Shown: positions 1-64,000 of the stretch, piece by piece
How positions within the stretch are numbered: position 1 is the stretch's first letter
Layout: every line of letters starts with the position of its first letter
DNA from: Nitratireductor thuwali
GTDB taxonomy: Bacteria > Pseudomonadota > Alphaproteobacteria > Rhizobiales > Rhizobiaceae
DNA: 64,000 nt
Direction: 5' to 3'
Assembly (NCBI RefSeq): GCF_036621415.1
Contig: NZ_CP030941.1
Span: 2,664,001 to 2,728,000, forward strand
Notes under the pieces: model-generated
Told to the model about the DNA's origin: nothing
The model's database searches: none
Seen by the model: the letters and a program-made list of their open reading frames with translations, nothing else
Program-made: the position numbers and the translations under genes

Positions 1-537
1 GAGCCGATTATCGGCGCGCTCGAAATGGACGCGGCCTGCGTGGTGGTGAATCTGTTCATGCTGCCGGACGAGCCCGAGCTTTTCCGACAGTGTGTCGGAA
101 ATATCAGCAGAGTGCGCGAGGCTTGCCACAGATACGGCATGCCTCTCATGATCGAGCCGCTTGTGATGCTGCCGAACGAGGTGCGCGGCGGCTATCAGGT
201 CGACGGCAATGCGGAAAAGATCGTCACGCTGGTGCGGCTCGCCTCGGAGATGGGTGCCGACATTATCAAGGCCGATCCGACCGAGGACCCCGAGGACTTT
301 CACCGGGTCGTGGAGGCTGCGCGCGTTCCGGTGCTCGTGCGTGGCGGCGGCAAGGACGACCTGAAGGGCGTGCTGGAGAAATCGGCGGCCCTGATGGCGC
401 AAGGGGCGAAAGGCATGGTCTATGGCCGCAACATCTATCAGCACGCCAATCCCAAGGCCGTGGTGAACGCATTGATGGCCCTGATCCACCAGGACGCAAG
501 TGGGGAAACAGCCTGGGAGGTCTACAATCGTGGCTGA
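1..537 (+). CDS. Class I aldolase, DeoC/FbaB/LacD-like (5' end missing)
   Basis: This is the C-terminal 178 residues of a TIM-barrel aldolase; the reading frame is open at base 1, so the start lies outside the window. The visible part carries the strand motif ADIIKADPTEDP, whose lysine sits where class I aldolases of the FbaB/LsrF/LacD group form the Schiff base, followed by PVLVRGGGK and GMVYGRNIYQH, which match the phosphate-binding end of these barrels. The last 8 bases overlap the GTG start of the downstream sugar kinase, so the two are translationally coupled. The pair suggests phosphorylation of a ketose followed by aldol cleavage. The exact substrate cannot be read from the sequence. 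I am fairly sure of the family and unsure of the reaction. Confidence 0.8.
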   Translation, partial: EPIIGALEMDAACVVVNLFMLPDEPELFRQCVGNISRVREACHRYGMPLMIEPLVMLPNEVRGGYQVDGNAEKIVTLVRLASEMGADIIKADPTEDPEDFHRVVEAARVPVLVRGGGKDDLKGVLEKSAALMAQGAKGMVYGRNIYQHANPKAVVNALMALIHQDASGETAWEVYNRG

Positions 538-2056
538 GCGCGGTCGCTATCTCCTCGGCCTTGATGCCGGCAATACAATTATCAAGGCAGTCCTATTCGA
601 TCTCGAGGGCAGGCCACTGGCGACACATGCCATCGACGGCAGGTCGCATACCCCGCATCCCGGACATGTGGAGCGCGACCTTGAGGAGCTGTGGTCCAAC
701 GCGCGCGAAACGATCGGCAACTGCATTTCAGCTGCGGGGGTCGACCCACACGAGATTGCGGGGATCGGCTGCGCGGGCCACGGCAACGGCCTCTACCTGC
801 TCGACAAGGCCCAAAAGTCCTTGCTCGGCATCCAGTCGCTCGATACGCGTGCCGCCGATCTTGCCACCAGCATGTCGGCAGCGGCCGGCGCTCCGCTACA
901 CGAGATTTGCCTGCAGAAACCGTGGCCGTCGCAGACGCCGACGCTCCTTGCCTGGGTGAAGGCCAACGCGCCCGAGATCTACCGGCGCACCGGGACGGTG
1001 ATGCTGTGCAAGGACTTCATCACCTTCCGGCTCACAGGTGAGCGCGTCAGCGATAAATCCGACATGTCGGGCTGCGGTCTGCTGCGCATGCCGGACTGCA
1101 CCTATGACAACCAGCTCCTGTCGCTCTACGGGCTGGCCGACGCGAGGCCGATGCTGCCGCGCCTCGTTGATTCGGCCGAGATCGCCGGCACTGTCTCGGC
1201 GCGCGCGGCCGCAGAGACCGGCCTTGCCGAGGGTACGCCGGTTATCGGCGGTTTCTTCGACGTCGTCGCCGGCGCGATGGGAGCCGGCGTGATAGCGCCA
1301 GGCGAAGCATCGATCATCGTCGGCACATGGTCTATCAACCAGGTGTTCTCCGAACGGCCGGTCGTCGATCCCTCCATCTTCATGGTGTCGGGTTTCGGGC
1401 CAGGTCGCTTCCTCAATATCGAATCGAGCGCCACCTCGGCCGCCAATCTCGAATGGTATGTCCGCGAACTTGTCGAGCGCGGCGGCCATCACGACGATCC
1501 CTTCGGATACTGCAATGGGCTCGTCGGATCCGTCGATCCTGCGGCTGACGATCCCTTCTTCCATCCCTTCCTGTACGGATCGGGGCAGGATCCGGCGCAC
1601 CGCGCCGGCTTTTACGGCCTAGCAGGCTGGCACGGCGAGGGCCATCTGCTGCGCGCCCTCTTTGAAGGCGTGATGTTCGAGCACAGGCGACATGTCGGCA
1701 TGCTGGCGAATGCCGGCGTGACTTTCGAAAGGGCAGTAATCTCGGGCGGCGGCTCGCGCAGCCTGCACTGGCCGCAGATATTCGCCGACGGGCTTGGCGT
1801 TCCGATCACGGTCGCCGAGGCGCGCGAGACCGGGGCCTTGGGCGCGGCCATCGGCGCTGGGGTGGGCACGGTCAAGTTCGCCGACTACGAAAGCGGCATC
1901 GCGGCGATGACCCGGCCCAAGGCGGTGTTCCAGCCGAATGCGGCGATGAAGAACCACTATGACAGGCGCTACCGCGTCTACACCGGCCTGACGGCAGTTC
2001 TGAGCGAATTTTGGAACGAACTACGCGATCAGGCCGGCGCCGGAACTGGACTATGA
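530..2056 (+). CDS. FGGY-family carbohydrate kinase (L-xylulokinase-like)
   Basis: A 508-residue ATP-dependent sugar kinase of the FGGY family. The N-terminal phosphate-1 motif GLDAGNTIIKAVLFD and the C-terminal adenosine-site segment ISGGGSRSLHWPQIFAD are both present. Length is normal for the family. I chose GTG at 530 because a GGGAGG ribosome-binding site lies about 10 bases upstream and the protein then begins just before the phosphate motif; a GTG at 500 in the same frame is less convincing. The start overlaps the end of the aldolase gene. The overall pattern is closest to L-xylulose or related pentulose kinases, which is a family-level inference. The stop codon lies inside a dispersed palindromic repeat. 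Confidence 0.85.
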   Translation: MAERGRYLLGLDAGNTIIKAVLFDLEGRPLATHAIDGRSHTPHPGHVERDLEELWSNARETIGNCISAAGVDPHEIAGIGCAGHGNGLYLLDKAQKSLLGIQSLDTRAADLATSMSAAAGAPLHEICLQKPWPSQTPTLLAWVKANAPEIYRRTGTVMLCKDFITFRLTGERVSDKSDMSGCGLLRMPDCTYDNQLLSLYGLADARPMLPRLVDSAEIAGTVSARAAAETGLAEGTPVIGGFFDVVAGAMGAGVIAPGEASIIVGTWSINQVFSERPVVDPSIFMVSGFGPGRFLNIESSATSAANLEWYVRELVERGGHHDDPFGYCNGLVGSVDPAADDPFFHPFLYGSGQDPAHRAGFYGLAGWHGEGHLLRALFEGVMFEHRRHVGMLANAGVTFERAVISGGGSRSLHWPQIFADGLGVPITVAEARETGALGAAIGAGVGTVKFADYESGIAAMTRPKAVFQPNAAMKNHYDRRYRVYTGLTAVLSEFWNELRDQAGAGTGL

Positions 2057-2150
2057 TTCCGAAACGCGGATTCCGGTTTTCTGGAAGGATCATGCTCCAC
2101 GATGAGGCAGATCACGATGGCGGTTCAAAGAAGCCTCATCATGATCTAAA
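2054..2150. repeat. Dispersed palindromic element (copy 1)
   Basis: The sequence begins with ATGATTCCGAAA, continues with CCGGTTTTC and GATCATGCTC, and then carries an inverted repeat GATGAGGC (2101-2108) / GCCTCATC (2133-2140). The same layout occurs at 8003-8104. Such two-part palindromes directly after stop codons resemble the intergenic mosaic elements of rhizobia. The structure is seen directly; the family assignment is inference. Confidence 0.7.
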
Positions 2151-2220
2151 GCAAAAGAAGCTGTCGCTTGTGGCGTCGCCCGCGGGCGGCGGCGCGGTTC
2201 GGGGAGGAGATTGAGCGGAA

Positions 2221-3834
2221 ATGGCTGAGGCGCTTGGCGTGGAGGGACGCTACGACTACGTCATCGTCGGCGCGGGCACGGCCGGCTGCGTGCTCGCCAA
2301 CCGTCTGACGGAGGATCCGGCCACGCGCGTGCTGCTCATCGAGGCTGGCGGCAGCGACAATTACCACTGGGTGCATATCCCCGTGGGCTATCTCTACTGC
2401 ATCGGCAATCCGCGCACGGATTGGATGATGAAGACCGTAGCCGAGCCTGGCCTCAACGGCCGCTCGCTCGCCTATCCGCGCGGCAAGGTGCTGGGCGGCT
2501 GTACTTCGGTCAACGGCATGATCTACATGCGCGGCCAGGCCGCGGACTATGACGGCTGGCGGCAGATGGGCAATGCCGGGTGGGGCTGGGACGACGTGCT
2601 GCCCTACTTCCGCAAATCGGAAGACCATTACGCGGGCGCGGGTCCGATGCACGGCGCGGGCGGCGAGTGGAAGGTCGCGAAGCAGCGGCTGACATGGGAC
2701 ATCTTGCGGGCCGTGCAGGAGGGGGCCAAGGAATTCGGCATCATGCCGCGCGCCGACTTCAACGACGGCAACAATGAAGGTTCCGGCTTCTTCGAGGTCA
2801 ACCAGCGCAACGGGGTGCGCTGGAACGCGGCCAAGGGTTTCCTGCGCCCCGCGCTGCGGCGCCCCAATCTTCGCGTCGTCACGCGTGCCCTGACTGAGAG
2901 GCTGATCGTCGAGAGCAGAAGGGTGGTAGGCGTTCGTTACCGCCGCCATGGCAAGCTGTACGAGGTGCGGGCCGAAGCAGAAGTGCTGCTTGCCGCCGGA
3001 GCGATCAATTCGCCGAAAATACTCGAGCATTCCGGCATTGGTCAGCCGGATGTGCTGAGCAATCAGGGGATCGAGGTCGTGCACGACAGCCCGGGCGTCG
3101 GCGAGAACCTGCAGGATCATCTGCAGATCCGCACGGTGTTCAGGGTCTCGGGCGCCAAGACCTTGAACACCATGTTCAACAGCCCATTCGGCAAGGCGCG
3201 GATCGCGCTGCAATATGCCCTCACCCGGAGCGGACCGATGTCGATGGCGCCCAGCCAGTTCGGCCTGTTCACCAAGTCGGACCCGTCCATGGCCACTCCG
3301 GATCTGGAATATCATGTACAGCCGCTCTCCACGGACAAACTGGGAGACCCGCTGCACCCTTACCCGGCCATTACCGTGTCGGTCTGCAATCTCCGACCGG
3401 AAAGCGTCGGCAGCGTGCATGCGAGAAGCCGCGATCCGAACGAACAGCCCGACATCAGACCGAACTATCTTTCGGCACACAGGGACCGGCAGGTCGCGGT
3501 GCAGGCTGTTCGTCAGGCGCGGCAGATCATGACGGCGCGGGAATTGGCGCGCTACAGCCCCGAAGAAGTCCTTCCCGGGCCCGCACATAGTTCCGATGAT
3601 GCGATCCTCGAGCAAGTCGGAAACATCGCCACGACGATCTTCCATCCGGTCGGCACCTGCAAGATGGGGTCCGATGAAAGGTCGGTTGTCAGTTCCGACC
3701 TTCGCGTGCACGGGCTCGACCGGCTGCGTGTGGTCGACGCCTCCATCATGCCCAGGATCGTTTCCGGCAATACGGCGTCTCCCGTCGTGATGATCGCGGA
3801 GAAGGCGGCGGACATGATCCGCAAGGGCGCCTGA
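2221..3834 (+). CDS. GMC-family FAD-dependent oxidoreductase (choline/alcohol dehydrogenase-like)
   Basis: A 537-residue glucose-methanol-choline oxidoreductase. The FAD-binding motif YVIVGAGTAGCVLANRL starts near residue 15 and is followed by LLIEAGG. GMC signature 1 (GKVLGGCTSVNGMIYMRG) and signature 2 (GAINSPKILEHSGIG) are clear. The C-terminus has FHPVGTCKMG and SGNTASPVVMIAEKA, which hold the catalytic His/Asn region. The family oxidises alcohols with FAD and passes electrons to a quinone or another acceptor. Betaine-aldehyde dehydrogenase and BetI are not adjacent, so a choline role is not supported. The preceding kinase and aldolase suggest a polyol or sugar alcohol substrate, which is only inference. 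Confidence 0.9.
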   Translation: MAEALGVEGRYDYVIVGAGTAGCVLANRLTEDPATRVLLIEAGGSDNYHWVHIPVGYLYCIGNPRTDWMMKTVAEPGLNGRSLAYPRGKVLGGCTSVNGMIYMRGQAADYDGWRQMGNAGWGWDDVLPYFRKSEDHYAGAGPMHGAGGEWKVAKQRLTWDILRAVQEGAKEFGIMPRADFNDGNNEGSGFFEVNQRNGVRWNAAKGFLRPALRRPNLRVVTRALTERLIVESRRVVGVRYRRHGKLYEVRAEAEVLLAAGAINSPKILEHSGIGQPDVLSNQGIEVVHDSPGVGENLQDHLQIRTVFRVSGAKTLNTMFNSPFGKARIALQYALTRSGPMSMAPSQFGLFTKSDPSMATPDLEYHVQPLSTDKLGDPLHPYPAITVSVCNLRPESVGSVHARSRDPNEQPDIRPNYLSAHRDRQVAVQAVRQARQIMTARELARYSPEEVLPGPAHSSDDAILEQVGNIATTIFHPVGTCKMGSDERSVVSSDLRVHGLDRLRVVDASIMPRIVSGNTASPVVMIAEKAADMIRKGA

Positions 3835-4068
3835 ATAGACGAACTGCCGCAAGATCCAATGCATCGGGAGGTGCCGCTTTCGGGCACTGGTCAGGCAACC
3901 GTCCCATGGCCGCCTCTGATGATGGTCATGCCTCCCGCTTGCGATAGGCACGAGGCAGCGTCGCGTGCTGTCCATCCGTTCGCCGCTCGAATCGTTGAGC
4001 CGACGGGAACCCTCGCGGTGCTGCGGGATTGGGGACCAAACCATCACCCGAGGATCACGGAGAAAGAC

Positions 4069-4389
4069 ATGGCTGGCGGCGCAAAGGAAAGGCTCGTCAA
4101 TTTCATCGACAGAAAGGCGCTCGCGCCGGTGCTTGAGGCAGATCCTGGCTCCTTCCCGGAAAGAAAGAGGGATGATCTGCGCGATGTGCAGGAGGCAACC
4201 CGCGCCGAGCGGGAGCGCTTCCGCAATTATGATTCGGCCGAGCAGGTCTACGAGATGTTCCGGAATGACCTTTCATCGGACGCGGCAAAGAAGGTGCACC
4301 GCAAGCTGCGCGACCTGGGCCTGCCGACGCTGGACGATATCGAAGTCGACGTCGAGGAAATGGCCAAGGATGCCGGCATCCGCAACTAA
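4069..4389 (+). CDS. Small conserved-looking hypothetical protein
   Basis: A 106-residue charged protein beginning MAGGAKERLVNFIDRKALAPV, preceded by GGAGAAAG about 3 bases before the ATG. It has no signal peptide or membrane segment, is rich in Asp, Glu, Arg and Lys, and is probably mainly helical. I do not recognise a functional family. It is followed 16 bases later by another small hydrophilic gene on the same strand, so the two are probably co-transcribed. Codon use fits the neighbours. The surrounding genes suggest a general stress context, which is inference. Confidence 0.6.
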   Translation: MAGGAKERLVNFIDRKALAPVLEADPGSFPERKRDDLRDVQEATRAERERFRNYDSAEQVYEMFRNDLSSDAAKKVHRKLRDLGLPTLDDIEVDVEEMAKDAGIRN

Positions 4390-4405
4390 AAAAGGAGAAA
4401 GCGCC

Positions 4406-4591
4406 ATGAACGCGAAACGCGATCACGAAATCCGCAAGGCCGAGAGCGGCAGCGCCAAGGGCAATGCTCCCTCCGAGAAAGGCGGCAGCCAGGCGCGGAA
4501 GGCCCAGGAATGGAGCGGTGGCACCAAGGCGCCGAAAGGCCCGATCACCGAGGAGGACCGGAAGAACCCGAATTCCAGCCAAAAGACGTGA
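4406..4591 (+). CDS. Very small hydrophilic protein (61 aa)
   Basis: A 61-residue, strongly charged protein rich in Lys, Ser, Gly and Glu with no hydrophobic stretch, so likely intrinsically disordered. AAGGAGAA lies about 8 bases before the ATG. It follows the previous small gene closely. The composition resembles small stress-associated hydrophilic proteins of rhizobia, but no defined family can be named. Confidence 0.55.
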   Translation: MNAKRDHEIRKAESGSAKGNAPSEKGGSQARKAQEWSGGTKAPKGPITEEDRKNPNSSQKT

Positions 4592-4738
4592 CCGGAGAAT
4601 AGAAGGTCTGGCGGACGAAAAGCGGTAGGGTTCTGGAACTGCGCCGGCTGAACGGCCCGCACCTTGGGCCACATGCCGGTTCGCGAGCCGCATGGTTCAC
4701 TGCCGAGGGCAGCGCGGGCGGGCGGAGGTCTGCTTGCC

Positions 4739-5071
4739 TCAACTCCGTTTCGGCTTCTCCACGTCGCGCGGCTCCTCCGTCCTGTGGGTCTGGCGTGCCA
4801 CCGCATCGGCTTGCACTTCGGTATCATAGGGCGCAGTTTCTCCAGCGCCGACGTCGCCCGCATCGGCCACGCGCTTGGCGCCACCGCCTGGGGCTGCTTC
4901 ACGAGCGCGGTCGCGGGCTGGTGTGGTCTCGGCATCCTTCCACACCTCCTTCGGATCCTTCAGGTCCTTGGCGTCAGGCTGGGCCTTCATGCGTTCGTGC
5001 GAGGTGTCGGCGCCGCTGGTCTCCCGAAGCTCAGCCGCCTTCGTATGCTTGTTGGCGTGTTTCTTGGGCAT
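4739..5071 (-). CDS. Hydrophilic hypothetical protein (110 aa)
   Basis: A 110-residue protein starting MPKKHANKHTKAAELRETSG, rich in Lys, Asp, Ala and Pro and without any hydrophobic segment. I placed the start at 5071 because an AGGAG site lies about 8 bases upstream; the frame is open further but shows no ribosome-binding site there. The low-complexity charged composition suggests a disordered stress protein. It is convergent with the two small genes to its left and divergent from the glycosyl hydrolase to its right. No family can be named. Confidence 0.5.
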   Translation of the reverse strand: MPKKHANKHTKAAELRETSGADTSHERMKAQPDAKDLKDPKEVWKDAETTPARDRAREAAPGGGAKRVADAGDVGAGETAPYDTEVQADAVARQTHRTEEPRDVEKPKRS

Positions 5072-5306
5072 CGATCTCTCCTTTTTCACCAAGCCCAACC
5101 GGCGGCGGGCATGACTGTTCCCAGAAGGCCGCGCCACGATGGCGGGCATTGCCATTATTGGCGCCTGTTCAGGTCGAGCCGCCTTTCCACACGAACGCGC
5201 AGCAGCCTTCAGGTTGTACCGACGGCGGAACATTCGGGGGGCGGCCATGGTTGCCCGCATGAGCGACAGAAGCGTCAGCGACAGGCGAGGTACCGTGTCC
5301 GGTCTG

Positions 5307-6917
5307 ATGGAAGCTACATCCGTTCTGCAAGAGCAAGCGCCCTGGTGGCAGCGCGGGGTGATCTACCAGATCTATCCGCGCTCCTTTCAAGACTCGAACG
5401 GAGACGGCATCGGCGATTTGGAGGGCATCATCGGGCGGCTCGATTATCTCGCCTGGCTGGGTGTCGACGCCATCTGGATCTCACCCATCTACCCTTCTCC
5501 CATGGCCGATTTCGGCTACGACATTGCCGACTACAAGGATATCGATCCGCGCTTCGGAACGCTCGCCGATTTCGACCGGCTCCTTGAGGGGGCTCACCGG
5601 CGGGGCCTGCGCGTGCTGCTCGATTTTGTGCCAAACCACACCTCGGACCGACATCCCTGGTTTATCGAGGCGCGCAAGACCCGCGAGAGCCCCATGCGGG
5701 ATATGTATATCTGGCGCGATCCCGCTCCGGACGGAGGCCCGCCGAACAACTGGCCGAGTGAGTTCGGCGGCAGCGCTTGGGAATGGGATGAGACGACGGG
5801 ACAATATTACTATCACGCGTTCCTGAAGGAGCAGCCGGACCTCAACTGGCGCAACCCCCGGGTACGCCGCGAGATGTACGACGTGCTGCGCTTCTGGCTC
5901 GACCGCGGCGTCGACGGCTTCCGCGTCGACGTCATGTGGCACCTGATCAAGGATGCGGAGTTTCGCGACAATCCGGAAAATCCGGATTGGCACGAAGGCA
6001 TGCCGCCGCACAAGAAAGTGCTGAACCTATACTCCGCCGACCGGCCCGAGGTTCACGACGTGGTGGCGGAGATGCGTGCGGTGCTCGATGAATATGGCGG
6101 CGACCGGCTGCTGATAGGTGAAATTTACCTGCCGCTCACTCGGCTGGTCACTTACTACGGACGCGACCTCCAAGGAGCCCATCTACCGTTCAACTTCCAC
6201 CTGATCCTGACACAGTGGGATGCGCGCCATATTGAAAGGCAGGTGCAAGAATACGAGGCGGCCCTGCCGGAGGGCGGATGGCCCAACTGGGTCTTGAGCA
6301 ACCACGACAAGCCGCGCATTGCCGCGCGTGTCGGTCGCGACCAGGCGCGCGTCGCGGCCATGATGCTTCTGACGCTGCGCGGCACTCCGACGATTTACTA
6401 CGGCGACGAGATCGGGATGGACGATGTGGAAATTCCGCCCGAGCGGGTCCAGGACCCGTTCGAGCTGCGGGTTCCGGGGCAAGGTTTCGGGCGCGATCCC
6501 CAGCGTACACCGATGCAGTGGGACACGAGCGTCAATGCAGGCTTCAGCACTGCCGCGCCCTGGTTGCCTATCGCTCCCGACGCCGCGGATTATAGCGTCG
6601 AAACCGAGCGCGCCCACCCGCACTCAATGCTGTCGCTCTACCGGAAGCTACTTGCACTCCGGCGCCGGAGCGAGGCGCTGTCGATCGGCCGCTATGCCAC
6701 CGTCCAGTCGTCCGGGAGCGTGTTTTGCTATCTCCGCGAGTGGAAGGAGGAACGCTATTTCATTGCGCTCAATCTGAGACCGGAGCCTGCCGCCATCGTC
6801 CCGCCCGACAAATGTCGGATCATCATGTCCACGGTCGACGATAGGGAAGAGGAACGCGTGGAAGATGCGCTCCGCCTGTCCGCCGACGAGGGCGTGATCG
6901 CCGCCATGGAGGCTTGA
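5307..6917 (+). CDS. GH13 alpha-glucosidase / oligo-1,6-glucosidase-like enzyme
   Basis: A GH13 enzyme of about 536 residues. All four catalytic regions are visible: DFVPNH (near residue 105), GFRVDVMWH with the nucleophile Asp (about 207), GEIY with the acid/base Glu (about 272) and LSNHDKPR with the third carboxylate (about 334). The calcium-type loop DSNGDGIGDL near the N-terminus is typical of alpha-glucosidases. I chose ATG 5307 because homologues begin just before WWQRGVIYQIYPRSF; in-frame starts at 5247 and 5259 remain possible, and 5247 has a GGGGGG stretch upstream. No signal peptide is seen, so the enzyme is probably cytoplasmic. It would release or transfer glucose from alpha-linked di- or oligosaccharides. 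Confidence 0.88.
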   Translation: MEATSVLQEQAPWWQRGVIYQIYPRSFQDSNGDGIGDLEGIIGRLDYLAWLGVDAIWISPIYPSPMADFGYDIADYKDIDPRFGTLADFDRLLEGAHRRGLRVLLDFVPNHTSDRHPWFIEARKTRESPMRDMYIWRDPAPDGGPPNNWPSEFGGSAWEWDETTGQYYYHAFLKEQPDLNWRNPRVRREMYDVLRFWLDRGVDGFRVDVMWHLIKDAEFRDNPENPDWHEGMPPHKKVLNLYSADRPEVHDVVAEMRAVLDEYGGDRLLIGEIYLPLTRLVTYYGRDLQGAHLPFNFHLILTQWDARHIERQVQEYEAALPEGGWPNWVLSNHDKPRIAARVGRDQARVAAMMLLTLRGTPTIYYGDEIGMDDVEIPPERVQDPFELRVPGQGFGRDPQRTPMQWDTSVNAGFSTAAPWLPIAPDAADYSVETERAHPHSMLSLYRKLLALRRRSEALSIGRYATVQSSGSVFCYLREWKEERYFIALNLRPEPAAIVPPDKCRIIMSTVDDREEERVEDALRLSADEGVIAAMEA

Positions 6918-6989
6918 GCCATTGCACCGGTTTTCAGGAACCTTGCGCGCTCCGCCACTGTTGTTTCACCACCAACCGAGGTCCAAACG

Positions 6990-8003
6990 ATGCCGGAAAA
7001 CCAGTCGCGACATGTCGTCATCACCGGAGCCAGCGCCGGCGCCGGACGAGCCGCTGCCGTTGCCTTTGGAAGGCGTGGCTGGAAGGTCAGCCTCATCGCC
7101 CGCGGACGGGCAGGGCTTGAGGGCGCGCGCGCCGATGTGAATCGGGCCGGCGGCAGCGCACTGGCCATTCCCGCCGATGTCGCCGATGCCGACGCGGTAG
7201 AAGCCGCCGCCATGCAGGCGGAGAACGCACATGGGCCGATCGACGTTTGGGTCAACTGCGCCATGGTCACAGTTTTCGGCCCCGTTTCGCAGGTGACGCC
7301 CGAAGAGTTTCGCCGCGTCACCGAAGTGACCTATCTCGGCCAGGTCCATGGCACGATGAGCGCGCTCAGGCGGATGCGCAGCGCCAACAGAGGCACCATC
7401 GTCAACGTGGGCTCGGCTCTTGCCTATCACGGCCTGTGCCTGCAGGCCGCCTATTGCGGTGCCAAGTTTGCGGTGCGGGGCTTCACCGAAGCACTGCGCA
7501 GCGAACTCATCCACGAGCGCAGCCGAGTGAGGCTCTCCTTCGTGGTGCTGCCGGCGCTCGACACGCCGCAGTTCGACTGGGCGCGCAACAAGCTCCTCGA
7601 GCGGCCGCGTCCGGTGGCTCCGGTTCACGATCCCGAAGTGGCGGCGGAGGCCATTCTGCAGGCCACGCGCTTCGCTCCCAGGGAACTGGCCGTGGCAGGT
7701 TCTTCGCTGCAGGTTATGGCCGGCAGCGCCGTGATGCCCGGCTACCTCGATCGCAAGCTCGCCGGCCTCGGCTGGTCCGGCCAGATGACAGGCGAGCCGG
7801 CTGTGGACCGGCCGGACAATCTCTTTACGCCGGTCGATGAGGAGAAGGATTTCGGGGTTCGAGGCCGTTTCGGCCAAGGGGCACGACGCAAGGCCGCGAT
7901 GGTCCCGGCAAGCGCTGCGCGGGCAGTGGCCACCGCAGCCGCCGCTCTGCCGGTTGGGCTTGTATTCGCCCGGCTTCTGCTCGGGAAGAACCGCCGGCAT
8001 TAG
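6990..8003 (+). CDS. SDR-family oxidoreductase with C-terminal hydrophobic tail
   Basis: A 337-residue short-chain dehydrogenase. The nucleotide-binding motif is TGASAGAG (usual form TGxxxGIG) near residue 12, and the catalytic Tyr-x-x-x-Lys is YCGAK near residue 155, preceded by the serine in NVGSALAYHG. It is longer than a standard 250-residue SDR. The extra C-terminus ends in a hydrophobic segment, VATAAAALPVGLVFARLLL, that could anchor it to the membrane. Substrate unknown. It lies between two GH13 genes on the same strand. The stop codon abuts a dispersed palindromic element. Confidence 0.85.
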   Translation: MPENQSRHVVITGASAGAGRAAAVAFGRRGWKVSLIARGRAGLEGARADVNRAGGSALAIPADVADADAVEAAAMQAENAHGPIDVWVNCAMVTVFGPVSQVTPEEFRRVTEVTYLGQVHGTMSALRRMRSANRGTIVNVGSALAYHGLCLQAAYCGAKFAVRGFTEALRSELIHERSRVRLSFVVLPALDTPQFDWARNKLLERPRPVAPVHDPEVAAEAILQATRFAPRELAVAGSSLQVMAGSAVMPGYLDRKLAGLGWSGQMTGEPAVDRPDNLFTPVDEEKDFGVRGRFGQGARRKAAMVPASAARAVATAAAALPVGLVFARLLLGKNRRH

Positions 8004-8104
8004 AGCATGATCCCGAAAAATGGGCACCGGTTTTCGAGAAAGATCACGCTCCAGCAAAGGAAATAGATCATGACGATTTAAGGAAGCGTCGTCGTGATCT
8101 AGAG
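8003..8104. repeat. Dispersed palindromic element (copy 2)
   Basis: Two nested palindromes lie directly after the SDR stop codon: GAGCATGATC (8003-8012) pairs with GATCACGCTC (8042-8051) with one mismatch, and AGATCATGACGA (8065-8076) pairs with TCGTCGTGATCT (8089-8100) with one mismatch. The first half repeats the layout seen after the kinase at 2054. This is a mosaic intergenic repeat of rhizobial type, by inference. Confidence 0.75.
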
Positions 8105-8150
8105 ATGGGATGAGGAACGGAGAAACGGCCGGATTGCCGGCTGCCGGAAG

Positions 8151-9784
8151 ATGGAGGCTGGTTTGGCCGACATGTGGTGGAAAAACGCCGTCATTTATAC
8201 CGTCGACGTGGAGCGGTTCTGCGACAGCAACGGCGACGGCATCGGCGACTTCAAGGGCCTGACATCGAAGCTTTCCCATGTTGCCGAACTCGGCGCGACC
8301 TGCATATGGCTTCTGCCATTCTTCCCGTCCCTCGGCCGCGACAACGGTTATGACGTCACCGATTATCTGCGGGTCGATTCGCGCTACGGCGTTTTCAGTG
8401 ACTTTCTTGAGTTCGTGCATCGGGCCGGCGAACATGGCATCCGGATCATTGTGGATCTGGTCGTGCACCACACCTCGGACCAGCACCCGTGGTTCCAGGC
8501 AGCGCGCAACAACGAAGAATCGCGCTATCGCGATTATTATGTCTGGACGCACAATCCGCCGCCGATCAAGCCCGGCCAGGGCACCATGTTCCCCGGCGAG
8601 GAGAAGAGCGTGTGGACATATGACGAGGTGGCGCGGGCCTACTATCATCATCGGTTTTACCACTTCGAACCCGGCCTCAATCACGCCAATCCCCAAGTGC
8701 GCGACGAGATCGAGCGGATCTTCGACTACTGGATAAGCTTCGGTATTTCCGGTTTCAGGATCGATGCCGCCTCGCACATCCTGGAGGACCCGCTCGTGGA
8801 AGATCAAGCGGCGGCTGGCGAGCCGGACGTGTTGCGCGAATTATACCGCCGGGCAAAGAGCATCAGGCCCGATCTGGTGCTGCTGGGCGAGGTCGACGAG
8901 GCGCCGGAGGAACTGGAGAAGTTCTTCGACGGCACGAGGTTGAACATGATGTTTAACTTCATGCTCGACAACTATCTCATCCTGGCACTCGCCCAGCAGC
9001 GTAGCGAGCCTGTCGAACGCGGGCTGACGCTGCTCCCTATCCCACCGGAGAATGGGCAATGGGCGAATTTCCTGCGAAACCTCGACGAGGCTGATCTGGA
9101 GCGGCTGACGCCGATGAAATCGAAGCCGTCTTCAAGGTCTTCGCGCCGGAAGAGCGCATGCGCATCTATGGGCGCGGTGTACGGCGCCGAATCGCCCCGA
9201 TGCTCGAGGGTGACGCACGCCGGCTCAAGATGGCCTACAGCCTGCTGTTCTCCATGCCGGGTGCGCCGATGGTCGTCTATGGCGACGAGATCGGCATGGG
9301 CGATGACCTGGCGCAACCGGGCCGTAGTGCCGTCCGCTCGCCGATGCAGTGGACCGCCGGCCGCAATGCCGGCTTTTCGAAAGCGCCGCCCGGCAAGCTC
9401 GTGCAGCCGGTGATCGAAGACGGCCCGTTCGGCTTCAAGAACGTCAATGTGGAGGGGCAGGCGGAACAGTCGGACTCCCTGCTGAACTTCGTGAAGGAAC
9501 TGGCGCATCTGAGGCGCGAGCGAATCGAGATCGGTGGCGGGCTCTGCAACGTGCTCGCCTGCGGATCGGAGCATGTCCTGGCGCATCACTACAAGTCCGA
9601 GCACGCGCCTTTGGTTCTGCTGCACAATCTGACGGACCGGCCGCAACGGATCGATCTGTCGTTGCCGGCGGGTGTGAAGTCGCTGGACGACCTGTTCGGC
9701 GGAGAGACACCCTCGTTGAATGGGGGACGGCTCACGATGGAGCTCGAACCTTACGGCCTCCGCTGGCTGGGGCGCCGCCGATAG
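8151..9784 (+). pseudogene. Trehalose synthase-like GH13 enzyme, single-base frameshift
   Basis: Two overlapping frames together encode one GH13 enzyme of about 540 residues resembling trehalose synthase (maltose alpha-D-glucosyltransferase). The first frame (8151 to about 9112) carries DSNGDGIGDF, DLVVHHTSDQHPW, GFRIDAASH with the nucleophile and LLGEVDE with the acid/base Glu. At about 9110 the homology jumps to the next frame, which reads DEIEAVFKVFAPEERMRIYG and ends at 9784. Restoring one G (ACG-GCC-GAT) would rejoin the frames, so a one-base deletion or a sequencing error is likely. Region IV reads RNLDE where other GH13 enzymes have NHD. Starts at 8151, TTG 8163 and ATG 8172 are all possible. 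The first frame alone would read on to 9413 as an aberrant tail. Confidence 0.8.
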
Positions 9785-10055
9785 CTCTTTCCTGCGTTCG
9801 CATGGGCTTGACCCGGCTGTTGCGCGGTTGCCCAAGGTGGTGGACGCTTGCCGGCGCTTCGATCACCTGGCCCGATGCGCCCGATAGCATGTCCTTTACT
9901 GCCGCGATTTACAGGCGCTGCCGGCTCTGCCAGTCTCCGCCTCCCGGAAATATCATCATCCGGCCATGATCTCTGGACCGGACAACCCTCGGCGGCGCGC
10001 CGCAGCGGCGCCGTTGCCGAGAACCCTTCCACTGGAACGTGTTGAGCAATAGACG

Positions 10056-10865
10056 ATGGATACTTCTCCAGAAACCGACGACACGGAACAGGAAGCAACC
10101 GTGCTGGACCGCGTTCGGGAACGCTTGCGCAGTCTTTACCACGGCCATTCACAAGGCGCGTTGCGGTTCCAACTCGCCGTCATGGTCATCGATCTCTTGA
10201 TTATCGCATTCTTCATCGCGAGCCCGGTGTTGCGCGAGCGGCCGTCATTTCTCTGGATCGATTACTCCATTGCGGCGCTGCTGGCCGCGGACATCTCGGC
10301 CCGCGCGCTAGCCTCGCGCGATATTCCGCGCTGGCTGCGCCAGCCCACGAGCGTCGTCGATCTTTTCATCTTGGCCACGCTGCTCGCGCCGTTCTGGCTG
10401 GCTAATCTCGGCTTCCTGCGCGTCCTGCGGCTTTGGTCGCTCTCGCGCAGCGGGTTTCTATGGCGCCCGCTCATCCGGCGGGGCTACGGGCCGTGGCGCG
10501 AGGTCGTCCATTCGGCCCTCAATCTGGTCACCTTTCTGTTCGTGGTGACCGGCTTCATCTACACCTTCTTCTTCAGGGAAGATTCCGGCCTCGCCGGCTA
10601 TGTCGACGCCCTCTACTATACGGTCACGACCATGACCACGACCGGCTATGGCGATATCCTCCTGTCGGGCATGTGGGGCAAGCTGACCTCGGTCGCCATC
10701 ATGATCGCCGGCATCACACTTTTCATCCGTCTGGCCCAGGCGATTTTTCGGCCCTACAAGGTCCGATATCCGTGCCCGCAATGCGGCCTGCAGCGCCACG
10801 ACCCCGATGCGGTCCATTGCAAGGCCTGCGGCTATCCGCTGAAAATTCCCGATACCGACGATTGA
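10056..10865 (+). CDS. Six-TM potassium channel with C-terminal zinc ribbon
   Basis: A 269-residue ion channel of the voltage-gated superfamily. Hydrophobic segments lie near residues 39-58, 67-82, 100-118 and 155-173 and after the pore. An S4-like segment FLRVLRLWSLSRS (about 120-132) carries arginines at spaced positions. The K+ selectivity filter TTTGYGD is at 194-200. After the last membrane segment there is a Cys4 motif, CPQC (240-243) and CKAC (255-258), which looks like a zinc ribbon rather than the usual RCK or cyclic-nucleotide domain. It presumably conducts K+ across the inner membrane. Its position among osmolyte-related enzymes suggests osmotic adaptation, which is inference. Confidence 0.88.
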   Translation: MDTSPETDDTEQEATVLDRVRERLRSLYHGHSQGALRFQLAVMVIDLLIIAFFIASPVLRERPSFLWIDYSIAALLAADISARALASRDIPRWLRQPTSVVDLFILATLLAPFWLANLGFLRVLRLWSLSRSGFLWRPLIRRGYGPWREVVHSALNLVTFLFVVTGFIYTFFFREDSGLAGYVDALYYTVTTMTTTGYGDILLSGMWGKLTSVAIMIAGITLFIRLAQAIFRPYKVRYPCPQCGLQRHDPDAVHCKACGYPLKIPDTDD

Positions 10866-10954
10866 GATAGTAGCGCGGCGATGCGTAGACGGGGCGCACC
10901 GATGCGCTCCAAGGATTGGTGGTCCGAATCGGCGCACAACCGGCGCCTCGCGGC

Positions 10955-11464
10955 TCAGTGCTTGGCGGTTCGTCCTTCCTTGGATTCCAGTTCGAGGAAC
11001 TTTTCCGTGAGGCCCTCCAGATTGTCCTCGAGCCACTTGGCCATCGACAGTTCCTCCTGGAGGATGTCCTCGCACACCCTGGCGGTCTCCGTGTCTCCCA
11101 TCTGGCGTGCGGCCGCGATGAGTATTTTGTAGCTTGCGATCTCCATTTGCTCGAACGTGTAGCTCGCAAGCACGCCTTTCACCACCTCATCGCTCGTGAA
11201 CATTCCGCTGAGACCCTGTCCGAGTCCCACCAGCTTCGTCCCTGCGTCCTTTACGGTGGAAGTATCGCTTCCGAGCCGGCGCAGGCATTCCTGGACGCGT
11301 TTGGCCTGCCGCTCGGTTTCCTCGACGTGCTGTTCTATGCGCGCCTTAAGCTCCGGATAGTTTTCGATCCGCCGCGCAAGACTGCTCAGCATGGTTATAG
11401 CCTGTTCTTCCGCTGCGTGGGCGTCCTTAAGCCAAGACAGCACATGGTCCTTTGGGTTGGTCAT
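10955..11464 (-). CDS. YciF-like ferritin-fold stress protein (DUF892)
   Basis: A 169-residue helical protein starting MTNPKDHVLSWLKDAHAAEEQ. The AAEEQ and HVEETERQ segments and later FEQMEIASYKILIAAARQMG match the four-helix ferritin-like DUF892/YciF family, which is linked to osmotic and oxidative stress. Glu and His residues on the helices could hold a di-metal site. The start has GGAG a short distance upstream. The following gene on the same strand is a CBS protein, in keeping with a stress cluster. Biochemical function in the family is not settled. Confidence 0.85.
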   Translation of the reverse strand: MTNPKDHVLSWLKDAHAAEEQAITMLSSLARRIENYPELKARIEQHVEETERQAKRVQECLRRLGSDTSTVKDAGTKLVGLGQGLSGMFTSDEVVKGVLASYTFEQMEIASYKILIAAARQMGDTETARVCEDILQEELSMAKWLEDNLEGLTEKFLELESKEGRTAKH

Positions 11465-11557
11465 GGGGAGCTCCTATTTGCTGCTGGCCCATGAACCTTT
11501 GCTGTAATGGATTGTTCCGCAACGCAGCTCGCTGCTCCGCTGCGGCGGCCCTTTGCA

Positions 11558-11863
11558 TCAAGATCGATTCCGATCAGAGCGTCGGGAGCGCGGCTTGGCC
11601 GCGTCGACCTCTCTTTTTCCGTCGTCGTCTTCGACCGTGCCCTGTGGCTCGTCCTGCCAGTGATCGATGCCGTCCGAGTGCAGCGAGAGGTCGACCGGGC
11701 GGATCGGTTCCGATGGTGACGCCCCGGCGATATCCGGCGCCTGCGCTGATCCGCCGCTCGGACCGCCTCCCGGCGCGGCCGCGTCTTCCTTCGCCCGAGA
11801 CTGCGGCTCGACACCGCCGCCGGAAAAGGTTCTCCGCCACCAGTTCAGCAATGCTGATCTCAT
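11558..11863 (-). CDS. Possible small disordered protein (101 aa)
   Basis: A 101-residue frame starting MRSALLNWWRRTFSGGG, with GAGAGG about 6 bases before the ATG. After a short amphipathic N-terminus the rest is low complexity, rich in Gly, Ser, Pro, Asp and Arg. No domain is recognisable. It lies between the YciF-like gene and the CBS gene, on their strand. It is more plausible than the overlapping frames because of its ribosome-binding site and placement, but may not be real. Confidence 0.4.
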   Translation of the reverse strand: MRSALLNWWRRTFSGGGVEPQSRAKEDAAAPGGGPSGGSAQAPDIAGASPSEPIRPVDLSLHSDGIDHWQDEPQGTVEDDDGKREVDAAKPRSRRSDRNRS

Positions 11864-11979
11864 TTTGCCTCTCGATCTGGAGTCTCGGGGTGCGCCTTTG
11901 TTTTGGGCGCAGCATGAGCGCGAAGTGGAACAGGCAGGCTCCGGTGTATCTGCCTGCCGTCGCTGCCGCGCGTATCGCT

Positions 11980-12417
11980 CTATCGTCTCGGGACACCCGT
12001 CGGCTCGGAGATGCCCTTGAGGGCTTTGATGGAGGCTCGCTCGCCCTCGTCGCCGCTCCGCGCAAGATCGGCAAGCGAGACTATGCCGACCAGCCGCTTG
12101 TCCCGATTGAGCACAGGCAGGCGATGGACTTGATGCTCAGCCATCAGCTCTCCGGCCCTTTCGACTGGCTCGTCGTCGAAGCAATAGAAAACCCGCTCCG
12201 ACATCACCTCTCGTACTGCAATGTTTCCGCTCGCGCCCTCCGCGGCCACACCGCGCATGGCGATGTCGCGATCCGTCACCATGCCGATGAGCCTGTCGTT
12301 CTCACCCACGGGCAGGGCGCCGACATCGTCTTCGCGCATCTTGCGAGCAGCATTGACGATCTTCGTGTTCGGATCTGCCAGATCGACTTGGGGGGTCATC
12401 ACTTCTGCAACATTCAT
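11980..12417 (-). CDS. CBS-pair domain protein
   Basis: A 145-residue protein made of two CBS domains. The first is MNVAEVMTPQV through GALPVGENDRLIGMVTDRDIAMRG and the second VREVMSERVFYC through RLPVLNRDKRLVGIVSLADLA. Such stand-alone CBS pairs bind adenine nucleotides and act as sensors, here with no fused effector domain. GAGGAGG lies about 8 bases before the ATG. It is divergently transcribed from the MerR gene, whose candidate operator lies between them. Confidence 0.88.
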   Translation of the reverse strand: MNVAEVMTPQVDLADPNTKIVNAARKMREDDVGALPVGENDRLIGMVTDRDIAMRGVAAEGASGNIAVREVMSERVFYCFDDEPVERAGELMAEHQVHRLPVLNRDKRLVGIVSLADLARSGDEGERASIKALKGISEPTGVPRR

Positions 12418-12514
12418 GCTTCAATCCTCCTCTGTCTTCACAGGGGCGAACACGGATCGTGCCGGACTTGTTCCGAGGGAATACTTGTGCTCGTTCAGTC
12501 GATGTTGGCGTTCC

Positions 12515-12545
12515 TTGACTTGGAGCGCGCTCGAATTCTTGGGCT
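12515..12545 (+). promoter_or_regulatory. MerR-type promoter/operator candidate
   Basis: The sequence has TTGACT (12515-12520), then a 19-base spacer containing the palindrome GAGCGCGCTC within TTGGAGCGCGCTCGAA, then a weak -10-like TGGGCT. A 19-base spacer with a central dyad is the hallmark of MerR-family promoters. It lies 27 bases before the MerR gene start, which suggests autoregulation. The -10 match is poor. Confidence 0.5.
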
Positions 12546-12571
12546 GGATCTATTTTGGGGGGAGGCTGGTC

Positions 12572-13006
12572 ATGAAGATCGGAGAACTGGCGAAACGGAC
12601 TGGGCTGTCGGCCCACACGATCCGGTATTATGAGCGCATCGGCTTGCTGCCGTATGCGGACCGTGACCAGTCGAAGCAACGGGATTATGATGCATCGATC
12701 CTGACATGGATCGAGTTTCTTGGTCGTCTGAAAACCACGGGCATGCCGATCCGGGACATGCTGCACTACGCGGCCTTGCGCGAGCAAGGTGCCGGCACGG
12801 AGGCGGAGCGCCGTGATCTGCTCATTCGGCACCGCGATCGCGCGCGTGCTCGCATTGCCGAACTTCAGTCCTGCCTTCTCGTCCTCGACACCAAGATTGC
12901 CGGCTATGCCGGCACCGGGCAGAGGATGAAGGACTATGATTCAGAGCTACCTCAACGCCGGCGAAAGCCGGCTGGAACGCGGCTGGCGCATGCGCGCCGA
13001 GAATGA
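12572..13006 (+). CDS. MerR-family transcriptional regulator
   Basis: A 144-residue regulator with the N-terminal MerR winged helix, MKIGELAKRTGLSAHTIRYYE, and a coiled dimerisation helix (RARARIAELQSCLLVLDTKI). It has a GGGGGGAGG ribosome-binding site. Only one cysteine is seen in the effector region, so it does not look like a thiol-metal sensor of the CueR type; it fits the group that includes AdhR/NmlR-like proteins. Its likely target is its own promoter and perhaps the divergent CBS gene. The C-terminus is Arg-rich. Confidence 0.85.
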   Translation: MKIGELAKRTGLSAHTIRYYERIGLLPYADRDQSKQRDYDASILTWIEFLGRLKTTGMPIRDMLHYAALREQGAGTEAERRDLLIRHRDRARARIAELQSCLLVLDTKIAGYAGTGQRMKDYDSELPQRRRKPAGTRLAHARRE

Positions 13007-13129
13007 CGGCCTGGCAGCCGACTGGCCCGGCTGCCATAACCTGAGCGCCATCGGCTGGCCTTCAGTCAATGGCCGGAGTCAAGCCACTCCGCCTTTGAGG
13101 CTGTTGAAGACCGGAAGGCTGTACGTCAG

Positions 13130-14120
13130 TCAGACCGTCACGACGATCTTGCCAAACTGTTCATTGGACTCCATGAAGCGATATGCCTCGATGATCTGAT
13201 CGAAAGGAAAGGTCTTGGCGATAACCGGTCGAAGTGAACCCGAGGTCAGCCCATCGAGGATAAACGCCTTGGCGGCTTCCAACCGTGCCGGATCGCCGAC
13301 GATCTCGTGTACGAGGTAGCCGCGCAGCGTCAGTGTCTTGCTCAGCACATGGAGCAGCGGGAAGGGTGTCGGGTCGGGGCTCAGGCTGCCATATTTGACG
13401 AGAATACCGCCGCGCGACATTGCCGCCGTCAGGGGCTCGAAAATGGGTCCGCCGATTGGGTCCAATACGACACGCGCACCGTCTGGGCCGGTTATTTCCT
13501 TCAGCCGGGTTAGCAGATCCTCCTCCGCCGAGGCGATGACATAGGCAGCGCCCGAGTCGAGCAGGGCCTTCTTCTTGGCAGCCGTTCGCGTGACCGCGAT
13601 CGTGGTTGCGCCAAAGATATTAGCTATCTGTATCGCGGCCAGCCCGACGCTGCTCGATGCAGCGGTGATGACCACGAAATCCTCCCCGCGGAGCTTGGCG
13701 ATGTCGATCAGCGCTCCGTAGGCGGTGAGATACTGCATCCAAGTGGCGGCCGCCGCTTTCCAGCTGAGCGATGGCGGGTGCTTAACGACGAGCTCAGCAG
13801 GAAACGTGGCAAGATCGCTATAGGCTGGCCAGCGTACCATCGATATCGGCGGTATAATGCTGACGGCGTCGCCTGCCACGAGGCCTTCGACACCTTCTCC
13901 CACCGTTTCGACCGTGCCCGCTGCCTCCAGGCCAAGACCGGAAGGCAATTCCGGGCTCTCGATATACCTGCCCGAACGCAGCAACGCCTCGGCACGGTTG
14001 AGCCCGAGCGCTCTGACGCGGATTCGAACCTCTCCGCGACCTGGTCCCCGCGACACCGATCTCCTCGATGCGCAGCACCTCGGGACCACCATGCTCATGA
14101 AACCGGACGACACGCGCCAT
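13130..14120 (-). pseudogene. Zinc-free alcohol dehydrogenase / quinone oxidoreductase, frameshifted near its N-terminus
   Basis: The main frame encodes an MDR-superfamily NADPH:quinone oxidoreductase-like protein: GEVRIRVRALGLNRAEAL, a cofactor motif in VVITAASSSVGLAAIQIA and a conserved C-terminus IIEAYRFMESNEQFGKIVV. The expected N-terminus, MARVVRFHEHGGPEVLRIEE, is present only in another frame starting at 14120. The two frames join if one base is removed from the CCCC run at 14046-14049 (GGGG in the coding strand). This is a one-base homopolymer insertion or a sequencing error. Without correction, translation from 14113 gives a protein with a wrong first 20 or so residues. The gene is divergent from a LysR regulator. 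Confidence 0.8.
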
Positions 14121-14159
14121 CAGCTACAACTCCAAAGCGATTGAACTAAATGATCTATG

Positions 14160-14177
14160 CCTGCCGCCACCGGCAGG
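14160..14177. promoter_or_regulatory. Short palindrome in the oxidoreductase-LysR divergent promoter
   Basis: CCTGCCG (14160-14166) and CGGCAGG (14171-14177) form a perfect 7-base inverted repeat with a 4-base centre, in the 104-base space between the two divergent genes. It could be a regulator site or a small hairpin in the LysR leader. Confidence 0.35.
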
Positions 14178-14224
14178 ATAAATAGCCGTACAGGCAGGAC
14201 AGAAGAAACCGGGGGTTACCAATA

Positions 14225-15121
14225 TTGGATCGCCTTACAAGCATGGCCGTGTTTGTCAAAGCCGTCGACCTGGGCTCATTCGCGTCCGCCGCCGCTGCGC
14301 TCGATCTCTCCGGACCGATGGTCGGCAAGCATGTCCGGTATCTCGAAGAGCGTCTGGGAGTGCGCCTCATCAACCGGACCACACGCCGCCAAAGCATCAC
14401 AGAATTCGGGCGCGCCTACTACGAACGCTGCCGCCTGGTGCTCGCTGAAGCCGAAGCTGCGGAAGCGCTCGTGGCCGAGCAGCTCTCCCAGCCGCGCGGG
14501 AGGCTGCGTGTCACCATGCCCGCACTTTTGGGCAAGCACTGCGTTGCCCCCATCTTGCTGGAGCTCTCGTGCCGTCACCCAGAATTGGAGCTTGATCTGT
14601 CGTTCAGCGACCGCATCGTCAACCTCGCGGAGGATGGCTACGATCTGGCCATCCGGACTGGCAAGCTGGAGGACAGGACCGGTCTGATGGCACGCCGCGT
14701 CGCACGCCACCGAATGGTTGTGTGTGCGTCGCCATCCTATATCGAGAAACACGGTCGCCCACGGGACCTGGATGACCTCGGTAGCCACCATGCCATTGTC
14801 TACAGCAGGCCCGGCTGGGTCCATTCATGGTTGTTCCCCGGTGACGGCCAGCCGATAAAGATAGCGCCGGTCAACCGGCTGCGTCTCGACGACCTCGATG
14901 CGATTGCCGATGCCTCAACCGCAGGCATGGGGCTCGCATGGCTCCCATCCTGGCTGGTTCGCGAGCGTATTCAGGCGGGCTCGCTCGTCCCGCTGCTGTC
15001 GGATCATCCGGAACATGTGTTCGACAATTATGCGCTGTGGCTGCAGACACCTTACTTGCCGCTGAAGATCCGCCTTGCTGTGGATGCGGTGGCCGCTGCG
15101 TTGCCGAGATACATGACATGA
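14225..15121 (+). CDS. LysR-family transcriptional regulator
   Basis: A 298-residue LysR regulator. The N-terminal helix-turn-helix is MDRLTSMAVFVKAVDLGSFA through LEERLGVRLINRTTR, followed by a two-lobed periplasmic-binding-protein-like effector domain (GRLRVTMPALLG, DGYDLAIRTG, GMGLAWLPSWLV). I chose TTG at 14225 because the protein then begins with the canonical LysR N-terminus; a GGGGG stretch lies about 9 bases upstream. LysR proteins usually control the divergent gene, here the quinone oxidoreductase. Confidence 0.9.
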   Translation: MDRLTSMAVFVKAVDLGSFASAAAALDLSGPMVGKHVRYLEERLGVRLINRTTRRQSITEFGRAYYERCRLVLAEAEAAEALVAEQLSQPRGRLRVTMPALLGKHCVAPILLELSCRHPELELDLSFSDRIVNLAEDGYDLAIRTGKLEDRTGLMARRVARHRMVVCASPSYIEKHGRPRDLDDLGSHHAIVYSRPGWVHSWLFPGDGQPIKIAPVNRLRLDDLDAIADASTAGMGLAWLPSWLVRERIQAGSLVPLLSDHPEHVFDNYALWLQTPYLPLKIRLAVDAVAAALPRYMT

Positions 15122-15274
15122 GATCAGGGGCGGGATCGGGCGCGGCGGGTTGCGTCGGTGCAAAGTATTGCGACAGCTGGCGCTGTGCGGCTGATGCGAC
15201 GTCGTCCGGCGCGGCACGAATCTCTGATCTGACAAGCGCGACGGTTCGAGATCGCGTGAAGCCTGAGTGGGAGG

Positions 15275-15805
15275 CTACTCCGCCGGGGCGGCCAGCCGGC
15301 GTCGGTCGCGCGCAATCCGGACGATGGTGATGGCATTTGTCGCGAAGACCAGAAGTTCAGCGGCCAAAGCGCCAACTGAGCCGATATATGCATTCGCCGC
15401 AGCCCAGCAGAGTGCGGCGACCGCAAGGGCGATGCGCATGGCAATACCCCGCAGCATGAACATCGCGATGGTTCCTACGATACCTGCCACAAGGGGAAAA
15501 ATGTCGGTCGCTCCCTCCCAGGTGACGGCGGCCACGGCGGCTGTCGCGCAGACGAACAGCACCGTGGCAGGCACGCTGCCCGGCATGCGTCGGGCCAAGA
15601 TAATGCGGAGGATGATCAGGGCCGTAATCGCCGATGCGGTCCAGGCGCCAAACAGAGCGAACTGCGTCGCAAATGCGACGTTGCCGAGGATCAGGATTGC
15701 CAGCAGCCGGTCGTCATTCTTGCTCGCAAACGCGACGATACACAGAGCGAGGGCGATGAAGCCGACGATCTGGCCGAGCACTTGTGGATTGAAAAACAGG
15801 TCCAT
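15275..15805 (-). CDS. YgjV-like inner membrane protein
   Basis: A 176-residue, strongly hydrophobic protein with about six membrane helices, beginning MDLFFNPQVLGQIVGFIALAL and ending in a basic tail. The first helix with FASKNDDRLLAILILGN and later PLVAGIVGTIAMFMLRG fit the YgjV family of inner membrane proteins of unknown function. The start at 15805 is inferred from the hydrophobic N-terminus; the frame is open further upstream, and a clear ribosome-binding site is lacking. No operon partner is evident. Confidence 0.7.
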   Translation of the reverse strand: MDLFFNPQVLGQIVGFIALALCIVAFASKNDDRLLAILILGNVAFATQFALFGAWTASAITALIILRIILARRMPGSVPATVLFVCATAAVAAVTWEGATDIFPLVAGIVGTIAMFMLRGIAMRIALAVAALCWAAANAYIGSVGALAAELLVFATNAITIVRIARDRRRLAAPAE

Positions 15806-16084
15806 CTCTCCGGCATGATCGCCACCCTTCACGGCGTCAAGTGCAGGATAGGCCATAAAGGGCTCAGCCGTTGACACTGCCCGGCAAATCGATCGGTCCA
15901 CAAGAACGCAAAGAGAGCGCAATTCTCACCAGGATTGCAATCGGCACCGGCCATGCAGGATACCTCATGGCACAGTCTCCGCAACGCTGTGGTCGGATCT
16001 GGCGCGACCCAGTAGTGGACGTTGCCTCCTGGGCAGTCTGCGTCGGCCGCGACGAAGCAAAGGCCGGCGCCGGTGGTCGAAGAA
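15806..16084. other. Non-coding stretch, no gene recognised
   Basis: Short frames exist on both strands, but none has a ribosome-binding site or a recognisable protein pattern. Only the terminator hairpin at its right end is interpretable. Confidence 0.5.
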
Positions 16085-16110
16085 GCGCCCCCGGCGGTAG
16101 CGGGGGGCGC
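16085..16110 (-). terminator. Hairpin downstream of the leftward TRAP operon
   Basis: GCGCCCCCG (16085-16093) pairs with CGGGGGGCGC (16101-16110) around a 7-base loop. On the minus strand it is followed by a T/C-rich stretch. It lies about 40 bases beyond the stop of the TRAP binding-protein gene, so it probably ends that transcript. Confidence 0.6.
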
Positions 16111-16146
16111 ATTGTCTTGTGCTGATGGTATCAGTGGAACGAGCCG

Positions 16147-17211
16147 TCAGCGGCGGCCGGCTAACATCGGCTCGGTCATCGCGCGGCTGTAGGCGACGGC
16201 CTTTTCGAGATAGGCATCATAGCTCTCCAGAACACGGGCGACGTCCTCGTTCTGGCCGGCGAGCTCGGCCTTCACCTGCGCCCACGCATCCCCCATGGCG
16301 GCCACCACCTCATCAGGGAAGTTGAGGAACTCTACGCCCTCGTCCTTCAGCGCCTGCATGGCCTGAGCGTTGTGGTAGTCGAACTGAGCCTGCGCCTCGA
16401 GCGCAGCGGCACTCGCCGCGGCTCCGCAGATCGCCTGGAGGTCGGGCGAGAGCTCATTCCATGCATCGGCATTGAAGACTACGGCCAGCGCGGCGCCCGG
16501 CTCCGCATAGGCCGGCACGTAGCAGAGCTTGGTGATGCGCTGCAGACCAAAAGCCTGGTCGAGCATCGGGCCCACCCACTCGGCAGCGTCGATCGCGCCC
16601 GACTGCAGCGCCTGAAAGATCTCCGTCGGCGGCAGCAGAACCGCGTTGACGCCAAGCTTGCGCAGCATTTCGCCGCCGAGGCCGGCGATGCGCATGTTGA
16701 GCCCCTGGAGATCATCAAGGCCTTCGATCCGGTTCTTGAACCAGCCGCCGGACTGGGTGTTGGAGTTGCCTGAATAGAACGGCTTCAGATTGCGCTGGGC
16801 GTAGATTTCGTCCCAGATTTCCTGGCCGCCGCCCCAGCGCAGCCAGGCATAATGCTCGTTCGACATCATGCCGAAGGGCACGCCCGTGTACCAGTGCAGC
16901 GCCGGGTTTTTGCCGGCGGCGTAATAGGGCGGGGCATGGCCGACCGGCACGTTGCCCTGCTGGACCGCGTCCTCGACTGAGAAGGGCGGGACGAGCTCGC
17001 CGGCGCCATAGACGGTCAGATGCATCCTGCCGTCGGACATCAGCGAAACGAGTTCGGCATAGCGGTTGACGTTCGTACCGACGCCCGGTGCCGCCTTGGG
17101 AAAGGACGAGGCGATGTTCCACTCGATCTTTCCCTGGGCGATCGCGGGGGCGGCCAGTCCGCCGGCCGCGGCGAGCCCGGCGCCTCCAGCCAGAAAGGTT
17201 CTACGTTTCAA
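16147..17211 (-). CDS. TRAP transporter substrate-binding protein (DctP/TakP-like)
   Basis: A 354-residue periplasmic binding protein. The N-terminus MKRRTFLAGGAGLAAAGGLA with an AIAQ cleavage region is a Tat- or Sec-type leader. The motifs IASSFPKAAPG, GGWFKNRIEG, GLNMRIAGLGGEML and AIDAAEWVGP closely resemble the TakP subgroup that binds alpha-keto acids. The arginine in NMRIAG is the usual carboxylate-binding residue of DctP proteins. It is the last gene of the operon GntR-DctQ-DctM-DctP, an unusual position since binding proteins often come first. Substrate: probably an organic acid. Confidence 0.9.
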   Translation of the reverse strand: MKRRTFLAGGAGLAAAGGLAAPAIAQGKIEWNIASSFPKAAPGVGTNVNRYAELVSLMSDGRMHLTVYGAGELVPPFSVEDAVQQGNVPVGHAPPYYAAGKNPALHWYTGVPFGMMSNEHYAWLRWGGGQEIWDEIYAQRNLKPFYSGNSNTQSGGWFKNRIEGLDDLQGLNMRIAGLGGEMLRKLGVNAVLLPPTEIFQALQSGAIDAAEWVGPMLDQAFGLQRITKLCYVPAYAEPGAALAVVFNADAWNELSPDLQAICGAAASAAALEAQAQFDYHNAQAMQALKDEGVEFLNFPDEVVAAMGDAWAQVKAELAGQNEDVARVLESYDAYLEKAVAYSRAMTEPMLAGRR

Positions 17212-17238
17212 TGGACGGTCCTCCTACTTTTATCCTGT

Positions 17239-18780
17239 TTATCCGAAGATCTTTGACGGCAACCAGGTCACCAGATCGGGAACTAGAATCAGCAGCGCGA
17301 GCGCTATGAGCTGTAGAATGACGTAAGGTATCACGCCGCGATAGATGGCGCCTGTCGAGATCGTGCGCGGCGCGACCGATCGAAAATAGAACAGGGCGAA
17401 GCCGAAGGGCGGCGTGAGGAACGATGTCTGGAGGTTCATCGCGAGCAACACGCCGAACCAGACCGGCGAGATGTCGCCGCCGAGGATGGCGGGTCCAAGC
17501 AGCGGCACGACGATGTAGATGATCTCCACCGCCTCGAGGATGAAGCCGAGCAGGAAGACGAGCAGCATCACCATCATCAGCGCCCCGAACTCGCCGCCCG
17601 GCAGTCCCTGGAGCAGTGCGGTGACGATGCGGTCGCCGCCGAAGCCGCGAAAGACGAGCGCCAGCAGGGAAGCGGCGATGACGATGCCGAACACCATGCC
17701 GGAGATCTTCATCGTCTCCGAGAGCGTTTCCTGGAGTACCCGGCTGCGCCATAGGCGCCAGGAGGCGAGCAGCGTGCCGGCCGTGATAAGGAACGCGGCC
17801 AGGATGGCGGTCATCCCTGCGGGACTGCCGGGCGCGGCACGATCCAGTCCCGCCATGCGCAGCGCCACCAGTGAAAAGGCCGCAAGGCCCGCCATCACCA
17901 GCACGGTCCTGCCGAGCGGGTTCTTTTCCGCCAGGAAGGCGGCCATCAGAAGCGCTCCGACCGCACCGAGGCCGGCGGCTTCCGTCGCGGTCGCAACGCC
18001 CGCCAGGATAGAGCCAAGAACGGCGAGGATGAGGAGCATCGGCGGCAGGAAGGTGAAGACGACGTCCGCTGCGGGCACCCTCTCTCTCGCGCGCGCCGGC
18101 GCACCCTTTGCCGGGCGCAGCACGAAGGCGAGATAGACGCCATAGATCGCCACGAGCAGGAGGCCGGGCACAAGCGCGCCGGCGAAAAGGTCGCCGACCG
18201 AGACGGCGGAAGGCGCGAAGTTGCCCGCTCGCTGCTGCGCTTCCATATAGGTGTTGCCGATCTGGTCGCCCAGCAGCACGAGCAGGATCGAGGGCGGGAT
18301 GATCTGCCCGAGCGTGCCGGACGCGCAGATCAGGCCGCTGGCGCGGCTGGCAGGGACGCCGGAATCGAGCAGCGGCTTCAGGCTTACCATCACCAGCATG
18401 ACGATGGTGGCCCCGATGATGCCGGTGGCCGCCGCGATCATCGCGCTGAAGAGAAGCACCGATAGCCCCATGCCGCGCGGGCTGCCCCCCATCATGCGCG
18501 CCAGCACCGTCAGCATGCGCGCCGCAAGGTTCGCCCGCTCCAGCAGCACGCCCATCAGGACGAAGAGCGGCACCGCCATCAGGAGGCTGTTCGTCATGAT
18601 GCCCCAGATGCGGGCGGGGAAGAAATTGAGGAAGCCTAGATCGAAGGCGCCGAAGAGGCTGCCGACAATGGCGATCAGCAGCGGCATTCCGGCAATGGCA
18701 AGCATCGCCGGAACACCGCTGAGAATCCCGGCGAACAGCGCCAGGAACATGAGAAGGAGGAATATTTCCTGCAGGATCAC
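17239..18780 (-). CDS. TRAP transporter large permease (DctM)
   Basis: A 513-residue membrane protein with about twelve or more transmembrane helices. Family hallmarks include the N-terminal MILQEIFLLLMFLALFAGILSG-type helix, the loop SGLICASGTLGQIIPPS and the repeat-related LLAMNLQTSFLTPPFGFALFYF near the C-terminus. It catalyses Na+- or H+-driven uptake with its DctQ and DctP partners. Its start overlaps the end of the DctQ gene by 4 bases. It is longer than the usual 430 residues because of extra helices in the middle, a known feature of one DctM subgroup. Confidence 0.92.
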   Translation of the reverse strand: MILQEIFLLLMFLALFAGILSGVPAMLAIAGMPLLIAIVGSLFGAFDLGFLNFFPARIWGIMTNSLLMAVPLFVLMGVLLERANLAARMLTVLARMMGGSPRGMGLSVLLFSAMIAAATGIIGATIVMLVMVSLKPLLDSGVPASRASGLICASGTLGQIIPPSILLVLLGDQIGNTYMEAQQRAGNFAPSAVSVGDLFAGALVPGLLLVAIYGVYLAFVLRPAKGAPARARERVPAADVVFTFLPPMLLILAVLGSILAGVATATEAAGLGAVGALLMAAFLAEKNPLGRTVLVMAGLAAFSLVALRMAGLDRAAPGSPAGMTAILAAFLITAGTLLASWRLWRSRVLQETLSETMKISGMVFGIVIAASLLALVFRGFGGDRIVTALLQGLPGGEFGALMMVMLLVFLLGFILEAVEIIYIVVPLLGPAILGGDISPVWFGVLLAMNLQTSFLTPPFGFALFYFRSVAPRTISTGAIYRGVIPYVILQLIALALLILVPDLVTWLPSKIFG

Positions 18781-19280
18781 GCCGACGGCTTCCCTTCATC
18801 GCCGCCATCCAGCACCGCGGCGATGCCCTGGACGATCACGAGCAGCGCGGAGACGGGCAGCGCCGTCTTGATGATGAAGAGGCCGGGCAGCCCACCCGTC
18901 TCTACCGAAGCCTCCCGGATCGCCCAGCTGTAGCGAAGATCCGGCCAATAGGCCCAGATGGCGAGGCCGAAGACGGGAACCAGGAACACGATGAGCGCGA
19001 ACAGGTCGGCCCAGCGTAGATAGCCGGGCGGCATCCGCTCCGACACCACGTCGACGCGAACATGGCCTCCCTGCGCCAGGCAGACCGGCACCGACAGCGC
19101 GAGGAAGACGGCAAAGGCGTAGGCCGCGAAGTCCTGCAGCCAAATGAAGCCCATGCCGAATCCGTAGCGGAGCATGACAACCGCCAGGACCGTGGCTACC
19201 AGCAGCATGCAGGCAACCGCGCATACGATCCGCGTGATGCGGTCGAGCGCGCCGCTGAATGCGAGAAAGAAATGCCGCAG
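18777..19280 (-). CDS. TRAP transporter small permease (DctQ), possible CTG start
   Basis: A four-helix small permease: MLLVATVLAVVMLRYGFG, GFIWLQDFAAYAFAVF, GHVRVDVVSERMPPG and LFIIKTALPVSALLVI are typical of DctQ. The first in-frame ATG is at 19208, but the conserved region FSGALDRITRIVCAVAC lies upstream of it in the same frame. No ATG, GTG or TTG occurs there. A CTG at 19278-19280 is preceded by GGAGGAG at the right distance, so I propose initiation there, giving 167 residues. If the start is instead 19208 the product has 143 residues and lacks the first part of helix 1. Confidence 0.8.
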   Translation of the reverse strand: MRHFFLAFSGALDRITRIVCAVACMLLVATVLAVVMLRYGFGMGFIWLQDFAAYAFAVFLALSVPVCLAQGGHVRVDVVSERMPPGYLRWADLFALIVFLVPVFGLAIWAYWPDLRYSWAIREASVETGGLPGLFIIKTALPVSALLVIVQGIAAVLDGGDEGKPSA

Positions 19281-19436
19281 GGTCTCCTCCCCTCGATCAG
19301 TTGCGACGAGAAAGCACCGGTGCGTCGGCGGGTCAATCCCAAAGACGGTTTAGGTGAGGGTGCCAGCGCTGTCTCATCGTTCCCTGGAAGATCGCGAGGC
19401 ATAACATCGATAGGCTGCGGCAAACCCGGGAGGGGC

Positions 19437-20165
19437 TTAGAAATATTCCGGGTATCGAGCTCTGATCTGATCCACGGTGCCGAGCGTGCCTGAAAGGTGC
19501 TCGCGCACGGAAGCTTCCGTTGCGGCGAGATCGCCCCGTTCGATGCCCTCCAGGATCCGATGATGGCAAACAAGGATGCTGGCCGGTTTTCCCGGCTCCG
19601 GCAGGTTGAGATTGCGCAAGCGGTCGATATGGCCGGAGCGCGCGGTCACGAGCTGCCAGAGATCCGCGACGCCGGCTGCTTCGCAGAGGGATTGGTGAAA
19701 TACCCGGTCGAGCCGCGCGAAACGCTCCAGCTCGCCGGCCTCGAACGCGGAATCCTGCAGCGCAAGAACCTTGCGGGCCGTTGCGATGATTTCCCTTCTT
19801 GCGCCGCACAACGCCAGACGCCGCGTTACCTCCACCTCGATTGCCAAGCGAAGGAACTGGCTTTCGCGCGCATGTTCGACATCGATCTTCGAGACCTCTG
19901 TTTTCGACTGGGGGCGGATGACGAGGAGCCCTTCTTCCTCGAGCTTGAGCATGGCATCGCGTACCGGCGTCTGACTGACACCGTAATGTTGCGCGATCTC
20001 TGAGCGCGACAGGTGCTGCCCGGGAGCCAGGTCGAGTGAAATTATCCGCTCGCGCAGTGCATGGTGTATCTGCTGGCTTGCGGAGACGCGCTTGATCCCC
20101 TGTGCAGGGGAAGAGCCGGGAAATGCTTCGTTCTCGGCGATCACCGCAATGTCGTGGCCCTTCAT
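19437..20165 (-). CDS. GntR-family regulator with FCD domain
   Basis: A 242-residue regulator. The winged helix-turn-helix is around SEIAQHYGVSQTPVRDAML (residues about 55-75), followed by an all-helical FCD ligand-binding domain with the metal-binding pattern residues Asp and His in RVFHQSLCEAAG and CHHRILEGIERGD. Such regulators bind sugar acids or organic acids. It lies between two divergent TRAP operons and probably controls both. A 14-base palindrome in the divergent promoter is its likely operator. Confidence 0.9.
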   Translation of the reverse strand: MKGHDIAVIAENEAFPGSSPAQGIKRVSASQQIHHALRERIISLDLAPGQHLSRSEIAQHYGVSQTPVRDAMLKLEEEGLLVIRPQSKTEVSKIDVEHARESQFLRLAIEVEVTRRLALCGARREIIATARKVLALQDSAFEAGELERFARLDRVFHQSLCEAAGVADLWQLVTARSGHIDRLRNLNLPEPGKPASILVCHHRILEGIERGDLAATEASVREHLSGTLGTVDQIRARYPEYF

Positions 20166-20236
20166 CTTTATCGCGCCGTTCCCTGATCTGGTGTGGTGTC
20201 GTTCCCCGATATATATACCTTGCTTGACGCAATTAC

Positions 20237-20250
20237 ACTAATATATTAGT
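20237..20250. promoter_or_regulatory. Perfect 14-bp palindrome, candidate GntR operator
   Basis: ACTAATATATTAGT is perfectly self-complementary and AT-rich in a GC-rich background. It sits between the GntR gene (ends of start at 20165) and the TRAP gene starting at 20303. A TTGACG hexamer lies at 20224-20229 just upstream, so a bound repressor would overlap the promoter of the rightward operon. Confidence 0.6.
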
Positions 20251-20302
20251 ACATCAGATCGACGGGGCCGGTCGCCTCGCCAGGTCTCAAGGGAGGATAA
20301 AC

Positions 20303-21328
20303 ATGGCTTTCTCAAAGATTGCGCTTCTGGCTGTATCTGCCTCGGTAATGGCAGGCTCTGCGCAGGCAGATACGCTTAACATCCAGACTTCATTCAACGC
20401 CGGAGACTTCTCGACGCAGTACCTGACCGAGAACTGGCTGCCCAAGATTTCCGAGATGACCGAGGGCCGCATCGAGATCGTGCTGACGCCGAATGGTTCC
20501 GTCGTCCCGGCTCGGGAGACGCCCGAGGCTGTCGCAGCTGGTGTGCTGGACGGTGATTTCACATCCGTGAACTACTTCTCGGGCCTGGAACCGGCCTACG
20601 CCATCATGGGCGATTTGATCTCGGGCTATGAGACGCCTGAGCAGATGCTTGATTTCTGCCGCGAGGGCGGCGGCGAGGCTGTGATGCAAAAGGCTGCCGA
20701 CGCAGTAACCGGAGGCGAGGTCAAGGTTGTCGCTTGCGGCCCTTATTCGCGGGAGTCGCTGCCCGCCCGCGTGCCCATTCGCACGTTCGAAGATCTCAAA
20801 GGCAAGAAGATTCGTTCGCCGGAAGGACTGGCCGCCGCCGTCTTCCAGGCAGCGGGGGCCTCGCCCGTTTCGATTCCCTTCTCGGAAGTTTTCGGCGCGC
20901 TGGAAAAGGGCATTGTCGATGCAGCGGACGCTTCGGCTTACGTGAACAACGACGCCACGGGCATTCACGACGTTGCCCCTTACCCGCTGTATCCCGGCAT
21001 TCACTCCATGCCTTCGATGCAGTTCACGGTCAACAAGGAGAAATGGGAAGTACTCTCGGAGGCCGATCGAAAGGCGCTTCGCGATTGGTGGTATGAGGCG
21101 ATGTACGCGATGGCCGCCGAGGTTGCCAAGCAGGATGCCGCGCTCGCGGCCCGTGACGATGCGGCCGATGACATCCAAGTCATCGACTGGGCAAAGGAGG
21201 ACCGCGACCAACTGAGAGCGGTGGCGCGTGAGCAGTGGGAGATCTTTGCCGAAAAGTCCGGACTCGCCAAAGAGGCGCTTGATGCGAACATCGCCTATAT
21301 GACCAAAATCGGCTTGTTCCAGGAGTAG
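20303..21328 (+). CDS. TRAP transporter substrate-binding protein (DctP)
   Basis: A 341-residue periplasmic binding protein with a Sec leader, MAFSKIALLAVSASVMAGSAQA, and cleavage near ADT. Family features are NIQTSFNAGDFS, FEDLKGKKIRSPEGLAA with the carboxylate-binding Arg, and GALEKGIVDAADAS. It begins the operon DctP-DctQ-DctM-small protein-dehydratase-RraA-like. A strong hairpin with a T tract lies directly after its stop codon and probably sets higher expression of the binding protein than of the permease. Its ligand is likely a sugar acid, inferred from the dehydratase gene. Confidence 0.9.
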   Translation: MAFSKIALLAVSASVMAGSAQADTLNIQTSFNAGDFSTQYLTENWLPKISEMTEGRIEIVLTPNGSVVPARETPEAVAAGVLDGDFTSVNYFSGLEPAYAIMGDLISGYETPEQMLDFCREGGGEAVMQKAADAVTGGEVKVVACGPYSRESLPARVPIRTFEDLKGKKIRSPEGLAAAVFQAAGASPVSIPFSEVFGALEKGIVDAADASAYVNNDATGIHDVAPYPLYPGIHSMPSMQFTVNKEKWEVLSEADRKALRDWWYEAMYAMAAEVAKQDAALAARDDAADDIQVIDWAKEDRDQLRAVAREQWEIFAEKSGLAKEALDANIAYMTKIGLFQE

Positions 21329-21339
21329 GTGGATCCCCG

Positions 21340-21378
21340 CGCGCTGCCTTCGTACTCGTCGCAAGGCAGCGCGTTTTT
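21340..21378 (+). terminator. Intra-operon hairpin with T tract after the TRAP binding protein
   Basis: CGCGCTGCCTT (21340-21350) pairs perfectly with AAGGCAGCGCG (21363-21373) around a 12-base loop and is followed by five T residues. It has the form of a Rho-independent terminator, but lies between dctP and dctQ of one operon, so partial termination or 3'-end protection of the dctP message is likely. Confidence 0.75.
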
Positions 21379-21408
21379 GCTTCATCATGACATCCGGGGG
21401 GAAGCGCG

Positions 21409-21930
21409 ATGAAGCGCTCACTTGCCATCTACGCCGGGTTGATCGACAGGTTCAGTGTCTTCATCGGCCAAGCCTGTTCTATTCTGCTATTCACATGCAT
21501 TGCGGTTTCCGCTTGGGAAGTGGTGATGCGCTACGGCTTTGACCGCCCGACGGTCTGGACCATCGAACTGGCGATGGCCCTTTGCGCGAGCGCCTGGGTG
21601 CTTTCGGTGGGGTATGTTACCCAGCGCAATCGCCACATCTCCATCACGATGCTGGAACTGCTGGTCGGCCCCCGTGTCTGGCGACTGTTCCGCCTCTTTC
21701 AGATGCTGATCTCCATAGGGGCGATCTTCGTGCTGTTGCTGGCTCTGTGGGATCCGGCAGTCAAGGCGCTGAGCCGTGTCGAGCACTCCGGGACGGCGAT
21801 GAATTCCATCCAGCCGACCATTCTCAAGGTCCTGCTCGCAATTGGCTGCGTTCTCTACCTGCTCCAGCTTCTGGCCAACGTCATCCACTGGGCCCAAGGC
21901 ACGGAATCGGAGGTCGACGGTGGGCATTGA
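21409..21930 (+). CDS. TRAP transporter small permease (DctQ)
   Basis: A 173-residue protein with four membrane helices: SVFIGQACSILLFTCIAVSA, VWTIELAMALCASAWVLSVG, LFQMLISIGAIFVLLLALW and TILKVLLAIGCVLYLLQLL. The RYGFDRPTVWTIEL segment is characteristic of DctQ. It works with the DctM and DctP beside it. It starts 80 bases after the dctP stop, beyond the hairpin, and its end overlaps the dctM start. Confidence 0.9.
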   Translation: MKRSLAIYAGLIDRFSVFIGQACSILLFTCIAVSAWEVVMRYGFDRPTVWTIELAMALCASAWVLSVGYVTQRNRHISITMLELLVGPRVWRLFRLFQMLISIGAIFVLLLALWDPAVKALSRVEHSGTAMNSIQPTILKVLLAIGCVLYLLQLLANVIHWAQGTESEVDGGH

Positions 21931-23236
21931 ATCAATCACGCTTTTGATCGTCCTCGCGCTGCTGGCGCTTATGGCTCTAGGCCTGCCTCTGGGCATAACG
22001 ACGCTAACGGTGTCGCTGGTGACTGCGATTCTTTATTTCGGAGAGCGGGCCGGCTTCTTTATCGTGGCGGCGAATGTCAGCGAAGTTCTGCACAAATACG
22101 AACTCATCGCCGTTCCGTTCTTCGTTTTCATGGCGAATGTGCTCGAGCGATCGGGAATCGCAAAGTCGCTGTTCGACTCCATGGCCATCATGGGCGGCCG
22201 CTTTCGCGGCTCGGTGGCCGTGCAGACATGCATTGTCGCTGTCGTCCTCGCGGCGATGTCGGGAATCATGGGTGGCGAGATCGTCATGCTGGGTCTGATT
22301 GCGCTGCCGCAAATGCTGCGGCTCGGCTATGATCGAAAGCTGTCGATAGGCATCATATGCGCAGCCGGGGCACTGGCAACGCTGATTCCGCCCTCCGTTG
22401 TCCTGATCATCTACGGGCTGGCGGCACAGGTTTCGATCACCAAGCTTTTTGCCGCCTCGGCGGTTCCGGGGCTAATCCTGGCCGCGCTCTACATAACTTA
22501 CATTCTTGTCCGCGTGCGCCTGAGCCCTGCCATGGCGCCGATCTACGACATTCCCGAAACCGGTTTGCCCTTCTTCAAACGGATCAAATATCTGAAGGGG
22601 GTCATTCTGCCGGGAGTTCTGATCGGCGCGGTTCTCGGCGTTATCTATTCCGGTGTGGCGACGGTTACCGAAGCCGCTGCCGTCGGCGCAATTGGAGCGC
22701 TCGCCGTGGCGGCGGCGCGCAAGGAGCTTACCTGGACCATGGCACGGGACGCCATGCGCCAGACCGTCCTTACGGTCGGATCGATCATCTGGCTGGTGCT
22801 CGGCGCCGTGTCTCTCATCGGCATCTACAACCGCATAGGCGGCGGCGAATTTCTCCGCGGGCTGCTGACGGCGCTGGACGTCGCGCCGATCTGGGTGATC
22901 GTGGTGATGATGCTCATCGTCATGGTGCTCGGCACCTTTCTGGAATGGATCGCCATCATTTTCATAACCGTGCCGATCTTCGCCCCCGTTGTCGTCGATC
23001 TGGGCTACGACCCGGTCTGGTTCGGGGTACTCTTCGCGATGAACATCCAGATCTACTATCTTTCTCCGCCTTTCGGGCCGGCTTGTTTCTTCCTCAAATC
23101 GGTAGCACCGAAGGACATCCAGCTTCAGGAGATATTCGCCGCCGTCCTTCCGTTTATTGCGCTGCAGGCGGTCGGGCTCTTTCTCGTGCTGTTCATCCCA
23201 GAGCTGGCGCTCTGGCTCCCGGCGATGCTGGATTGA
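21920..23236 (+). CDS. TRAP transporter large permease (DctM)
   Basis: A 438-residue membrane protein with about twelve helices. Typical motifs are VPFFVFMANVLERSGIAKSL, CAAGALATLIPPSVVLIIYG and MNIQIYYLSPPFGPACFFLK. I chose GTG at 21920 because GGAGG lies 6 bases upstream and the protein then begins with the usual helix, IESITLLIVLALL. It overlaps the dctQ gene by 11 bases, which suggests translational coupling. Confidence 0.92.
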   Translation: MGIESITLLIVLALLALMALGLPLGITTLTVSLVTAILYFGERAGFFIVAANVSEVLHKYELIAVPFFVFMANVLERSGIAKSLFDSMAIMGGRFRGSVAVQTCIVAVVLAAMSGIMGGEIVMLGLIALPQMLRLGYDRKLSIGIICAAGALATLIPPSVVLIIYGLAAQVSITKLFAASAVPGLILAALYITYILVRVRLSPAMAPIYDIPETGLPFFKRIKYLKGVILPGVLIGAVLGVIYSGVATVTEAAAVGAIGALAVAAARKELTWTMARDAMRQTVLTVGSIIWLVLGAVSLIGIYNRIGGGEFLRGLLTALDVAPIWVIVVMMLIVMVLGTFLEWIAIIFITVPIFAPVVVDLGYDPVWFGVLFAMNIQIYYLSPPFGPACFFLKSVAPKDIQLQEIFAAVLPFIALQAVGLFLVLFIPELALWLPAMLD

Positions 23237-23252
23237 GGAGGTTTGACAGGCA

Positions 23253-23414
23253 ATGAGCGACCCAAAGCTAACCCATCAAGATGAAGAGCTATCGGCCTTG
23301 GAGTTCGGCGCGGAAGAAAAGCGCGACCGTCACGATTTTGGGAATTGGCCGGAAGTCGCAGGTGTCGTCCTGACGCTCTTCGTCACCTGGCTGATCTTCG
23401 CATTTACCGGATAA
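23253..23414 (+). CDS. 53-residue single-span membrane protein in the TRAP operon
   Basis: A short frame starts ATG at 23253, 16 bases after the dctM stop, with AGGAGG upstream. It encodes an acidic, charged first half (MSDPKLTHQDEEL, then EEKRDRHDFGNWPE) and one C-terminal membrane helix (VAGVVLTLFVTWLIFAFTG). It ends 4 bases before the dehydratase start, so it is tightly embedded in the operon. I do not recognise a family. The topology suggests an inner membrane anchor or an accessory of the TRAP transporter. Confidence 0.7.
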   Translation: MSDPKLTHQDEELSALEFGAEEKRDRHDFGNWPEVAGVVLTLFVTWLIFAFTG

Positions 23415-23418
23415 AGCA

Positions 23419-25152
23419 ATGGCAAGAAAAGACCCTAAGGATCTACGTTCCGCACGCTGGTTTGCCCCCGACGACCTGCGCAGTTTCGGACACCGCTCCC
23501 GCATGATGCAACTGGGCTATGCGGAAGAGGAATATCGCGACAGGCCGGTAATCGGCGTGCTCAGCACGTGGTCCGAACTGAACACCTGCCACTCGCACTT
23601 TCCCGAACGTGTCCAGGATGTGAAGCGCGGGGTCGCACAGGCAGGCGGCTTCGCCGTGGAGATGCCCACGCTCTCGGTCGACGAAAGCTTCACCAAGCCC
23701 ACCTCGATGCTCTATCGCAACCTGCTGGCTATGGAGACGGAGGAGATGATCCGCTCGCACCCGCTGGACGGTGTTGTGCTGATGGGTGGGTGCGACAAGA
23801 CCACTCCGGGTCTGATCATGGGCGCTCTCTCCGCGGGCGTGCCGATGATCTTCCTCTCCGCCGGCCCCATGCTGCGCGGCAATTACGCCGGCAAGGTTCT
23901 CGGATCCGGTTCCGATGCATGGAAGTACTGGGACGAGCGCCGCGCGGGCAATATCGGCGACGACGAGTGGCAGGGCATCCAGGCTGGCATCGCACGCTCG
24001 GCGGGCACATGCATGACCATGGGGACGGCATCCACCATGACTGCGATCGCTGAGGCGATGGGGCTCTCCTTGCCGGGCTCCTCCTCCATTCCGGCGGTCG
24101 ACTCGGCTCACCAACGCATGTCAGCCGCCTGCGGAAGGCGGATCGTCGACATGGTCTGGGACGATATGACCCCCGACATGATCGTCACCGATGCTGCCTG
24201 CCGGAACGCAGCGATCGTGGCCATGGCCACCGGCTGCTCGACGAATGCCGTCGTTCATCTGATTGCCATGGCGCGGCGGGCCGGCGTCAGTCTCACGCTC
24301 GATGATCTGGACGCGCTCGGCCGGTCGACGCCGCTCATTGCAAATGTACGACCTGCGGGAAAAGACTATCTCATGGAGGACTTCTATCTTGCGGGTGGTC
24401 TGAGCGCGCTGATGAAGCAACTCGAGAATATGCTGGATTGCTCCGCAATGACGGTCTCCGGCAAGTCTCTGGAGGAGAACCTCAAGAACGCCCGAGTATA
24501 CAATTCAGATGTTATCCGGCCGCTGTCGAACCCTGTCTACCATGAAGGTTCGCTTGCCGTGCTCCGCGGCAATCTCTGTCCGGACGGCGCGGTGATGAAG
24601 CCTGCGGCCTGTGACCCCAGATTCCATTTCCACGAAGGTCCAGCACTGGTTTTCGACAGCTATCCCGAGATGAAGGCGGCGATCGACGACGAGAGCCTCG
24701 ATGTCACGCCTGACCATGTCCTGGTGTTGCGCAATGCCGGACCGCAGGGCGGCCCGGGCTTTCCGGAATGGGGTATGTTGCCGGTTCCTAAAGCTCTGAT
24801 CAGACAGGGCCACCGCGACATGTTGCGGCTTTCCGATGCCCGCATGTCGGGCACGTCCTACGGTGCCTGCATTCTGCATGTCGCCCCCGAAAGCTTCGTC
24901 GGCGGACCGCTGGCCCTGTTGCAAACCGGCGATATCGTACGCCTCGACCTGCCGGGCCGCCGTCTCGACATGCTGGTGGATGAGGACGAGCTTGCGCGCC
25001 GGCGCGAAGCCTGGATTTCGCCTAAACCTCGTTTCGAGCGCGGCTACGGCTATATGTTTGCCCGGCACGTCACCCAGGCGGACCAGGGCTGCGACTTCGA
25101 TTTCCTCCAATCCGACTTCGGCCGAACCGTCGGCGAACCCGACATCTTCTGA
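23419..25152 (+). CDS. Sugar-acid dehydratase, IlvD/Edd family (arabinonate/xylonate type)
   Basis: A 577-residue dehydratase that removes water from an aldonic acid to give a 2-keto-3-deoxy acid, using an Fe-S cluster and Mg2+. Cys57 (NTCHSH), Cys125 (GGCDKTTPG) and Cys198 (GTCMTMG) match the spacing of the three cluster ligands in L-arabinonate dehydratase-type enzymes. The signature SDARMSGTSYGACILHV is near the C-terminus. The neighbouring TRAP transporter probably supplies the acid. The RraA-like gene downstream may act on the product. L-arabinonate, D-xylonate or a similar aldonate is most likely; the sequence does not separate them. Confidence 0.9.
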   Translation: MARKDPKDLRSARWFAPDDLRSFGHRSRMMQLGYAEEEYRDRPVIGVLSTWSELNTCHSHFPERVQDVKRGVAQAGGFAVEMPTLSVDESFTKPTSMLYRNLLAMETEEMIRSHPLDGVVLMGGCDKTTPGLIMGALSAGVPMIFLSAGPMLRGNYAGKVLGSGSDAWKYWDERRAGNIGDDEWQGIQAGIARSAGTCMTMGTASTMTAIAEAMGLSLPGSSSIPAVDSAHQRMSAACGRRIVDMVWDDMTPDMIVTDAACRNAAIVAMATGCSTNAVVHLIAMARRAGVSLTLDDLDALGRSTPLIANVRPAGKDYLMEDFYLAGGLSALMKQLENMLDCSAMTVSGKSLEENLKNARVYNSDVIRPLSNPVYHEGSLAVLRGNLCPDGAVMKPAACDPRFHFHEGPALVFDSYPEMKAAIDDESLDVTPDHVLVLRNAGPQGGPGFPEWGMLPVPKALIRQGHRDMLRLSDARMSGTSYGACILHVAPESFVGGPLALLQTGDIVRLDLPGRRLDMLVDEDELARRREAWISPKPRFERGYGYMFARHVTQADQGCDFDFLQSDFGRTVGEPDIF

Positions 25153-25182
25153 GGAACCCATGACTTCTGAGGAACCCATGAC
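25147..25182 (+). repeat. Perfect 18-bp tandem duplication over a translation start
   Basis: TTCTGAGGAACCCATGAC occurs twice in a row (25147-25164 and 25165-25182). Each copy holds a GAGGA ribosome-binding site and an in-frame ATG, and the first copy also holds the stop codon of the dehydratase gene. The RraA-like gene therefore has two equivalent starts, 18 bases apart. Confidence 0.95.
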
Positions 25183-25897
25183 CGAATACGAGATTTCCAA
25201 CGACACTCGCGCAAAGCTGAAGGGGACCTCGACCGCGTCGATCGCCACAGCGCTTTACAAGCGCGGGCTTCGCAACCAGTTCATCCAGGGCGTCGTGCCG
25301 GTGAGTCCCAAGCCGGAGAACATGGTCGGACAGGCGTTCACGCTGCGCTACATTCCCGCGCGTGAAGACCGCAACCCAATCACGGTGTTCCGCAACCCCG
25401 ATCATCCCCAGCGCGTCGCGGTCGAAACATGCCCGCCCGGCTGGGTGCTGGTGATGGACGCCCGCAAGGATGCCCGGGCGGCGACGGCCGGATCGATCCT
25501 TCTGACAAGGCTCGCCTTGCGCGGGGCAGCCGGCGTGGTGTCCGACGGCGGTTTTCGCGATGCGGAGGGGATAGGAAGGCTCGACATGCCCGCCTACTAC
25601 GCCAAGCCGTCGGCGCCCACGAACCTTACGTTGCACGAAGCGCTGGACATCAACGTGCCGATCTCGTGTGGCGAGGCGCCGGTTTTCCCCGGAGATGTGC
25701 TTGTCGGAGATCGAGACGGAGTAATGGTCGTTCCCGCGCACTTAGCCGACGAAATCGCGGACGAATGCTGCGGGATGGAAAGCTTCGAAGAATTTGTGCT
25801 CGAACAGGTTGAAGGCGGCTCTTCCATCATCGGTCTCTATCCCTGTACGAAGGAAGAGAACCAGAGGAAGTACGACCTGTGGCGCTCCAAGCGGTGA
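25160..25897 (+). CDS. RraA-like aldolase/decarboxylase-family protein
   Basis: A protein of 245 residues (or 239 from the second start) of the RraA / 4-hydroxy-4-methyl-2-oxoglutarate aldolase family. Characteristic parts are GQAFTLRYIP, DARKDARAATAGSILLTRLALRG, GVVSDGGFRD with the Asp that binds Mg2+ in HMG aldolases, and VFPGDVLVGDRDGVMVVP. In sugar-acid loci, such proteins may split or process a keto acid; RraA in enteric bacteria instead inhibits RNase E. The metabolic role is favoured here by the dehydratase just upstream. Starts at 25160 and 25178 are both served by identical ribosome-binding sites. Confidence 0.85.
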   Translation: MTSEEPMTEYEISNDTRAKLKGTSTASIATALYKRGLRNQFIQGVVPVSPKPENMVGQAFTLRYIPAREDRNPITVFRNPDHPQRVAVETCPPGWVLVMDARKDARAATAGSILLTRLALRGAAGVVSDGGFRDAEGIGRLDMPAYYAKPSAPTNLTLHEALDINVPISCGEAPVFPGDVLVGDRDGVMVVPAHLADEIADECCGMESFEEFVLEQVEGGSSIIGLYPCTKEENQRKYDLWRSKR

Positions 25898-26074
25898 CGC
25901 GGTTTTAGCCGGAGCGCAGATTGTTTCAACCATGGGCCAGACCGGGGCTTGGCTGTTCGGCAACAGCGCCTTGCTCCTGCGAATTTGCCTTCCCCCGCTC
26001 TCACGCCTATGGACCGGCTGCCTCGATGGCGGATACTGTCGCGGTTCGTTGCGAAAAAGGAGTGGTGCGGAACG

Positions 26075-27022
26075 ATGGCAGTGCGGGAGAGTCGGTTGGA
26101 TGATGCGGCCAGGGCTGGCTGGCTTTACTATGTTGCCGGCAATACCCAGGACCAGATTGCGGCCAAGCTCGGCGTATCGCGCCAGTCGGCGCAACGGCTC
26201 GTTTCGCTCGCCGTTTCCGAGGGGCTGGTGCGCGTACGTATCGACCATCCGATTGCGAGCTGCATGGAGCTTGCCCGTCAACTGAAGCAGCGGTTCAGCC
26301 TGAAGTTTGCCGAAGTGGTCCCGAGTGATCCATCGTCGACCTCGACCACGACCGGTATAGCCGAAGCAACTGCGGCCGAGATCGAGCGGCGCCTGCAATC
26401 GCCCGAACCGATCATCATGGCCATCGGCACGGGCCGCACGCTGAAGGCTGCGATCGAGCAGCTGCCGCCCATGGAATGCCCGCAGCACCGCATCGTCTCG
26501 CTGACGGGCAACATCGCCCCCGATGGTTCGGCCGCCTTCTATAACGTGATCTTCACCATGGCCGATACGGTCAAGGCGCGTAGTTTCCCGATGCCTCTGC
26601 CCGTCATTGCCTCGTCGCCGGCGGAGCGTCGGCTCCTGCATGATCAACCGATGATCCACTCGACGCTGGCCTTGTCCGCACAGGCTGATGTGACTTTCGT
26701 CGGCATTGGCGATCTGGGTCCCAGCGCGCCGATTTTCGAGGACGGGTTCATCTCGCGGGAGGAACTCACAGCCCTGCAAGAGGCAGGCGCCGTGGGCGAG
26801 ATCGTCGGCTGGGCCTTCGATGCCGACGGGATGCTGATCAAAGGCATCACCAACGAGCGGGTGGCGAGTGCGCCAATTCCCTCCAGCGACACGTCTCTCG
26901 TCATAGCCGCCGCCATGGGACCGCGAAAACTTCCCGGCATTGCCGCAGCCGTCAAGCGCGACATCGTCAACGGCCTGATCACCGACGAACGCACCGCCTC
27001 GGCGCTTCTGGCTTCGGCCTGA
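26075..27022 (+). CDS. SorC-family sugar-binding transcriptional regulator
   Basis: A 315-residue regulator with an N-terminal helix-turn-helix (NTQDQIAAKLGVSRQSAQRL, residues about 25-45) and a C-terminal phosphosugar-binding domain of the SorC type with AIGTGRTLKAAIEQL and VTFVGIGDLG. I chose ATG 26075, which follows AAAAAGGAG; the frame is open further upstream without support. It directly precedes the polyol ABC operon and is probably its regulator. A 23-base inverted repeat between it and smoE is a likely operator. Confidence 0.9.
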   Translation: MAVRESRLDDAARAGWLYYVAGNTQDQIAAKLGVSRQSAQRLVSLAVSEGLVRVRIDHPIASCMELARQLKQRFSLKFAEVVPSDPSSTSTTTGIAEATAAEIERRLQSPEPIIMAIGTGRTLKAAIEQLPPMECPQHRIVSLTGNIAPDGSAAFYNVIFTMADTVKARSFPMPLPVIASSPAERRLLHDQPMIHSTLALSAQADVTFVGIGDLGPSAPIFEDGFISREELTALQEAGAVGEIVGWAFDADGMLIKGITNERVASAPIPSSDTSLVIAAAMGPRKLPGIAAAVKRDIVNGLITDERTASALLASA

Positions 27023-27092
27023 TCTCCCTCACCGGTTCCGGATTTTTGCCGCCCGCAATACGGGAGCGGGTTGACATGCCCTTGAAATGGGT

Positions 27093-27115
27093 ATTTGCTC
27101 ATACAAGTAGCAAAT
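27093..27115. promoter_or_regulatory. Inverted repeat upstream of the polyol operon
   Basis: ATTTGCT (27093-27099) and AGCAAAT (27109-27115) form a perfect 7-base inverted repeat with a 9-base spacer, ending 24 bases before the smoE-like start. TGCTCAT also recurs as a direct repeat here. A TTGACA hexamer is at 27071-27076. The arrangement fits a SorC-family operator overlapping a promoter. Confidence 0.6.
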
Positions 27116-27139
27116 GCTCATCACTTTGGGAGGAGTATC

Positions 27140-28447
27140 ATGAAGGTGAAGCGACTTGCTCTTGCTGCGTGTTCAGCGCTCTCAATTGCCGCGCATGCGC
27201 AGGCGGAAACCCTGACCATCGCCACCGTCAACAACGGCGATATGATCCGCATGCAGAAGCTGTCGGGTGCGTTCACGGAGCAAAATCCCGACATCGACCT
27301 GGAATGGGTGACGCTGGAGGAGAATGTCCTGCGCCAGCGCGTGACCACGGACATCGCCACCAAGGGCGGCCAATACGACATTATGACTATCGGCACCTAT
27401 GAAGTGCCGATCTGGGCCAAACAGGACTGGCTGGTGCCGCTCGATTTCGGCGCCGAATACGACGTCGACGATCTGTTGCCGGCGATCCGAGCCGGGCTCT
27501 CGCAGGACGGCACGCTCTATGCGGCGCCGTTCTACGGTGAAAGCTCGTTCGTCATGTATCGGAAGGACCTCTTCGAGGAAGCCGGCCTGGAAATGCCGGA
27601 GGCGCCCACCTGGGACTTCATCGCGGAGGCAGCGCGCAAGATCACCGACAAGGAGAATGAGATTTACGGCATCTGCCTGCGCGGCAAGGCCGGTTGGGGC
27701 GAGAACATGGCCTTCCTGACGGCGATGGCCAATTCGTTTGGCGCGCGCTGGTTCGACATGGAGTGGAAGCCGCAGTTCGATCAGCCGGAGTGGAAGGAGG
27801 CGTTGCAGTTCTACGTCGACCTCATGAACGATGCAGGACCGCCCGGAGCCTCCTCCAACGGCTTCAATGAAAATCTTGCGCTGTTCCAGACCGGCAAGTG
27901 CGGCATGTGGATCGATGCTACGGTCGCGGCCTCCTTCGTGACCAATCCGGAAGAGAGCCAGGTGGCCGACAAGGTAGGCTTCGCTCTGGCTCCGGACAAA
28001 GGGCTGGGCAAGCGTGGCAATTGGCTGTGGGCGTGGTCGCTTGCCATTCCAGCGGGCTCCCAGAAGATCGATGCGGCCAAAAAGTTCATCGCCTGGGCGA
28101 CCGGTAAGGACTATGCCGCGCTTGTGGCGGACAAGGAGGGCTGGGCCAACGTGCCGCCCGGTACGCGCACCTCGCTCTACGAGAACCCGGCCTATCAGGA
28201 AGCCGCCCCCTTCGCCGAGCTGACACTCAAGTCGATCCAGGCAGCTGACCCCACGCATCCCACGGTCGAAGAAGTTCCCTATGTCGGCGTGCAGTTCGTG
28301 GCGATTCCTGAGTTTCAGGGCATCGGTACCGCGGTTGGGCAGCAGTTCTCTGCGGCGCTCGCCGGCCAGTCGACGGTCGACCAGGCCCTATCCAGCGCAC
28401 AGACGCTTGCCGAGCGCGAGATGATGAAGGCAGGCTACATCAACTAG
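27140..28447 (+). CDS. smoE: Polyol ABC transporter substrate-binding protein (SmoE-like)
   Basis: A 435-residue periplasmic binding protein of the extracellular solute-binding family 1. The leader is MKVKRLALAACSALSIAAHAQA. Typical parts are IATVNNGDMIRMQKLSGAF, YDIMTIGTYEVPIWAKQ and GKCGMWIDATVAASF. A GGGAGGAG ribosome-binding site precedes the ATG. The following permeases, ATPase and sorbitol dehydrogenase identify the operon as the smo type, which imports sorbitol, mannitol or related polyols in Rhodobacter and rhizobia. Its gene is followed by a strong hairpin, as is usual when the binding protein must be made in excess. Confidence 0.88.
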   Translation: MKVKRLALAACSALSIAAHAQAETLTIATVNNGDMIRMQKLSGAFTEQNPDIDLEWVTLEENVLRQRVTTDIATKGGQYDIMTIGTYEVPIWAKQDWLVPLDFGAEYDVDDLLPAIRAGLSQDGTLYAAPFYGESSFVMYRKDLFEEAGLEMPEAPTWDFIAEAARKITDKENEIYGICLRGKAGWGENMAFLTAMANSFGARWFDMEWKPQFDQPEWKEALQFYVDLMNDAGPPGASSNGFNENLALFQTGKCGMWIDATVAASFVTNPEESQVADKVGFALAPDKGLGKRGNWLWAWSLAIPAGSQKIDAAKKFIAWATGKDYAALVADKEGWANVPPGTRTSLYENPAYQEAAPFAELTLKSIQAADPTHPTVEEVPYVGVQFVAIPEFQGIGTAVGQQFSAALAGQSTVDQALSSAQTLAEREMMKAGYIN

Positions 28448-28459
28448 CCGCCGCCTCCC

Positions 28460-28496
28460 GGGCCGCGCCACCTGTTTCTCCCAGGTGGCGCGGCCC
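28460..28496 (+). terminator. Long perfect hairpin between smoE and smoF
   Basis: GGGCCGCGCCACCTG (28460-28474) pairs perfectly with CAGGTGGCGCGGCCC (28482-28496) around a 7-base loop. No T tract follows, so it is more likely an mRNA-stabilising or attenuating hairpin that raises binding-protein expression over permease expression than a full terminator. Confidence 0.8.
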
Positions 28497-28605
28497 TGGC
28501 AGCCTCGCAGAATACCAGCGGTCGATCGAAATCGGCGAAGGGCTGGCAGAACAGCCCACCTCGCGGGGCTCCGACCTTCCAACCGTCACAACGAAAGTGC
28601 GTATC

Positions 28606-29475
28606 ATGGCGACATTGCAGACACGCGCCAGCGCCCGGCTGATGATGACGCCGGCGGTCGTCCTGCTGCTTCTGTGGATGGCCGTGCCTTTGGGGATGAC
28701 CCTCTACTTCTCGATGCTGCGCTACAATCTTCTGATGCCCGGCATGGAGGAATGGGCGGGTTTGCTGAACTACCGTTTCTTCCTGACTGACCCAGCCTTC
28801 TTCACGGCCCTTGCAAACACCCTGCTTCTGGTTGGGGGCGTTTTATTGATTAGCGTCGGCGGCGGCATAATGATGGCGCTGCTCCTCGACCAGCCATTCT
28901 TCGGCCAGGGCCTCGTGCGGCTGATGGTCATCGCGCCCTTCTTCGTAATGCCCACGGTCTCGGCACTCGTGTGGAAGAACATGCTGATGCACCCGGTCAA
29001 CGGCCTGTTCGCGTGGATCGCCCGCACCTTTGGCCTGCAACCGGTCGACTGGTTCGCCGAGGCGCCGCTGCTGTCCATCGTCCTCATCGTCTCCTGGCAA
29101 TGGCTGCCCTTCGCGACGCTGATCCTGCTCACCGCGCTTCAGTCGCTCGACAGCGAGCAGAAAGAGGCGGCGGAGATGGACGGGGCAGGCGCCGTCTCGC
29201 GCTTTATCCACATCGTGCTTCCGCATATGGCACGCGCCATCACCGTGGTGGTGTTGATCGAGACGATCTTCCTGCTTTCCGTCTTCGCTGAAATCCTCGT
29301 CACCACCAATGGCGGCCCGGGCATACAGACGACGACGATTACCTATCTCGTCTACGTGCAGGCGCTGCTGCAGTTTGACGTGGGTGGGGCTTCGGCCGGC
29401 GGCATCGTAGCCGTGGTGCTGGCCAACATTGTCGCGATTTTCCTCATCCGCCTCATCGGCAAGAACCTGGATTAG
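28606..29475 (+). CDS. smoF: Polyol ABC transporter permease (SmoF-like)
   Basis: A 289-residue inner membrane permease with six helices. The EAA loop EAAEMDGAGAVSRFIHIVLP, which contacts the ATPase, is clear near residue 190-210. I chose ATG 28606 (MATLQTRASAR); a GTG nine bases earlier is in frame, and neither has a strong ribosome-binding site. It forms the channel with SmoG. Confidence 0.9.
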   Translation: MATLQTRASARLMMTPAVVLLLLWMAVPLGMTLYFSMLRYNLLMPGMEEWAGLLNYRFFLTDPAFFTALANTLLLVGGVLLISVGGGIMMALLLDQPFFGQGLVRLMVIAPFFVMPTVSALVWKNMLMHPVNGLFAWIARTFGLQPVDWFAEAPLLSIVLIVSWQWLPFATLILLTALQSLDSEQKEAAEMDGAGAVSRFIHIVLPHMARAITVVVLIETIFLLSVFAEILVTTNGGPGIQTTTITYLVYVQALLQFDVGGASAGGIVAVVLANIVAIFLIRLIGKNLD

Positions 29476-29484
29476 GAGGGCACG

Positions 29485-30315
29485 ATGGCGCGCGCAGTTT
29501 CAACCCGTACCAAGCTCAGCTTTACCATCCTCGGCTGGCTCGTCGGTTTTCTCATCTTTTTCCCGATCCTGTGGACGGTGCTGACAAGCTTCAAGACCGA
29601 GGGAACGGCCATAGCAACACCGCCGCAGTTCCTGTTCTTCGCCTGGACGGCGGAGAACTATATCGAGGTGAATGCCCGCTCGGACTATTTCAAGCACTTT
29701 GCCAATTCGGTGATCATTTCGGTGGGGTCGACGCTTCTCGGCCTGCTGATAGCCATTCCGGCCGCCTGGGCGATGGCCTTCTCGCCGACCAAGCGCACCA
29801 AGGATGTGCTGTTGTGGATGCTGTCGACCAAGATGCTGCCGGCGGTCGGCGTCCTGGTGCCGATCTATCTGATTTTCCGGGACAGCGGCCTTCTAGATAC
29901 GCGGCTTGGTCTCACCGTCGTGCTGACCATGACCAACCTGCCGATCATCGTGTGGATGCTCTATACCTATTTCCGCGAAATCCCTGGCGACATCTTGGAA
30001 GCCGCGCGCATGGACGGTGCGTCGCTGGCCAAGGAGATCGTCTACGTGCTGACGCCGATGGCCATTCCGGGCATCGCCTCCACACTGCTTCTCAACATCA
30101 TCCTGGCCTGGAACGAAGCGTTCTGGACGCTCAACCTGACGGCGGCCAAGGCCGCGCCCCTGACCGCCTTCATCGCTTCCTATTCAAGCCCGGAAGGGCT
30201 GTTCTGGGCCAAGCTTTCGGCCGCCTCGACACTGGCCATCGCGCCGATCCTCATCCTCGGCTGGTTCTCCCAGCGGCAACTCGTGCGCGGGCTCACCTTC
30301 GGCGCCGTAAAATAG
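29485..30315 (+). CDS. smoG: Polyol ABC transporter permease (SmoG-like)
   Basis: A 276-residue permease of the MalG type with six membrane helices. The EAA loop reads EAARMDGASLAKEIVYVLTP. The N-terminus FTILGWLVGFLIFFPILWT and C-terminus RQLVRGLTFGAVK are typical of this subfamily. It starts 9 bases after smoF with AGGAGG in between. Confidence 0.92.
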   Translation: MARAVSTRTKLSFTILGWLVGFLIFFPILWTVLTSFKTEGTAIATPPQFLFFAWTAENYIEVNARSDYFKHFANSVIISVGSTLLGLLIAIPAAWAMAFSPTKRTKDVLLWMLSTKMLPAVGVLVPIYLIFRDSGLLDTRLGLTVVLTMTNLPIIVWMLYTYFREIPGDILEAARMDGASLAKEIVYVLTPMAIPGIASTLLLNIILAWNEAFWTLNLTAAKAAPLTAFIASYSSPEGLFWAKLSAASTLAIAPILILGWFSQRQLVRGLTFGAVK

Positions 30316-30327
30316 GGAAACACGACA

Positions 30328-31326
30328 ATGGGAGAAATCCGCCTCGACAAGGTGCACAAGACTTTCGGCTCGACGGTCGTCATTCCGCAGATCGATCTGG
30401 ACATCGCCGACAACGAGTTCGTGGTCTTTGTCGGACCTTCCGGCTGCGGCAAGTCTACCCTGCTTCGGCTGATCGCGGGTCTGGAGGACACGACGAGCGG
30501 CAAGATCCTCATCGACGGCGAGGACATGACTGCCCGCGCGCCAGCCAAGCGCGGGCTTTCCATGGTGTTCCAATCCTATGCGCTCTATCCGCACATGAGC
30601 GTATTCGGCAACATCGCCTTCCCGCTGAAGATGGCCGGCATGGACAAGGCCGCAATCGAGGAGAAAGTGCGCGATGCCGCGCGCATCCTCAACCTCACCG
30701 ACTATCTCGAGCGACGGCCAGGCCAGCTATCGGGCGGGCAGCGCCAGCGCGTCGCCATCGGGCGTGCCATCGTGCGCGAGCCCAAGGCCTTCCTGTTCGA
30801 CGAGCCACTATCCAATCTCGACGCGGCGCTGCGCGGCTCCATGCGGCTCGAGATCAGCGAGTTGCACCACAAGCTGCAGACCACGATGATCTACGTCACG
30901 CACGACCAGGTCGAAGCCATGACCATGGCCGATAAGATCGTCGTGCTCAATGCCGGCTATATAGAGCAGGTGGGTTCTCCGCTGGAGCTATACCGGAGCC
31001 CCACGAATCTTTTCGTTGCCGGTTTCATCGGCTCCCCGCGCATGAACCTGATCACGGGTGCGGAGGCTGAGAAGCTTGGTGCTGCAACGGTCGGCGTCAG
31101 GCCGGAGCACTTGCAGCTTTCGACGACCGAAGGCCTGTGGAAAGGCACGGTGGGCATCGCCGAGCATCTTGGCTCCGACACCTTCCTCCACGTGGATATG
31201 GACGGCATCGGCCAACTGACCGTGCGTGCCGATGGCGAAGTCTCCATGCGGCATGGCGACAGCATCTTCGTGACGCCGGTCAACGGCCGGGTGCACAAGT
31301 TCAATAAAGAAGGAGAAGCGCTTTGA
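30328..31326 (+). CDS. smoK: Polyol ABC transporter ATP-binding protein (SmoK-like)
   Basis: A 332-residue ATPase of the MalK/UgpC group. The Walker A motif is GPSGCGKST, the Q-loop lies near [13 protein letters not shown], the signature is [14 protein letters not shown], Walker B is [11 protein letters not shown] and the H-loop is YVTHDQVEA. The C-terminal third forms the OB-fold regulatory domain ([10 protein letters not shown]). The stop codon overlaps the smoS start as TGATG. Confidence 0.93.
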
Positions 31327-32099
31327 TGCAGCGTTTGAAAGGCAAGTCGGCGCTCATCACAGGTGCCGCACGCGGCATCGGCCGGGCATTCGCCGAAGCG
31401 TATGTGCGCGAGGGCGCGACGGTGGCCATCGGCGACGTCGACCTGGCGCGTGCGGAGCGGACTGCACAGGAGATTGGCGAGAATGCCTATGCGGTGGGTC
31501 TCGACGTCACCGATCAGGCCTCCATTGACGGCGCCATTGAGGCGGTAGTGGAAAAAGCAGGCGGTCTCGATATTCTCATCAACAATGCGGCGCTGTTCGA
31601 CCTGGCACCAATCGTCGAGATCACGCGCGAGAGCTACGAGCGGCTGTTCTCGGTTAATGTGTCGGGGGCCTTGTTCACCATGCAGGCGGCCGCACGGCAG
31701 ATGATCGCGCAGGGGCGTGGCGGCAAGATAATCAATATGGCGAGCCAGGCCGGCCGGCGCGGTGAGCCACTGGTCGCTGTCTACTGCGCGACCAAGGCGG
31801 CGGTGATCAGCCTCACCCAATCGGCGGGCCTCAACCTCATCGAGCATCGCATCAACGTGAACGCCATCGCGCCCGGCGTGGTGGAAGGCGAGCACTGGGA
31901 CCATGTGGATTCGCTCTTTGCGAAATACGAGAACCGCCCGAAAGGCGAGAAGAAGCGTCTTGCAAGTGAAGCGGTGCCTTTTGGCCGCGCGGGAAGGGCT
32001 GAGGATTTGACCGGCATGGCCATTTTCCTCGCCTCGAGCGAGGCCGACTACATTGTAGCCCAAACCTACAATGTCGATGGCGGCAACTGGATGAGCTGA
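31326..32099 (+). CDS. smoS: Sorbitol dehydrogenase (SmoS-like SDR)
   Basis: A 257-residue SDR. The cofactor motif is TGAARGIG, the active site includes the serine in NMASQAG and YCATK, and the C-terminus is DYIVAQTYNVDGGNWMS. Length and pattern match the sorbitol (L-iditol 2-) dehydrogenase SmoS that oxidises D-sorbitol to D-fructose with NAD+. It overlaps the ATPase gene by one base, so the transporter and the first catabolic step are expressed together. Galactitol or other hexitols could also be substrates. Confidence 0.88.
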   Translation: MQRLKGKSALITGAARGIGRAFAEAYVREGATVAIGDVDLARAERTAQEIGENAYAVGLDVTDQASIDGAIEAVVEKAGGLDILINNAALFDLAPIVEITRESYERLFSVNVSGALFTMQAAARQMIAQGRGGKIINMASQAGRRGEPLVAVYCATKAAVISLTQSAGLNLIEHRINVNAIAPGVVEGEHWDHVDSLFAKYENRPKGEKKRLASEAVPFGRAGRAEDLTGMAIFLASSEADYIVAQTYNVDGGNWMS

Positions 32100-32153
32100 A
32101 CCATTTTGCCGGCGCACAAATTGCGGGTGGAAGACAAAAAAGGTGTTTCAAAA

Positions 32154-32930
32154 ATGTATCTGGAGAAACTGAAGCTCGACGGTCGCGTTGCCGTTGTCAC
32201 TGGAGCGGGGCAGGGGATCGGCGCTGCCTGTGCCCGCGCGCTTGGCGAGGCGGGCGCGCATGTGGTGGTGGCCGATGTGCTGGCTGAGCGCGTGGAGGCG
32301 AGTGTTGCCGGATTGAAGGAGTTCGGGCTGAAGGCCGAGGGCGTTGTGCTAGATGTCACCAAGTCGGCCGAGGTTGACGCGGTGGCCGCCGATGTTGCGG
32401 CGCGGCTTGGGCGGATCGACATTCTGGTCAACAATGCGGGCGTCGCCAGAAGCGATGTGCCGGCGGAGGAGACCAGCGACGAACACTGGCGGCTTCATAT
32501 GGACGTCAATGTTGATGGGCTTTTCTGGTGCTGCCGGGCGTTCGGCCGCGAGATGCTCAAGCAGGGCTCAGGCTCCATCGTCAACATCGGCTCCATGTCG
32601 GGCGTCATCGTCAACAAGCCGCAGCCGCAAGCTTTCTATAATGCCTCAAAAGCTGCCGTGCACCAGCTCACCAAATCGCTGGCCGCCGAATGGGGCCGAC
32701 GGGGCGTAAGGGTGAATGCCGTGGCGCCAACCTATATCGAAACCCCGCTCACGGCGTTCGGCATCAAAGAAAATCCGGAAATGTATTCCACCTGGCTGGA
32801 GATGACGCCGATGGGACGTGTTGGTCAGCCGGAGGAGATCGCCTCGGTCGTCCACTTCCTTGCCTCGGATGCGGCGAGCCTCATGACCGGCTCCATCGTG
32901 GTTGCCGACGGCGGCTACACCTGCTGGTGA
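32154..32930 (+). CDS. Second SDR-family polyol/keto-sugar dehydrogenase
   Basis: A 258-residue SDR with TGAGQGIG, NNAGVA, the serine in NIGSMSG and catalytic YNASK. It starts at MYLEKLKLDG (ATG 32154) with AAGGTG upstream. It is co-directional with smoS, 54 bases after it. The motif pattern fits dehydrogenases of polyols or keto-sugars, for example arabinitol, threitol or sorbose-type enzymes. The mannitol dehydrogenase MtlK, found at this place in Rhodobacter, is absent here, so this SDR may oxidise a second polyol. Confidence 0.85.
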   Translation: MYLEKLKLDGRVAVVTGAGQGIGAACARALGEAGAHVVVADVLAERVEASVAGLKEFGLKAEGVVLDVTKSAEVDAVAADVAARLGRIDILVNNAGVARSDVPAEETSDEHWRLHMDVNVDGLFWCCRAFGREMLKQGSGSIVNIGSMSGVIVNKPQPQAFYNASKAAVHQLTKSLAAEWGRRGVRVNAVAPTYIETPLTAFGIKENPEMYSTWLEMTPMGRVGQPEEIASVVHFLASDAASLMTGSIVVADGGYTCW

Positions 32931-32937
32931 ACGGAGG

Positions 32938-33642
32938 ATGAGAGAGGACCACATAACTTCTCCCATCGGCCTGGTCATCTTCGACTGCGACGGCGTGCTG
33001 GTGGACAGTGAACCCCTGTCCATGCGCGTGCTGCTGGAGACCATCGCGGAGAATGGCATCGAGATCGAATCCGACACCGCCTATGAGCTCTTCCTAGGCC
33101 GCAGCCTGACGACGATCACCGCGCTTCTCCAGGATTGCTTCGCCGTCGACCTCGACGAGGCTGCGCTGGAGCGCATGCGCCAGCGGCTCTACGCCGTCTT
33201 CCGCGCCGAATTGCGATGCATTGATGGTCTTTCAGCCGCGCTCGACGGTCTTTCCGTGCCCTACTGCGTGGCCTCGTCCAGCCAGCCGGAGCGGATACGG
33301 CTTTCGCTGGAGGTGACGGGAGTGCTGGCTCGCTTCGAGCCGCACATCTTCAGCGCCAGCATGGTGGCGCGCGGCAAGCCGGCGCCAGATCTTTTCCTTC
33401 ATGCAGCGCGTGCGATGGGCGTCGAGCCTAAGCGCTGCGTGGTCGTCGAGGACAGTCCGGCCGGCCTGGAGGCGGCCAGAAGAGCAGGCATGCGGGTGCT
33501 TTGCTTCGCCGGCGCCTCGCATGCGACGGGCAAAGCGCATCGCGACCTGCTGCGCCGCTTGGAACCCGATTTGATCTTTGACAAGATGGATGGCCTGCCG
33601 TGGCACCTTGCCGGGCTTGGAGGAACGCAGAAGGTTTCATGA
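32938..33642 (+). CDS. HAD-family phosphatase (CbbY/phosphoglycolate phosphatase-like)
   Basis: A 234-residue haloacid dehalogenase-type hydrolase. Motif I is FDCDGVLVDSEP with the nucleophile Asp, motif II ASSSQPERI, the motif III lysine is in RGKPAPD, and motif IV is VVEDSPAGLEAA. The helical cap lies after motif I. It probably dephosphorylates a sugar phosphate made or used by the polyol pathway. The start at 32938 follows directly on CGGAGG, unusually close. Its stop overlaps the kinase start. Confidence 0.85.
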   Translation: MREDHITSPIGLVIFDCDGVLVDSEPLSMRVLLETIAENGIEIESDTAYELFLGRSLTTITALLQDCFAVDLDEAALERMRQRLYAVFRAELRCIDGLSAALDGLSVPYCVASSSQPERIRLSLEVTGVLARFEPHIFSASMVARGKPAPDLFLHAARAMGVEPKRCVVVEDSPAGLEAARRAGMRVLCFAGASHATGKAHRDLLRRLEPDLIFDKMDGLPWHLAGLGGTQKVS

Positions 33643-35228
33643 TGCGCGATCTTGTGGTGGCGGTGGACGTGGGTACCGGCAGCGCCCGCGCAGGGGTGCT
33701 CGACCGCGAGGGCAGACTTCTCGGGCGCGCCGAAAAGCCGATCCTGATGAACAGGCCACAGGCCAATTATGCCGAGCATGATTCGGAAGACATCTGGAAG
33801 GCTGTGTGCCAGAGCGTGCGGGCGGCGTTGCAACGGGCCGGGGCTAGAGCCGACGCGATCGCCGGGATCAGCTTTGACGCCACGTGCTCGCTCGTCGTCC
33901 GCGATCCGGCCGGTGCACAGGTCAGCGTCTCTCTCACGGGCCAGAAGCGTTGGGATACGATTGTATGGCTCGATCACCGGGCAATTGACGAGGCGGACGA
34001 ATGCACGGCCACCGGGCATCGGGTGCTCGACTATGTCGGCGGCGTCATGTCGCCGGAGATGCAGACACCGAAGCTGATGTGGCTGAAGCGCAATCTGCCG
34101 GAAAGCTGGAAGGTCGCCGGGCACTTCTTCGACCTCGCCGATTTTCTGTCCTGGAAGGCTTCGGGCAGCCTCGAACGCTCCCAGTGCACCCTGACCTGCA
34201 AATGGGGCTATCTGGCCCACGAGACGCCGGGGTGGCAGCAGGACTTTTTCGCCGGAGTGGGAATAGGCGACATGCTGGAGCGCGGAGCATTGCCGGAAAC
34301 GGCGAGCGCCATCGGCACCGATCTCGGGCCGCTTACGCCGGCAGCTGCCGGCGAGCTCGGTCTAACCGAGCAATGCCGGGTGGGCGCGGGTTTGATCGAC
34401 GCCCATGGCGGGGCGCTCGGGGTGCTGGGAGGCTTTGCCGGCAATGCTGCAAGCATCGACAGGCATATGGCACTCATCGCCGGCACGTCGAGCTGTATCA
34501 TGGCCTTTTCCCCGGAGCCGAGACCCGTACGCGGTGTCTGGGGACCTTATCTCGGTGCCGCGCTTCCGGGCTATTGGGTCGGGGAGGGCGGACAGTCGGT
34601 CTCGGGCGCTCTGCTCGACCACATCATTCGCTGGCACGGTGCCGGCGGTGAGCCCGATGCGGCCATGCATCAGAAGATCGTCGGGCGCATCATTGAACTG
34701 CGCGAACAGGAGGGCCCTGCTCTGGCCTCGCGTCTGCATGTGCTGCCGGATTTCCACGGCAACCGTTCGCCGCTGGGCGACCCGCATGCGGTCGGCGTCA
34801 TTTCAGGGCTGACCCTCGACTCCTCCTTCGACAGCCTCTGCCGGCTCTACTGGCGTACGGCCGTGGCAATAGCGTTCGGCATCCGACATATCCTGGATGC
34901 GCTCAACAAGAGCGGCTACGGCATCGACACGCTGCATGTGACGGGCGGGCATGTGAAGAACCCGCTGCTCATGGAGCTTTATGCCGACGCCACCGGTTGC
35001 ACGGTGGTCGAGCCGCAAGCCGAGGACGCCGTGCTTCTCGGCACGGGCATGGTCGCCGCGACGGCGGCGGGTCTTTACCCCGATCTGTCGCAGGCGTGCA
35101 TCGCGATGGACAGGGGCGGACGAATGCGCCTCCCCGATCCGGCTTCGCGGGACAGATTTGAGCGGGACTATCTGATCTTCCTCGAAATGCACCGTCAGCG
35201 CCGTTCGATCGACGCGATGCTATCCTAA
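33639..35228 (+). CDS. FGGY-family pentulose kinase (D-ribulokinase-like)
   Basis: A 529-residue FGGY kinase. The N-terminus VVAVDVGTGSARAGVLD is the phosphate-1 loop. ISFDATCSLVV, WLDHRAIDEAD and GTSSCIMAFS are characteristic of the ribulokinase/pentulose kinase branch rather than xylulokinase. The adenosine-side motif reads VTGGHVKNPLLMELYAD. It overlaps the phosphatase stop by 4 bases and is the last gene of the polyol operon. It would phosphorylate the ketose made by one of the two SDRs; D-ribulose from ribitol or D-arabinitol is the best guess. Confidence 0.88.
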   Translation: MMRDLVVAVDVGTGSARAGVLDREGRLLGRAEKPILMNRPQANYAEHDSEDIWKAVCQSVRAALQRAGARADAIAGISFDATCSLVVRDPAGAQVSVSLTGQKRWDTIVWLDHRAIDEADECTATGHRVLDYVGGVMSPEMQTPKLMWLKRNLPESWKVAGHFFDLADFLSWKASGSLERSQCTLTCKWGYLAHETPGWQQDFFAGVGIGDMLERGALPETASAIGTDLGPLTPAAAGELGLTEQCRVGAGLIDAHGGALGVLGGFAGNAASIDRHMALIAGTSSCIMAFSPEPRPVRGVWGPYLGAALPGYWVGEGGQSVSGALLDHIIRWHGAGGEPDAAMHQKIVGRIIELREQEGPALASRLHVLPDFHGNRSPLGDPHAVGVISGLTLDSSFDSLCRLYWRTAVAIAFGIRHILDALNKSGYGIDTLHVTGGHVKNPLLMELYADATGCTVVEPQAEDAVLLGTGMVAATAAGLYPDLSQACIAMDRGGRMRLPDPASRDRFERDYLIFLEMHRQRRSIDAMLS

Positions 35229-35441
35229 CGGACGCCGCCTCCGGACAACCAAACGCTGGCTGCAAAGGGCTCTCCCGCGCGAGCAGCAGGTCAACGCAGG
35301 ATCAGCGGCTGCCAAACTGCGGCAGCAAGCCAGTGATTCAAGTGCACAGCGACGCCTTCTTGTTCTTATGGAGAAACCGCAAAAGGGAACATCTCCCATC
35401 GCCCAGCGTTGAATCGGCTATGTTATGAGTGGAGTACCCAA

Positions 35442-36278
35442 GTGGCGCCTCGTGCAACCTGGAAAGGCTATGTCAAACTCTCCGAGCTTGCCTTTCCCGT
35501 CGCGCTCTACGCTGGCGCGACCACATCCAAACGAGTCTCGTTTCATGTACTGAACCGCAAAACCGGCCATCGAGTGCATAGGCAGTATTTCGATGAAGAG
35601 ACGGAAGAACCCGTCGAGCGCGATCAGCAGGTAAAGGGCTACGAAACCGGCGAAGACCAGTATGTGATCCTGCAGCCGGAGGAGATCGCCGAGGCGGTTC
35701 CGGAGAGCGATAAAACGGTCCACATCGAAGCCTTCATTGCTTGTCAGGATGTCGACACCGTCTATTTCGACCGACCCTACTACATCGCTCCTTCCGGCGG
35801 CATCCTTGGAGAGTCCTTTGCCGTCATACGCGAAGGCATGCGCCGCAAGAACGTGGCTGCGCTCGGGCGTGCCGTGCTGTTCCGCCGTGTCCGCAAGCTG
35901 CTCCTGCGGGCACAGGGGCCTGGTCTCGTCGCCAATACGCTCAATTTCGACTATGAGGTCCGCGCGGCCGAGGAGGTTTTCCGAGATCTTCCGGAGATCA
36001 AGATCGAGGGCGAAATGCTCGAGCTTGCCAAGCACATAATCAATACGAAGGCCGGTCAGTTCGACCCGCGCGAGTTCGATGACCGTTATGACCTGGCTCT
36101 GGCCGAACTCGTCAAGGCCAAGATGGAAGGGCGTGAGATCAAGGCGCCGAAGCGTCCAAAGGAAGCCAAGGTTGTCAGCCTCATGGATGCGCTGCGCGAA
36201 AGCGCCAAGGCGCAAAAGAAGGCCGCCTCCTCCAAGCGCAAGAAGGCGGAACCGGCAAAGCGCCGCAAGGCCGGCTGA
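35442..36278 (+). CDS. ku: Ku protein for non-homologous end joining
   Basis: A 278-residue bacterial Ku. It starts at GTG 35442 (encoding VAPRATWKGYVKLSELAFPVAL), with GAGTGGAG upstream. The core has RVSFHVLNRKTGHRVHRQYFD and VPESDKTVHIEAFI, and the family bridge YFDRPYYIAPSGG. The C-terminus is a Lys-rich tail (AQKKAASSKRKKAEPAKRRKAG, residues about 255-278) that binds DNA or LigD. It forms a homodimeric ring on broken ends and recruits LigD, encoded 1 base downstream. Confidence 0.93.
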   Translation: MAPRATWKGYVKLSELAFPVALYAGATTSKRVSFHVLNRKTGHRVHRQYFDEETEEPVERDQQVKGYETGEDQYVILQPEEIAEAVPESDKTVHIEAFIACQDVDTVYFDRPYYIAPSGGILGESFAVIREGMRRKNVAALGRAVLFRRVRKLLLRAQGPGLVANTLNFDYEVRAAEEVFRDLPEIKIEGEMLELAKHIINTKAGQFDPREFDDRYDLALAELVKAKMEGREIKAPKRPKEAKVVSLMDALRESAKAQKKAASSKRKKAEPAKRRKAG

Positions 36279-36279
36279 C

Positions 36280-38766
36280 ATGGCTCTCACCACCTACCGC
36301 AAGAAGCGCGACTTCAAGTCCACGCCGGAGCCGCGGGGCAAGACGGGAAAATCCGCCGGCTCCAACAGCTATCTGATCCAGAAGCATGCGGCGCGGCGTC
36401 TTCATTACGACCTGCGTCTGGAAATGGACGGCGTTCTGAAGAGTTGGGCGGTGACCAAGGGACCGAGCCTCATACCCGGTGAAAAGCGGCTGGCGGTGCA
36501 TGTGGAGGACCATCCCCTCGAGTACGGCGAATTCGAAGGAACGATCCCGAAGGGCGAGTATGGCGGGGGCACCGTGATCCTCTGGGATCGCGGCAGCTGG
36601 TCGCCGATTGGAGACGCCAGGAAAGGCTACGCCAAGGGGCATCTCGACTTCGAGATTCATGGAGAGAAACTCGGTGGACGGTGGCACCTCGTGCGGATGG
36701 CGCACAAGCCGCGCGAGAAGAAGGAGAACTGGCTGCTGATCAAGGGCGATGACGAGTTCGCCCGAACGGAAGGCGATCCCGACATTCTTGAAGAGCGCCC
36801 GGAATCGGTGAAGACGGGCAGGCTCGTCGACGAGGTCGAAAGCGAAGCGCCCGGCTGGTCGTCCAAGACCGGCAAGATCGACGTTCCCGGCGCAGCAAAG
36901 CCCCAGATGCCCAAGCAGGCGAAGAAGGCCGGCTATCCCGGCTTCATCGAACCCGCCCTCGCTACGCTCAAGAGCACGTCGCCGACTGCAAAGAAGTGGC
37001 TGCACGAGATCAAGTTCGACGGCTATCGCCTGCAGGGGCACGTCCGCGCTGGAAAGACGAAGCTCTTCACCCGGAGCGGGCTTGATTGGACGGACAAGTT
37101 CGGCCCTGCCATTTCCACGGCACTGTCCAGTCTTCCGCTAAAAGACGCCATCATCGACGCCGAATTGGTGGTGGAAGGCGTCGGGGGCGCGTCCGATTTC
37201 TCTGCCCTCCAGGCCGATCTTGGCGCGGGACGAACCGACCGGCTCGTCCTCTATGTCTTCGATCTGCTTTATCTCGACGGCTACGATCTTCGGCCCGTGC
37301 CTCTCATAGAACGAAAAGCGGCGCTTCAGACATTGACGCAGGATGCGGCAAGTATCGTGCGTTACAGCGAGCATTTCGAGGAGAATGGCGAAATCGTGCT
37401 GCGTCACGCCTGTCGCATGAGCCTGGAAGGCGTCGTATCCAAGGACCGCAACGCACCCTACCGGTCGGGAAGGGGAAAGGACTGGATCAAGTCGACGTGC
37501 TCCCAGCGCCAGGAATTCGTTATTGGAGGATTCGTCCCGTCCTCGGTGTCGAGCAAGGCGATCGGCTCCTTGGCTTTGGGCTACTATGACGGCGGCAAGC
37601 TGATCTATGCCGGCAGGGTTGGCACCGGATTCTCGCAGAAGGTCGCGGAAGAGCTTTACCAAAAGTTGCTGAAACTCCAGCAAAAGGAGAGCCCGTTCGC
37701 GCACAAGCTCGCTGCCGAGGAGGCGCGACAGGCGAAATTCGTGCGGCCGGAACTGGTGGCGGAGGTCGAGTTCCGCGTCTGGACGGCCGACGGCATCGTC
37801 AGGCATGCCTCTTTTCGGGGCCTGCGCGAGGACAAGAAGCCAGAGGAGGTGGTCCGGGAATCCACAGCACAAGCGCCGCCCGAGAAGGCGCCGAACCTGA
37901 TCCGGCTCACCCATCCGGACCGGCTGTACTGGAAAGACGCCGGCGTCACGAAGCAGGGTCTGGCCGATTACTATTCTGAAGTCTGGCGGCACATGGGGCC
38001 ATTTATCGTCAACCGCCCGCTTGCGTTGGTGCGTTGCCCCGACGGCGTCGGCGGCCAGTGCTTTTTCCAGAAGCACGCCTGGCGCGGCCAGTCGAAGGAA
38101 CTCCTGAGGGCGTATGATCCCAAAGACGAGGGTGACGAGCCGATCATCGCCATCGACGGATTGCCGGGCCTGCTCGGGCTGGTCCAGGGCGGCGTCCTCG
38201 AAATCCACCCTTGGGGATCTGTCCTTGATGACCTGGAAAAGCCGGATCTCATTAATATGGACCTTGATCCCGGTCCGGATGTGGAATGGGGCGAGGTGAT
38301 CCAGGCTGCGCTGGAAGTGCGCCAACGGTTTCTCGATCTCGGGCTGGAGAGTTTCGTCAAGACGACCGGCGGCAAGGGGCTCCATGTGGTGGCTCCCCTG
38401 CAGCCACGGGCGGAGTGGGACGATGTAAAGCGCTTTGCCAAGTCCGTAGCCGACGCCATGGCTTCAGATAGTCCCGACCGTTTCGTTGCCACCGTGACGA
38501 AGTCGAAACGGAAGGGCAAAATTCTTGTCGACTATCTGCGCAACGGCCGGGGCGCGACCGCTGTCGCTCCCTATTCGACCCGTGCCCGGCCAGGCGCGGC
38601 GGTTTCCATGCCGCTCGACTGGAACGAACTCAGCGCTGCGATCGGGCCTGAGTATTTTACGGTGCAGAACGCACCGACGCGCTTGGCTGCGCTCCGTATC
38701 GATCCGTGGGAGGACTTTTGGAAAGTGGCCGTTCCGCTCGGCGGTCGCAGGAAACGAGCGGCCTGA
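36280..38766 (+). CDS. ligD: Multidomain DNA ligase D (phosphoesterase-ligase-polymerase)
   Basis: An 828-residue NHEJ enzyme. The domains are 3'-phosphoesterase (about residues 20-180; QKHAARRLHYDLRLEMDG and GEFEGTIPKGEYGGG), ATP-dependent ligase (about 225-530; nucleotidyl-transfer lysine in EIKFDGYR near residue 245) and primase-type polymerase (about 550-828; catalytic aspartates in NMDLDPGPD). The order differs from mycobacterial LigD (Pol-PE-Lig) and matches the Pseudomonas/Agrobacterium type. The ATG begins 1 base after the Ku stop. Ku and LigD are thus one operon. Confidence 0.95.
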   Translation: MALTTYRKKRDFKSTPEPRGKTGKSAGSNSYLIQKHAARRLHYDLRLEMDGVLKSWAVTKGPSLIPGEKRLAVHVEDHPLEYGEFEGTIPKGEYGGGTVILWDRGSWSPIGDARKGYAKGHLDFEIHGEKLGGRWHLVRMAHKPREKKENWLLIKGDDEFARTEGDPDILEERPESVKTGRLVDEVESEAPGWSSKTGKIDVPGAAKPQMPKQAKKAGYPGFIEPALATLKSTSPTAKKWLHEIKFDGYRLQGHVRAGKTKLFTRSGLDWTDKFGPAISTALSSLPLKDAIIDAELVVEGVGGASDFSALQADLGAGRTDRLVLYVFDLLYLDGYDLRPVPLIERKAALQTLTQDAASIVRYSEHFEENGEIVLRHACRMSLEGVVSKDRNAPYRSGRGKDWIKSTCSQRQEFVIGGFVPSSVSSKAIGSLALGYYDGGKLIYAGRVGTGFSQKVAEELYQKLLKLQQKESPFAHKLAAEEARQAKFVRPELVAEVEFRVWTADGIVRHASFRGLREDKKPEEVVRESTAQAPPEKAPNLIRLTHPDRLYWKDAGVTKQGLADYYSEVWRHMGPFIVNRPLALVRCPDGVGGQCFFQKHAWRGQSKELLRAYDPKDEGDEPIIAIDGLPGLLGLVQGGVLEIHPWGSVLDDLEKPDLINMDLDPGPDVEWGEVIQAALEVRQRFLDLGLESFVKTTGGKGLHVVAPLQPRAEWDDVKRFAKSVADAMASDSPDRFVATVTKSKRKGKILVDYLRNGRGATAVAPYSTRARPGAAVSMPLDWNELSAAIGPEYFTVQNAPTRLAALRIDPWEDFWKVAVPLGGRRKRAA

Positions 38767-39576
38767 TCATCTGCGGCCCTTCTTCTCCTGCGAAATCGAC
38801 TTTTTCAGCGCGTCCATGATGTTGACGACGTTGCTCGGCACCTCCGGCTCCTCTCCCTTCTTCGGCTTCGCCGGCTTCTTGGCCTTCTTCTTCTGTTTGC
38901 TCTCGATGATTTCCTTCAGCCGCCCCTGGACCGGATCTTTGACGAGGGAGGGGTCCCAGGTTGTCGTCTGGTCTTCAATGAGCGTTTGGACGAGCTTGAC
39001 CAGCCGCTGTTCCGGCTTTCTTTCCTCCTTGTCGCCGAAAATCTCGTCGGGCTCGCGCACCTCGTCGCCATAACGCAGCGTCCACAGAACGATGCCCTTG
39101 CCGCGCGGCTCCAGCATCACCGCCCGTTCCCGCCGGGAAAGCACAAGGCGTGATATGCCGACCATGCCGGTCGCGGCCATGGCCTCGCGGATGACCGCGA
39201 AAGCCTCCTGCGCGACCTCATCGTCCGGCATCAGGTAGTAGGGCGTATCGTACCAGATCCACTCGATCGTGTCGGCCTGCACGAACTGGTCGATGTCGAT
39301 CGTGCGTGTGCTCTCCAGGCCGACGGCCTCCAGCTCCTCGTCCTCGATTATGACGTGCTGGCCTTCTTCGGTCTCATAGCCCCTCACCTCGTCCTCATCG
39401 GCAACCGGTTTGCCCGTTTCCGCGTCGACATAGCGGCTGCGAACGCGGTGGCCTGTCTCGCTGTTGATCGTATGGAAGCGCACCTTTTCGCTCTCAGTGG
39501 TGGCCGGCGTCAGGCTCACCGGGCAGGTGACGAGCGACAGCTTCAGGTGGCCTTTCCAGTAAGGGCGCGGCGCCAT
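38767..39576 (-). CDS. ku: Second Ku protein, convergent with LigD
   Basis: A 269-residue Ku, clearly different from the first: MAPRPYWKGHLKLSLVTCPV, SEKVRFHTINSETGHRVRS, IEWIWYDTPYYLMPDDEV and a Lys-rich tail near SKQKKKAKKPAKPKKGEE. Its stop codon is directly next to the LigD stop, forming TGATCA on the two strands, so the transcripts run into each other. Rhizobia commonly carry several Ku paralogues; here two flank one ligase. The tail is shorter than that of the first Ku and followed by NVVNIMDALKKSI, a segment also present near the end of Ku1 (VVSLMDALRESA). Confidence 0.93.
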   Translation of the reverse strand: MAPRPYWKGHLKLSLVTCPVSLTPATTESEKVRFHTINSETGHRVRSRYVDAETGKPVADEDEVRGYETEEGQHVIIEDEELEAVGLESTRTIDIDQFVQADTIEWIWYDTPYYLMPDDEVAQEAFAVIREAMAATGMVGISRLVLSRRERAVMLEPRGKGIVLWTLRYGDEVREPDEIFGDKEERKPEQRLVKLVQTLIEDQTTTWDPSLVKDPVQGRLKEIIESKQKKKAKKPAKPKKGEEPEVPSNVVNIMDALKKSISQEKKGRR

Positions 39577-39754
39577 ATCGGGTCTCCGGGCAAAGACGGG
39601 GAACGCGCGGACATGGATATGGTTTCAGGTGTCAAAGCGCGCATTGAGTGTTGCTGCTAGCGATGGAGACGGGTTGTCCCGCGCAAAGCAGTGCGATGGC
39701 CGCCGGCGCCCTGCTGCAGCCATCCCAGCGCACTTGAATTCCCTAGCTCGATAC

Positions 39755-39785
39755 TTGTGTTTCCAGAAACTGGAACCTTTATATG
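39755..39785 (+). promoter_or_regulatory. MerR-type promoter with 15-bp dyad before the cueR-like gene
   Basis: TTGTGT (39755-39760) and TATATG (39780-39785) are 19 bases apart. Between them lies a perfect inverted repeat, TTCCAG (39761-39766) AAA CTGGAA (39770-39775). This is the classic over-spaced promoter on which MerR-family activators distort DNA. It points to the regulator gene at 39818, indicating autoregulation. Confidence 0.75.
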
Positions 39786-39817
39786 TCCGAAGCCACCGAA
39801 AACTTGGAGTTGGCAGG

Positions 39818-40210
39818 ATGAACATTGGAGCAGCGGCGGAACGTTCGGGCCTTCCCCCAAAAACGATCCGCTATTACGAAGATATCGGGTTGGTGCAGGC
39901 ATCCCGCGCCCTCAACGGCTACCGCGACTACACCGTCGAAGACGTGCACAGGCTGAAATTCCTGCAGCGGGCGCGCAGCCTTGGCTTCAGCGTCGAGGAG
40001 TGCCGCCAGCTCCTCTCGCTTTACGCGGACAAGAACCGTGACAGCGCTAGTGTGAAGGCGATTGCCACCCAGAAACTGGAGGAGATCGACGCCAAGATCG
40101 CCCAGTTACAGAGCCTTAGCGCGGTCTTGTCTCATCTGATCTCGAATTGCCATGGTGACCACCGCCCCAATTGCCCGATAATCGATGATCTGGCCGGAGC
40201 GGCGCATTGA
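39818..40210 (+). CDS. CueR/HmrR-like copper-responsive MerR regulator
   Basis: A 130-residue regulator beginning MNIGAAAERSGLPPKTIRYYE, with the MerR winged helix. Near the C-terminus Cys111 and Cys119 are seven residues apart (CHGDHRPNC), the Cys-x7-Cys pattern of CueR-type Cu(I)/Ag(I)/Au(I) sensors. Its own promoter has a MerR-type dyad. No copper ATPase or oxidase is beside it, so its targets lie elsewhere or only its own gene is local. Confidence 0.88.
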   Translation: MNIGAAAERSGLPPKTIRYYEDIGLVQASRALNGYRDYTVEDVHRLKFLQRARSLGFSVEECRQLLSLYADKNRDSASVKAIATQKLEEIDAKIAQLQSLSAVLSHLISNCHGDHRPNCPIIDDLAGAAH

Positions 40211-40279
40211 GAAGGGTGGTGTCTGCCTGCTGTTCCTGACGATGGTTGGACCAGCCCGGCGCTTCTGTGAAACGGTGAT

Positions 40280-41107
40280 TTAATGCAAGTCTCTTGGAGG
40301 CTGGTGTGTCTCAGCGCCCCTCGAAGGGAAATATGAATACTCGATACGATTCCGTCCGGCATCTTTGGCGTCCCGCATACGTTGGCTGGCTGCCCGGAAG
40401 ATTTCCTCAAATTCAACCTCATCCTCGAACAATGCGGCGCCGACGCTTACAGTAAGCAGACCCCGTTCTCGCTCTGGACCAAAATCCAACTCGGCGATGG
40501 CTGCACGGATCCTTTCGGCAACGTCCTCTGCATTTGCGCGAGAGGCGCCGGGGAGGAAGACCCCAAATTCCTGCCCGCCGACCCGCCCGACCAGGTCACC
40601 GGCGCGCACAGAGGCTCTGATCACGTCTGCCAGCTTCCGCAAAGCTCGGTCTCCCCAACCGTGGCCAAACCGCTCATTCGCCGCACGAAAATGATCAACG
40701 TCGATTATCAAAAGTGCGCCCTTGGCTGCGCGTTCGTTGGACCGGTTCACACCGATCGACACTTCGACAAATGAGGAGAATACGGGGCCGTTCAGGCATC
40801 CGGTCAAACCATCATGCATCAGCCGATCGGCGTATTTTTTCTGCAGGCTTCTAAGGTCATGCAGCTTCATGCCGATGAAAAACCACAAAGGGCCAGCTAT
40901 CACGACAGGCACCACGGTCGCCAAGGCCAGCCGGCTCCATCCCGGGTCGCCAAAATAGCGCAGCATGTAATCGAACCCAACGGAGAACGCGAGGCATCCA
41001 AGCGTCCCCAACGTGGTCAGTCCGGCAACGCTACTCCACTTTGCGCGTCCTAGGCTCACGGGTAACCGCACGGATACGCACTCCCTTGTTGAGTCTTGCT
41101 CTATCAC
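40280..41107 (-). CDS. Membrane diguanylate cyclase-like protein with GGQEF site
   Basis: A 275-residue protein with two N-terminal membrane helices (about residues 28-45 and 60-80) and a GGDEF domain. The metal-binding DVDHF (136-140) is present. The signature reads GGQEF (177-181) instead of GGDEF/GGEEF. RAGD (168-171) sits five residues before it and matches the RxxD inhibitory site that binds c-di-GMP. With Gln at the catalytic acidic position, the protein may be inactive and act as a c-di-GMP receptor. Activity cannot be decided from sequence. Confidence 0.88.
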   Translation of the reverse strand: MIEQDSTRECVSVRLPVSLGRAKWSSVAGLTTLGTLGCLAFSVGFDYMLRYFGDPGWSRLALATVVPVVIAGPLWFFIGMKLHDLRSLQKKYADRLMHDGLTGCLNGPVFSSFVEVSIGVNRSNERAAKGALLIIDVDHFRAANERFGHGWGDRALRKLADVIRASVRAGDLVGRVGGQEFGVFLPGASRANAEDVAERIRAAIAELDFGPERERGLLTVSVGAALFEDEVEFEEIFRAASQRMRDAKDAGRNRIEYSYFPSRGAETHQPPRDLH

Positions 41108-41895
41108 TATCGACGAGTCGTGAAGCCGCGATTTCCAGAATTATTCGCATTTGAGGCTTTTCTGGCGCGCCTTTGCGTCTGTTGACGGCACACTGCCGAT
41201 CTTTAGCAAGAAAAAGGGCGGGATTGGAACATCAGTTTCGCGCCCACCTTCGCGACGGTGCAAGCCGATTTCCGTGATGGCCCAGTCCGATTTCTGAATA
41301 AGTAGGCCTGGCAAAACGCCTCCTCGATCTAATCCGGCGGGGCTAGTTCAGCGGGGCTATATGAGCTGGTCGTCAACAGGGCGACAAACGATGCAGCGCG
41401 CGACGAGGAAGGCCTATGCCGTGCATGGGCAATTGACGGGCCGAACGAGCACCGCTGGCACACTGCTCAAGCTGTCGGGTTAGCCTGGCGGTGACCTATG
41501 ACAGGTGCTGAAACTTCGGCGGGCTTGCGTCCCGGCACCACTCGCCGCGCAGGCCGTGACCTGCAGTCGCGCCCTCTTCGTCCAGGTCGCTGGCTCGTCG
41601 ATAAAGAATTCGTTGCGCTGGGTTGAGATCGAGTTGAAAGTCAAACCAGGCTCTGGCGGCGCAGGACATCGGGGGCTGCTGCACAGCGGAGCGGGCCGTC
41701 TCTTTTGAACGTGATGCCTTCGGTTGACCTCAACAGGTGCCCGCGAAAGGCGGCGCTCAAGCGTCACTACCTCCTTACCAGGAGAAGCAGCTCAGACAAG
41801 ACCTATCGCATGGATTCTAAAAAGGGGCTCGACGTTCATCAAAGTAGCGCTAGCTCTTTCGGCCTATTCCGGCAGCTGAGGTTTTGGTTTATAGT
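41108..41895. other. Long stretch without a recognisable gene
   Basis: No frame here has both a ribosome-binding site and a recognisable protein pattern. Base composition is less GC-rich than around it, especially at its right end. I see no tRNA, terminator or insertion sequence ends. It could hold decayed sequence or a non-coding RNA. Confidence 0.5.
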
Positions 41896-41914
41896 TATTA
41901 ACAAGTTGTTAATA
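41896..41914. promoter_or_regulatory. Perfect 19-bp palindrome upstream of the LuxR-type gene
   Basis: TATTAACAA (41896-41904) and TTGTTAATA (41906-41914) are perfect inverted repeats around a central G. The site is strikingly AT-rich and lies 54 bases before the LuxR-type gene start. It is a strong candidate operator for a dimeric regulator, perhaps the LuxR protein itself. Confidence 0.75.
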
Positions 41915-41967
41915 GAGAGACAGCCCAAACGGTGGAGTTTTCTCATCGGGGGCGGGAGGCGTCTCCA

Positions 41968-42801
41968 ATGGTACAGCGTCTAAGTCGTGCGTCCGCAGTT
42001 AGCCAGTTCACCTTGGCTTTTCCTTCCACACTCGAAAACACTTACCGCAGAAAGCTACTTATTGTTGCACCGCCAGGTTGCGTTTCTAACGCCCTGGTCG
42101 CAGCCGTTGAAAGAGAGTTCCGCTGGATTTCCGTTTCTCATGTACTGGAACCGGGCATGGTCTGCACCCGGTTCGATTCGGAGGTCCATCTCATTCTGGT
42201 CGATATCAGCCTGCTTGACGCCTTTCGGAAGAACTGGAGCGCAGTCAAGTGCGTGCATCCTTCTGCCTCGGCGGCAGTCATGGTGGCTGCTCAGAACCGG
42301 AGTCCGGCCAGCTTGATGCAGGTCATGGATTTCGAGGCAGTGCGCGGCATTCTGCCCATGGATGTGAACCTGGATATCTGGCTCGCGATCATACGCATCA
42401 TTCTAAAGGGAGGAGAGTACTTTCCGCCTACGCTGTTTCCACGGCCACAGCAGTCCAGTTCCGCGGATTCCAACCCGCCGGCAGAGCAATATGCGCACCG
42501 GTCGGTCAGGCACGAGCAATGGAGCGAAACGATGAACGACCTCACCGTGCGCGAACTGGAAGTTCTTGCTATGGTAGCCCGCGGCTACCAGAACAAGATC
42601 ATCGCTGCCGACCTTGGTCTCTCCGAGCACACGGTGAAAATTCATCTTCACAACATCATAAGAAAATTGGGTGTTCACAACAGAACGGAGGCGGCGGCTG
42701 TTTTTTTCAGACATGTGAAAGGCCATGGCGACGAGGCCAATGAGGATACGGAATCGGACCAGGAGGCGATCTCGTCGCGCAGAAAAGCGTCCGGTCATTG
42801 A
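41968..42801 (+). CDS. LuxR/GerE-type regulator with degenerate receiver-like domain
   Basis: A 277-residue regulator. The C-terminal GerE helix-turn-helix is LTVRELEVLAMVARGYQNKI and GLSEHTVKIHLHNIIRKL. The N-terminal domain has the receiver fold pattern (KLLIVAPPG, LILVDIS with Asp79), but the acidic pair that binds Mg2+ is replaced, so phosphorylation is doubtful. GGGAGG lies 9 bases before ATG 41968. A 19-base palindrome precedes it. The downstream gene starts near its stop and may be co-expressed. Confidence 0.88.
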   Translation: MVQRLSRASAVSQFTLAFPSTLENTYRRKLLIVAPPGCVSNALVAAVEREFRWISVSHVLEPGMVCTRFDSEVHLILVDISLLDAFRKNWSAVKCVHPSASAAVMVAAQNRSPASLMQVMDFEAVRGILPMDVNLDIWLAIIRIILKGGEYFPPTLFPRPQQSSSADSNPPAEQYAHRSVRHEQWSETMNDLTVRELEVLAMVARGYQNKIIAADLGLSEHTVKIHLHNIIRKLGVHNRTEAAAVFFRHVKGHGDEANEDTESDQEAISSRRKASGH

Positions 42802-42812
42802 AGCGTGCCGCC

Positions 42813-43298
42813 ATGCCAAAGCTCCAGGAGATCCTTCTGCTCGTCGGCCAATTGAACTACACTTGGACGAACACTGAAAGCCTGCTGATCTATCTCATCG
42901 CCGGACTTGCCGGAACTGACAAGGAAACGGCGATCGTCATTTTCCTGACCTTGAACACGCCGCGCGCCAGGATCGACCTGGTCGAACGTCTGGCAAAAAT
43001 GCGTAGGACGCCGACCGACTGTCGGACGGAAATACTCGAGGTCACAAGGCAGTTGTCCAAGGAAGCGAGCCTACGCAACAAGTTCAACCACTGCATCTAT
43101 TCTTTCGATCCCGAAAGCGGACGCGGGATTACCCAGCTCATGCGCATTGTCGAGAGCAAGGACGAAATCAGGTATGGCAAGGTCGAGAGCCTGGACGAAA
43201 TGGAAATGGAGAGGATAACGAAGAGCATCTCCTCCCTTGTTGAAATGAACAAGGCCATCTGGGCCATCTCCGAAAAGTACAAGTTCCCGGTTTCCTAG
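42813..43298 (+). CDS. Hypothetical helical protein downstream of the LuxR-type gene
   Basis: A 161-residue protein (MPKLQEILLLVGQLNYTWTNTES) without leader. It is rich in helices and charged residues and ends with EKYKFPVS. A TTG start at 42798 overlapping the LuxR stop is also possible. I do not recognise a family. The tight spacing suggests co-transcription with the regulator, possibly as a partner or modulator. Confidence 0.65.
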   Translation: MPKLQEILLLVGQLNYTWTNTESLLIYLIAGLAGTDKETAIVIFLTLNTPRARIDLVERLAKMRRTPTDCRTEILEVTRQLSKEASLRNKFNHCIYSFDPESGRGITQLMRIVESKDEIRYGKVESLDEMEMERITKSISSLVEMNKAIWAISEKYKFPVS

Positions 43299-43467
43299 CC
43301 ACCGCAGTGGCTCTGCCCGGCTTCAGCCGACCAGAGTGACACCTTGCCTGCTGCCTCCCGAAGAGGAGTAGATCCAATGCAAACCCAGTGCGTTCGCCGA
43401 GTTTGACTGCATCATCGGCGGGACAACAAGGCGTTGCTGCCGCAACTCCCGAGCCATTGCAGCTTAA
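43299..43467. other. Short gene-free stretch before the mosaic repeat
   Basis: No convincing coding frame or regulatory site is seen here. It separates the hypothetical gene ending at 43298 from the repeat element. Confidence 0.4.
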
Positions 43468-43566
43468 ATGTTCGAGCGCCGTGCGTCCATTTGGACGCAC
43501 GAACGCCAACGCTCTGAATCTACCCCATCGCGGTTTCCGAAAATCAATTCCGATTTTCGGGCCGAT
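43468..43566. repeat. Mosaic palindromic element with two hairpins
   Basis: GTGCGTCC (43481-43488) pairs with GGACGCAC (43493-43500) around four bases. CCGAAAATC (43537-43545) pairs with GATTTTCGG (43552-43560) around six bases. Both stems are perfect. The combination looks like the multi-palindrome intergenic elements of Rhizobiales. It lies upstream of the next gene and could influence its transcription. Confidence 0.75.
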
Positions 43567-43668
43567 GTTTTAGGCACCAATGTATTGTCGAACCAATTGA
43601 CTTCCTGGCTGCGACCACCGGGCCCCAACGTTGCCGGGAGTCTTGTCTCTAGTTTCAGGGAGAGCCAG

Positions 43669-44016
43669 ATGAACGATGATCAGGTTTGGAAAAGCGAGGA
43701 GCGGCTCTGGCTGGAGGGCGCAGCAGCCTATGAGGAACTGCTGCATCCCGAGTGCGTCATGGCCTTCTCGCCTCCGGTCGGGATTATGCAAGGGATCAAG
43801 ATCGCCGAGAGCATAAGGCATGCACCGCGCTGGAAAAGCGTGACGATGACTCGGAGGGCCGTCTGCAGGAGCAAGGGGGTCATCGTCCTTGCCTACTACG
43901 CCAGGGGCGAGCGGGATACCGGCGACCCCTACCTTGCCTATTGCACGTCGACCTATGTGCAGCGCGAAGATGGCTGGCAGATCGTACAGCACCAGCAGAC
44001 CCCGGCCGAGATATAG
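43669..44016 (+). CDS. Small NTF2-like protein (DUF4440-type)
   Basis: A 115-residue protein starting MNDDQVWKSEERLWLEGAAAYEELLHP, with GGGAGAG five bases before the ATG. Helix-rich N-terminal part with a ligand-pocket fold, then strands in YCTSTYVQREDGWQIVQHQQTP, fits the SnoaL/NTF2-like DUF4440 group. The C-terminal QREDGWQIVQHQQTP pattern is typical of that fold. Function unknown; such folds hold small ligands or have hydrolase or isomerase activity. Confidence 0.75.
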   Translation: MNDDQVWKSEERLWLEGAAAYEELLHPECVMAFSPPVGIMQGIKIAESIRHAPRWKSVTMTRRAVCRSKGVIVLAYYARGERDTGDPYLAYCTSTYVQREDGWQIVQHQQTPAEI

Positions 44017-44099
44017 AACGACGTTGTGCTGCCGCAGCAGAAAGTGCAGTGCTCGCCAGGATATGATACATCGCTCTCGGAGGCGAAGGCCCTCGGGTA

Positions 44100-44187
44100 G
44101 CAATTCCAGGAAAAGTGGAAACCGTTTTCCGTCCTGGATTGCGGTAAAATCAGATAGTTGGATCAGTTTGGCGTTTCCGTGAAACGC
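44100..44187. repeat. Palindromic element (GCAATTCCAGG type, copy 1)
   Basis: GCAATTCCAGG (44100-44110) pairs with CCTGGATTGC (44133-44142), with one mismatch. A second hairpin, GCGTTTC CGT GAAACGC (44171-44187), follows. The same first half occurs at 45794-45845. It is a rhizobial-type intergenic element by inference. Confidence 0.7.
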
Positions 44188-44231
44188 TGAACTGAACCAG
44201 AAAAATTCAGCCACCTGTTCAAAGCACCTGA

Positions 44232-44918
44232 ATGATTCCTTGGGAAACGCTTGACACTGCAAACATCCCGGGCGGCAGCGAGACGCTGCGGCTGAAGCGG
44301 CGCGGTACCGAGTTTTCGATAATGTTGGGCGCCAATGAGCTGATGAACAGCAGGCTCAGCGGCTCGGAGGCGGCATTGGCGCGCCTGACGATCGAGCGCC
44401 TTGCGGCATCCGCTCCGCGTATCCTGATTGGCGGTCTCGGACTGGGTTTCACGCTGCGCGCCGCATTGCCGCTTCTGACGCAGGCGGCCCGGATCACGGT
44501 GGTAGAGCTGGTCCCCGCGGTCGTCGCCTGGGCGCGCGGGCCTTTGGCGGCTCTTCATGGCGACAGTCTTGACGATCCGCGGGTGACCATCGTCGAGAAC
44601 GATATTGGCGCCATAATCGGCGAAAGGCCCGCGGCTTGGGACGCAATCCTGCTCGACGTGGATAATGGGCCGGAAGGGCTGAGCCGCAAAGGCAACGATT
44701 TGCTCTATGATGCGCGCGGTTTGCGCGCCGCTTTCACAGCGCTCGCGCCCGGAGGCGTTCTATCTGTCTGGTCGTCCGGGCCCAACGCTCCGTTCACGCG
44801 CCGGCTCCGCCAGGCCGGCTTTACGGTCGAGGACGTCGCTGTGCGCGCCGGCACCACGCGGCGCGGTGCACGCCACGTCATCTGGCTGGCGACCCGTCCC
44901 TCGACTTCGCGGGCCTGA
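44232..44918 (+). CDS. Spermidine synthase-like methyltransferase-fold protein
   Basis: A 228-residue Rossmann-fold protein. RILIGGLGLGFTLRAA is motif I of class I SAM/dcSAM-binding enzymes, ITVVELVPAVVAWA is the following acidic strand and DAILLDVDNGPEG is the catalytic loop position. The pattern is closest to the spermidine synthase SpeE family, but the protein is shorter than usual (about 280-290). SpeD is not adjacent. It may act as a small aminopropyl- or methyltransferase. Confidence 0.75.
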   Translation: MIPWETLDTANIPGGSETLRLKRRGTEFSIMLGANELMNSRLSGSEAALARLTIERLAASAPRILIGGLGLGFTLRAALPLLTQAARITVVELVPAVVAWARGPLAALHGDSLDDPRVTIVENDIGAIIGERPAAWDAILLDVDNGPEGLSRKGNDLLYDARGLRAAFTALAPGGVLSVWSSGPNAPFTRRLRQAGFTVEDVAVRAGTTRRGARHVIWLATRPSTSRA

Positions 44919-44961
44919 CACGCGCTGCCTTTGGCGCAGCATTGCGATGCCGACCGGCAAC

Positions 44962-45783
44962 TCACTCTTGCGGAGCCGGCTTTGCTCTGACGTCGGGACC
45001 CACAGGACGTCTCTCGGCGCCATAAAGGCTGTCTTCAACCTCTTGTGCGGTCGCGCGCAAGCGGCCCAGGGCCGTCTGCATGGCGCTTTCGGTGAACCGG
45101 CTGGAAGGTCCGAATGCCGAGATTCCCGCGATCATGCGGCCGGTTCGGGTAAGGATAGGAACGGCCACGGCGCGTATGCCGTCCTCGCGCTCCGAATCGT
45201 TTATGGCGTAGCGCTGTTCCCGCACTTTCTCCAGTTCCGCATTCAGCGCTTCCAGGTCGATGATCGTGTTCGTGGTGAAGCGCACGCGCTCTACGGATTG
45301 CAGATAACGTTCGCGCTCGTGGTCGGGCATGTATGCCAGCCATGTCTTTCCATGCGCCGTGCAATAGGCTTCGAGCTGGGTGCCCACGCGGATATCCACG
45401 GAGAGCGAGCGCTTCGATGTGGCACGGGCGATACAGGTCACCATGTCGGAACGGAACACCGTGGCCATCGTCGCCTCCTGCAATTCCTCGGTGAGGCGAT
45501 TGAGAAATGGCTGCAGGAGGCGTGCCAGCGCATCGTTGCGCAGGACGCGGTCGCCGAGATCGGCAAAGACGTAGCCGAGCCGATAGATACCCTTTGTCAC
45601 GGCCACCAGCGCGCCGACATGTTCGAGCGTCCGCAGGAACCGGTGTGCGGTGATGGCGTTCATGCCGGTCTCGCGAGCCACGTCGGCGGCGGTCAATTCA
45701 GGGCGCTCCTGAGAAAACAGTTTGAGGATGGCGAACGCCTTGACAACCGATCCATTGATTTGCGCGACCACGATCCCGTCCAT
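44962..45783 (-). CDS. IclR-family transcriptional regulator
   Basis: A 273-residue regulator with the N-terminal winged helix (VVKAFAILKLFSQERPELTAADVARETGMN, HRFLRTLEHVGAL) and the C-terminal effector domain containing GTQLEAYCTAHGKTWLAYM. It lies directly downstream, on the same strand, of a TRAP operon and near a catabolic gene set, so it probably controls their expression. IclR proteins in such places usually respond to aromatic or organic acids. Confidence 0.9.
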   Translation of the reverse strand: MDGIVVAQINGSVVKAFAILKLFSQERPELTAADVARETGMNAITAHRFLRTLEHVGALVAVTKGIYRLGYVFADLGDRVLRNDALARLLQPFLNRLTEELQEATMATVFRSDMVTCIARATSKRSLSVDIRVGTQLEAYCTAHGKTWLAYMPDHERERYLQSVERVRFTTNTIIDLEALNAELEKVREQRYAINDSEREDGIRAVAVPILTRTGRMIAGISAFGPSSRFTESAMQTALGRLRATAQEVEDSLYGAERRPVGPDVRAKPAPQE

Positions 45784-45793
45784 TCACCTAGAG

Positions 45794-45845
45794 GCAATTC
45801 CAGGAAGTGGAAATCGGCTTCCCCTCTGGAATTGCGTTAGATCAA
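45794..45845. repeat. Palindromic element (GCAATTCCAG type, copy 2)
   Basis: GCAATTCCAG (45794-45803) pairs perfectly with CTGGAATTGC (45836-45845). The same design starts the element at 44100. It lies in the gap between the IclR start and the end of the TRAP operon. Confidence 0.7.
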
Positions 45846-45894
45846 GCAGTTGGAACATTTCAACGTCTCTTCGAAATGATCCGGCCGCCGCCCG

Positions 45895-47217
45895 CTACTT
45901 TAGAACTGCTGGCAATACAAGCGCCAGCCACGGGAAAGCGATTAGAAGTGCCACACGCACCAGTTCGACCAGAAAGAAGGGCAGCGCGCCTTTGAAGGTC
46001 TCTCGCATCGGCACGTCGCGCGCGATTGCACTGATGACGAAGACATTCATGCCGACCGGCGGCGTGATCAGCCCCAGTTCGACGACGATCAGCGCCAGAA
46101 TGCCAAACCATATCTTCGTCTCCTCGGGACCCATGCCGAAGTCGAGACCGGATATGACGGGCCAGAAGAAGGGGATGGCCAGCAGGATCATCGACAGGCT
46201 GTCCATCAGGCAGCCGAGCAGGATGAGCGCGGCGAGGAGCAGGACGAGGATGGTCAGTGGTGCCAGGCCGCTCGTCGCCATCATTTGTGCGGCGGCCTGC
46301 GGAACGCCGCCGCGCGACATGAAAATCTCCAGGAGTTCGGCGCCCAGCAGGATGAGGTAGATCATGCCCGATGTCCTGGCTGTCGCAAGAAGTGCGGCGC
46401 GTATCGCGCCAAGGCCCACGAGCCGGGTGGCAATTCCGTAGGCCAGCACCAGGAACACGCCTATGGCCGCGGCGGGCGTCGGATTGAAGAAGCCTAGATA
46501 GATGCCGCCGATGACAAGGCCGAAAATGATGGCGACGGGCAGCACTCCCAGGGTCGCTGTAATGAATTCCTGCCGCGAAACCGGGTCGGCGCGCGGTCCG
46601 GAATCAGGGAAGACGCGCACATAGACCGCGATGGTCAGGATGAACAGGATTACGGCCAGGATGCCGGGGATGAGGGCGGCGGCGAACATCTGGACGATGT
46701 TGGCCTCGACGATGATCGAGTAGACGACCAGCACGACCGAGGGTGGAATCAAGATGCCCAGCACGCCGCCGGCGGCCAGTGTACCCGTGGCAAGAGCTGG
46801 CGAATAGCGGTAGCGCTTTAGTTCGGGCAGGGCGACGTGACCCATGGTGGAGGCGGTGGCGAGAGAGGAGCCGCAGACCGCGCCGAAGCCGGCGCAGGCG
46901 GCGACCGCCGACATGGCCACACCGCCGCGGAACCGTCCGAGCCAGGCATTGGCACCGCGGAAAAGGCTTTGGGAGAGCCCTGCATGGGTGGCCAGGTGTC
47001 CCATCAGCACGAATAGCGGGACGACCGAGAGATCGTAGTTGGCGAAGACGCCATAGGCGAGCGTCTTCATCTGCGACATCAGCACGAGCGGGCCCGAAAG
47101 CATGACGATGCCGCCCGCTCCGACAATGATCATGGCGTATGCGATGGGCATGCGCAGCACGATCATGACGATCAGGATGCCAAGTCCGGACAGGCCGAGA
47201 AGGAGTTCGTTTTGCAC
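45895..47217 (-). CDS. TRAP transporter large permease (DctM)
   Basis: A 440-residue membrane protein with the usual twelve-helix arrangement: LLGLSGLGILIVMIVLRMPIA, VPLFVLMGHLATHAGLSQSLF, LAAGGVLGILIPPSVVLVVY and GLITPPVGMNVFVISAIA. It is the third gene of the operon DctP-DctQ-DctM. It couples Na+ or H+ entry to uptake of the acid bound by the DctP upstream. Confidence 0.92.
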   Translation of the reverse strand: MQNELLLGLSGLGILIVMIVLRMPIAYAMIIVGAGGIVMLSGPLVLMSQMKTLAYGVFANYDLSVVPLFVLMGHLATHAGLSQSLFRGANAWLGRFRGGVAMSAVAACAGFGAVCGSSLATASTMGHVALPELKRYRYSPALATGTLAAGGVLGILIPPSVVLVVYSIIVEANIVQMFAAALIPGILAVILFILTIAVYVRVFPDSGPRADPVSRQEFITATLGVLPVAIIFGLVIGGIYLGFFNPTPAAAIGVFLVLAYGIATRLVGLGAIRAALLATARTSGMIYLILLGAELLEIFMSRGGVPQAAAQMMATSGLAPLTILVLLLAALILLGCLMDSLSMILLAIPFFWPVISGLDFGMGPEETKIWFGILALIVVELGLITPPVGMNVFVISAIARDVPMRETFKGALPFFLVELVRVALLIAFPWLALVLPAVLK

Positions 47218-47292
47218 GTCGTCAGCGCCTTTCGCAGGCCCGCAGCGGACCTGGCCTTATCCTGCTTGTGGAAGAAGAGTGGCTGGCGGCCG

Positions 47293-47817
47293 TCACCTCG
47301 GGCCGCCTTCTTCGGGAATCCTGCCGCCGAGAGCATCGACGAACGTGATCAGCGCGGCGGCAAAAAGGAGGGCGATGGAAACGAGGATGGGAATATAGGC
47401 AGCCCAGATGGGAAACTGGTAGATCGCCGTCGTTTCCTCGTAGAGCCGCAGATCGTGAAATCCTGCATGCATGCGTGAAAACAGGAACGCCGCGAAGAGG
47501 GCGGCGACTGCCGACGCGACCGCGGTCAGCCCCGCTAGAAGTCGGGGACCGGCGCCCGAAGTGAAGATGTCGGCCGTGACATTGGCGCCGGAGAGCTGGC
47601 AATAGGGTAGGAATGCAAAGACGGCGACCGCGACGCCGACTTCCACGATCTCAAAATCGCCGGGAAAGGGACTGCCCGCCACAATGAAGCTGGTCAGGCT
47701 CAGTGCGTTGACCAGCACCACCCCGAGAAGAACGATCCCGCCGGCGATCGCCCAGTATTCGATGGCGCGGCGCAGTATCGCCGTCAGCCGCGCCATCATG
47801 CCCGTCCAATGCGCCAT
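47293..47817 (-). CDS. TRAP transporter small permease (DctQ)
   Basis: A 174-residue four-helix protein. I chose ATG at 47817 (MAHWTGMMARLTAILRRAIE), one base after the DctP stop. Helices lie in AIAGGIVLLGVVLVNALSL, IVEVGVAVAVFAFLPYCQL and IPILVSIALLFAAALITFV. The segment GANVTADIFTSG takes the place of the usual GHVRVD motif of DctQ. It is longer in the middle than the second DctQ of the window. Confidence 0.85.
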   Translation of the reverse strand: MAHWTGMMARLTAILRRAIEYWAIAGGIVLLGVVLVNALSLTSFIVAGSPFPGDFEIVEVGVAVAVFAFLPYCQLSGANVTADIFTSGAGPRLLAGLTAVASAVAALFAAFLFSRMHAGFHDLRLYEETTAIYQFPIWAAYIPILVSIALLFAAALITFVDALGGRIPEEGGPR

Positions 47818-47818
47818 C

Positions 47819-48880
47819 TCAGTTGGCTTGTGCGTGCTTCGCGATAGCGGCCCGGGCCGCCTCCACAAGCGCATTGCCGTCGATGCCTTTGGCGCTGACT
47901 TCCTCGACCCAACGCTCCACCACGGGCTCCAGAACCGTTTGGAACGCGGCGGTTTCCTCTTCGGTTAGGGTAATATGATCATTGCCGGCCTCGACGGCCA
48001 GTGCGATGCCCTTGTCATCGATGTCGCGCCATATGCGGCCGACCTCACGCACCCATTCATCATCTGAATTGTCGAGGAAAATCTGCTGGATGTCCTCGGG
48101 TAGGCTGTCCCACTTCGCCTGATTCATCGACACTTGGAAAGTCGTCGTGCCGAAGCGGGTCTTGTCGGCGCCCTCGATCTGATAGTCGGTTAAATCCTGC
48201 AGTTTCAGGGCGGGGATGATCTCCCACGGAATGAGGGCGCCGTCGACCACCTTGCGCGACAGCGACTGGGGCAGGTCGGGAACGGGCATGGAAACAGGAT
48301 TGGCCCCCAGCGCCTCCACCACCCAGGCGCCGGTGCGCGTGGGGATGCGGATGCGCTTGCCTGCCAGATCGTCCGGGCTGCGCACTTCCTGGTCGACCAT
48401 ATGGATCCCCTGGCCGGCATGGACATGGTTGAACAGCACCTTGATGCCTGAATATTCCTCGGCCAGATATTCGTCGAACATCTCGCGCATGGCCAGGTTG
48501 GTGGCAACGGGATCGTTGGTGTGGATGAAGGGAAGCTCGAAGACTTCCGAGCGGGGGAAAAGACCCGCCGTGTAGCCGTTCACCGTCCATACGATATCGA
48601 CGACGCCGTCGCGCACCTGGTTGATGAGTTCCGGCGGGCGCCCACCCAGCGACATGGCGGGATAGATCTCGATCTGGACGCGGCCTTCAGATGCCTCTTC
48701 GATGCGTTCGGCCCATGGAGCCAGCATGTCGGTCTGCGCGGGGGCGTTGGGCCCCAGGAAATGGTGCAGCTTCAGCGTGATCGTTTCCTGGGCAAGGCCG
48801 GTCCCGGCGAAGCCCAGCATCGCAAGGGCCGCCCCGGTGACGAGACAGGCGGCGCGGCGCGCTCCAGATAATGGTTTCAT
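47819..48880 (-). CDS. TRAP transporter substrate-binding protein (DctP)
   Basis: A 353-residue periplasmic binding protein, with start at 48880 preceded by GGAGGAAGAA. The leader has ACLVTGAALAMLGFAGTGLAQ. The parts LKLHHFLGPNAPAQTDML, AGKRIRIPTRTGAWVVEALG (with the carboxylate-binding Arg) and VVDGALIPWEIIP are typical. It is the first gene of a leftward TRAP operon, divergent from the thiamine-diphosphate enzyme. The shared regulatory region suggests that its ligand feeds that enzyme. Confidence 0.9.
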   Translation of the reverse strand: MKPLSGARRAACLVTGAALAMLGFAGTGLAQETITLKLHHFLGPNAPAQTDMLAPWAERIEEASEGRVQIEIYPAMSLGGRPPELINQVRDGVVDIVWTVNGYTAGLFPRSEVFELPFIHTNDPVATNLAMREMFDEYLAEEYSGIKVLFNHVHAGQGIHMVDQEVRSPDDLAGKRIRIPTRTGAWVVEALGANPVSMPVPDLPQSLSRKVVDGALIPWEIIPALKLQDLTDYQIEGADKTRFGTTTFQVSMNQAKWDSLPEDIQQIFLDNSDDEWVREVGRIWRDIDDKGIALAVEAGNDHITLTEEETAAFQTVLEPVVERWVEEVSAKGIDGNALVEAARAAIAKHAQAN

Positions 48881-49057
48881 TTCTTCCTCCCGGTTCAGTT
48901 CAAACGAAATCAGGCGCAAGATCGATCACGATTCACACCCGCCGATTACGGCTTTCCCCCATCCCGGAGCCAACTGGCTCCTCCTCCCGGACGAAGGCCT
49001 TCCACCGCTGCGGCATCGAAATCCGCCAAAAGAGATTGACGGCGGCAAATTCTATTG

Positions 49058-49072
49058 TCAATCTATAATTGA
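49058..49072. promoter_or_regulatory. Inverted repeat in the TRAP / TPP-enzyme divergent promoter
   Basis: TCAAT CTATA ATTGA is a perfect 5-base inverted repeat with a 5-base centre, within a very AT-rich stretch (about 49045-49095). CTATTG and CAATAG also flank this stretch. It is a candidate operator for the IclR regulator nearby. Confidence 0.45.
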
Positions 49073-49154
49073 ATTACATATTTCAAATATAGCAATAGAT
49101 GCTCAGTTGGATCCAGCTTTGAAGAACGAATATCCACCGAAGGAAGACCTGCAA

Positions 49155-50843
49155 ATGACCGCCGGCGGAGCTCTGCTGGCGCGCATGAAAACCCTTGGGA
49201 TCGACTATATCTTCGCCAATTCGGGGACCGATTTCCCCCCGGTGATCGAGGGGCTGGCGGAGGCGGAGGCCAAGGGCCTGTCGCTGCCGCGCGCGCTCGT
49301 CATGCCGCACGAATCCGCGGCCATGGGAATGGCACACGGCTATTATCTGGCGACGGGGCGTCCGCAGGCGGTCATGGCGCATACCAATGTGGGTCTTGCC
49401 AATTGCGCCATCGGCGCCATCAATGCAGCAACCGAACACGTGCCGATGTTGCTTTTCTCCGGTCGCACGCCGACGACGGAGAAGGATCGCCTGGGCGCGC
49501 GAACCGTGCCCATCGGCTGGGGTCAGGAGATGCGCGACCAGACGGCGCTGGTCCGTGAAACCTGCAAATGGGACTATGAGTTGCGTTTTCCCGAGCAGGT
49601 GGAGGAGATCGTGGACCGGGCGCTGGCAATCGCCGATTCCGCGCCGCGCGGCCCGGTCTATATCAGCCTGCCGCGCGAGGTTCTTTGCCAGCCGTCCCCA
49701 TCTGCCGGGATAGGCCGCGACGCTATCATGACTGCGACCGTCACGGGCGTTCATCCGGAAGGGCTGCAAGCGGCTGCCAGGCTTCTTGCCGAGGCGCGCA
49801 ACCCGCTGATCATAGCGCAGCGCGGGGCAGGCGGGGAAGCCGGCTTTTCCGCCTTGCAGGCCATCGCGGACGAATGGGCCATTCCTGTCTGCCAGTATTG
49901 GGCCGTGCGGCTTGCCCTGCCGCTCGATCATCCGATGGCCGCGCCGGCTGATCCCGGTCCCCTGATCGATAAGGCCGACGTCATTCTCGTCATCGATTCG
50001 CTGGCTCCCTGGGCGCCCGACAGCCATCGCCCCGCAGCCACCTGCCGGGTGGTCCATATGGGACAGGATCCGCTCTACAGCCGCTTTCCGGTGCGCAATT
50101 TCCGTTGCGATATAGGGCTTGCCTGCGAGGTGGAGGATGGGCTCATAGCGCTGAAAGCGGCAATGGAAGCGCTGAAACCGGCGGAGAAGGCCGCCGGCGA
50201 AGCACGACGCGAGGCACTCGCCGCGGCCAATCGCGCCGCGCGCGCGCGCGCCGTCGGGCAGGCGGAAGCCGGGCAGGGCGCACCGATGACCAAGGAATGG
50301 GTGAGCCTGTGCCTTTCGCGCGCGATCGAGGGGCGGGGGGCGTCGGTTTTCTCCGAACTCGGTTGTCCCATGGCGCCAATGAGCCTCGATCATGCCAAGG
50401 CCTGGTACCAGGAGCCGCATTCGGGCGGGCTCGGCTGGGCCTTTCCTGCTGCGCTCGGCATGCAGCTTGCCGAGCGCGACCGGCTGGTCGTCGCCACCAT
50501 GGGCGACGGCTCCTATATGTTCGCCAATCCCGTCGCCTGTCATCAGATCGCGGAGGCGCTGGAGCTGCCGGTCCTGGTGATCATCCTCAACAATGCCGAA
50601 TGGGGCGCGGTGCGTCATTCCGTGCTCGGAATCTATCCCGATGGATATGCTTCGCGCACCAACGCCATGCCGCTCACCGGCCTTTCGCCCATACCCGATT
50701 TCGCGCGCGTGGCGGAGGCAAGCCGTGCCTTTGCCCGCACGGTGCGCGACGGGGCGGAACTGCCGGGCGTTATCGCAGAGGCGCTGCGCCATATCGACGA
50801 GAAACGGGGCCTTGCGCTGATCGACGTGCATGTGCGCCCGTGA
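49155..50843 (+). CDS. Thiamine-diphosphate-dependent enzyme (acetolactate synthase / benzoylformate decarboxylase-like)
   Basis: A 562-residue enzyme with three domains of the pyruvate-oxidase/acetolactate-synthase fold. The catalytic Glu53 lies in PHESAAMGMAHGYY. The Mg-ThDP motif starts at GDGSYMFANP near residue 450 and ends at ILNN. I chose ATG 49155, preceded by AAGGAAG; the frame is open upstream without support. Such enzymes decarboxylate 2-keto acids or ligate/cleave hydroxyketones. It stands directly before a cupin dioxygenase. Its reaction is not identified by sequence alone; no FAD-specific features are obvious. Confidence 0.85.
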   Translation: MTAGGALLARMKTLGIDYIFANSGTDFPPVIEGLAEAEAKGLSLPRALVMPHESAAMGMAHGYYLATGRPQAVMAHTNVGLANCAIGAINAATEHVPMLLFSGRTPTTEKDRLGARTVPIGWGQEMRDQTALVRETCKWDYELRFPEQVEEIVDRALAIADSAPRGPVYISLPREVLCQPSPSAGIGRDAIMTATVTGVHPEGLQAAARLLAEARNPLIIAQRGAGGEAGFSALQAIADEWAIPVCQYWAVRLALPLDHPMAAPADPGPLIDKADVILVIDSLAPWAPDSHRPAATCRVVHMGQDPLYSRFPVRNFRCDIGLACEVEDGLIALKAAMEALKPAEKAAGEARREALAAANRAARARAVGQAEAGQGAPMTKEWVSLCLSRAIEGRGASVFSELGCPMAPMSLDHAKAWYQEPHSGGLGWAFPAALGMQLAERDRLVVATMGDGSYMFANPVACHQIAEALELPVLVIILNNAEWGAVRHSVLGIYPDGYASRTNAMPLTGLSPIPDFARVAEASRAFARTVRDGAELPGVIAEALRHIDEKRGLALIDVHVRP

Positions 50844-50876
50844 ACCACACCCAGCCGCGAAGCGAGGAGAAGAGCC

Positions 50877-51410
50877 ATGGCGGAACCGGCGACGACCGAA
50901 TTCTGGAAGGAATTGAAACCGATCAAGAAAGTATTCCAGCGCGACGCGCTCCCGGAGGTCTATCTGGCCGACGCGCCGACAGGGGATGAGCGCTATTACG
51001 TGCCGTTTACTGAGACTGTTTCCTCGCGCCCATTGTGGATTTCGCCGACACAGAACAAATGGTGTGACATACTGATGGCCAAGAGCGCAGGCCTGGTAAA
51101 CCGTCACTACCATCCGCACGAGGTGTTCGCCTACACGATTTCCGGAAAGTGGGGCTACTTGGAACACGATTGGACGGCGACCGCCGGCGATTTCGTCTAC
51201 GAGACGCCAGGCGAGGGGCACACGCTGGTAGCCTATGAGCACGAGGATCCGATGCGCGTCTTCTTCCAGGTCAAGGGGCCGCTCATCTGGCTCGACGAGA
51301 AGGGCGAACCGGACGGCTTCTTCGACGTGCACAATTATATAGAGCTGTGCCGCACCCACTACGAAAAGATCGGCCTCGGCGCGGGCTATGTGGAGAAGCT
51401 GTTCCGCTGA
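50877..51410 (+). CDS. Cupin dioxygenase, 2,4'-dihydroxyacetophenone dioxygenase family
   Basis: A 177-residue single cupin. The first cupin motif has His77, His79 and His81 (NRHYHPHEVF) and ends with SGKWGYLEHDW; the second motif has His115 in GEGHTLVAY. The pattern closely follows 2,4'-dihydroxyacetophenone dioxygenase, an Fe-dependent enzyme that cleaves the C-C bond of an aryl ketone carrying an alpha-hydroxyl. Here it is 33 bases downstream of the thiamine-diphosphate enzyme. The actual substrate may be a related hydroxyketone made or used by that enzyme. Confidence 0.85.
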   Translation: MAEPATTEFWKELKPIKKVFQRDALPEVYLADAPTGDERYYVPFTETVSSRPLWISPTQNKWCDILMAKSAGLVNRHYHPHEVFAYTISGKWGYLEHDWTATAGDFVYETPGEGHTLVAYEHEDPMRVFFQVKGPLIWLDEKGEPDGFFDVHNYIELCRTHYEKIGLGAGYVEKLFR

Positions 51411-51422
51411 AACAGCCATCTC

Positions 51423-52178
51423 CTATGTCGACATGCCGCCATCGACCACCAGTGTCGTACCGGTCGTGAAGCTGCTGTCGCTGGAGGCCAGGTAGAGTAC
51501 GGATCGCGCCACTTCCTCGGCGCGTGCGTGCCGGCCGAGCGGGATGAGGTCGTTGAAGAACGCCGTCCCGTCGACGCCCATCTGGCTGCCGAGTCCTTCC
51601 TCCACCGCATATTGAAACCCGTTGTCTACCGGTCCCGGATGGATGGTGTTGACGCGGATGCCGCGGGGCGCCAATTCCTTGGCGAGACAGCGCATCAGGC
51701 CGACCTGCGCATGCTTGGCAGTGATATAGGCGTAGACGCCTGGGTCGCCGCGCAGGCCCGCGACGCTGGAAGTGATGACGATGCTGCCTCCGTCCCGCAT
51801 CCTGGGCACGGCATGCTTCGCGGCCAGAAAGGCTCCCTTCACGTGGACCGCATGCACCGCGTCAAACGCCTCCTCGGGATAGTCGGCGATGGGTGCGACG
51901 GCACCGAAATTGCCGGCATTGGAGAAGAGGACATCGATCGGCCCGAAGCGCTCGACCGTGGCCTCGATGTAGCGCTCGGTCTGCCTGGCCGAAGTGACGT
52001 CGGCGGCGAGAGGCACCACCCTGTTGGCAGGCAGGTCAGCGATCGCCCGTTCCAGCGCCTCGCCGTCGCGGTCGACCAACACGACACGCGCACCCTCTGC
52101 GAGGAACAGGCGGGCGGTGGCCTGTCCGAGACTGCCGCCGCCACCCGTGATGATACAGGTCTTGTGCTGGAGTTTCAT
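51423..52178 (-). CDS. SDR-family oxidoreductase
   Basis: A 251-residue SDR with TGGGGSLG near the N-terminus, SNAGNFG, the serine in VITSSVAG and catalytic YITAK. The C-terminal TGTTLVVDGGMST is standard. It converges on the cupin gene and lies 24 bases downstream of the aldehyde dehydrogenase gene on the same strand. It probably oxidises or reduces an alcohol or ketone in the pathway of this island. Confidence 0.88.
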   Translation of the reverse strand: MKLQHKTCIITGGGGSLGQATARLFLAEGARVVLVDRDGEALERAIADLPANRVVPLAADVTSARQTERYIEATVERFGPIDVLFSNAGNFGAVAPIADYPEEAFDAVHAVHVKGAFLAAKHAVPRMRDGGSIVITSSVAGLRGDPGVYAYITAKHAQVGLMRCLAKELAPRGIRVNTIHPGPVDNGFQYAVEEGLGSQMGVDGTAFFNDLIPLGRHARAEEVARSVLYLASSDSSFTTGTTLVVDGGMST

Positions 52179-52202
52179 GACGCGGCACCGATAGGATTCG
52201 TG

Positions 52203-53654
52203 TCAGAATGGATGATGTATCGGGCCATCCTGGACGGTGATCCAGCGCAACTCGGTAAACTCGGCAATACCGGCCTTGCCGCCGAAGCGGCCATAGCCTG
52301 AATCCTTGACGCCGCCGAACGGCATTTGGGCCTCGTCGTGAACGGTCGGGCCGTTGATGTGGCATATTCCCGATTCGATGCGGCGGGCGACCGACATGGC
52401 GCGGTTGATGTCCTTGCCGAAAACCGCCGCGGACAGGCCATATTCCGTGTCGTTGGCAACCCGCACCGCCTCGTCTATGCCGCTCACCCGCACGATCGTG
52501 ACCACGGGGCCAAAACTCTCTTCGCCATAAATGCGCATGTTCGGCGTCACGCGGTCGAGAAGGGTGGCCTCCATGACTGTGCCCTGCACACCGCCGCCGG
52601 CGGCCAGCACCGCGCCCTTGGCGACGGCGTCCTTGATCAATTCCTCAATGCGCCGGGCCGCGCTCTCGTCGACCACGGAGCCCAGAGGTGTGGAGCCTTC
52701 CCGCGGGTCGCCTGCCTTGAGGGAACGTGCCTTTTGCGCCAGTGCGCGGACAAAGGGCTCGGAGATCTTCTCATCGACGACGATACGTTCCGTCGACATG
52801 CATATCTGACCCTGGTTCATATATGCGCCGAAGGCGGCCGCCGCGACGGCGGCATCGAGATCGGCGTCATCGAGCACGACCATGGGCGCCTTGCCGCCAA
52901 GCTCGAGCAGCACCGGTTTGAGGTAGCGTCCCGCCGTCTCCGCTATGATGCGTCCCACACGCGTCGAGCCGGTAAAGTTGACGCGGCGCACGGCGGGATG
53001 GGCGATCAGGGCTTCGACGATGGCCGATGCGTCCTCGGGCGCGTTGGAAAGCGCGTTGAGCACCCCATGCGGCACGCCGCCCTCGTGCAGCGCGTCGACG
53101 ATCAGCCGGTGCGTGCGCGGGCAAAGCTCGGAGGTCTTCATCACCACGGTATTGCCGCAGGCAAGCGGCGTGGCGAGCGATCGCACGCCGAGGATTACGG
53201 GCGCGTTCCACGGTGCCATGGACAGCACGACACCCGCCGGCTGGCGGATGGCCATTGCCGTACTGCCTGGCCGATTGGAAGGAATGATCTCGCCGGTGAT
53301 CTGCGTCGTCAGCGAAGCCGCCTCGCGCAGCATGTCGGCGGCAAGCCCGACATTGAACATGGCCCAGCCAGCGGTCGCTCCAACCTCCTCGGCCATGGCG
53401 GCGACGATGTCTGGCCCCCGTGCTTCGAGGGCGGCCGCGGCTGAAAGCAGGATGCGCCGTCTTTCGCCGGGCCCCGTCGCCGCCCATGCGGGAAAGGCCC
53501 GCGCGGCCGCATCGCAGGCGAGTCGAGCATCTTCGAGGCTGGCTGCTGCGGCGCGCGTGGCCACTTCCCCGGTCATCGGGTTCAAGCGCTCGAAAGTCTG
53601 CCCGCTGGAGGCGCCGCGATCTTCCTCGCCGATCAGCAATCCCAATTGTTCCAT
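52203..53654 (-). CDS. Aldehyde dehydrogenase (vanillin/salicylaldehyde dehydrogenase-like)
   Basis: A 483-residue NAD(P)+-dependent aldehyde dehydrogenase. The substrate loop has NQGQICMSTERIVV with the catalytic Cys, LLELGGKAPMVV holds the general-base Glu, and the cofactor region includes PWNAPVILGVRSLATPL. The pattern NQGQICMSTER is typical of aromatic aldehyde dehydrogenases such as vanillin and salicylaldehyde dehydrogenases. I placed the start at 53654, where GGTAGGAAG precedes the ATG. It suggests an aromatic aldehyde in the pathway. Confidence 0.9.
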   Translation of the reverse strand: MEQLGLLIGEEDRGASSGQTFERLNPMTGEVATRAAAASLEDARLACDAAARAFPAWAATGPGERRRILLSAAAALEARGPDIVAAMAEEVGATAGWAMFNVGLAADMLREAASLTTQITGEIIPSNRPGSTAMAIRQPAGVVLSMAPWNAPVILGVRSLATPLACGNTVVMKTSELCPRTHRLIVDALHEGGVPHGVLNALSNAPEDASAIVEALIAHPAVRRVNFTGSTRVGRIIAETAGRYLKPVLLELGGKAPMVVLDDADLDAAVAAAAFGAYMNQGQICMSTERIVVDEKISEPFVRALAQKARSLKAGDPREGSTPLGSVVDESAARRIEELIKDAVAKGAVLAAGGGVQGTVMEATLLDRVTPNMRIYGEESFGPVVTIVRVSGIDEAVRVANDTEYGLSAAVFGKDINRAMSVARRIESGICHINGPTVHDEAQMPFGGVKDSGYGRFGGKAGIAEFTELRWITVQDGPIHHPF

Positions 53655-53677
53655 CTTCCTACCTCGTCTTGTTTCTG

Positions 53678-54388
53678 TCACGCCATACCCAGGAAAGCCC
53701 GCTGCACGGCGCTGTCTCGCCTCAGTGCAGCCGCCGTTCCCTCTCCAACGATGCGTCCGGCCTCCATCAGATAGCCGCGGTCGGCGACCGACAGGCTCAT
53801 CCGGACATTCTGTTCCACGATCAAAAGGGCAACGCCGGTTTCCCGCACTCGCCCCAGCGTTTCAAAAAGCTCCGTGACGACGACTGGCGCAAGCCCGAGG
53901 CTCGGTTCGTCGAGCATCAGATAGTCGGGCTTCGACATCAGCGCGCGGGCGACGGCCACCATCTGCTGCTCGCCTCCCGACATCGTATTGACGGTTTGAC
54001 GGCGGCGTTCGGCAAGCTTCGGAAAAAGCTCGTATACATGGCGGCGCCGTGTCTCCTCGCCACTGCGCGCACGGCTTGAATAGGCGCCGAGCAACAGGTT
54101 CTGCTCCACCGTAAGATCGCCGAAGACGCCGCGGCCTTCAGGCACCAGCGCGATCCCCATGGAAGGTATGAGATGGGGCGGCAGGCCCGCGATGGGGTTG
54201 CCGTCGAGCTTGATCCGCACACCCTCGTCCGGCTTGACCAGGCCGGCAATCGCTTTCAGGAGCGACGATTTGCCGGCGCCGTTTGCACCCAGAATGACGA
54301 CCGTTTCGCCGCGCCCTATGTTCGCGGCGACGCCGTCAAGGGCCAGATGCTTGCCGTAACGCAGGCTGAGGCCGGAAACTTCAAGCAT
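53678..54388 (-). CDS. livF: Branched-chain-type ABC transporter ATP-binding protein (LivF-like)
   Basis: A 236-residue ATPase. Walker A is GANGAGKSS, the signature is MSGGEQQMVAVARA, Walker B is YLMLDEPSLGLAP and the H-loop is IVEQNVR. It is the last gene of a five-gene Liv-type operon and overlaps the LivG gene. In such systems LivF and LivG form the ATPase pair. The LivF name reflects family, not substrate. Confidence 0.92.
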   Translation of the reverse strand: MLEVSGLSLRYGKHLALDGVAANIGRGETVVILGANGAGKSSLLKAIAGLVKPDEGVRIKLDGNPIAGLPPHLIPSMGIALVPEGRGVFGDLTVEQNLLLGAYSSRARSGEETRRRHVYELFPKLAERRRQTVNTMSGGEQQMVAVARALMSKPDYLMLDEPSLGLAPVVVTELFETLGRVRETGVALLIVEQNVRMSLSVADRGYLMEAGRIVGEGTAAALRRDSAVQRAFLGMA

Positions 54389-55109
54389 GGCTTTCTCCGA
54401 GATAGGCCCGGACGACCTCTGGCTCGCTCAGCACGCTGCCGGTTTCGCCGTCCGCGATCTTGCGTCCCGCATTCATGACCACGCACCGCCCGCACAGCGC
54501 GCGGATGGCATCCATCACATGCTCGACGAGCAGCACGGTCATGCCGTCCCTTTTCAGATCGGAGATCAGCTCGATTCCTGTTGCCAGCTCGGTCGGATTG
54601 AGCCCCGCCAGCCATTCGTCGAGCAGAAGCAGCCTCGGGTCCGATGCCAGCGCCCGGGCGAGCTCCAACCGCTTCTGGTCGATATAGGTGAGTTCGGCGG
54701 TCATCTCGTTTTCCCGGCCGCCAAGGCCAACGCGCTCGAGGCAGGCCAGCGCCTTTTCGCGAGCCGCCGCGCCCCACAGCTTCTCCGGACCGAATGCGGC
54801 GGCCGCCTCCACGTTTTCTGCCACGCGCAAAGAGGGCAGGACACGCACCAGCTGAAAGGTGCGCGCCACGCCGCGCGTGGCGATGCGATGGGCGGGCATG
54901 CCCGCGATCTTTTCCCCGTTGAGCATGATTGCGCCGCCGCTCGCCGGCAGGAGGCCCGAGATCATGTTGAGGACGGTCGTCTTGCCGGAGCCGTTCGGGC
55001 CCAGCAGACCGACGGTCTCGCCCACATCGACAGTGAATGAGACATCGTTGACGGCGGTCAGCCCGCCGAAGCGCTTCCTGAGATCGCGGACTTCCAGAAG
55101 CTGTGTCAT
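54381..55109 (-). CDS. livG: Branched-chain-type ABC transporter ATP-binding protein (LivG-like)
   Basis: A 242-residue ATPase with Walker A GPNGSGKTTV, signature LTYIDQKRLELARALA (degenerate as usual in LivG), Walker B LLLLDEWLAGLNP and H-loop LVEHVMDA. The C-terminus VLSEPEVVRAYLG is typical. It overlaps the LivM gene by 4 bases and LivF by 8. Confidence 0.92.
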   Translation of the reverse strand: MTQLLEVRDLRKRFGGLTAVNDVSFTVDVGETVGLLGPNGSGKTTVLNMISGLLPASGGAIMLNGEKIAGMPAHRIATRGVARTFQLVRVLPSLRVAENVEAAAAFGPEKLWGAAAREKALACLERVGLGGRENEMTAELTYIDQKRLELARALASDPRLLLLDEWLAGLNPTELATGIELISDLKRDGMTVLLVEHVMDAIRALCGRCVVMNAGRKIADGETGSVLSEPEVVRAYLGESHA

Positions 55110-56086
55110 CGCCTGGCCTCCGCCGTGTCACGGGCAAGCGCGCTTTCGGCGCCCGGCATCTGTGGGGTGGGCTTTCGCTGGCCAAACATGCGCTCCGCAA
55201 AGGCCGCGACGCCGCCCGGCAGGGCGAAGACGATCAGGATGAAAAGAAGACCGAGAATGATGGAATAATGATCCGGAAACCTGGCCGATAGCCATTCGAA
55301 GAGCAGGAACAGCGGCACCGCTCCGAGCGCCGGTCCCCACAGCCGGTTGGCCCCGCCCAGAAGCGCCATGATCAGGGTGAGAAACGACAGGGTGGGGTTA
55401 AAGACGATGCCGGGCTCGACATAGGTCCAACGCGGTGCCTGGATCGCGCCGACCAGGGTTATGATGACGGCGCTCAGCGCGAACAGGGCAAGCTTCGTGC
55501 GGGCGATATAGATTCCGCAATGGGCCGCCACGACTTCATCGTCGCCGATCACCTTCAGCGCTAGGCCCAGCCTGTTGCGGCCGATCCACCACGATATGAA
55601 CAGCGTGATCGCCATCAATGCCAGGAGTTGCCAGTAGATTTGCTCCGGCCCGAACGACATGAAGATGTAGCGGCCGAGCGTGCCGGTGACGTTGACCTCG
55701 TACCAGGTGACGAGTTGGCGCACGAGTTCGGCAAGCCCGAAGGTGAATATGACGAAATAGACGCCGGCCAGCCTGAGGGTGGAAAGGCCGACCACCAGCG
55801 CCACGGCAAGCCCAATGGCCGCGGCCGCAGCTAGCACCAGGGGATAGGGCAGCACTTCGTTCAGCGCAGCGACCGTGTAGGCGCCGATGCCGAAAAACGC
55901 AACCGTCGCCAGTGAGACGTAACGGGTGGGGCCGGAGAAAAGCGCCCACGCGCTGGAAAGCGTCACATAGCCGGTAAGCCCGATCAGAAGCCCGATCTGA
56001 TATGGCCCTAGATAGAAGGGCGCCAAGGCCAGCGCGGCGAGAGCGACAAGCGCGGCGGCAAGGATGAGGGCGAGGCGTCCATTCAT
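55106..56086 (-). CDS. livM: Branched-chain-type ABC transporter permease (LivM-like)
   Basis: A 326-residue permease with about ten membrane helices. GYVTLSSAWALFSGPTRYVSLATVAFFGIGAY and RTKLALFALSAVIITLVGAIQAPRW are characteristic of LivM. The C-terminal extension ends in a hydrophilic tail. The start at 56086 overlaps the LivH stop as ATGA. Confidence 0.9.
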   Translation of the reverse strand: MNGRLALILAAALVALAALALAPFYLGPYQIGLLIGLTGYVTLSSAWALFSGPTRYVSLATVAFFGIGAYTVAALNEVLPYPLVLAAAAAIGLAVALVVGLSTLRLAGVYFVIFTFGLAELVRQLVTWYEVNVTGTLGRYIFMSFGPEQIYWQLLALMAITLFISWWIGRNRLGLALKVIGDDEVVAAHCGIYIARTKLALFALSAVIITLVGAIQAPRWTYVEPGIVFNPTLSFLTLIMALLGGANRLWGPALGAVPLFLLFEWLSARFPDHYSIILGLLFILIVFALPGGVAAFAERMFGQRKPTPQMPGAESALARDTAEARR

Positions 56087-56955
56087 CGCGTCGCCTTTCC
56101 GAACAGGCCCTGCGGCCGCCACAGAAGCAGCGTCAGGAAAATCGCATAGGTGGCGGCGAGCGTCAGGCCGGGCTCCAGGTAGGTGGCGACGAAGGTCTCG
56201 ACCATGCCGAGGATGAGCCCGGCGCTGAGCGCGCCGAGAAGATTGCCTACACCGCCCATGATGACGACGATCAGCGCCTTCATGGTGAAGGTCACGCCCG
56301 ATGTGGCGGTGAAAGTCTGGTACATGGAGACGACCACGCCGCCGGCCGCGGCCAGGGCGCCACCGAGCGCAAAGGCAAAGCGCGCGGCGCGATTGACGTC
56401 GATGCCCACGAGCACAGCCGATTGCGGAGCGACGGCGACGGCACGGATCGCCGTGCCCCAGCGCGTGTAACGAAGCAGGGCGTAAAGCGTCAGACCGATA
56501 GTGAGGGCCAGCCCCAGGGCGAGAAGCCTGTTGGCGGCAATGTTCGCCCCCAGGATCGAGACCGGGATGTTCAGATAGGAATAGCTCATATAGTTCGAGC
56601 CGAAGAGAACGAGGAGTACCCCTTGGATGACGAAGAGAAGACCGAAAGTGGCGAGGATCGAATCGATCTCCAGTGCGCCGCGGTCTCCGGCCCTTGCCAC
56701 CAGTGGGCGCATCATGACGCCATAGATGGCGTAGCCGAAGGCAAAGCCTGCCGGGACCACCAGAAGTAGGCCCGTCACCGGATTTAGGCCCAGCGCATCC
56801 TTGAGAACGAATGCGGCGAAGGCCGCGGCGATCATGGTCTCGCCATAGGCCAGGTTCATGATGCGGGCGATGCCGTATTGTAGCGTAAGCCCCATCGCCA
56901 CCAGCGCATAGGTGCCGCCCAGCACCAGACCTGCAATAATTGCGGTCGTCAGCAT
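56083..56955 (-). CDS. livH: Branched-chain-type ABC transporter permease (LivH-like)
   Basis: A 290-residue permease starting MLTTAIIAGLVLGGTYALVAMG, with CAGGAAG upstream. Motifs YGIARIMNLAYGETMIAAAF and GGVGNLLGALSAGLILGMVE are typical of LivH. Together with LivM it forms the membrane channel. Confidence 0.92.
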   Translation of the reverse strand: MLTTAIIAGLVLGGTYALVAMGLTLQYGIARIMNLAYGETMIAAAFAAFVLKDALGLNPVTGLLLVVPAGFAFGYAIYGVMMRPLVARAGDRGALEIDSILATFGLLFVIQGVLLVLFGSNYMSYSYLNIPVSILGANIAANRLLALGLALTIGLTLYALLRYTRWGTAIRAVAVAPQSAVLVGIDVNRAARFAFALGGALAAAGGVVVSMYQTFTATSGVTFTMKALIVVIMGGVGNLLGALSAGLILGMVETFVATYLEPGLTLAATYAIFLTLLLWRPQGLFGKATR

Positions 56956-57065
56956 TTCGACTTCCTGACCTGTTGTTTCCTTGGCGATGACGGCACCGCT
57001 GCGCTGCTCCCCATCCTCCGCCGCCGCCCGGCAACGGGAGGATGTGGAGCGGGCCCTGCCGTCGG

Positions 57066-58295
57066 CTAATTCTTCCAGGGCGCCTTGGGCAGCCTCGGCT
57101 TGGCTGCGCCGGGCCTGTCGGGCGGTGCGATGCCGACAAAGACGCCGTCCTGCCATTGTCCGGTCCACCAGAGGTCGCGGAGCTGGTTGTTTTCGAGCTT
57201 GGTTTCGCCCAGCACGGTCTGGAAGGTGCCGGTGGACAGCTCTTGCGATACGGCCTCCCGGTCAAGGCCGACGCGCCTGATTGCCTCCTGCAGCATTTCC
57301 AGGCTAGCATAGGTGATCACGCTGCCCCAGTAGTCAGGCCCCTGGCCCGTCAGCTCCTGATGCCGTTGGCGATAGGCACGGTTGGCCTCGTTGGCGGGGT
57401 CGATGCCGCCGAGGCTCATGACTCCCTCGGCAGCGGGGTTGTCTTCGCCGTAAGCCGGAAATCCAACGCCGACGCCAAGGTAGAAGACCCTGGGATTATA
57501 GCCTGAAACCTGCGCCTGTTGGGTCAGCGCAAAGGTGTCGGGCGGGTAGGAGAAGGCAACGAAACTGTCGGCTTCGGTCCCCGAAGCCTCGTTGACCATC
57601 GGCGAGAAGTCGGTCGTCCCGACGGGATAGGTCTTGTCGTAGACGATCTCGATATCCGCCTCGGCAAAGGCTTCCCGCGCCGCGGTCACGAGGTCGATGC
57701 CGAACCCGTCGGCCACCGAGATCATCGCCACCTTGTCGTTGATGGTTCCCGCTTCACGCGCGTCGACGAGCACATTGGCCAGTGCGTCCGTATAGTCGGC
57801 GCCGCCGCCCAGGAACCAGAAGCTCCTCGGCCAGCGCTCGACGAATTCGGGCGCCTTGTCGGTCACCGACGAAACGGCAAGCTGCGGATAGCCGTAGCGG
57901 TCGAACAGCGGCGCAACCGCCAGATTAAAGCCGGTCCCCCAGGGAGGCAGGATGAAATCGACCTCGTCCTGCGTGGCCAGGCGCTCCACGGCGCGGACCA
58001 CCTCCTCCGCCGACGAGCGGTCGTCATATTCGATCAGCTCGATCGGCAGCCTGCTGCCGTCGGGCATTTCCAGGCCGCCCGCCTCCTTCACGTCGTTGAT
58101 CCAGAGCTGATAGTTGGGAATCGTCGTGATGCCTGCTCCGCCCGCATTGACGCCGGTCTTGGATACGGCATAGCCGATCTTGACCGAAGTCCGCTCCTGC
58201 GCGGCGCCGTTTGCCGGCCAGATGGCCAGCGCCGCCAGGGCAATCGTCGATAGCAGCAAAGAGGGCGCGCGGCGCCCGCCGGTTGGTTCTAGCAT
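57066..58295 (-). CDS. Branched-chain-type ABC transporter substrate-binding protein (LivK-like)
   Basis: A 409-residue type I periplasmic binding protein. The start at 58295 has GGAGGAGA upstream, and the leader is followed by AAQERTSVKIGYAVSKTG. The fold is shown by YQLWINDVKEAGGLEM, ELIEYDDRSSAEE and VAMISVADGFGIDL. Such proteins bind branched amino acids, amides or aromatic acids; the latter is favoured by the aldehyde dehydrogenase and cupin in this island. It begins the operon and is divergent from an AraC regulator. Confidence 0.9.
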   Translation of the reverse strand: MLEPTGGRRAPSLLLSTIALAALAIWPANGAAQERTSVKIGYAVSKTGVNAGGAGITTIPNYQLWINDVKEAGGLEMPDGSRLPIELIEYDDRSSAEEVVRAVERLATQDEVDFILPPWGTGFNLAVAPLFDRYGYPQLAVSSVTDKAPEFVERWPRSFWFLGGGADYTDALANVLVDAREAGTINDKVAMISVADGFGIDLVTAAREAFAEADIEIVYDKTYPVGTTDFSPMVNEASGTEADSFVAFSYPPDTFALTQQAQVSGYNPRVFYLGVGVGFPAYGEDNPAAEGVMSLGGIDPANEANRAYRQRHQELTGQGPDYWGSVITYASLEMLQEAIRRVGLDREAVSQELSTGTFQTVLGETKLENNQLRDLWWTGQWQDGVFVGIAPPDRPGAAKPRLPKAPWKN

Positions 58296-58524
58296 AAGGT
58301 TCTCCTCCACATGTCGCACCGGATCTCTGGCGCGCGCTTGCCGGCTGACGCGTTCCAGTCCCGTGACCTCCCGGGGGACTGGAATGCGAATGTCGCCGAT
58401 AGGCTGCGTGAGCCCGATCCGTTTCCTCCGCATGCAGGGAAGATGTTAAACCGCTGCCAAAACCTGCAAATGGACTTATTGCGCAAAGAATTGTACTTTT
58501 GACCGAGGCCAACGGGAAACGTTC

Positions 58525-59436
58525 ATGGTATTCGGCAGCAGCGGTGACCGCGGTTCTGTGGGAAACTCCGAAGTCGCACCCATCGTGGTGCTTCCCGAGA
58601 CGGAGGCGGTGGCGGTGAAGACCGCCTTGTCGCCTGTCGCTTGGACGCTGCACGGGAACCGCAACCGCGCTTACGTGCTCATTTCGGGTACGGGTCGGCT
58701 CTCCATGGAGGGCAAGGTGGTGCAACTTGCATCGCCTTGCGTCCTATGGCTGCCGACTGGCAACGCCGCCACACTGACCCTCGAAGCCGGCGCGCGAGGG
58801 GCGGCGCTCGCGGCTTCCGAACTCGCCATCGGGCGGGCGGTGCCGTCCGGTCCCATAGGCGGGCAGGTCAAGGATGCGCTGTTCCACCCCGTTCTGGGCG
58901 CGAAGGTGGAGCCGGCGGTCGCCCAGGATCTGTGTCGTTCGATCGAAGCGGTGGGAGAGGAGTTGCGGCACGACCGGCCGGGCGGTCAGGACGCCGCGCG
59001 CTATCACCTCGTCCTGGTTCTGATCGCGCTCTGGCGTACGTCGAGCCCCGAGGCACCGGCGCCGCAATCTGCGCCGCGCGCGATCGTGCGCAATTTTCTT
59101 CACCTTGTGGAACTGCACGCCCGCGACCACTGGCGCATTGAAGACTATGCCCGCTTCCTGTCTATCTCCCGAGGCAGGCTGGGCAGCGCCGTCAAACGCG
59201 TCACCGGCCGCTCGGCGCTGGCGCTCATCAATGCCCGTCTGGTGGCCGAAGCAGAGGTGCTGCTGGGCGGAACGAACCTGCAGGCATCGGAAGTTGCCGA
59301 AGCTCTGGGTTTCAAGGACGCCGCCTATTTCAGCCGGTTCTTCAAGCGCGAAACCGGCGTCACTCCCGGCCGTATGCGACGCGAGGCCGTGTTGCGCAAA
59401 TCAAGGCGCGCCCAGTCTTTCGCCGCATGGCCTTGA
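58525..59436 (+). CDS. AraC-family transcriptional regulator
   Basis: A 303-residue regulator. The N-terminal domain is a cupin-like ligand domain (WTLHGNRNRAYVLISGTGRL, VLWLPTGNAATL). The C-terminal double helix-turn-helix has HWRIEDYARFLSISRGRL and ASEVAEALGFKDAAYFSRFFKRETG. It is divergent from the Liv-type operon and is the likely activator of it. It may also regulate the aldehyde dehydrogenase and SDR genes. Confidence 0.9.
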   Translation: MVFGSSGDRGSVGNSEVAPIVVLPETEAVAVKTALSPVAWTLHGNRNRAYVLISGTGRLSMEGKVVQLASPCVLWLPTGNAATLTLEAGARGAALAASELAIGRAVPSGPIGGQVKDALFHPVLGAKVEPAVAQDLCRSIEAVGEELRHDRPGGQDAARYHLVLVLIALWRTSSPEAPAPQSAPRAIVRNFLHLVELHARDHWRIEDYARFLSISRGRLGSAVKRVTGRSALALINARLVAEAEVLLGGTNLQASEVAEALGFKDAAYFSRFFKRETGVTPGRMRREAVLRKSRRAQSFAAWP

Positions 59437-59500
59437 TGCACTGCGCATCAGAACAAACGGGCGCCGCTAACGCCGCCGACATCGTGTCCTCAGGCCAGGG

Positions 59501-60820
59501 CTAGATCGTCAGCATCAGTGTAAACGTCGAACCAACGCCCTTGGTGCTTTCGAAGGTGACGTCGCCGCCCATCATGCGAGCGATGCGCCGTGACAAATGC
59601 AGTCCGATGCCGACGCCGCGAATATCGGTGGCCGTGCTCGCCCGGAAAAAGGGCTGGAAAACCCGCTCCTTTTCGGCCTCCGGAATTCCGATGCCGCGGT
59701 CTTCGACGGCGATGTGGACGCAATTACTGCCGGCGCTCACGCGGATTGTGACCGGTTCGCTCTGGGGCGAGTATGTCACCGCATTGACGATCAGGTTGCC
59801 CAGGATTTCCTGTAGAAGGAGAGGGTCTGCCGTAATGCGAGCCGGCACTTCGTCGCCGACATCGATCCTGAGGGTGCGATCTGGCCTGTCTTCCATTTGG
59901 CTTTGGCGCAGTCTTTCCAACTCCGCCACGACGTCCAGTTCGACCATGTTGATATCGATCTGGCCGGCTTCCAACTTCATTGAATGCAACGTGATTTCCA
60001 TAAGCTGGGTTAGCGAGGCAACGACCTCGCGAACGCGGCCGGCACGGCGTGCAAGCTCTGCATGCGGCATTGCCGGGCCCTTGCGCAAAATGCGCTGCAT
60101 GGAGGAATCGATCACCGACAAAGGCGTGCGGAACTGGTGTGAGACCAGGCTCACGAAGCTGCGATAGGCCTCGCGGATCTCCTTTTCCCGCAGAAGCGAC
60201 AGCTGGGCTCGTTGCTCGGATTGAAGTGCTGCGAGCATGCGCCAGGAGATGAAGGCGCCGAGGGCAAGAATGGTCACCACGATCGCTATGACCTGCAGGA
60301 CGGCAGCATGCTGCGCATCGAGCCGCTCGCCGGTTTCGTTCCACTGGGCCACCATGGATCGATTGGCCGCACGGCCGAACTCGCTGGCCAGAGTGGAAAG
60401 CAGGCCGTGAATTTCACCGGCTGCGCGCATACTTGTCGAGCCGGCCGAAAGGATTTCGTCCTCAAGAGCGCGCACACGCGACGACAGTTCGTCTATTGCC
60501 TCATGATGACCAAGTTCAGCGAGATACCGCCGTTGCGGCCCCGCCTCCAGCAAGGTCAACCGGCTCAAAAGTACGTCGTAGCGCAGCGCGAGCTCGTCCT
60601 TGTTCGTTTCCCCGAGGTGTGCGCGAGCAACCGCGATATCGAGCCGCTGGGCCGCGACCTGGGCCCGGCTGATCGACCAGAGCATATTGTCTCCGACCTG
60701 GTTGCGCAGCGCCTCTTCTGCATTGGACAGACGCCACAGTGCGAAGGACAGCAGGCAGGTGAAGACGAAAATGGCTGCGAGGCTAAGGGGATAGGTATAG
60801 ATGCCGCGCGCGGCTTTCAT
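59501..60820 (-). CDS. Orphan membrane sensor histidine kinase
   Basis: A 439-residue kinase. TM1 is around residues 10-30 (SLAAIFVFTCLLSFALW) and TM2 about 200-220 (VIAIVVTILALGAFISW), with a periplasmic domain of about 165 residues between them that is mainly helical. The phospho-acceptor motif SHQFRTPLSVID has its His near residue 226. The N, G1 and G2 boxes are EILGNLIVNAV, VEDRGIGIPEAEK and GVGIGLHLSRRIA. The start at 60820 overlaps the upstream periplasmic-protein gene by 4 bases. No response regulator is nearby. Confidence 0.9.
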   Translation of the reverse strand: MKAARGIYTYPLSLAAIFVFTCLLSFALWRLSNAEEALRNQVGDNMLWSISRAQVAAQRLDIAVARAHLGETNKDELALRYDVLLSRLTLLEAGPQRRYLAELGHHEAIDELSSRVRALEDEILSAGSTSMRAAGEIHGLLSTLASEFGRAANRSMVAQWNETGERLDAQHAAVLQVIAIVVTILALGAFISWRMLAALQSEQRAQLSLLREKEIREAYRSFVSLVSHQFRTPLSVIDSSMQRILRKGPAMPHAELARRAGRVREVVASLTQLMEITLHSMKLEAGQIDINMVELDVVAELERLRQSQMEDRPDRTLRIDVGDEVPARITADPLLLQEILGNLIVNAVTYSPQSEPVTIRVSAGSNCVHIAVEDRGIGIPEAEKERVFQPFFRASTATDIRGVGIGLHLSRRIARMMGGDVTFESTKGVGSTFTLMLTI

Positions 60821-61377
60821 CGGACTTCCAGATGATTGAGCTGCCACACCCAACGGTAGTCGTAGCGCAGATCCTGCAGCTCCGCATGATCGTCGCGCGG
60901 ATAGACGATCCAAAGCGGTCCCTTGTCGCGCGGCTCCAGCCTCTCGCCGTCCATGTGGGTGGCGACGACCACGTCAAATCTTTCGAAATCGGTGGCCGGA
61001 ATGTCGATCACATAATCATTCAGGGCGCTTGCCGTCACGGTTTCACCTTCCGCTCCAACCCGCTTGAGAAGATCGCGCATATAGAAGCCGTCGAAACGGC
61101 GCACGCCATCAGTGACGACGGTGGTCGTTTCCAGAACTGCTGGGTCCAGTTCCTCCAGCATCGCGCGGTCGAAGACAGCCTTGCCGTCGCGATTGGTGCG
61201 CTGAATTCGCCCCTCGATTTCCAGCAGGATCTCGCCGGAGGGTTCACCGAGTGCGGTCTCCAGCGCATCGGCCCGACCGGCCATCAGGACCGGCAAGAAA
61301 AGAGCCATACCCAAGGCGAATAACATTCCATTCGAGAAAAGGTGGACGCCGCGTCGTCCGGTCATGCCGCTCCCCAT
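60817..61377 (-). CDS. Periplasmic molybdopterin-binding-fold protein without cysteine
   Basis: A 186-residue protein with a leader (MLFALGMALFLPVLMAGRADA). The mature part has LLEIEGRIQRTNRDGKAVF, VRRFDGFYMRDLLKRVG and VVATHMDGERLEPRDKGPLWIVYP, which matches the sulfite-oxidase-type molybdopterin-binding fold. The molybdenum-binding Cys of that fold is missing; no cysteine occurs anywhere in the protein. It therefore probably lacks cofactor and serves as a sensory or binding protein for the overlapping histidine kinase. The start may be 61377 or the second Met four codons on. Confidence 0.85.
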   Translation of the reverse strand: MGSGMTGRRGVHLFSNGMLFALGMALFLPVLMAGRADALETALGEPSGEILLEIEGRIQRTNRDGKAVFDRAMLEELDPAVLETTTVVTDGVRRFDGFYMRDLLKRVGAEGETVTASALNDYVIDIPATDFERFDVVVATHMDGERLEPRDKGPLWIVYPRDDHAELQDLRYDYRWVWQLNHLEVR

Positions 61378-61546
61378 TATTATCGTCGGCCGCGTAGATT
61401 GCCGCGGCGCGTTGCTGCGTTGAGGTGCCGCCAGCTAGAGCTGCGGACCCGTCGCCTTGCCCGTTCTTTCGGACGGGGACTGACGTATCCTATTGCCTTA
61501 GGCTTGCGATTCAATGGCAGCAGTAAAATCCAAGGGAACATCCGTC

Positions 61547-62326
61547 ATGCCCAAATCCACTCGTCGCCGCACTGTCCTGGGAGCGGTGGCCGCGGCCGCC
61601 TGCTATGCAGTTTTCCTTGCCCCTGGCAACGATGCACGGGCCGAAGCCGATGGCCCGGATAGCTGGCGCGTTGTGGACGTGGCACCAAACGACGCGCTGA
61701 ATGCACGCATGGGTCCGGGCACGGACTATGCCGTGATCGGCCAGTTCGCCCACAACGCGCGCGCTCTACAGCAGGTCACATGCGTGCCGCTGGTGCCGCC
61801 GGGCCTGTATTTCGAAATGAGCGAGGCTGAGCGCGCAGCCCTGCCGCCGCGCTGGTGCCTCATGCAAAATGCCGACCGGAGCATTCAGGGCTGGGTGGCA
61901 CAGCGCTATTTGGCAGAAGATGGCGGCCCCGTCAGGACATCATCTGAGGATGGCACACAGGACATCGTCCAGGCGGCCGAACGTCTCGTGAAGCGCCTTT
62001 ACAGCGATCACATTCAGGCGATGGCCGGCGGCACCACAAGTCCGCTGCATCCCTCGCGTGCCAGCGATTTCTTCGCCAAGCCGTTGGCCGCGAAAATTGC
62101 TCAAAGCGGACTACAGGCCGATCCGCTCTTCGATAGTCAGGATGCCGAGATCACGGATCTCAGGATCGCACTCGACGGTGAACGGCCAATGTTCCGCGGA
62201 CTGATCACCGTAAACGCCGATTTCCGCAATTTCGGGCATCCGCGCCGCGCCGTGGTGCGCCTGCGCGTTTTCGAAGGCATGCCACGAATTATCCGGATTG
62301 AGCACGAAGAATGGGTTTTCCAGTAG
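61547..62326 (+). CDS. Exported SH3-domain protein
   Basis: A 259-residue secreted protein. The leader has RRRTVLGAVAAAACYAVFLAP and ends near ARAEA. The bacterial SH3 domain lies at about residues 40-115 (WRVVDVAPNDALNARMGPGTDY and WCLMQNADRSIQGWVAQRYL). The second half (residues about 130-259) is a separate unrecognised domain ending HEEWVFQ. A start at 61514 is also possible. SH3b proteins bind cell wall or other ligands in the periplasm. Confidence 0.8.
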   Translation: MPKSTRRRTVLGAVAAAACYAVFLAPGNDARAEADGPDSWRVVDVAPNDALNARMGPGTDYAVIGQFAHNARALQQVTCVPLVPPGLYFEMSEAERAALPPRWCLMQNADRSIQGWVAQRYLAEDGGPVRTSSEDGTQDIVQAAERLVKRLYSDHIQAMAGGTTSPLHPSRASDFFAKPLAAKIAQSGLQADPLFDSQDAEITDLRIALDGERPMFRGLITVNADFRNFGHPRRAVVRLRVFEGMPRIIRIEHEEWVFQ

Positions 62327-62352
62327 CGCGTTAAAAGGCCGTCGCCGACGGG

Positions 62353-62378
62353 CCCGCCGGCCTCCTGAAGCCGGCGGG
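62353..62378. terminator. Bidirectional terminator hairpin
   Basis: CCCGCCGGC (62353-62361) pairs perfectly with GCCGGCGGG (62370-62378) around an 8-base loop. It lies between convergent genes and could terminate both. Confidence 0.65.
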
Positions 62379-62388
62379 ATAGCTGCCT

Positions 62389-64000
62389 TTATTCGACGGC
62401 GATCGTCGCCCGGCTGAGCACCTTGCGCTCGGTGATATCGAGGAGGCGGAATTCGTAAAAGCCCGCTTCCTCGGGCAGGGTAAAGGTCAGCGCATCGCCA
62501 TCTGCCTTCCGCGCCTCAATCCAGGTGAAATCCGCCTGATCGGCACCGGCCAGCGCGATCCGCTGGTCGTTGTCCTGGTTTTCAGCCTCCCAGACAACTT
62601 CCACCGTCGCGCCCGGCGCGCCAGTCTCCGGCACTTCGAGTGCACCGCCTTCGTTCAGCGTGGCGGTTGCCGCAACGACCTCCACGGGGTGACGGGCCAA
62701 CGTGCGGCGCCCTTCTTCCAGCACATAGCGGACTTCGTACAGCCCGGTCGCCTCCGGCGCAGCCAGGTCGGCCTGCTCACGCTCACCTACCCGGGCATAA
62801 TCGCCATAATCGCCTTCTTCGGCCCCCATTGGCACGATGGTTACGAAGTCGCGCGGGTGCGGCGCGGTACCGGACCACCCGACGCGAATGGCTGTTCCCG
62901 CGCGTACCGTGTCCGGCCCCGACAGTTCGATATCGGCTTCCACGATCTCGATCTGTTCGGAGGCCAAAGTCTTCCGGCCCTCGTTGAGGACATAGCGCAC
63001 CTCATAGAGCCCGCTTTCGGCCGGCGCCCGCAACTTCCCTTCGGCCTTGTCGGAAACTCTTGCGTAGTCGATATGATCGCCCGGTTCCGCGCCCATGGGC
63101 ACGATGGCTACGAAGTCGCGCGGATGAATGCCCCTCGACCACTGCACTGTGAATGTGGAGCCGACCACAGCGCTATCCGGAGCCCTCACCGAAGCTTCCG
63201 CCTCGACGATCTCGATAGGAGCGGAAGCCAGCGTCTTGCGCCCCTCATTGAGAACGTAGCGCACCTCATATAGCCCGGCATCCGCAGGTGCTTGCAAGCT
63301 GCCTTGATCACTGTCCTTCACCCTCGTGTAGTCCGCATAGCTGCCCTCGTCGGCGCCCGCTGGTACGATGGTGACGAAGTCTCGGGGATGGATCGCGTTC
63401 GACCAACTGACCGAGAAGGTTTCGCCGGCGGTCGCTCTCTCGGGAGCTTCCACGGAAGCCTCCGCCTCGACAATCTCGATAGGAGCGGAGGCCAGGGTCT
63501 TGCGCCCCTCGTTGAGGACGTACCGCACCTCGTACAAGCCGGCATCCGCCGGTGCCTGCAGGGTTCCTTCCCGATCGTCCTTCACCCTCGTATAGTCCTC
63601 ATAGGCGCCTTCCTCGGCATCCATCGGCACGATGGTGATGAAGTCCCGAGGATGTATGACGTCTGACCAACTGACGGGGAATGTTGCTCCGGCGGTCGTG
63701 CTTTCGGGAGCTTCTACTGCGACGTTGGCTTCAACGACCTCGATTTCGACCGATCCGGCCGTTGCGCGGCCGTCCTCGACCACGTAGCGCACCTCGTAAC
63801 GGCCCGGTTCCGCCGGCGCCTGCAGCCTACCGCTGCTCTTGTCCTTCACCCGCGCATAGTCGCCGTGTTCGCCTTCCTCGGCGCCAACCGGCACGATGGT
63901 AACAAAATCCCCCGGCTGCTGGCCGGACGCGCTCCAGGATACCGAGAATGAAGAGCCCATGATCGTGGTGTCGGGCGCCTCCAGCGTAACGATCGGTGCG
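62389..64000 (-). CDS. Repeat protein of Ig-like domains, C-terminal part (N-terminus outside window)
   Basis: The reading frame is open at base 64000, so this is the C-terminal 537 residues of a larger protein. It is built of five similar repeats of about 88 residues plus a sixth, divergent one. Each begins with a short beta segment such as ATAGETFSVSWS, continues with HPRDFVTIVP and EGSYADYTRV, and ends with GLYEVRYVLNEGRKTLAS. The pattern resembles Ig-like domains at the end of VWA-domain or surface proteins. The upstream part that would show a signal peptide or catalytic domain is not in the window. Confidence 0.8.
   Translation of the reverse strand, partial: APIVTLEAPDTTIMGSSFSVSWSASGQQPGDFVTIVPVGAEEGEHGDYARVKDKSSGRLQAPAEPGRYEVRYVVEDGRATAGSVEIEVVEANVAVEAPESTTAGATFPVSWSDVIHPRDFITIVPMDAEEGAYEDYTRVKDDREGTLQAPADAGLYEVRYVLNEGRKTLASAPIEIVEAEASVEAPERATAGETFSVSWSNAIHPRDFVTIVPAGADEGSYADYTRVKDSDQGSLQAPADAGLYEVRYVLNEGRKTLASAPIEIVEAEASVRAPDSAVVGSTFTVQWSRGIHPRDFVAIVPMGAEPGDHIDYARVSDKAEGKLRAPAESGLYEVRYVLNEGRKTLASEQIEIVEADIELSGPDTVRAGTAIRVGWSGTAPHPRDFVTIVPMGAEEGDYGDYARVGEREQADLAAPEATGLYEVRYVLEEGRRTLARHPVEVVAATATLNEGGALEVPETGAPGATVEVVWEAENQDNDQRIALAGADQADFTWIEARKADGDALTFTLPEEAGFYEFRLLDITERKVLSRATIAVE
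62640..63960 (-). repeat. Tandem 264-bp coding repeats
   Basis: The segment encoding GLYEVRYV recurs at about 62725, 62990, 63250, 63515 and 63780, giving a period of about 264 bases (88 codons). The second and third units counted from the N-terminal side are nearly identical in protein sequence. This shows recent unit duplication within the gene. Confidence 0.85.

Follow-up and report, generated by a model that had tools for sequence, protein, structure and literature searches.

A conserved gene island in Nitratireductor thuwali with a putative two-route pathway for shortening aromatic side chains

Described systems and gene content of the island

The mandelate and 4-hydroxymandelate pathway comprises mandelate dehydrogenase, benzoylformate decarboxylase and benzaldehyde dehydrogenase. 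A different cleavage is carried out by the 2,4'-dihydroxyacetophenone dioxygenase (DAD) of Alcaligenes sp. 4HAP (4p9g, 5bpx), whose reaction yields an acid and formate and no aldehyde according to the accessible part of PMC4219425, and DAD is placed upstream of 4-hydroxybenzoate in a Comamonas route (accessible part of PMC6307125). The small cluster G-II of Novosphingobium MBES04, which contains a DAD-like gene, is induced by the lignin fragment guaiacylhydroxypropanone and by 2,4'-dihydroxyacetophenone (accessible part of PMC10866074). Regarding uptake, the Liv-type ABC transporter CouPSTU and the TRAP transporter TarPQM of Rhodopseudomonas palustris serve one aromatic catabolic locus, and both binding proteins bind aromatic acids, with TarP also binding 4-hydroxyphenylpyruvate (accessible part of PMC3610893); uptake of 4-hydroxybenzoate by TRAP, ABC and MFS transporters is described in the accessible part of PMC12442348.

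The island of N. thuwali lies at positions 44962-59436 of the window, i.e., the whole 64,000-nucleotide stretch analysed (NZ_CP030941.1, positions 2,664,001 to 2,728,000). All 14 genes listed in an earlier note, from the IclR regulator to AraC, were recovered there by combining the open reading frame (ORF) list with domain searches:

44962..45783, minus strand: IclR-family regulator, PcaR/PcaU/PobR-like, below the cut-off of that subfamily (TIGR02431, 189 bits vs 284.75)
45895..47217, minus strand: TRAP large permease DctM (domain and profile matches)
47293..47874, minus strand, start provisional: TRAP small permease DctQ (domain match)
47819..48880, minus strand, start taken from the translation: TRAP solute-binding protein DctP (domain match)
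49063..49092, no strand: 30-bp palindrome, candidate IclR operator (alignment and genome scan)
49155..50843, plus strand: thiamine diphosphate (ThDP) enzyme assigned to the PRK08327 group (NF006203) and proposed to decarboxylate arylglyoxylate (4-hydroxybenzoylformate)
50877..51410, plus strand: cupin, 2,4'-dihydroxyacetophenone dioxygenase by homology to 4p9g and site residues
51423..52178, minus strand: short-chain dehydrogenase/reductase (SDR), proposed aryl 1,2-diol or alpha-hydroxyketone dehydrogenase (domain, nearest solved relatives)
52203..53654, minus strand: aromatic aldehyde dehydrogenase (ALDH) of the salicylaldehyde/vanillin dehydrogenase type (6qhn, 9ihb)
53678..54388, minus strand: LivF-type ATPase (domain match)
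54381..55109, minus strand: LivG-type ATPase (domain match)
55106..56086, minus strand, start approximate: LivM-type permease (permease domain at residues 445-694 of an over-extended 734-aa ORF)
56083..57168, minus strand, ORF as listed with the true start further in: LivH-type permease (domain match)
57066..58433, minus strand, ORF as listed with the true start probably further in: LivK-type binding protein (domain match)
58525..59436, plus strand: AraC-family regulator, transcribed away from the Liv-ALDH-SDR genes (domain and profile matches)

The Liv set consists of a pair of ABC ATPases, a pair of permeases and one periplasmic binding protein. The listed ORF of the ThDP enzyme, beginning at 48702, is over-extended, as its Pfam domains start at residue ~152, and the start was placed near 49155 on the basis of P0001, a protein of 562 aa that is 98% identical. 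The ThDP enzyme and cupin genes share one direction, diverging from the TRAP genes, and are separated by 33 nt; they probably form the single transcription unit proposed earlier.

Compared with the mandelate pathway, the island likewise has a ThDP enzyme and an aromatic ALDH, and some relatives of the ThDP enzyme adjoin an (S)-mandelate-dehydrogenase-like gene, but the enzyme itself is a member of the PRK08327 group and lies far from any solved benzoylformate decarboxylase (best score 93 bits). No mandelate dehydrogenase was found on searching the N. thuwali genome. In contrast to the Alcaligenes system, the dioxygenase gene directly follows that of a ThDP enzyme and is located beside an SDR, an ALDH and two transporters. 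Cluster G-II differs in having four genes, the other three of which are termed hypothetical, and the word "thiamine" has 0 occurrences in PMC10866074, while the R. palustris locus serves p-coumarate through a non-beta-oxidation route and no mention of DAD was found in the accessible part of PMC3610893. A unit of ThDP enzyme and DAD was not found described in the titles or abstract starts that searches of the open PMC literature retrieved; PMC13101465 was discarded as a precedent, its accessible part concerning a different dihydroxyacetophenone.

The dioxygenase, the ThDP enzyme and their neighbourhoods

The cupin matches 4p9g with 321 bits over residues 4-177 of 177 (174 residues matched). Of the 21 site residues named in section 3.4 of PMC4219425, 20 are identical with a one-residue offset, including the Fe ligands His76/78/114, Tyr93 and pocket residues, and the only exception is M156, replaced by Leu. 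By sequence and active site the cupin is a close DAD homologue, for which O2-dependent cleavage of 2,4'-dihydroxyacetophenone into 4-hydroxybenzoate and formate is predicted.

The ThDP enzyme scored above the curated cut-off of the PRK08327 group (NF006203, 672 bits vs 456) and below that of benzoylformate decarboxylase (NF005485, 140 bits vs 493), which limits the claim to an enzyme that may work like benzoylformate decarboxylase. Among the catalytic Glu, His70 and His281, which we take to be the active-site residues of the latter, the first two have counterparts (E60, H83) and His281 has none; His70 was dropped as a subfamily marker because its equivalent H83 is also present in 20/20 control sequences. 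Fold comparison did not separate the reaction types, ligases and decarboxylases both giving matches, and a profile search of solved structures ended in a three-way tie with an acetohydroxyacid synthase as the top match. Database entries label relatives "thiamine pyrophosphate-requiring protein" or, in some sources, "acetolactate synthase".

For the conservation of the unit, the best 80 of the 281 relatives of DAD found in GTDB genomes were taken and their neighbours identified at 50-60% identity thresholds; the loci were counted by tblastn, since simple ORF calling gave antisense artefacts and missed DAD in some of them. Among these 80 loci, which were chosen for closeness to the query so that the fractions are not unbiased, SDR was near DAD in 61, LivF in 61, ALDH in 39, the ThDP enzyme in 27 and DctM in 10, while 14 carried none of the five; the grouping goes beyond coincidence. 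The ThDP enzyme, SDR and ALDH together accompany DAD in 23 of the best 80, so the refuting case set by the earlier note, that they never occur together in other genomes, does not hold; they form a conserved unit in other Rhizobiales. In 26 of the 27 loci that carry it, the ThDP gene lies immediately upstream of DAD in the same orientation, with 17-51 nt between match ends. ALDH tends to accompany the ThDP enzyme. Where ALDH is present (n=39), the ThDP enzyme is found in the locus in 26 cases (in L041 at 9 kb) and elsewhere in the genome in 7, i.e., 33/39; among the 41 DAD loci lacking ALDH, the search covered 29 genomes, of which 5 had the ThDP enzyme. In an Ensifer locus (L210) the genes Liv-ALDH-SDR-ThDP enzyme-DAD all run in one direction, and on an Agrobacterium plasmid with DAD and Liv the place expected for the SDR is taken by a gene annotated as 2,3-butanediol dehydrogenase. 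In a Shinella locus (L014) pcaH, pcaG and pcaB adjoin the island, and pcaH and pcaG clusters also occur at three further loci (L008, L010, L026). On the reading favoured below, DAD would belong to a conserved pathway of alphaproteobacteria that has its own transporters and regulators.

For the relatives of the ThDP enzyme that lack DAD, 39 loci (54-71% identity) were set against 20 loci from the next group of paralogues (46-50%) as controls, again by tblastn counts, which carry caveats as to queries and thresholds. TRAP genes were near 23/39 against 2/20 controls, salicylaldehyde-dehydrogenase-like ALDH near 10/39, mandelate dehydrogenase near 5/39, PobA near 2/39 and Pca near 3/39, each of these four against 0/20; any of the four occurred in 17/39 loci vs 0/20 (p=2e-4). 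The FMN enzyme of one such locus (L154) is closer to (S)-mandelate dehydrogenase (6bfg, 439 bits) than to the best lactate oxidase (303 bits), and PobA above its cut-off lies close to TRAP and the ThDP enzyme in two loci (L165, L151). In the one control locus re-checked (L195), the ALDH is closest to succinate/ketoglutaric semialdehyde dehydrogenases (538 bits) and the FMN enzyme scored 252 bits to lactate oxidase vs 210 to mandelate dehydrogenase; the control neighbours in this single locus are of another kind by sequence.

Proposed routes to 4-hydroxybenzoate and their alternatives

The earlier note proposed that a 2-keto acid or hydroxyketone which the ThDP enzyme makes or cleaves is oxidatively split by the cupin and that the aldehyde formed is oxidised by the dehydrogenase. 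This serial order is chemically unlikely and was set aside, since DAD yields acid and formate and since some DAD-less ThDP relatives pair with mandelate dehydrogenase and aromatic-type ALDH. Oxidation of an aromatic aldehyde by the dehydrogenase stays probable; its best solved matches are salicylaldehyde/vanillin dehydrogenases (636 bits for 6qhn, 619 for 9ihb, and 534), followed by 4-hydroxybenzaldehyde (337 bits) and benzaldehyde (323 bits) dehydrogenases. The aldehyde would more plausibly come from the ThDP enzyme through arylglyoxylate decarboxylation, which offers a testable function for the enzyme group that databases label as given above.

With moderate confidence, we read the island as a peripheral pathway for plant-type aromatic compounds, whose side chains would be shortened by two routes that converge on 4-hydroxybenzoate. 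In route A, the Liv-type transporter would import an aryl glycol or hydroxyketone, the SDR would oxidise the diol to ArCOCH2OH, and DAD with O2 would split this into ArCOOH and formate. In route B, an aryl 2-oxo acid would enter through the TRAP transporter, the likeliest substrate being 4-hydroxybenzoylformate or one of its precursors; the ThDP enzyme would decarboxylate the 2-oxo acid to the aryl aldehyde, and the dehydrogenase would oxidise this to the aryl acid. PobA and then PcaH(G) would lead 4-hydroxybenzoate to ring cleavage; pobA (672 bits) and pcaH (358 bits) are encoded outside the island, both above cut-off. The substrates are probably aromatic. The nearest solved chains of DctP are 7nr2, 5im2, 7nsw, 7nrr and 5i5p, which we take to be aromatic-acid binders. 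The nearest solved relatives of the SDR are the alcohol dehydrogenases 4i5g/4bms (162 bits), and those of LivK are weak (best 41 bits). Two routes to one product would account for a gene set that the earlier note could match to no known pathway. The note's statement holds for the exact set only; there are precedents for the two halves and for the double uptake, namely the mandelate pathway, DAD, and CouPSTU with TarPQM. Such a gene set would be ready-made for funnelling aromatics with C2 side chains into 4-hydroxybenzoate.

In an improbable alternative, all enzymes belong to a single serial pathway, the ThDP enzyme acting as a carboligase or lyase on the hydroxyketone of DAD (ArCOCH2OH <-> ArCHO + one-carbon unit) as an O2-independent alternative to it, with ALDH finishing the aldehyde. 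The tight placement of the ThDP gene directly before DAD (26/27), the shared ALDH, and a fold and profile that match both ligases and decarboxylases are in line with it; against it, the 5/39 DAD-less relatives beside mandelate dehydrogenase have as neighbour the maker of arylglyoxylate, the decarboxylase substrate, and 30 of the 43 searched genomes whose DAD loci lack a ThDP gene directly before DAD gave no match to the enzyme at E <= 1e-150.

We also judge it rather unlikely that the island is a lower pathway for 4-hydroxyacetophenone- or bisphenol-type pollutants or lignin beta-aryl ethers, in which DAD would take the hydroxyketone, ALDH the 4-hydroxybenzaldehyde and the ThDP enzyme a side product. 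The origin of the solved DAD from Alcaligenes sp. 4HAP, whose substrate the accessible part of PMC4219425 describes as a lignin breakdown product, the inducers of cluster G-II and the presence of Liv, ALDH, SDR, ThDP enzyme and DAD in Ensifer from plastic debris all point that way, but neither a Baeyer-Villiger monooxygenase nor an acetophenone hydroxylase was found among a small selection of neighbouring genes scanned. That the ThDP enzyme only happens to sit in the operon and serves unrelated metabolism as a ligase resembling acetolactate synthase is very improbable: the naming of relatives and the top profile match agree with it, but the tight same-strand spacing in 26/27 loci, a single subclade formed by 27/27 DAD-linked rows with L164 and L165 (SH-aLRT 86, below the 95 mark), and the presence of the enzyme (at least 54% identity) in 15/23 DAD genomes vs 32/274 others, uncorrected for kinship, argue against it.

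As an extension of the two-route pathway, it is conceivable, though doubtful, that the operon arose by fusion of two modules, Liv-SDR-DAD and TRAP-ThDP, and encodes two ways to remove one type of C2 side chain, an O2-dependent split by DAD and an O2-independent decarboxylation by a new family of ThDP arylglyoxylate decarboxylases. Possible stages are the neighbouring modules of Rhizobium deserti (L172 and L041), the fused form in Nitratireductor, and L164, where DAD is absent again. If so, mixed lignin-type C2 aromatics would be funnelled to 4-hydroxybenzoate whatever the oxygen supply.

Regulation

Within the two-route pathway, AraC would control the Liv-ALDH-SDR genes, and IclR would control TRAP and the ThDP enzyme-DAD unit through one palindromic operator. 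The candidate for this operator, CTATAATTGAA-N8-TTCAAATATAG at 49063..49092, lies in the promoter region between TRAP and the ThDP enzyme-DAD genes, and the pairing of each regulator with its site is presumed. This palindrome, whose arms have no exact common run longer than five bases, was detected in the alignment and not listed by the inverted-repeat finder. A genome-wide scan that allowed up to 3 mismatches gave no second copy of the 30-bp palindrome.

Layout of the island and identities of its enzymes

The earlier note had assembled its gene set from the DNA itself, and all the genes that it named were found at their places in the window, in a genome of 4.75 Mb. The closest named matches to the island come from Nitratireductor, the likely genus.

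Features of the island (window 44962-59436), in order
First block, minus strand: IclR and the TRAP transporter genes
49063-49092, before the TPP gene: palindrome CTATAATTGAA-N8-TTCAAATATAG, from alignment
Next block, plus strand: thiamine-diphosphate (TPP) enzyme and cupin
Next block, minus strand: SDR, aldehyde dehydrogenase (ALDH) and five Liv-type ABC transporter genes
Last gene, plus strand: AraC

The open in-frame stretch ahead of the TPP start (48702-49154), which overlaps dctP and the promoter, is read as ORF over-extension and not as part of a longer protein.

In comparison with solved structures, residues 4-177 of the cupin aligned with 2,4'-dihydroxyacetophenone dioxygenase (DAD) at 321 bits, followed by a second DAD entry (293 bits), the next solved cupin reaching only 64. 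PMC4219425 names 21 residues of the DAD iron site and cavity, 20 of which are identical in the cupin, the exception being Met156 (Leu), and on sequence the cupin is filed as DAD. The top matches of the aldehyde dehydrogenase were salicylaldehyde and vanillin dehydrogenases (636, 619 and 534 bits), followed by 4-hydroxybenzaldehyde (337) and benzaldehyde (323) dehydrogenases. The structures nearest to DctP were 7nr2, 5im2, 7nsw, 7nrr and 5i5p, which we take to be aromatic-acid binders. The closest relatives of the SDR were the alcohol dehydrogenases 4i5g/4bms (162 bits), presumably the Ralstonia enzyme RasADH, which takes aryl ketones and hydroxyketones. The use of RasADH on aromatic ketones, and that part alone, is backed by an excerpt of PMC7411633.

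The TPP enzyme scored above the cut-off of NF006203/PRK08327 (672 versus 456 bits) but fell short on NF005485, the model for benzoylformate decarboxylase (140 bits, cut-off 493). Neither sequence nor fold decides the reaction type alone; the enzyme is filed as PRK08327 only, and the best reading is that it works like benzoylformate decarboxylase.

Conservation and history of the DAD neighbourhood

GTDB genomes were scanned with the cupin, and neighbours were called by tblastn with identity thresholds in the best 80 of 281 relatives. Among these 80 loci, SDR and LivF were each present in 61, ALDH in 39, TPP in 27 and DctM in 10, while 14 had none of the five. The earlier note had asked whether the neighbourhood is conserved as a unit, and it does recur in other genomes, as TPP, SDR, ALDH and LivF jointly accompany DAD in 23/80 loci (7 with DctM and 16 without), or in 19 of the 52 loci that extend 9 kb or more to each side. 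In 26/27 TPP loci the TPP and DAD matches share a strand, TPP first, with 17-51 nt between them; in L041, one of the 23 four-gene loci, TPP lies 9 kb from DAD. An annotated Ensifer plasmid (L210) carries LivKHMGF-ALDH-SDR-TPP-DAD, all in one direction. In a family sample, DAD was present in 23/297 genomes (E <= 1e-60), and by a tally made by hand a TPP relative with 54% identity or more occurred in 15/23 DAD genomes versus 32/274 others (Fisher p 2e-8, kinship ignored).

Other settings of DAD were also observed. Eight loci (L044, L046, L049, L050, L058, L064, L075 and L079) encode a DAD of 79-82% identity and no above-threshold TPP, SDR, ALDH, LivF or DctM, and in L064 an MFS-transporter-like gene follows DAD. 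On an Agrobacterium plasmid typed as conjugative (L211), DAD lies beside a Liv-type ABC transporter, and the SDR is replaced by a gene annotated as 2,3-butanediol dehydrogenase. A second DAD-like cupin group (37-46% identity) was found in 17 loci of relatives (L092-L108) and also on plasmids, where 39/49 records were below 60% identity.

In a TPP tree from a quick search, the 27 DAD-linked rows together with L164 and L165 formed one subclade (SH-aLRT 86), and the DAD-linked label required 3 changes, against 15.5 for shuffled labels. In L165, TRAP and TPP are accompanied by pobA and pca genes, DAD being located elsewhere in that genome. The island copy at L164:961-2034 keeps TPP, SDR and ALDH, and no DAD was found between SDR and TPP; it may be a natural deletion. 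In Rhizobium deserti two modules adjoin, ALDH-MarR-TRAP-TPP-mandelate dehydrogenase (L172) and then AraC with Liv-ALDH-SDR-DAD (L041). However, a neat two-module story is countered by the ALDH tree, in which DAD loci without TPP, including those of Ferrovibrio and Roseomonas, join the other DAD-locus ALDHs in one clade (support 94), so that ALDH probably joined DAD earlier than TPP did. A TPP relative was present in the locus or genome for 33/39 DAD loci with ALDH versus 5/29 searched without it, kinship ignored; the 41 loci without ALDH comprise these 29, 11 left out and L003, which has TPP and whose sequence stops just past DAD.

Neighbours of TPP relatives without DAD

The best clue to the function of the TPP enzyme comes from the neighbours of its DAD-less relatives. 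Identical queries were applied to 39 such loci (54-71% identity) and to 20 control loci from the paralogous group next in similarity (L189-L208, 46-50% identity), to which the excluded L167 belongs; several queries came out of test loci (L148, L154 and L165), and the thresholds were author-chosen. TRAP genes were found in 23/39 test versus 2/20 control loci, IclR in 11/39 versus 0/20 and a salicylaldehyde-dehydrogenase-like ALDH (at least 55%) in 10/39 versus 0/20. Mandelate dehydrogenase (at least 50% to L154; 5/39, p = 0.16), PobA (2/39, p = 0.54; above cut-off in L165 and L151) and Pca genes (3/39, p = 0.54) were likewise absent from the 20 controls and not significant singly. Any of ALDH, mandelate dehydrogenase, PobA or Pca occurred in 17/39 versus 0/20 loci (p = 2e-4), or in 15/37 test loci on omission of L164 and L165, which sit in the DAD-linked TPP clade.

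At any identity, ALDH-family genes were present in 23/39 test and 14/20 control loci and FMN dehydrogenases in 6/39 and 4/20, so what separates test from control loci is which type of partner they have, not whether they have one. In L195, the sole control locus tested, the ALDH belongs with the succinate/ketoglutaric semialdehyde dehydrogenases (538 bits) and the FMN enzyme matched lactate oxidase (252 bits) above mandelate dehydrogenase (210). The FMN enzyme of test locus L154 matched (S)-mandelate dehydrogenase 6bfg with 439 bits versus 303 for the best lactate oxidase, and in NCBIfam only lactate-dehydrogenase-type models, all below cut-off. The hydroxyacid oxidase-TPP enzyme-ALDH pattern, seen in either group, would be consistent with 2-oxo acid decarboxylases acting on aromatic substrates in one group and on others in the next. 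The ALDH-family and FMN hydroxyacid dehydrogenase neighbours of the control group hint at a parallel non-aromatic pathway there. A different setting of TPP relatives, shared by L162 and L163, comprises genes for 584-aa, 311-aa and aldehyde-dehydrogenase-family proteins, with no TRAP in the stretch.

Proposed convergence and candidate regulation

Two routes would converge on 4-hydroxybenzoate, an arylglyoxylate route via TRAP, the TPP enzyme and ALDH, and an aryl glycol or hydroxyketone route via the Liv transporter, SDR and DAD. About 2 Mb away from the island, the genome encodes pobA (672 bits, cut-off 538.7) adjoined by pcaH (358 bits, cut-off 296.4), followed by a weaker match (98 bits) that is probably pcaG. 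In Shinella (L014), pcaH, pcaG and pcaB lie beside TPP-DAD, and pcaH and pcaG clusters (c27 and c28) are common to L008, L010 and L026. These genes, in the genome itself and beside TPP-DAD loci, suggest that the routes meet at 4-hydroxybenzoate and protocatechuate. According to PMC3610893, an R. palustris aromatic locus resembles the island in pairing a Liv-type ABC transporter with a TRAP system at one site, and a Novosphingobium DAD-like cluster responds to guaiacylhydroxypropanone and 2,4'-dihydroxyacetophenone (PMC10866074). Searches of an open-access library, which holds far less than all published work, found no paper on a TPP-DAD unit.

The palindrome was recognized by aligning the stretch before TPP from the window and nine loci. 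It is the sole site at up to 3 mismatches both within the window (none in 100 shuffles) and in the whole genome (control pattern 0). Among 142 sequences (the window, 80 DAD loci and 61 other loci), copies with no more than 1 mismatch are present in L002-L005 and copies with 4 mismatches in L029 and L038, and the reversed versions of the same sequences contain none. The palindrome is a candidate IclR operator that would serve both divergent units. The AraC gene is divergent from LivK, and AraC probably serves Liv-ALDH-SDR. In two Devosia loci (L031 and L039), a common sequence upstream of TPP, TTCTCAAATATAGA, resembles half of the candidate operator and is possibly a second candidate site near iclR.
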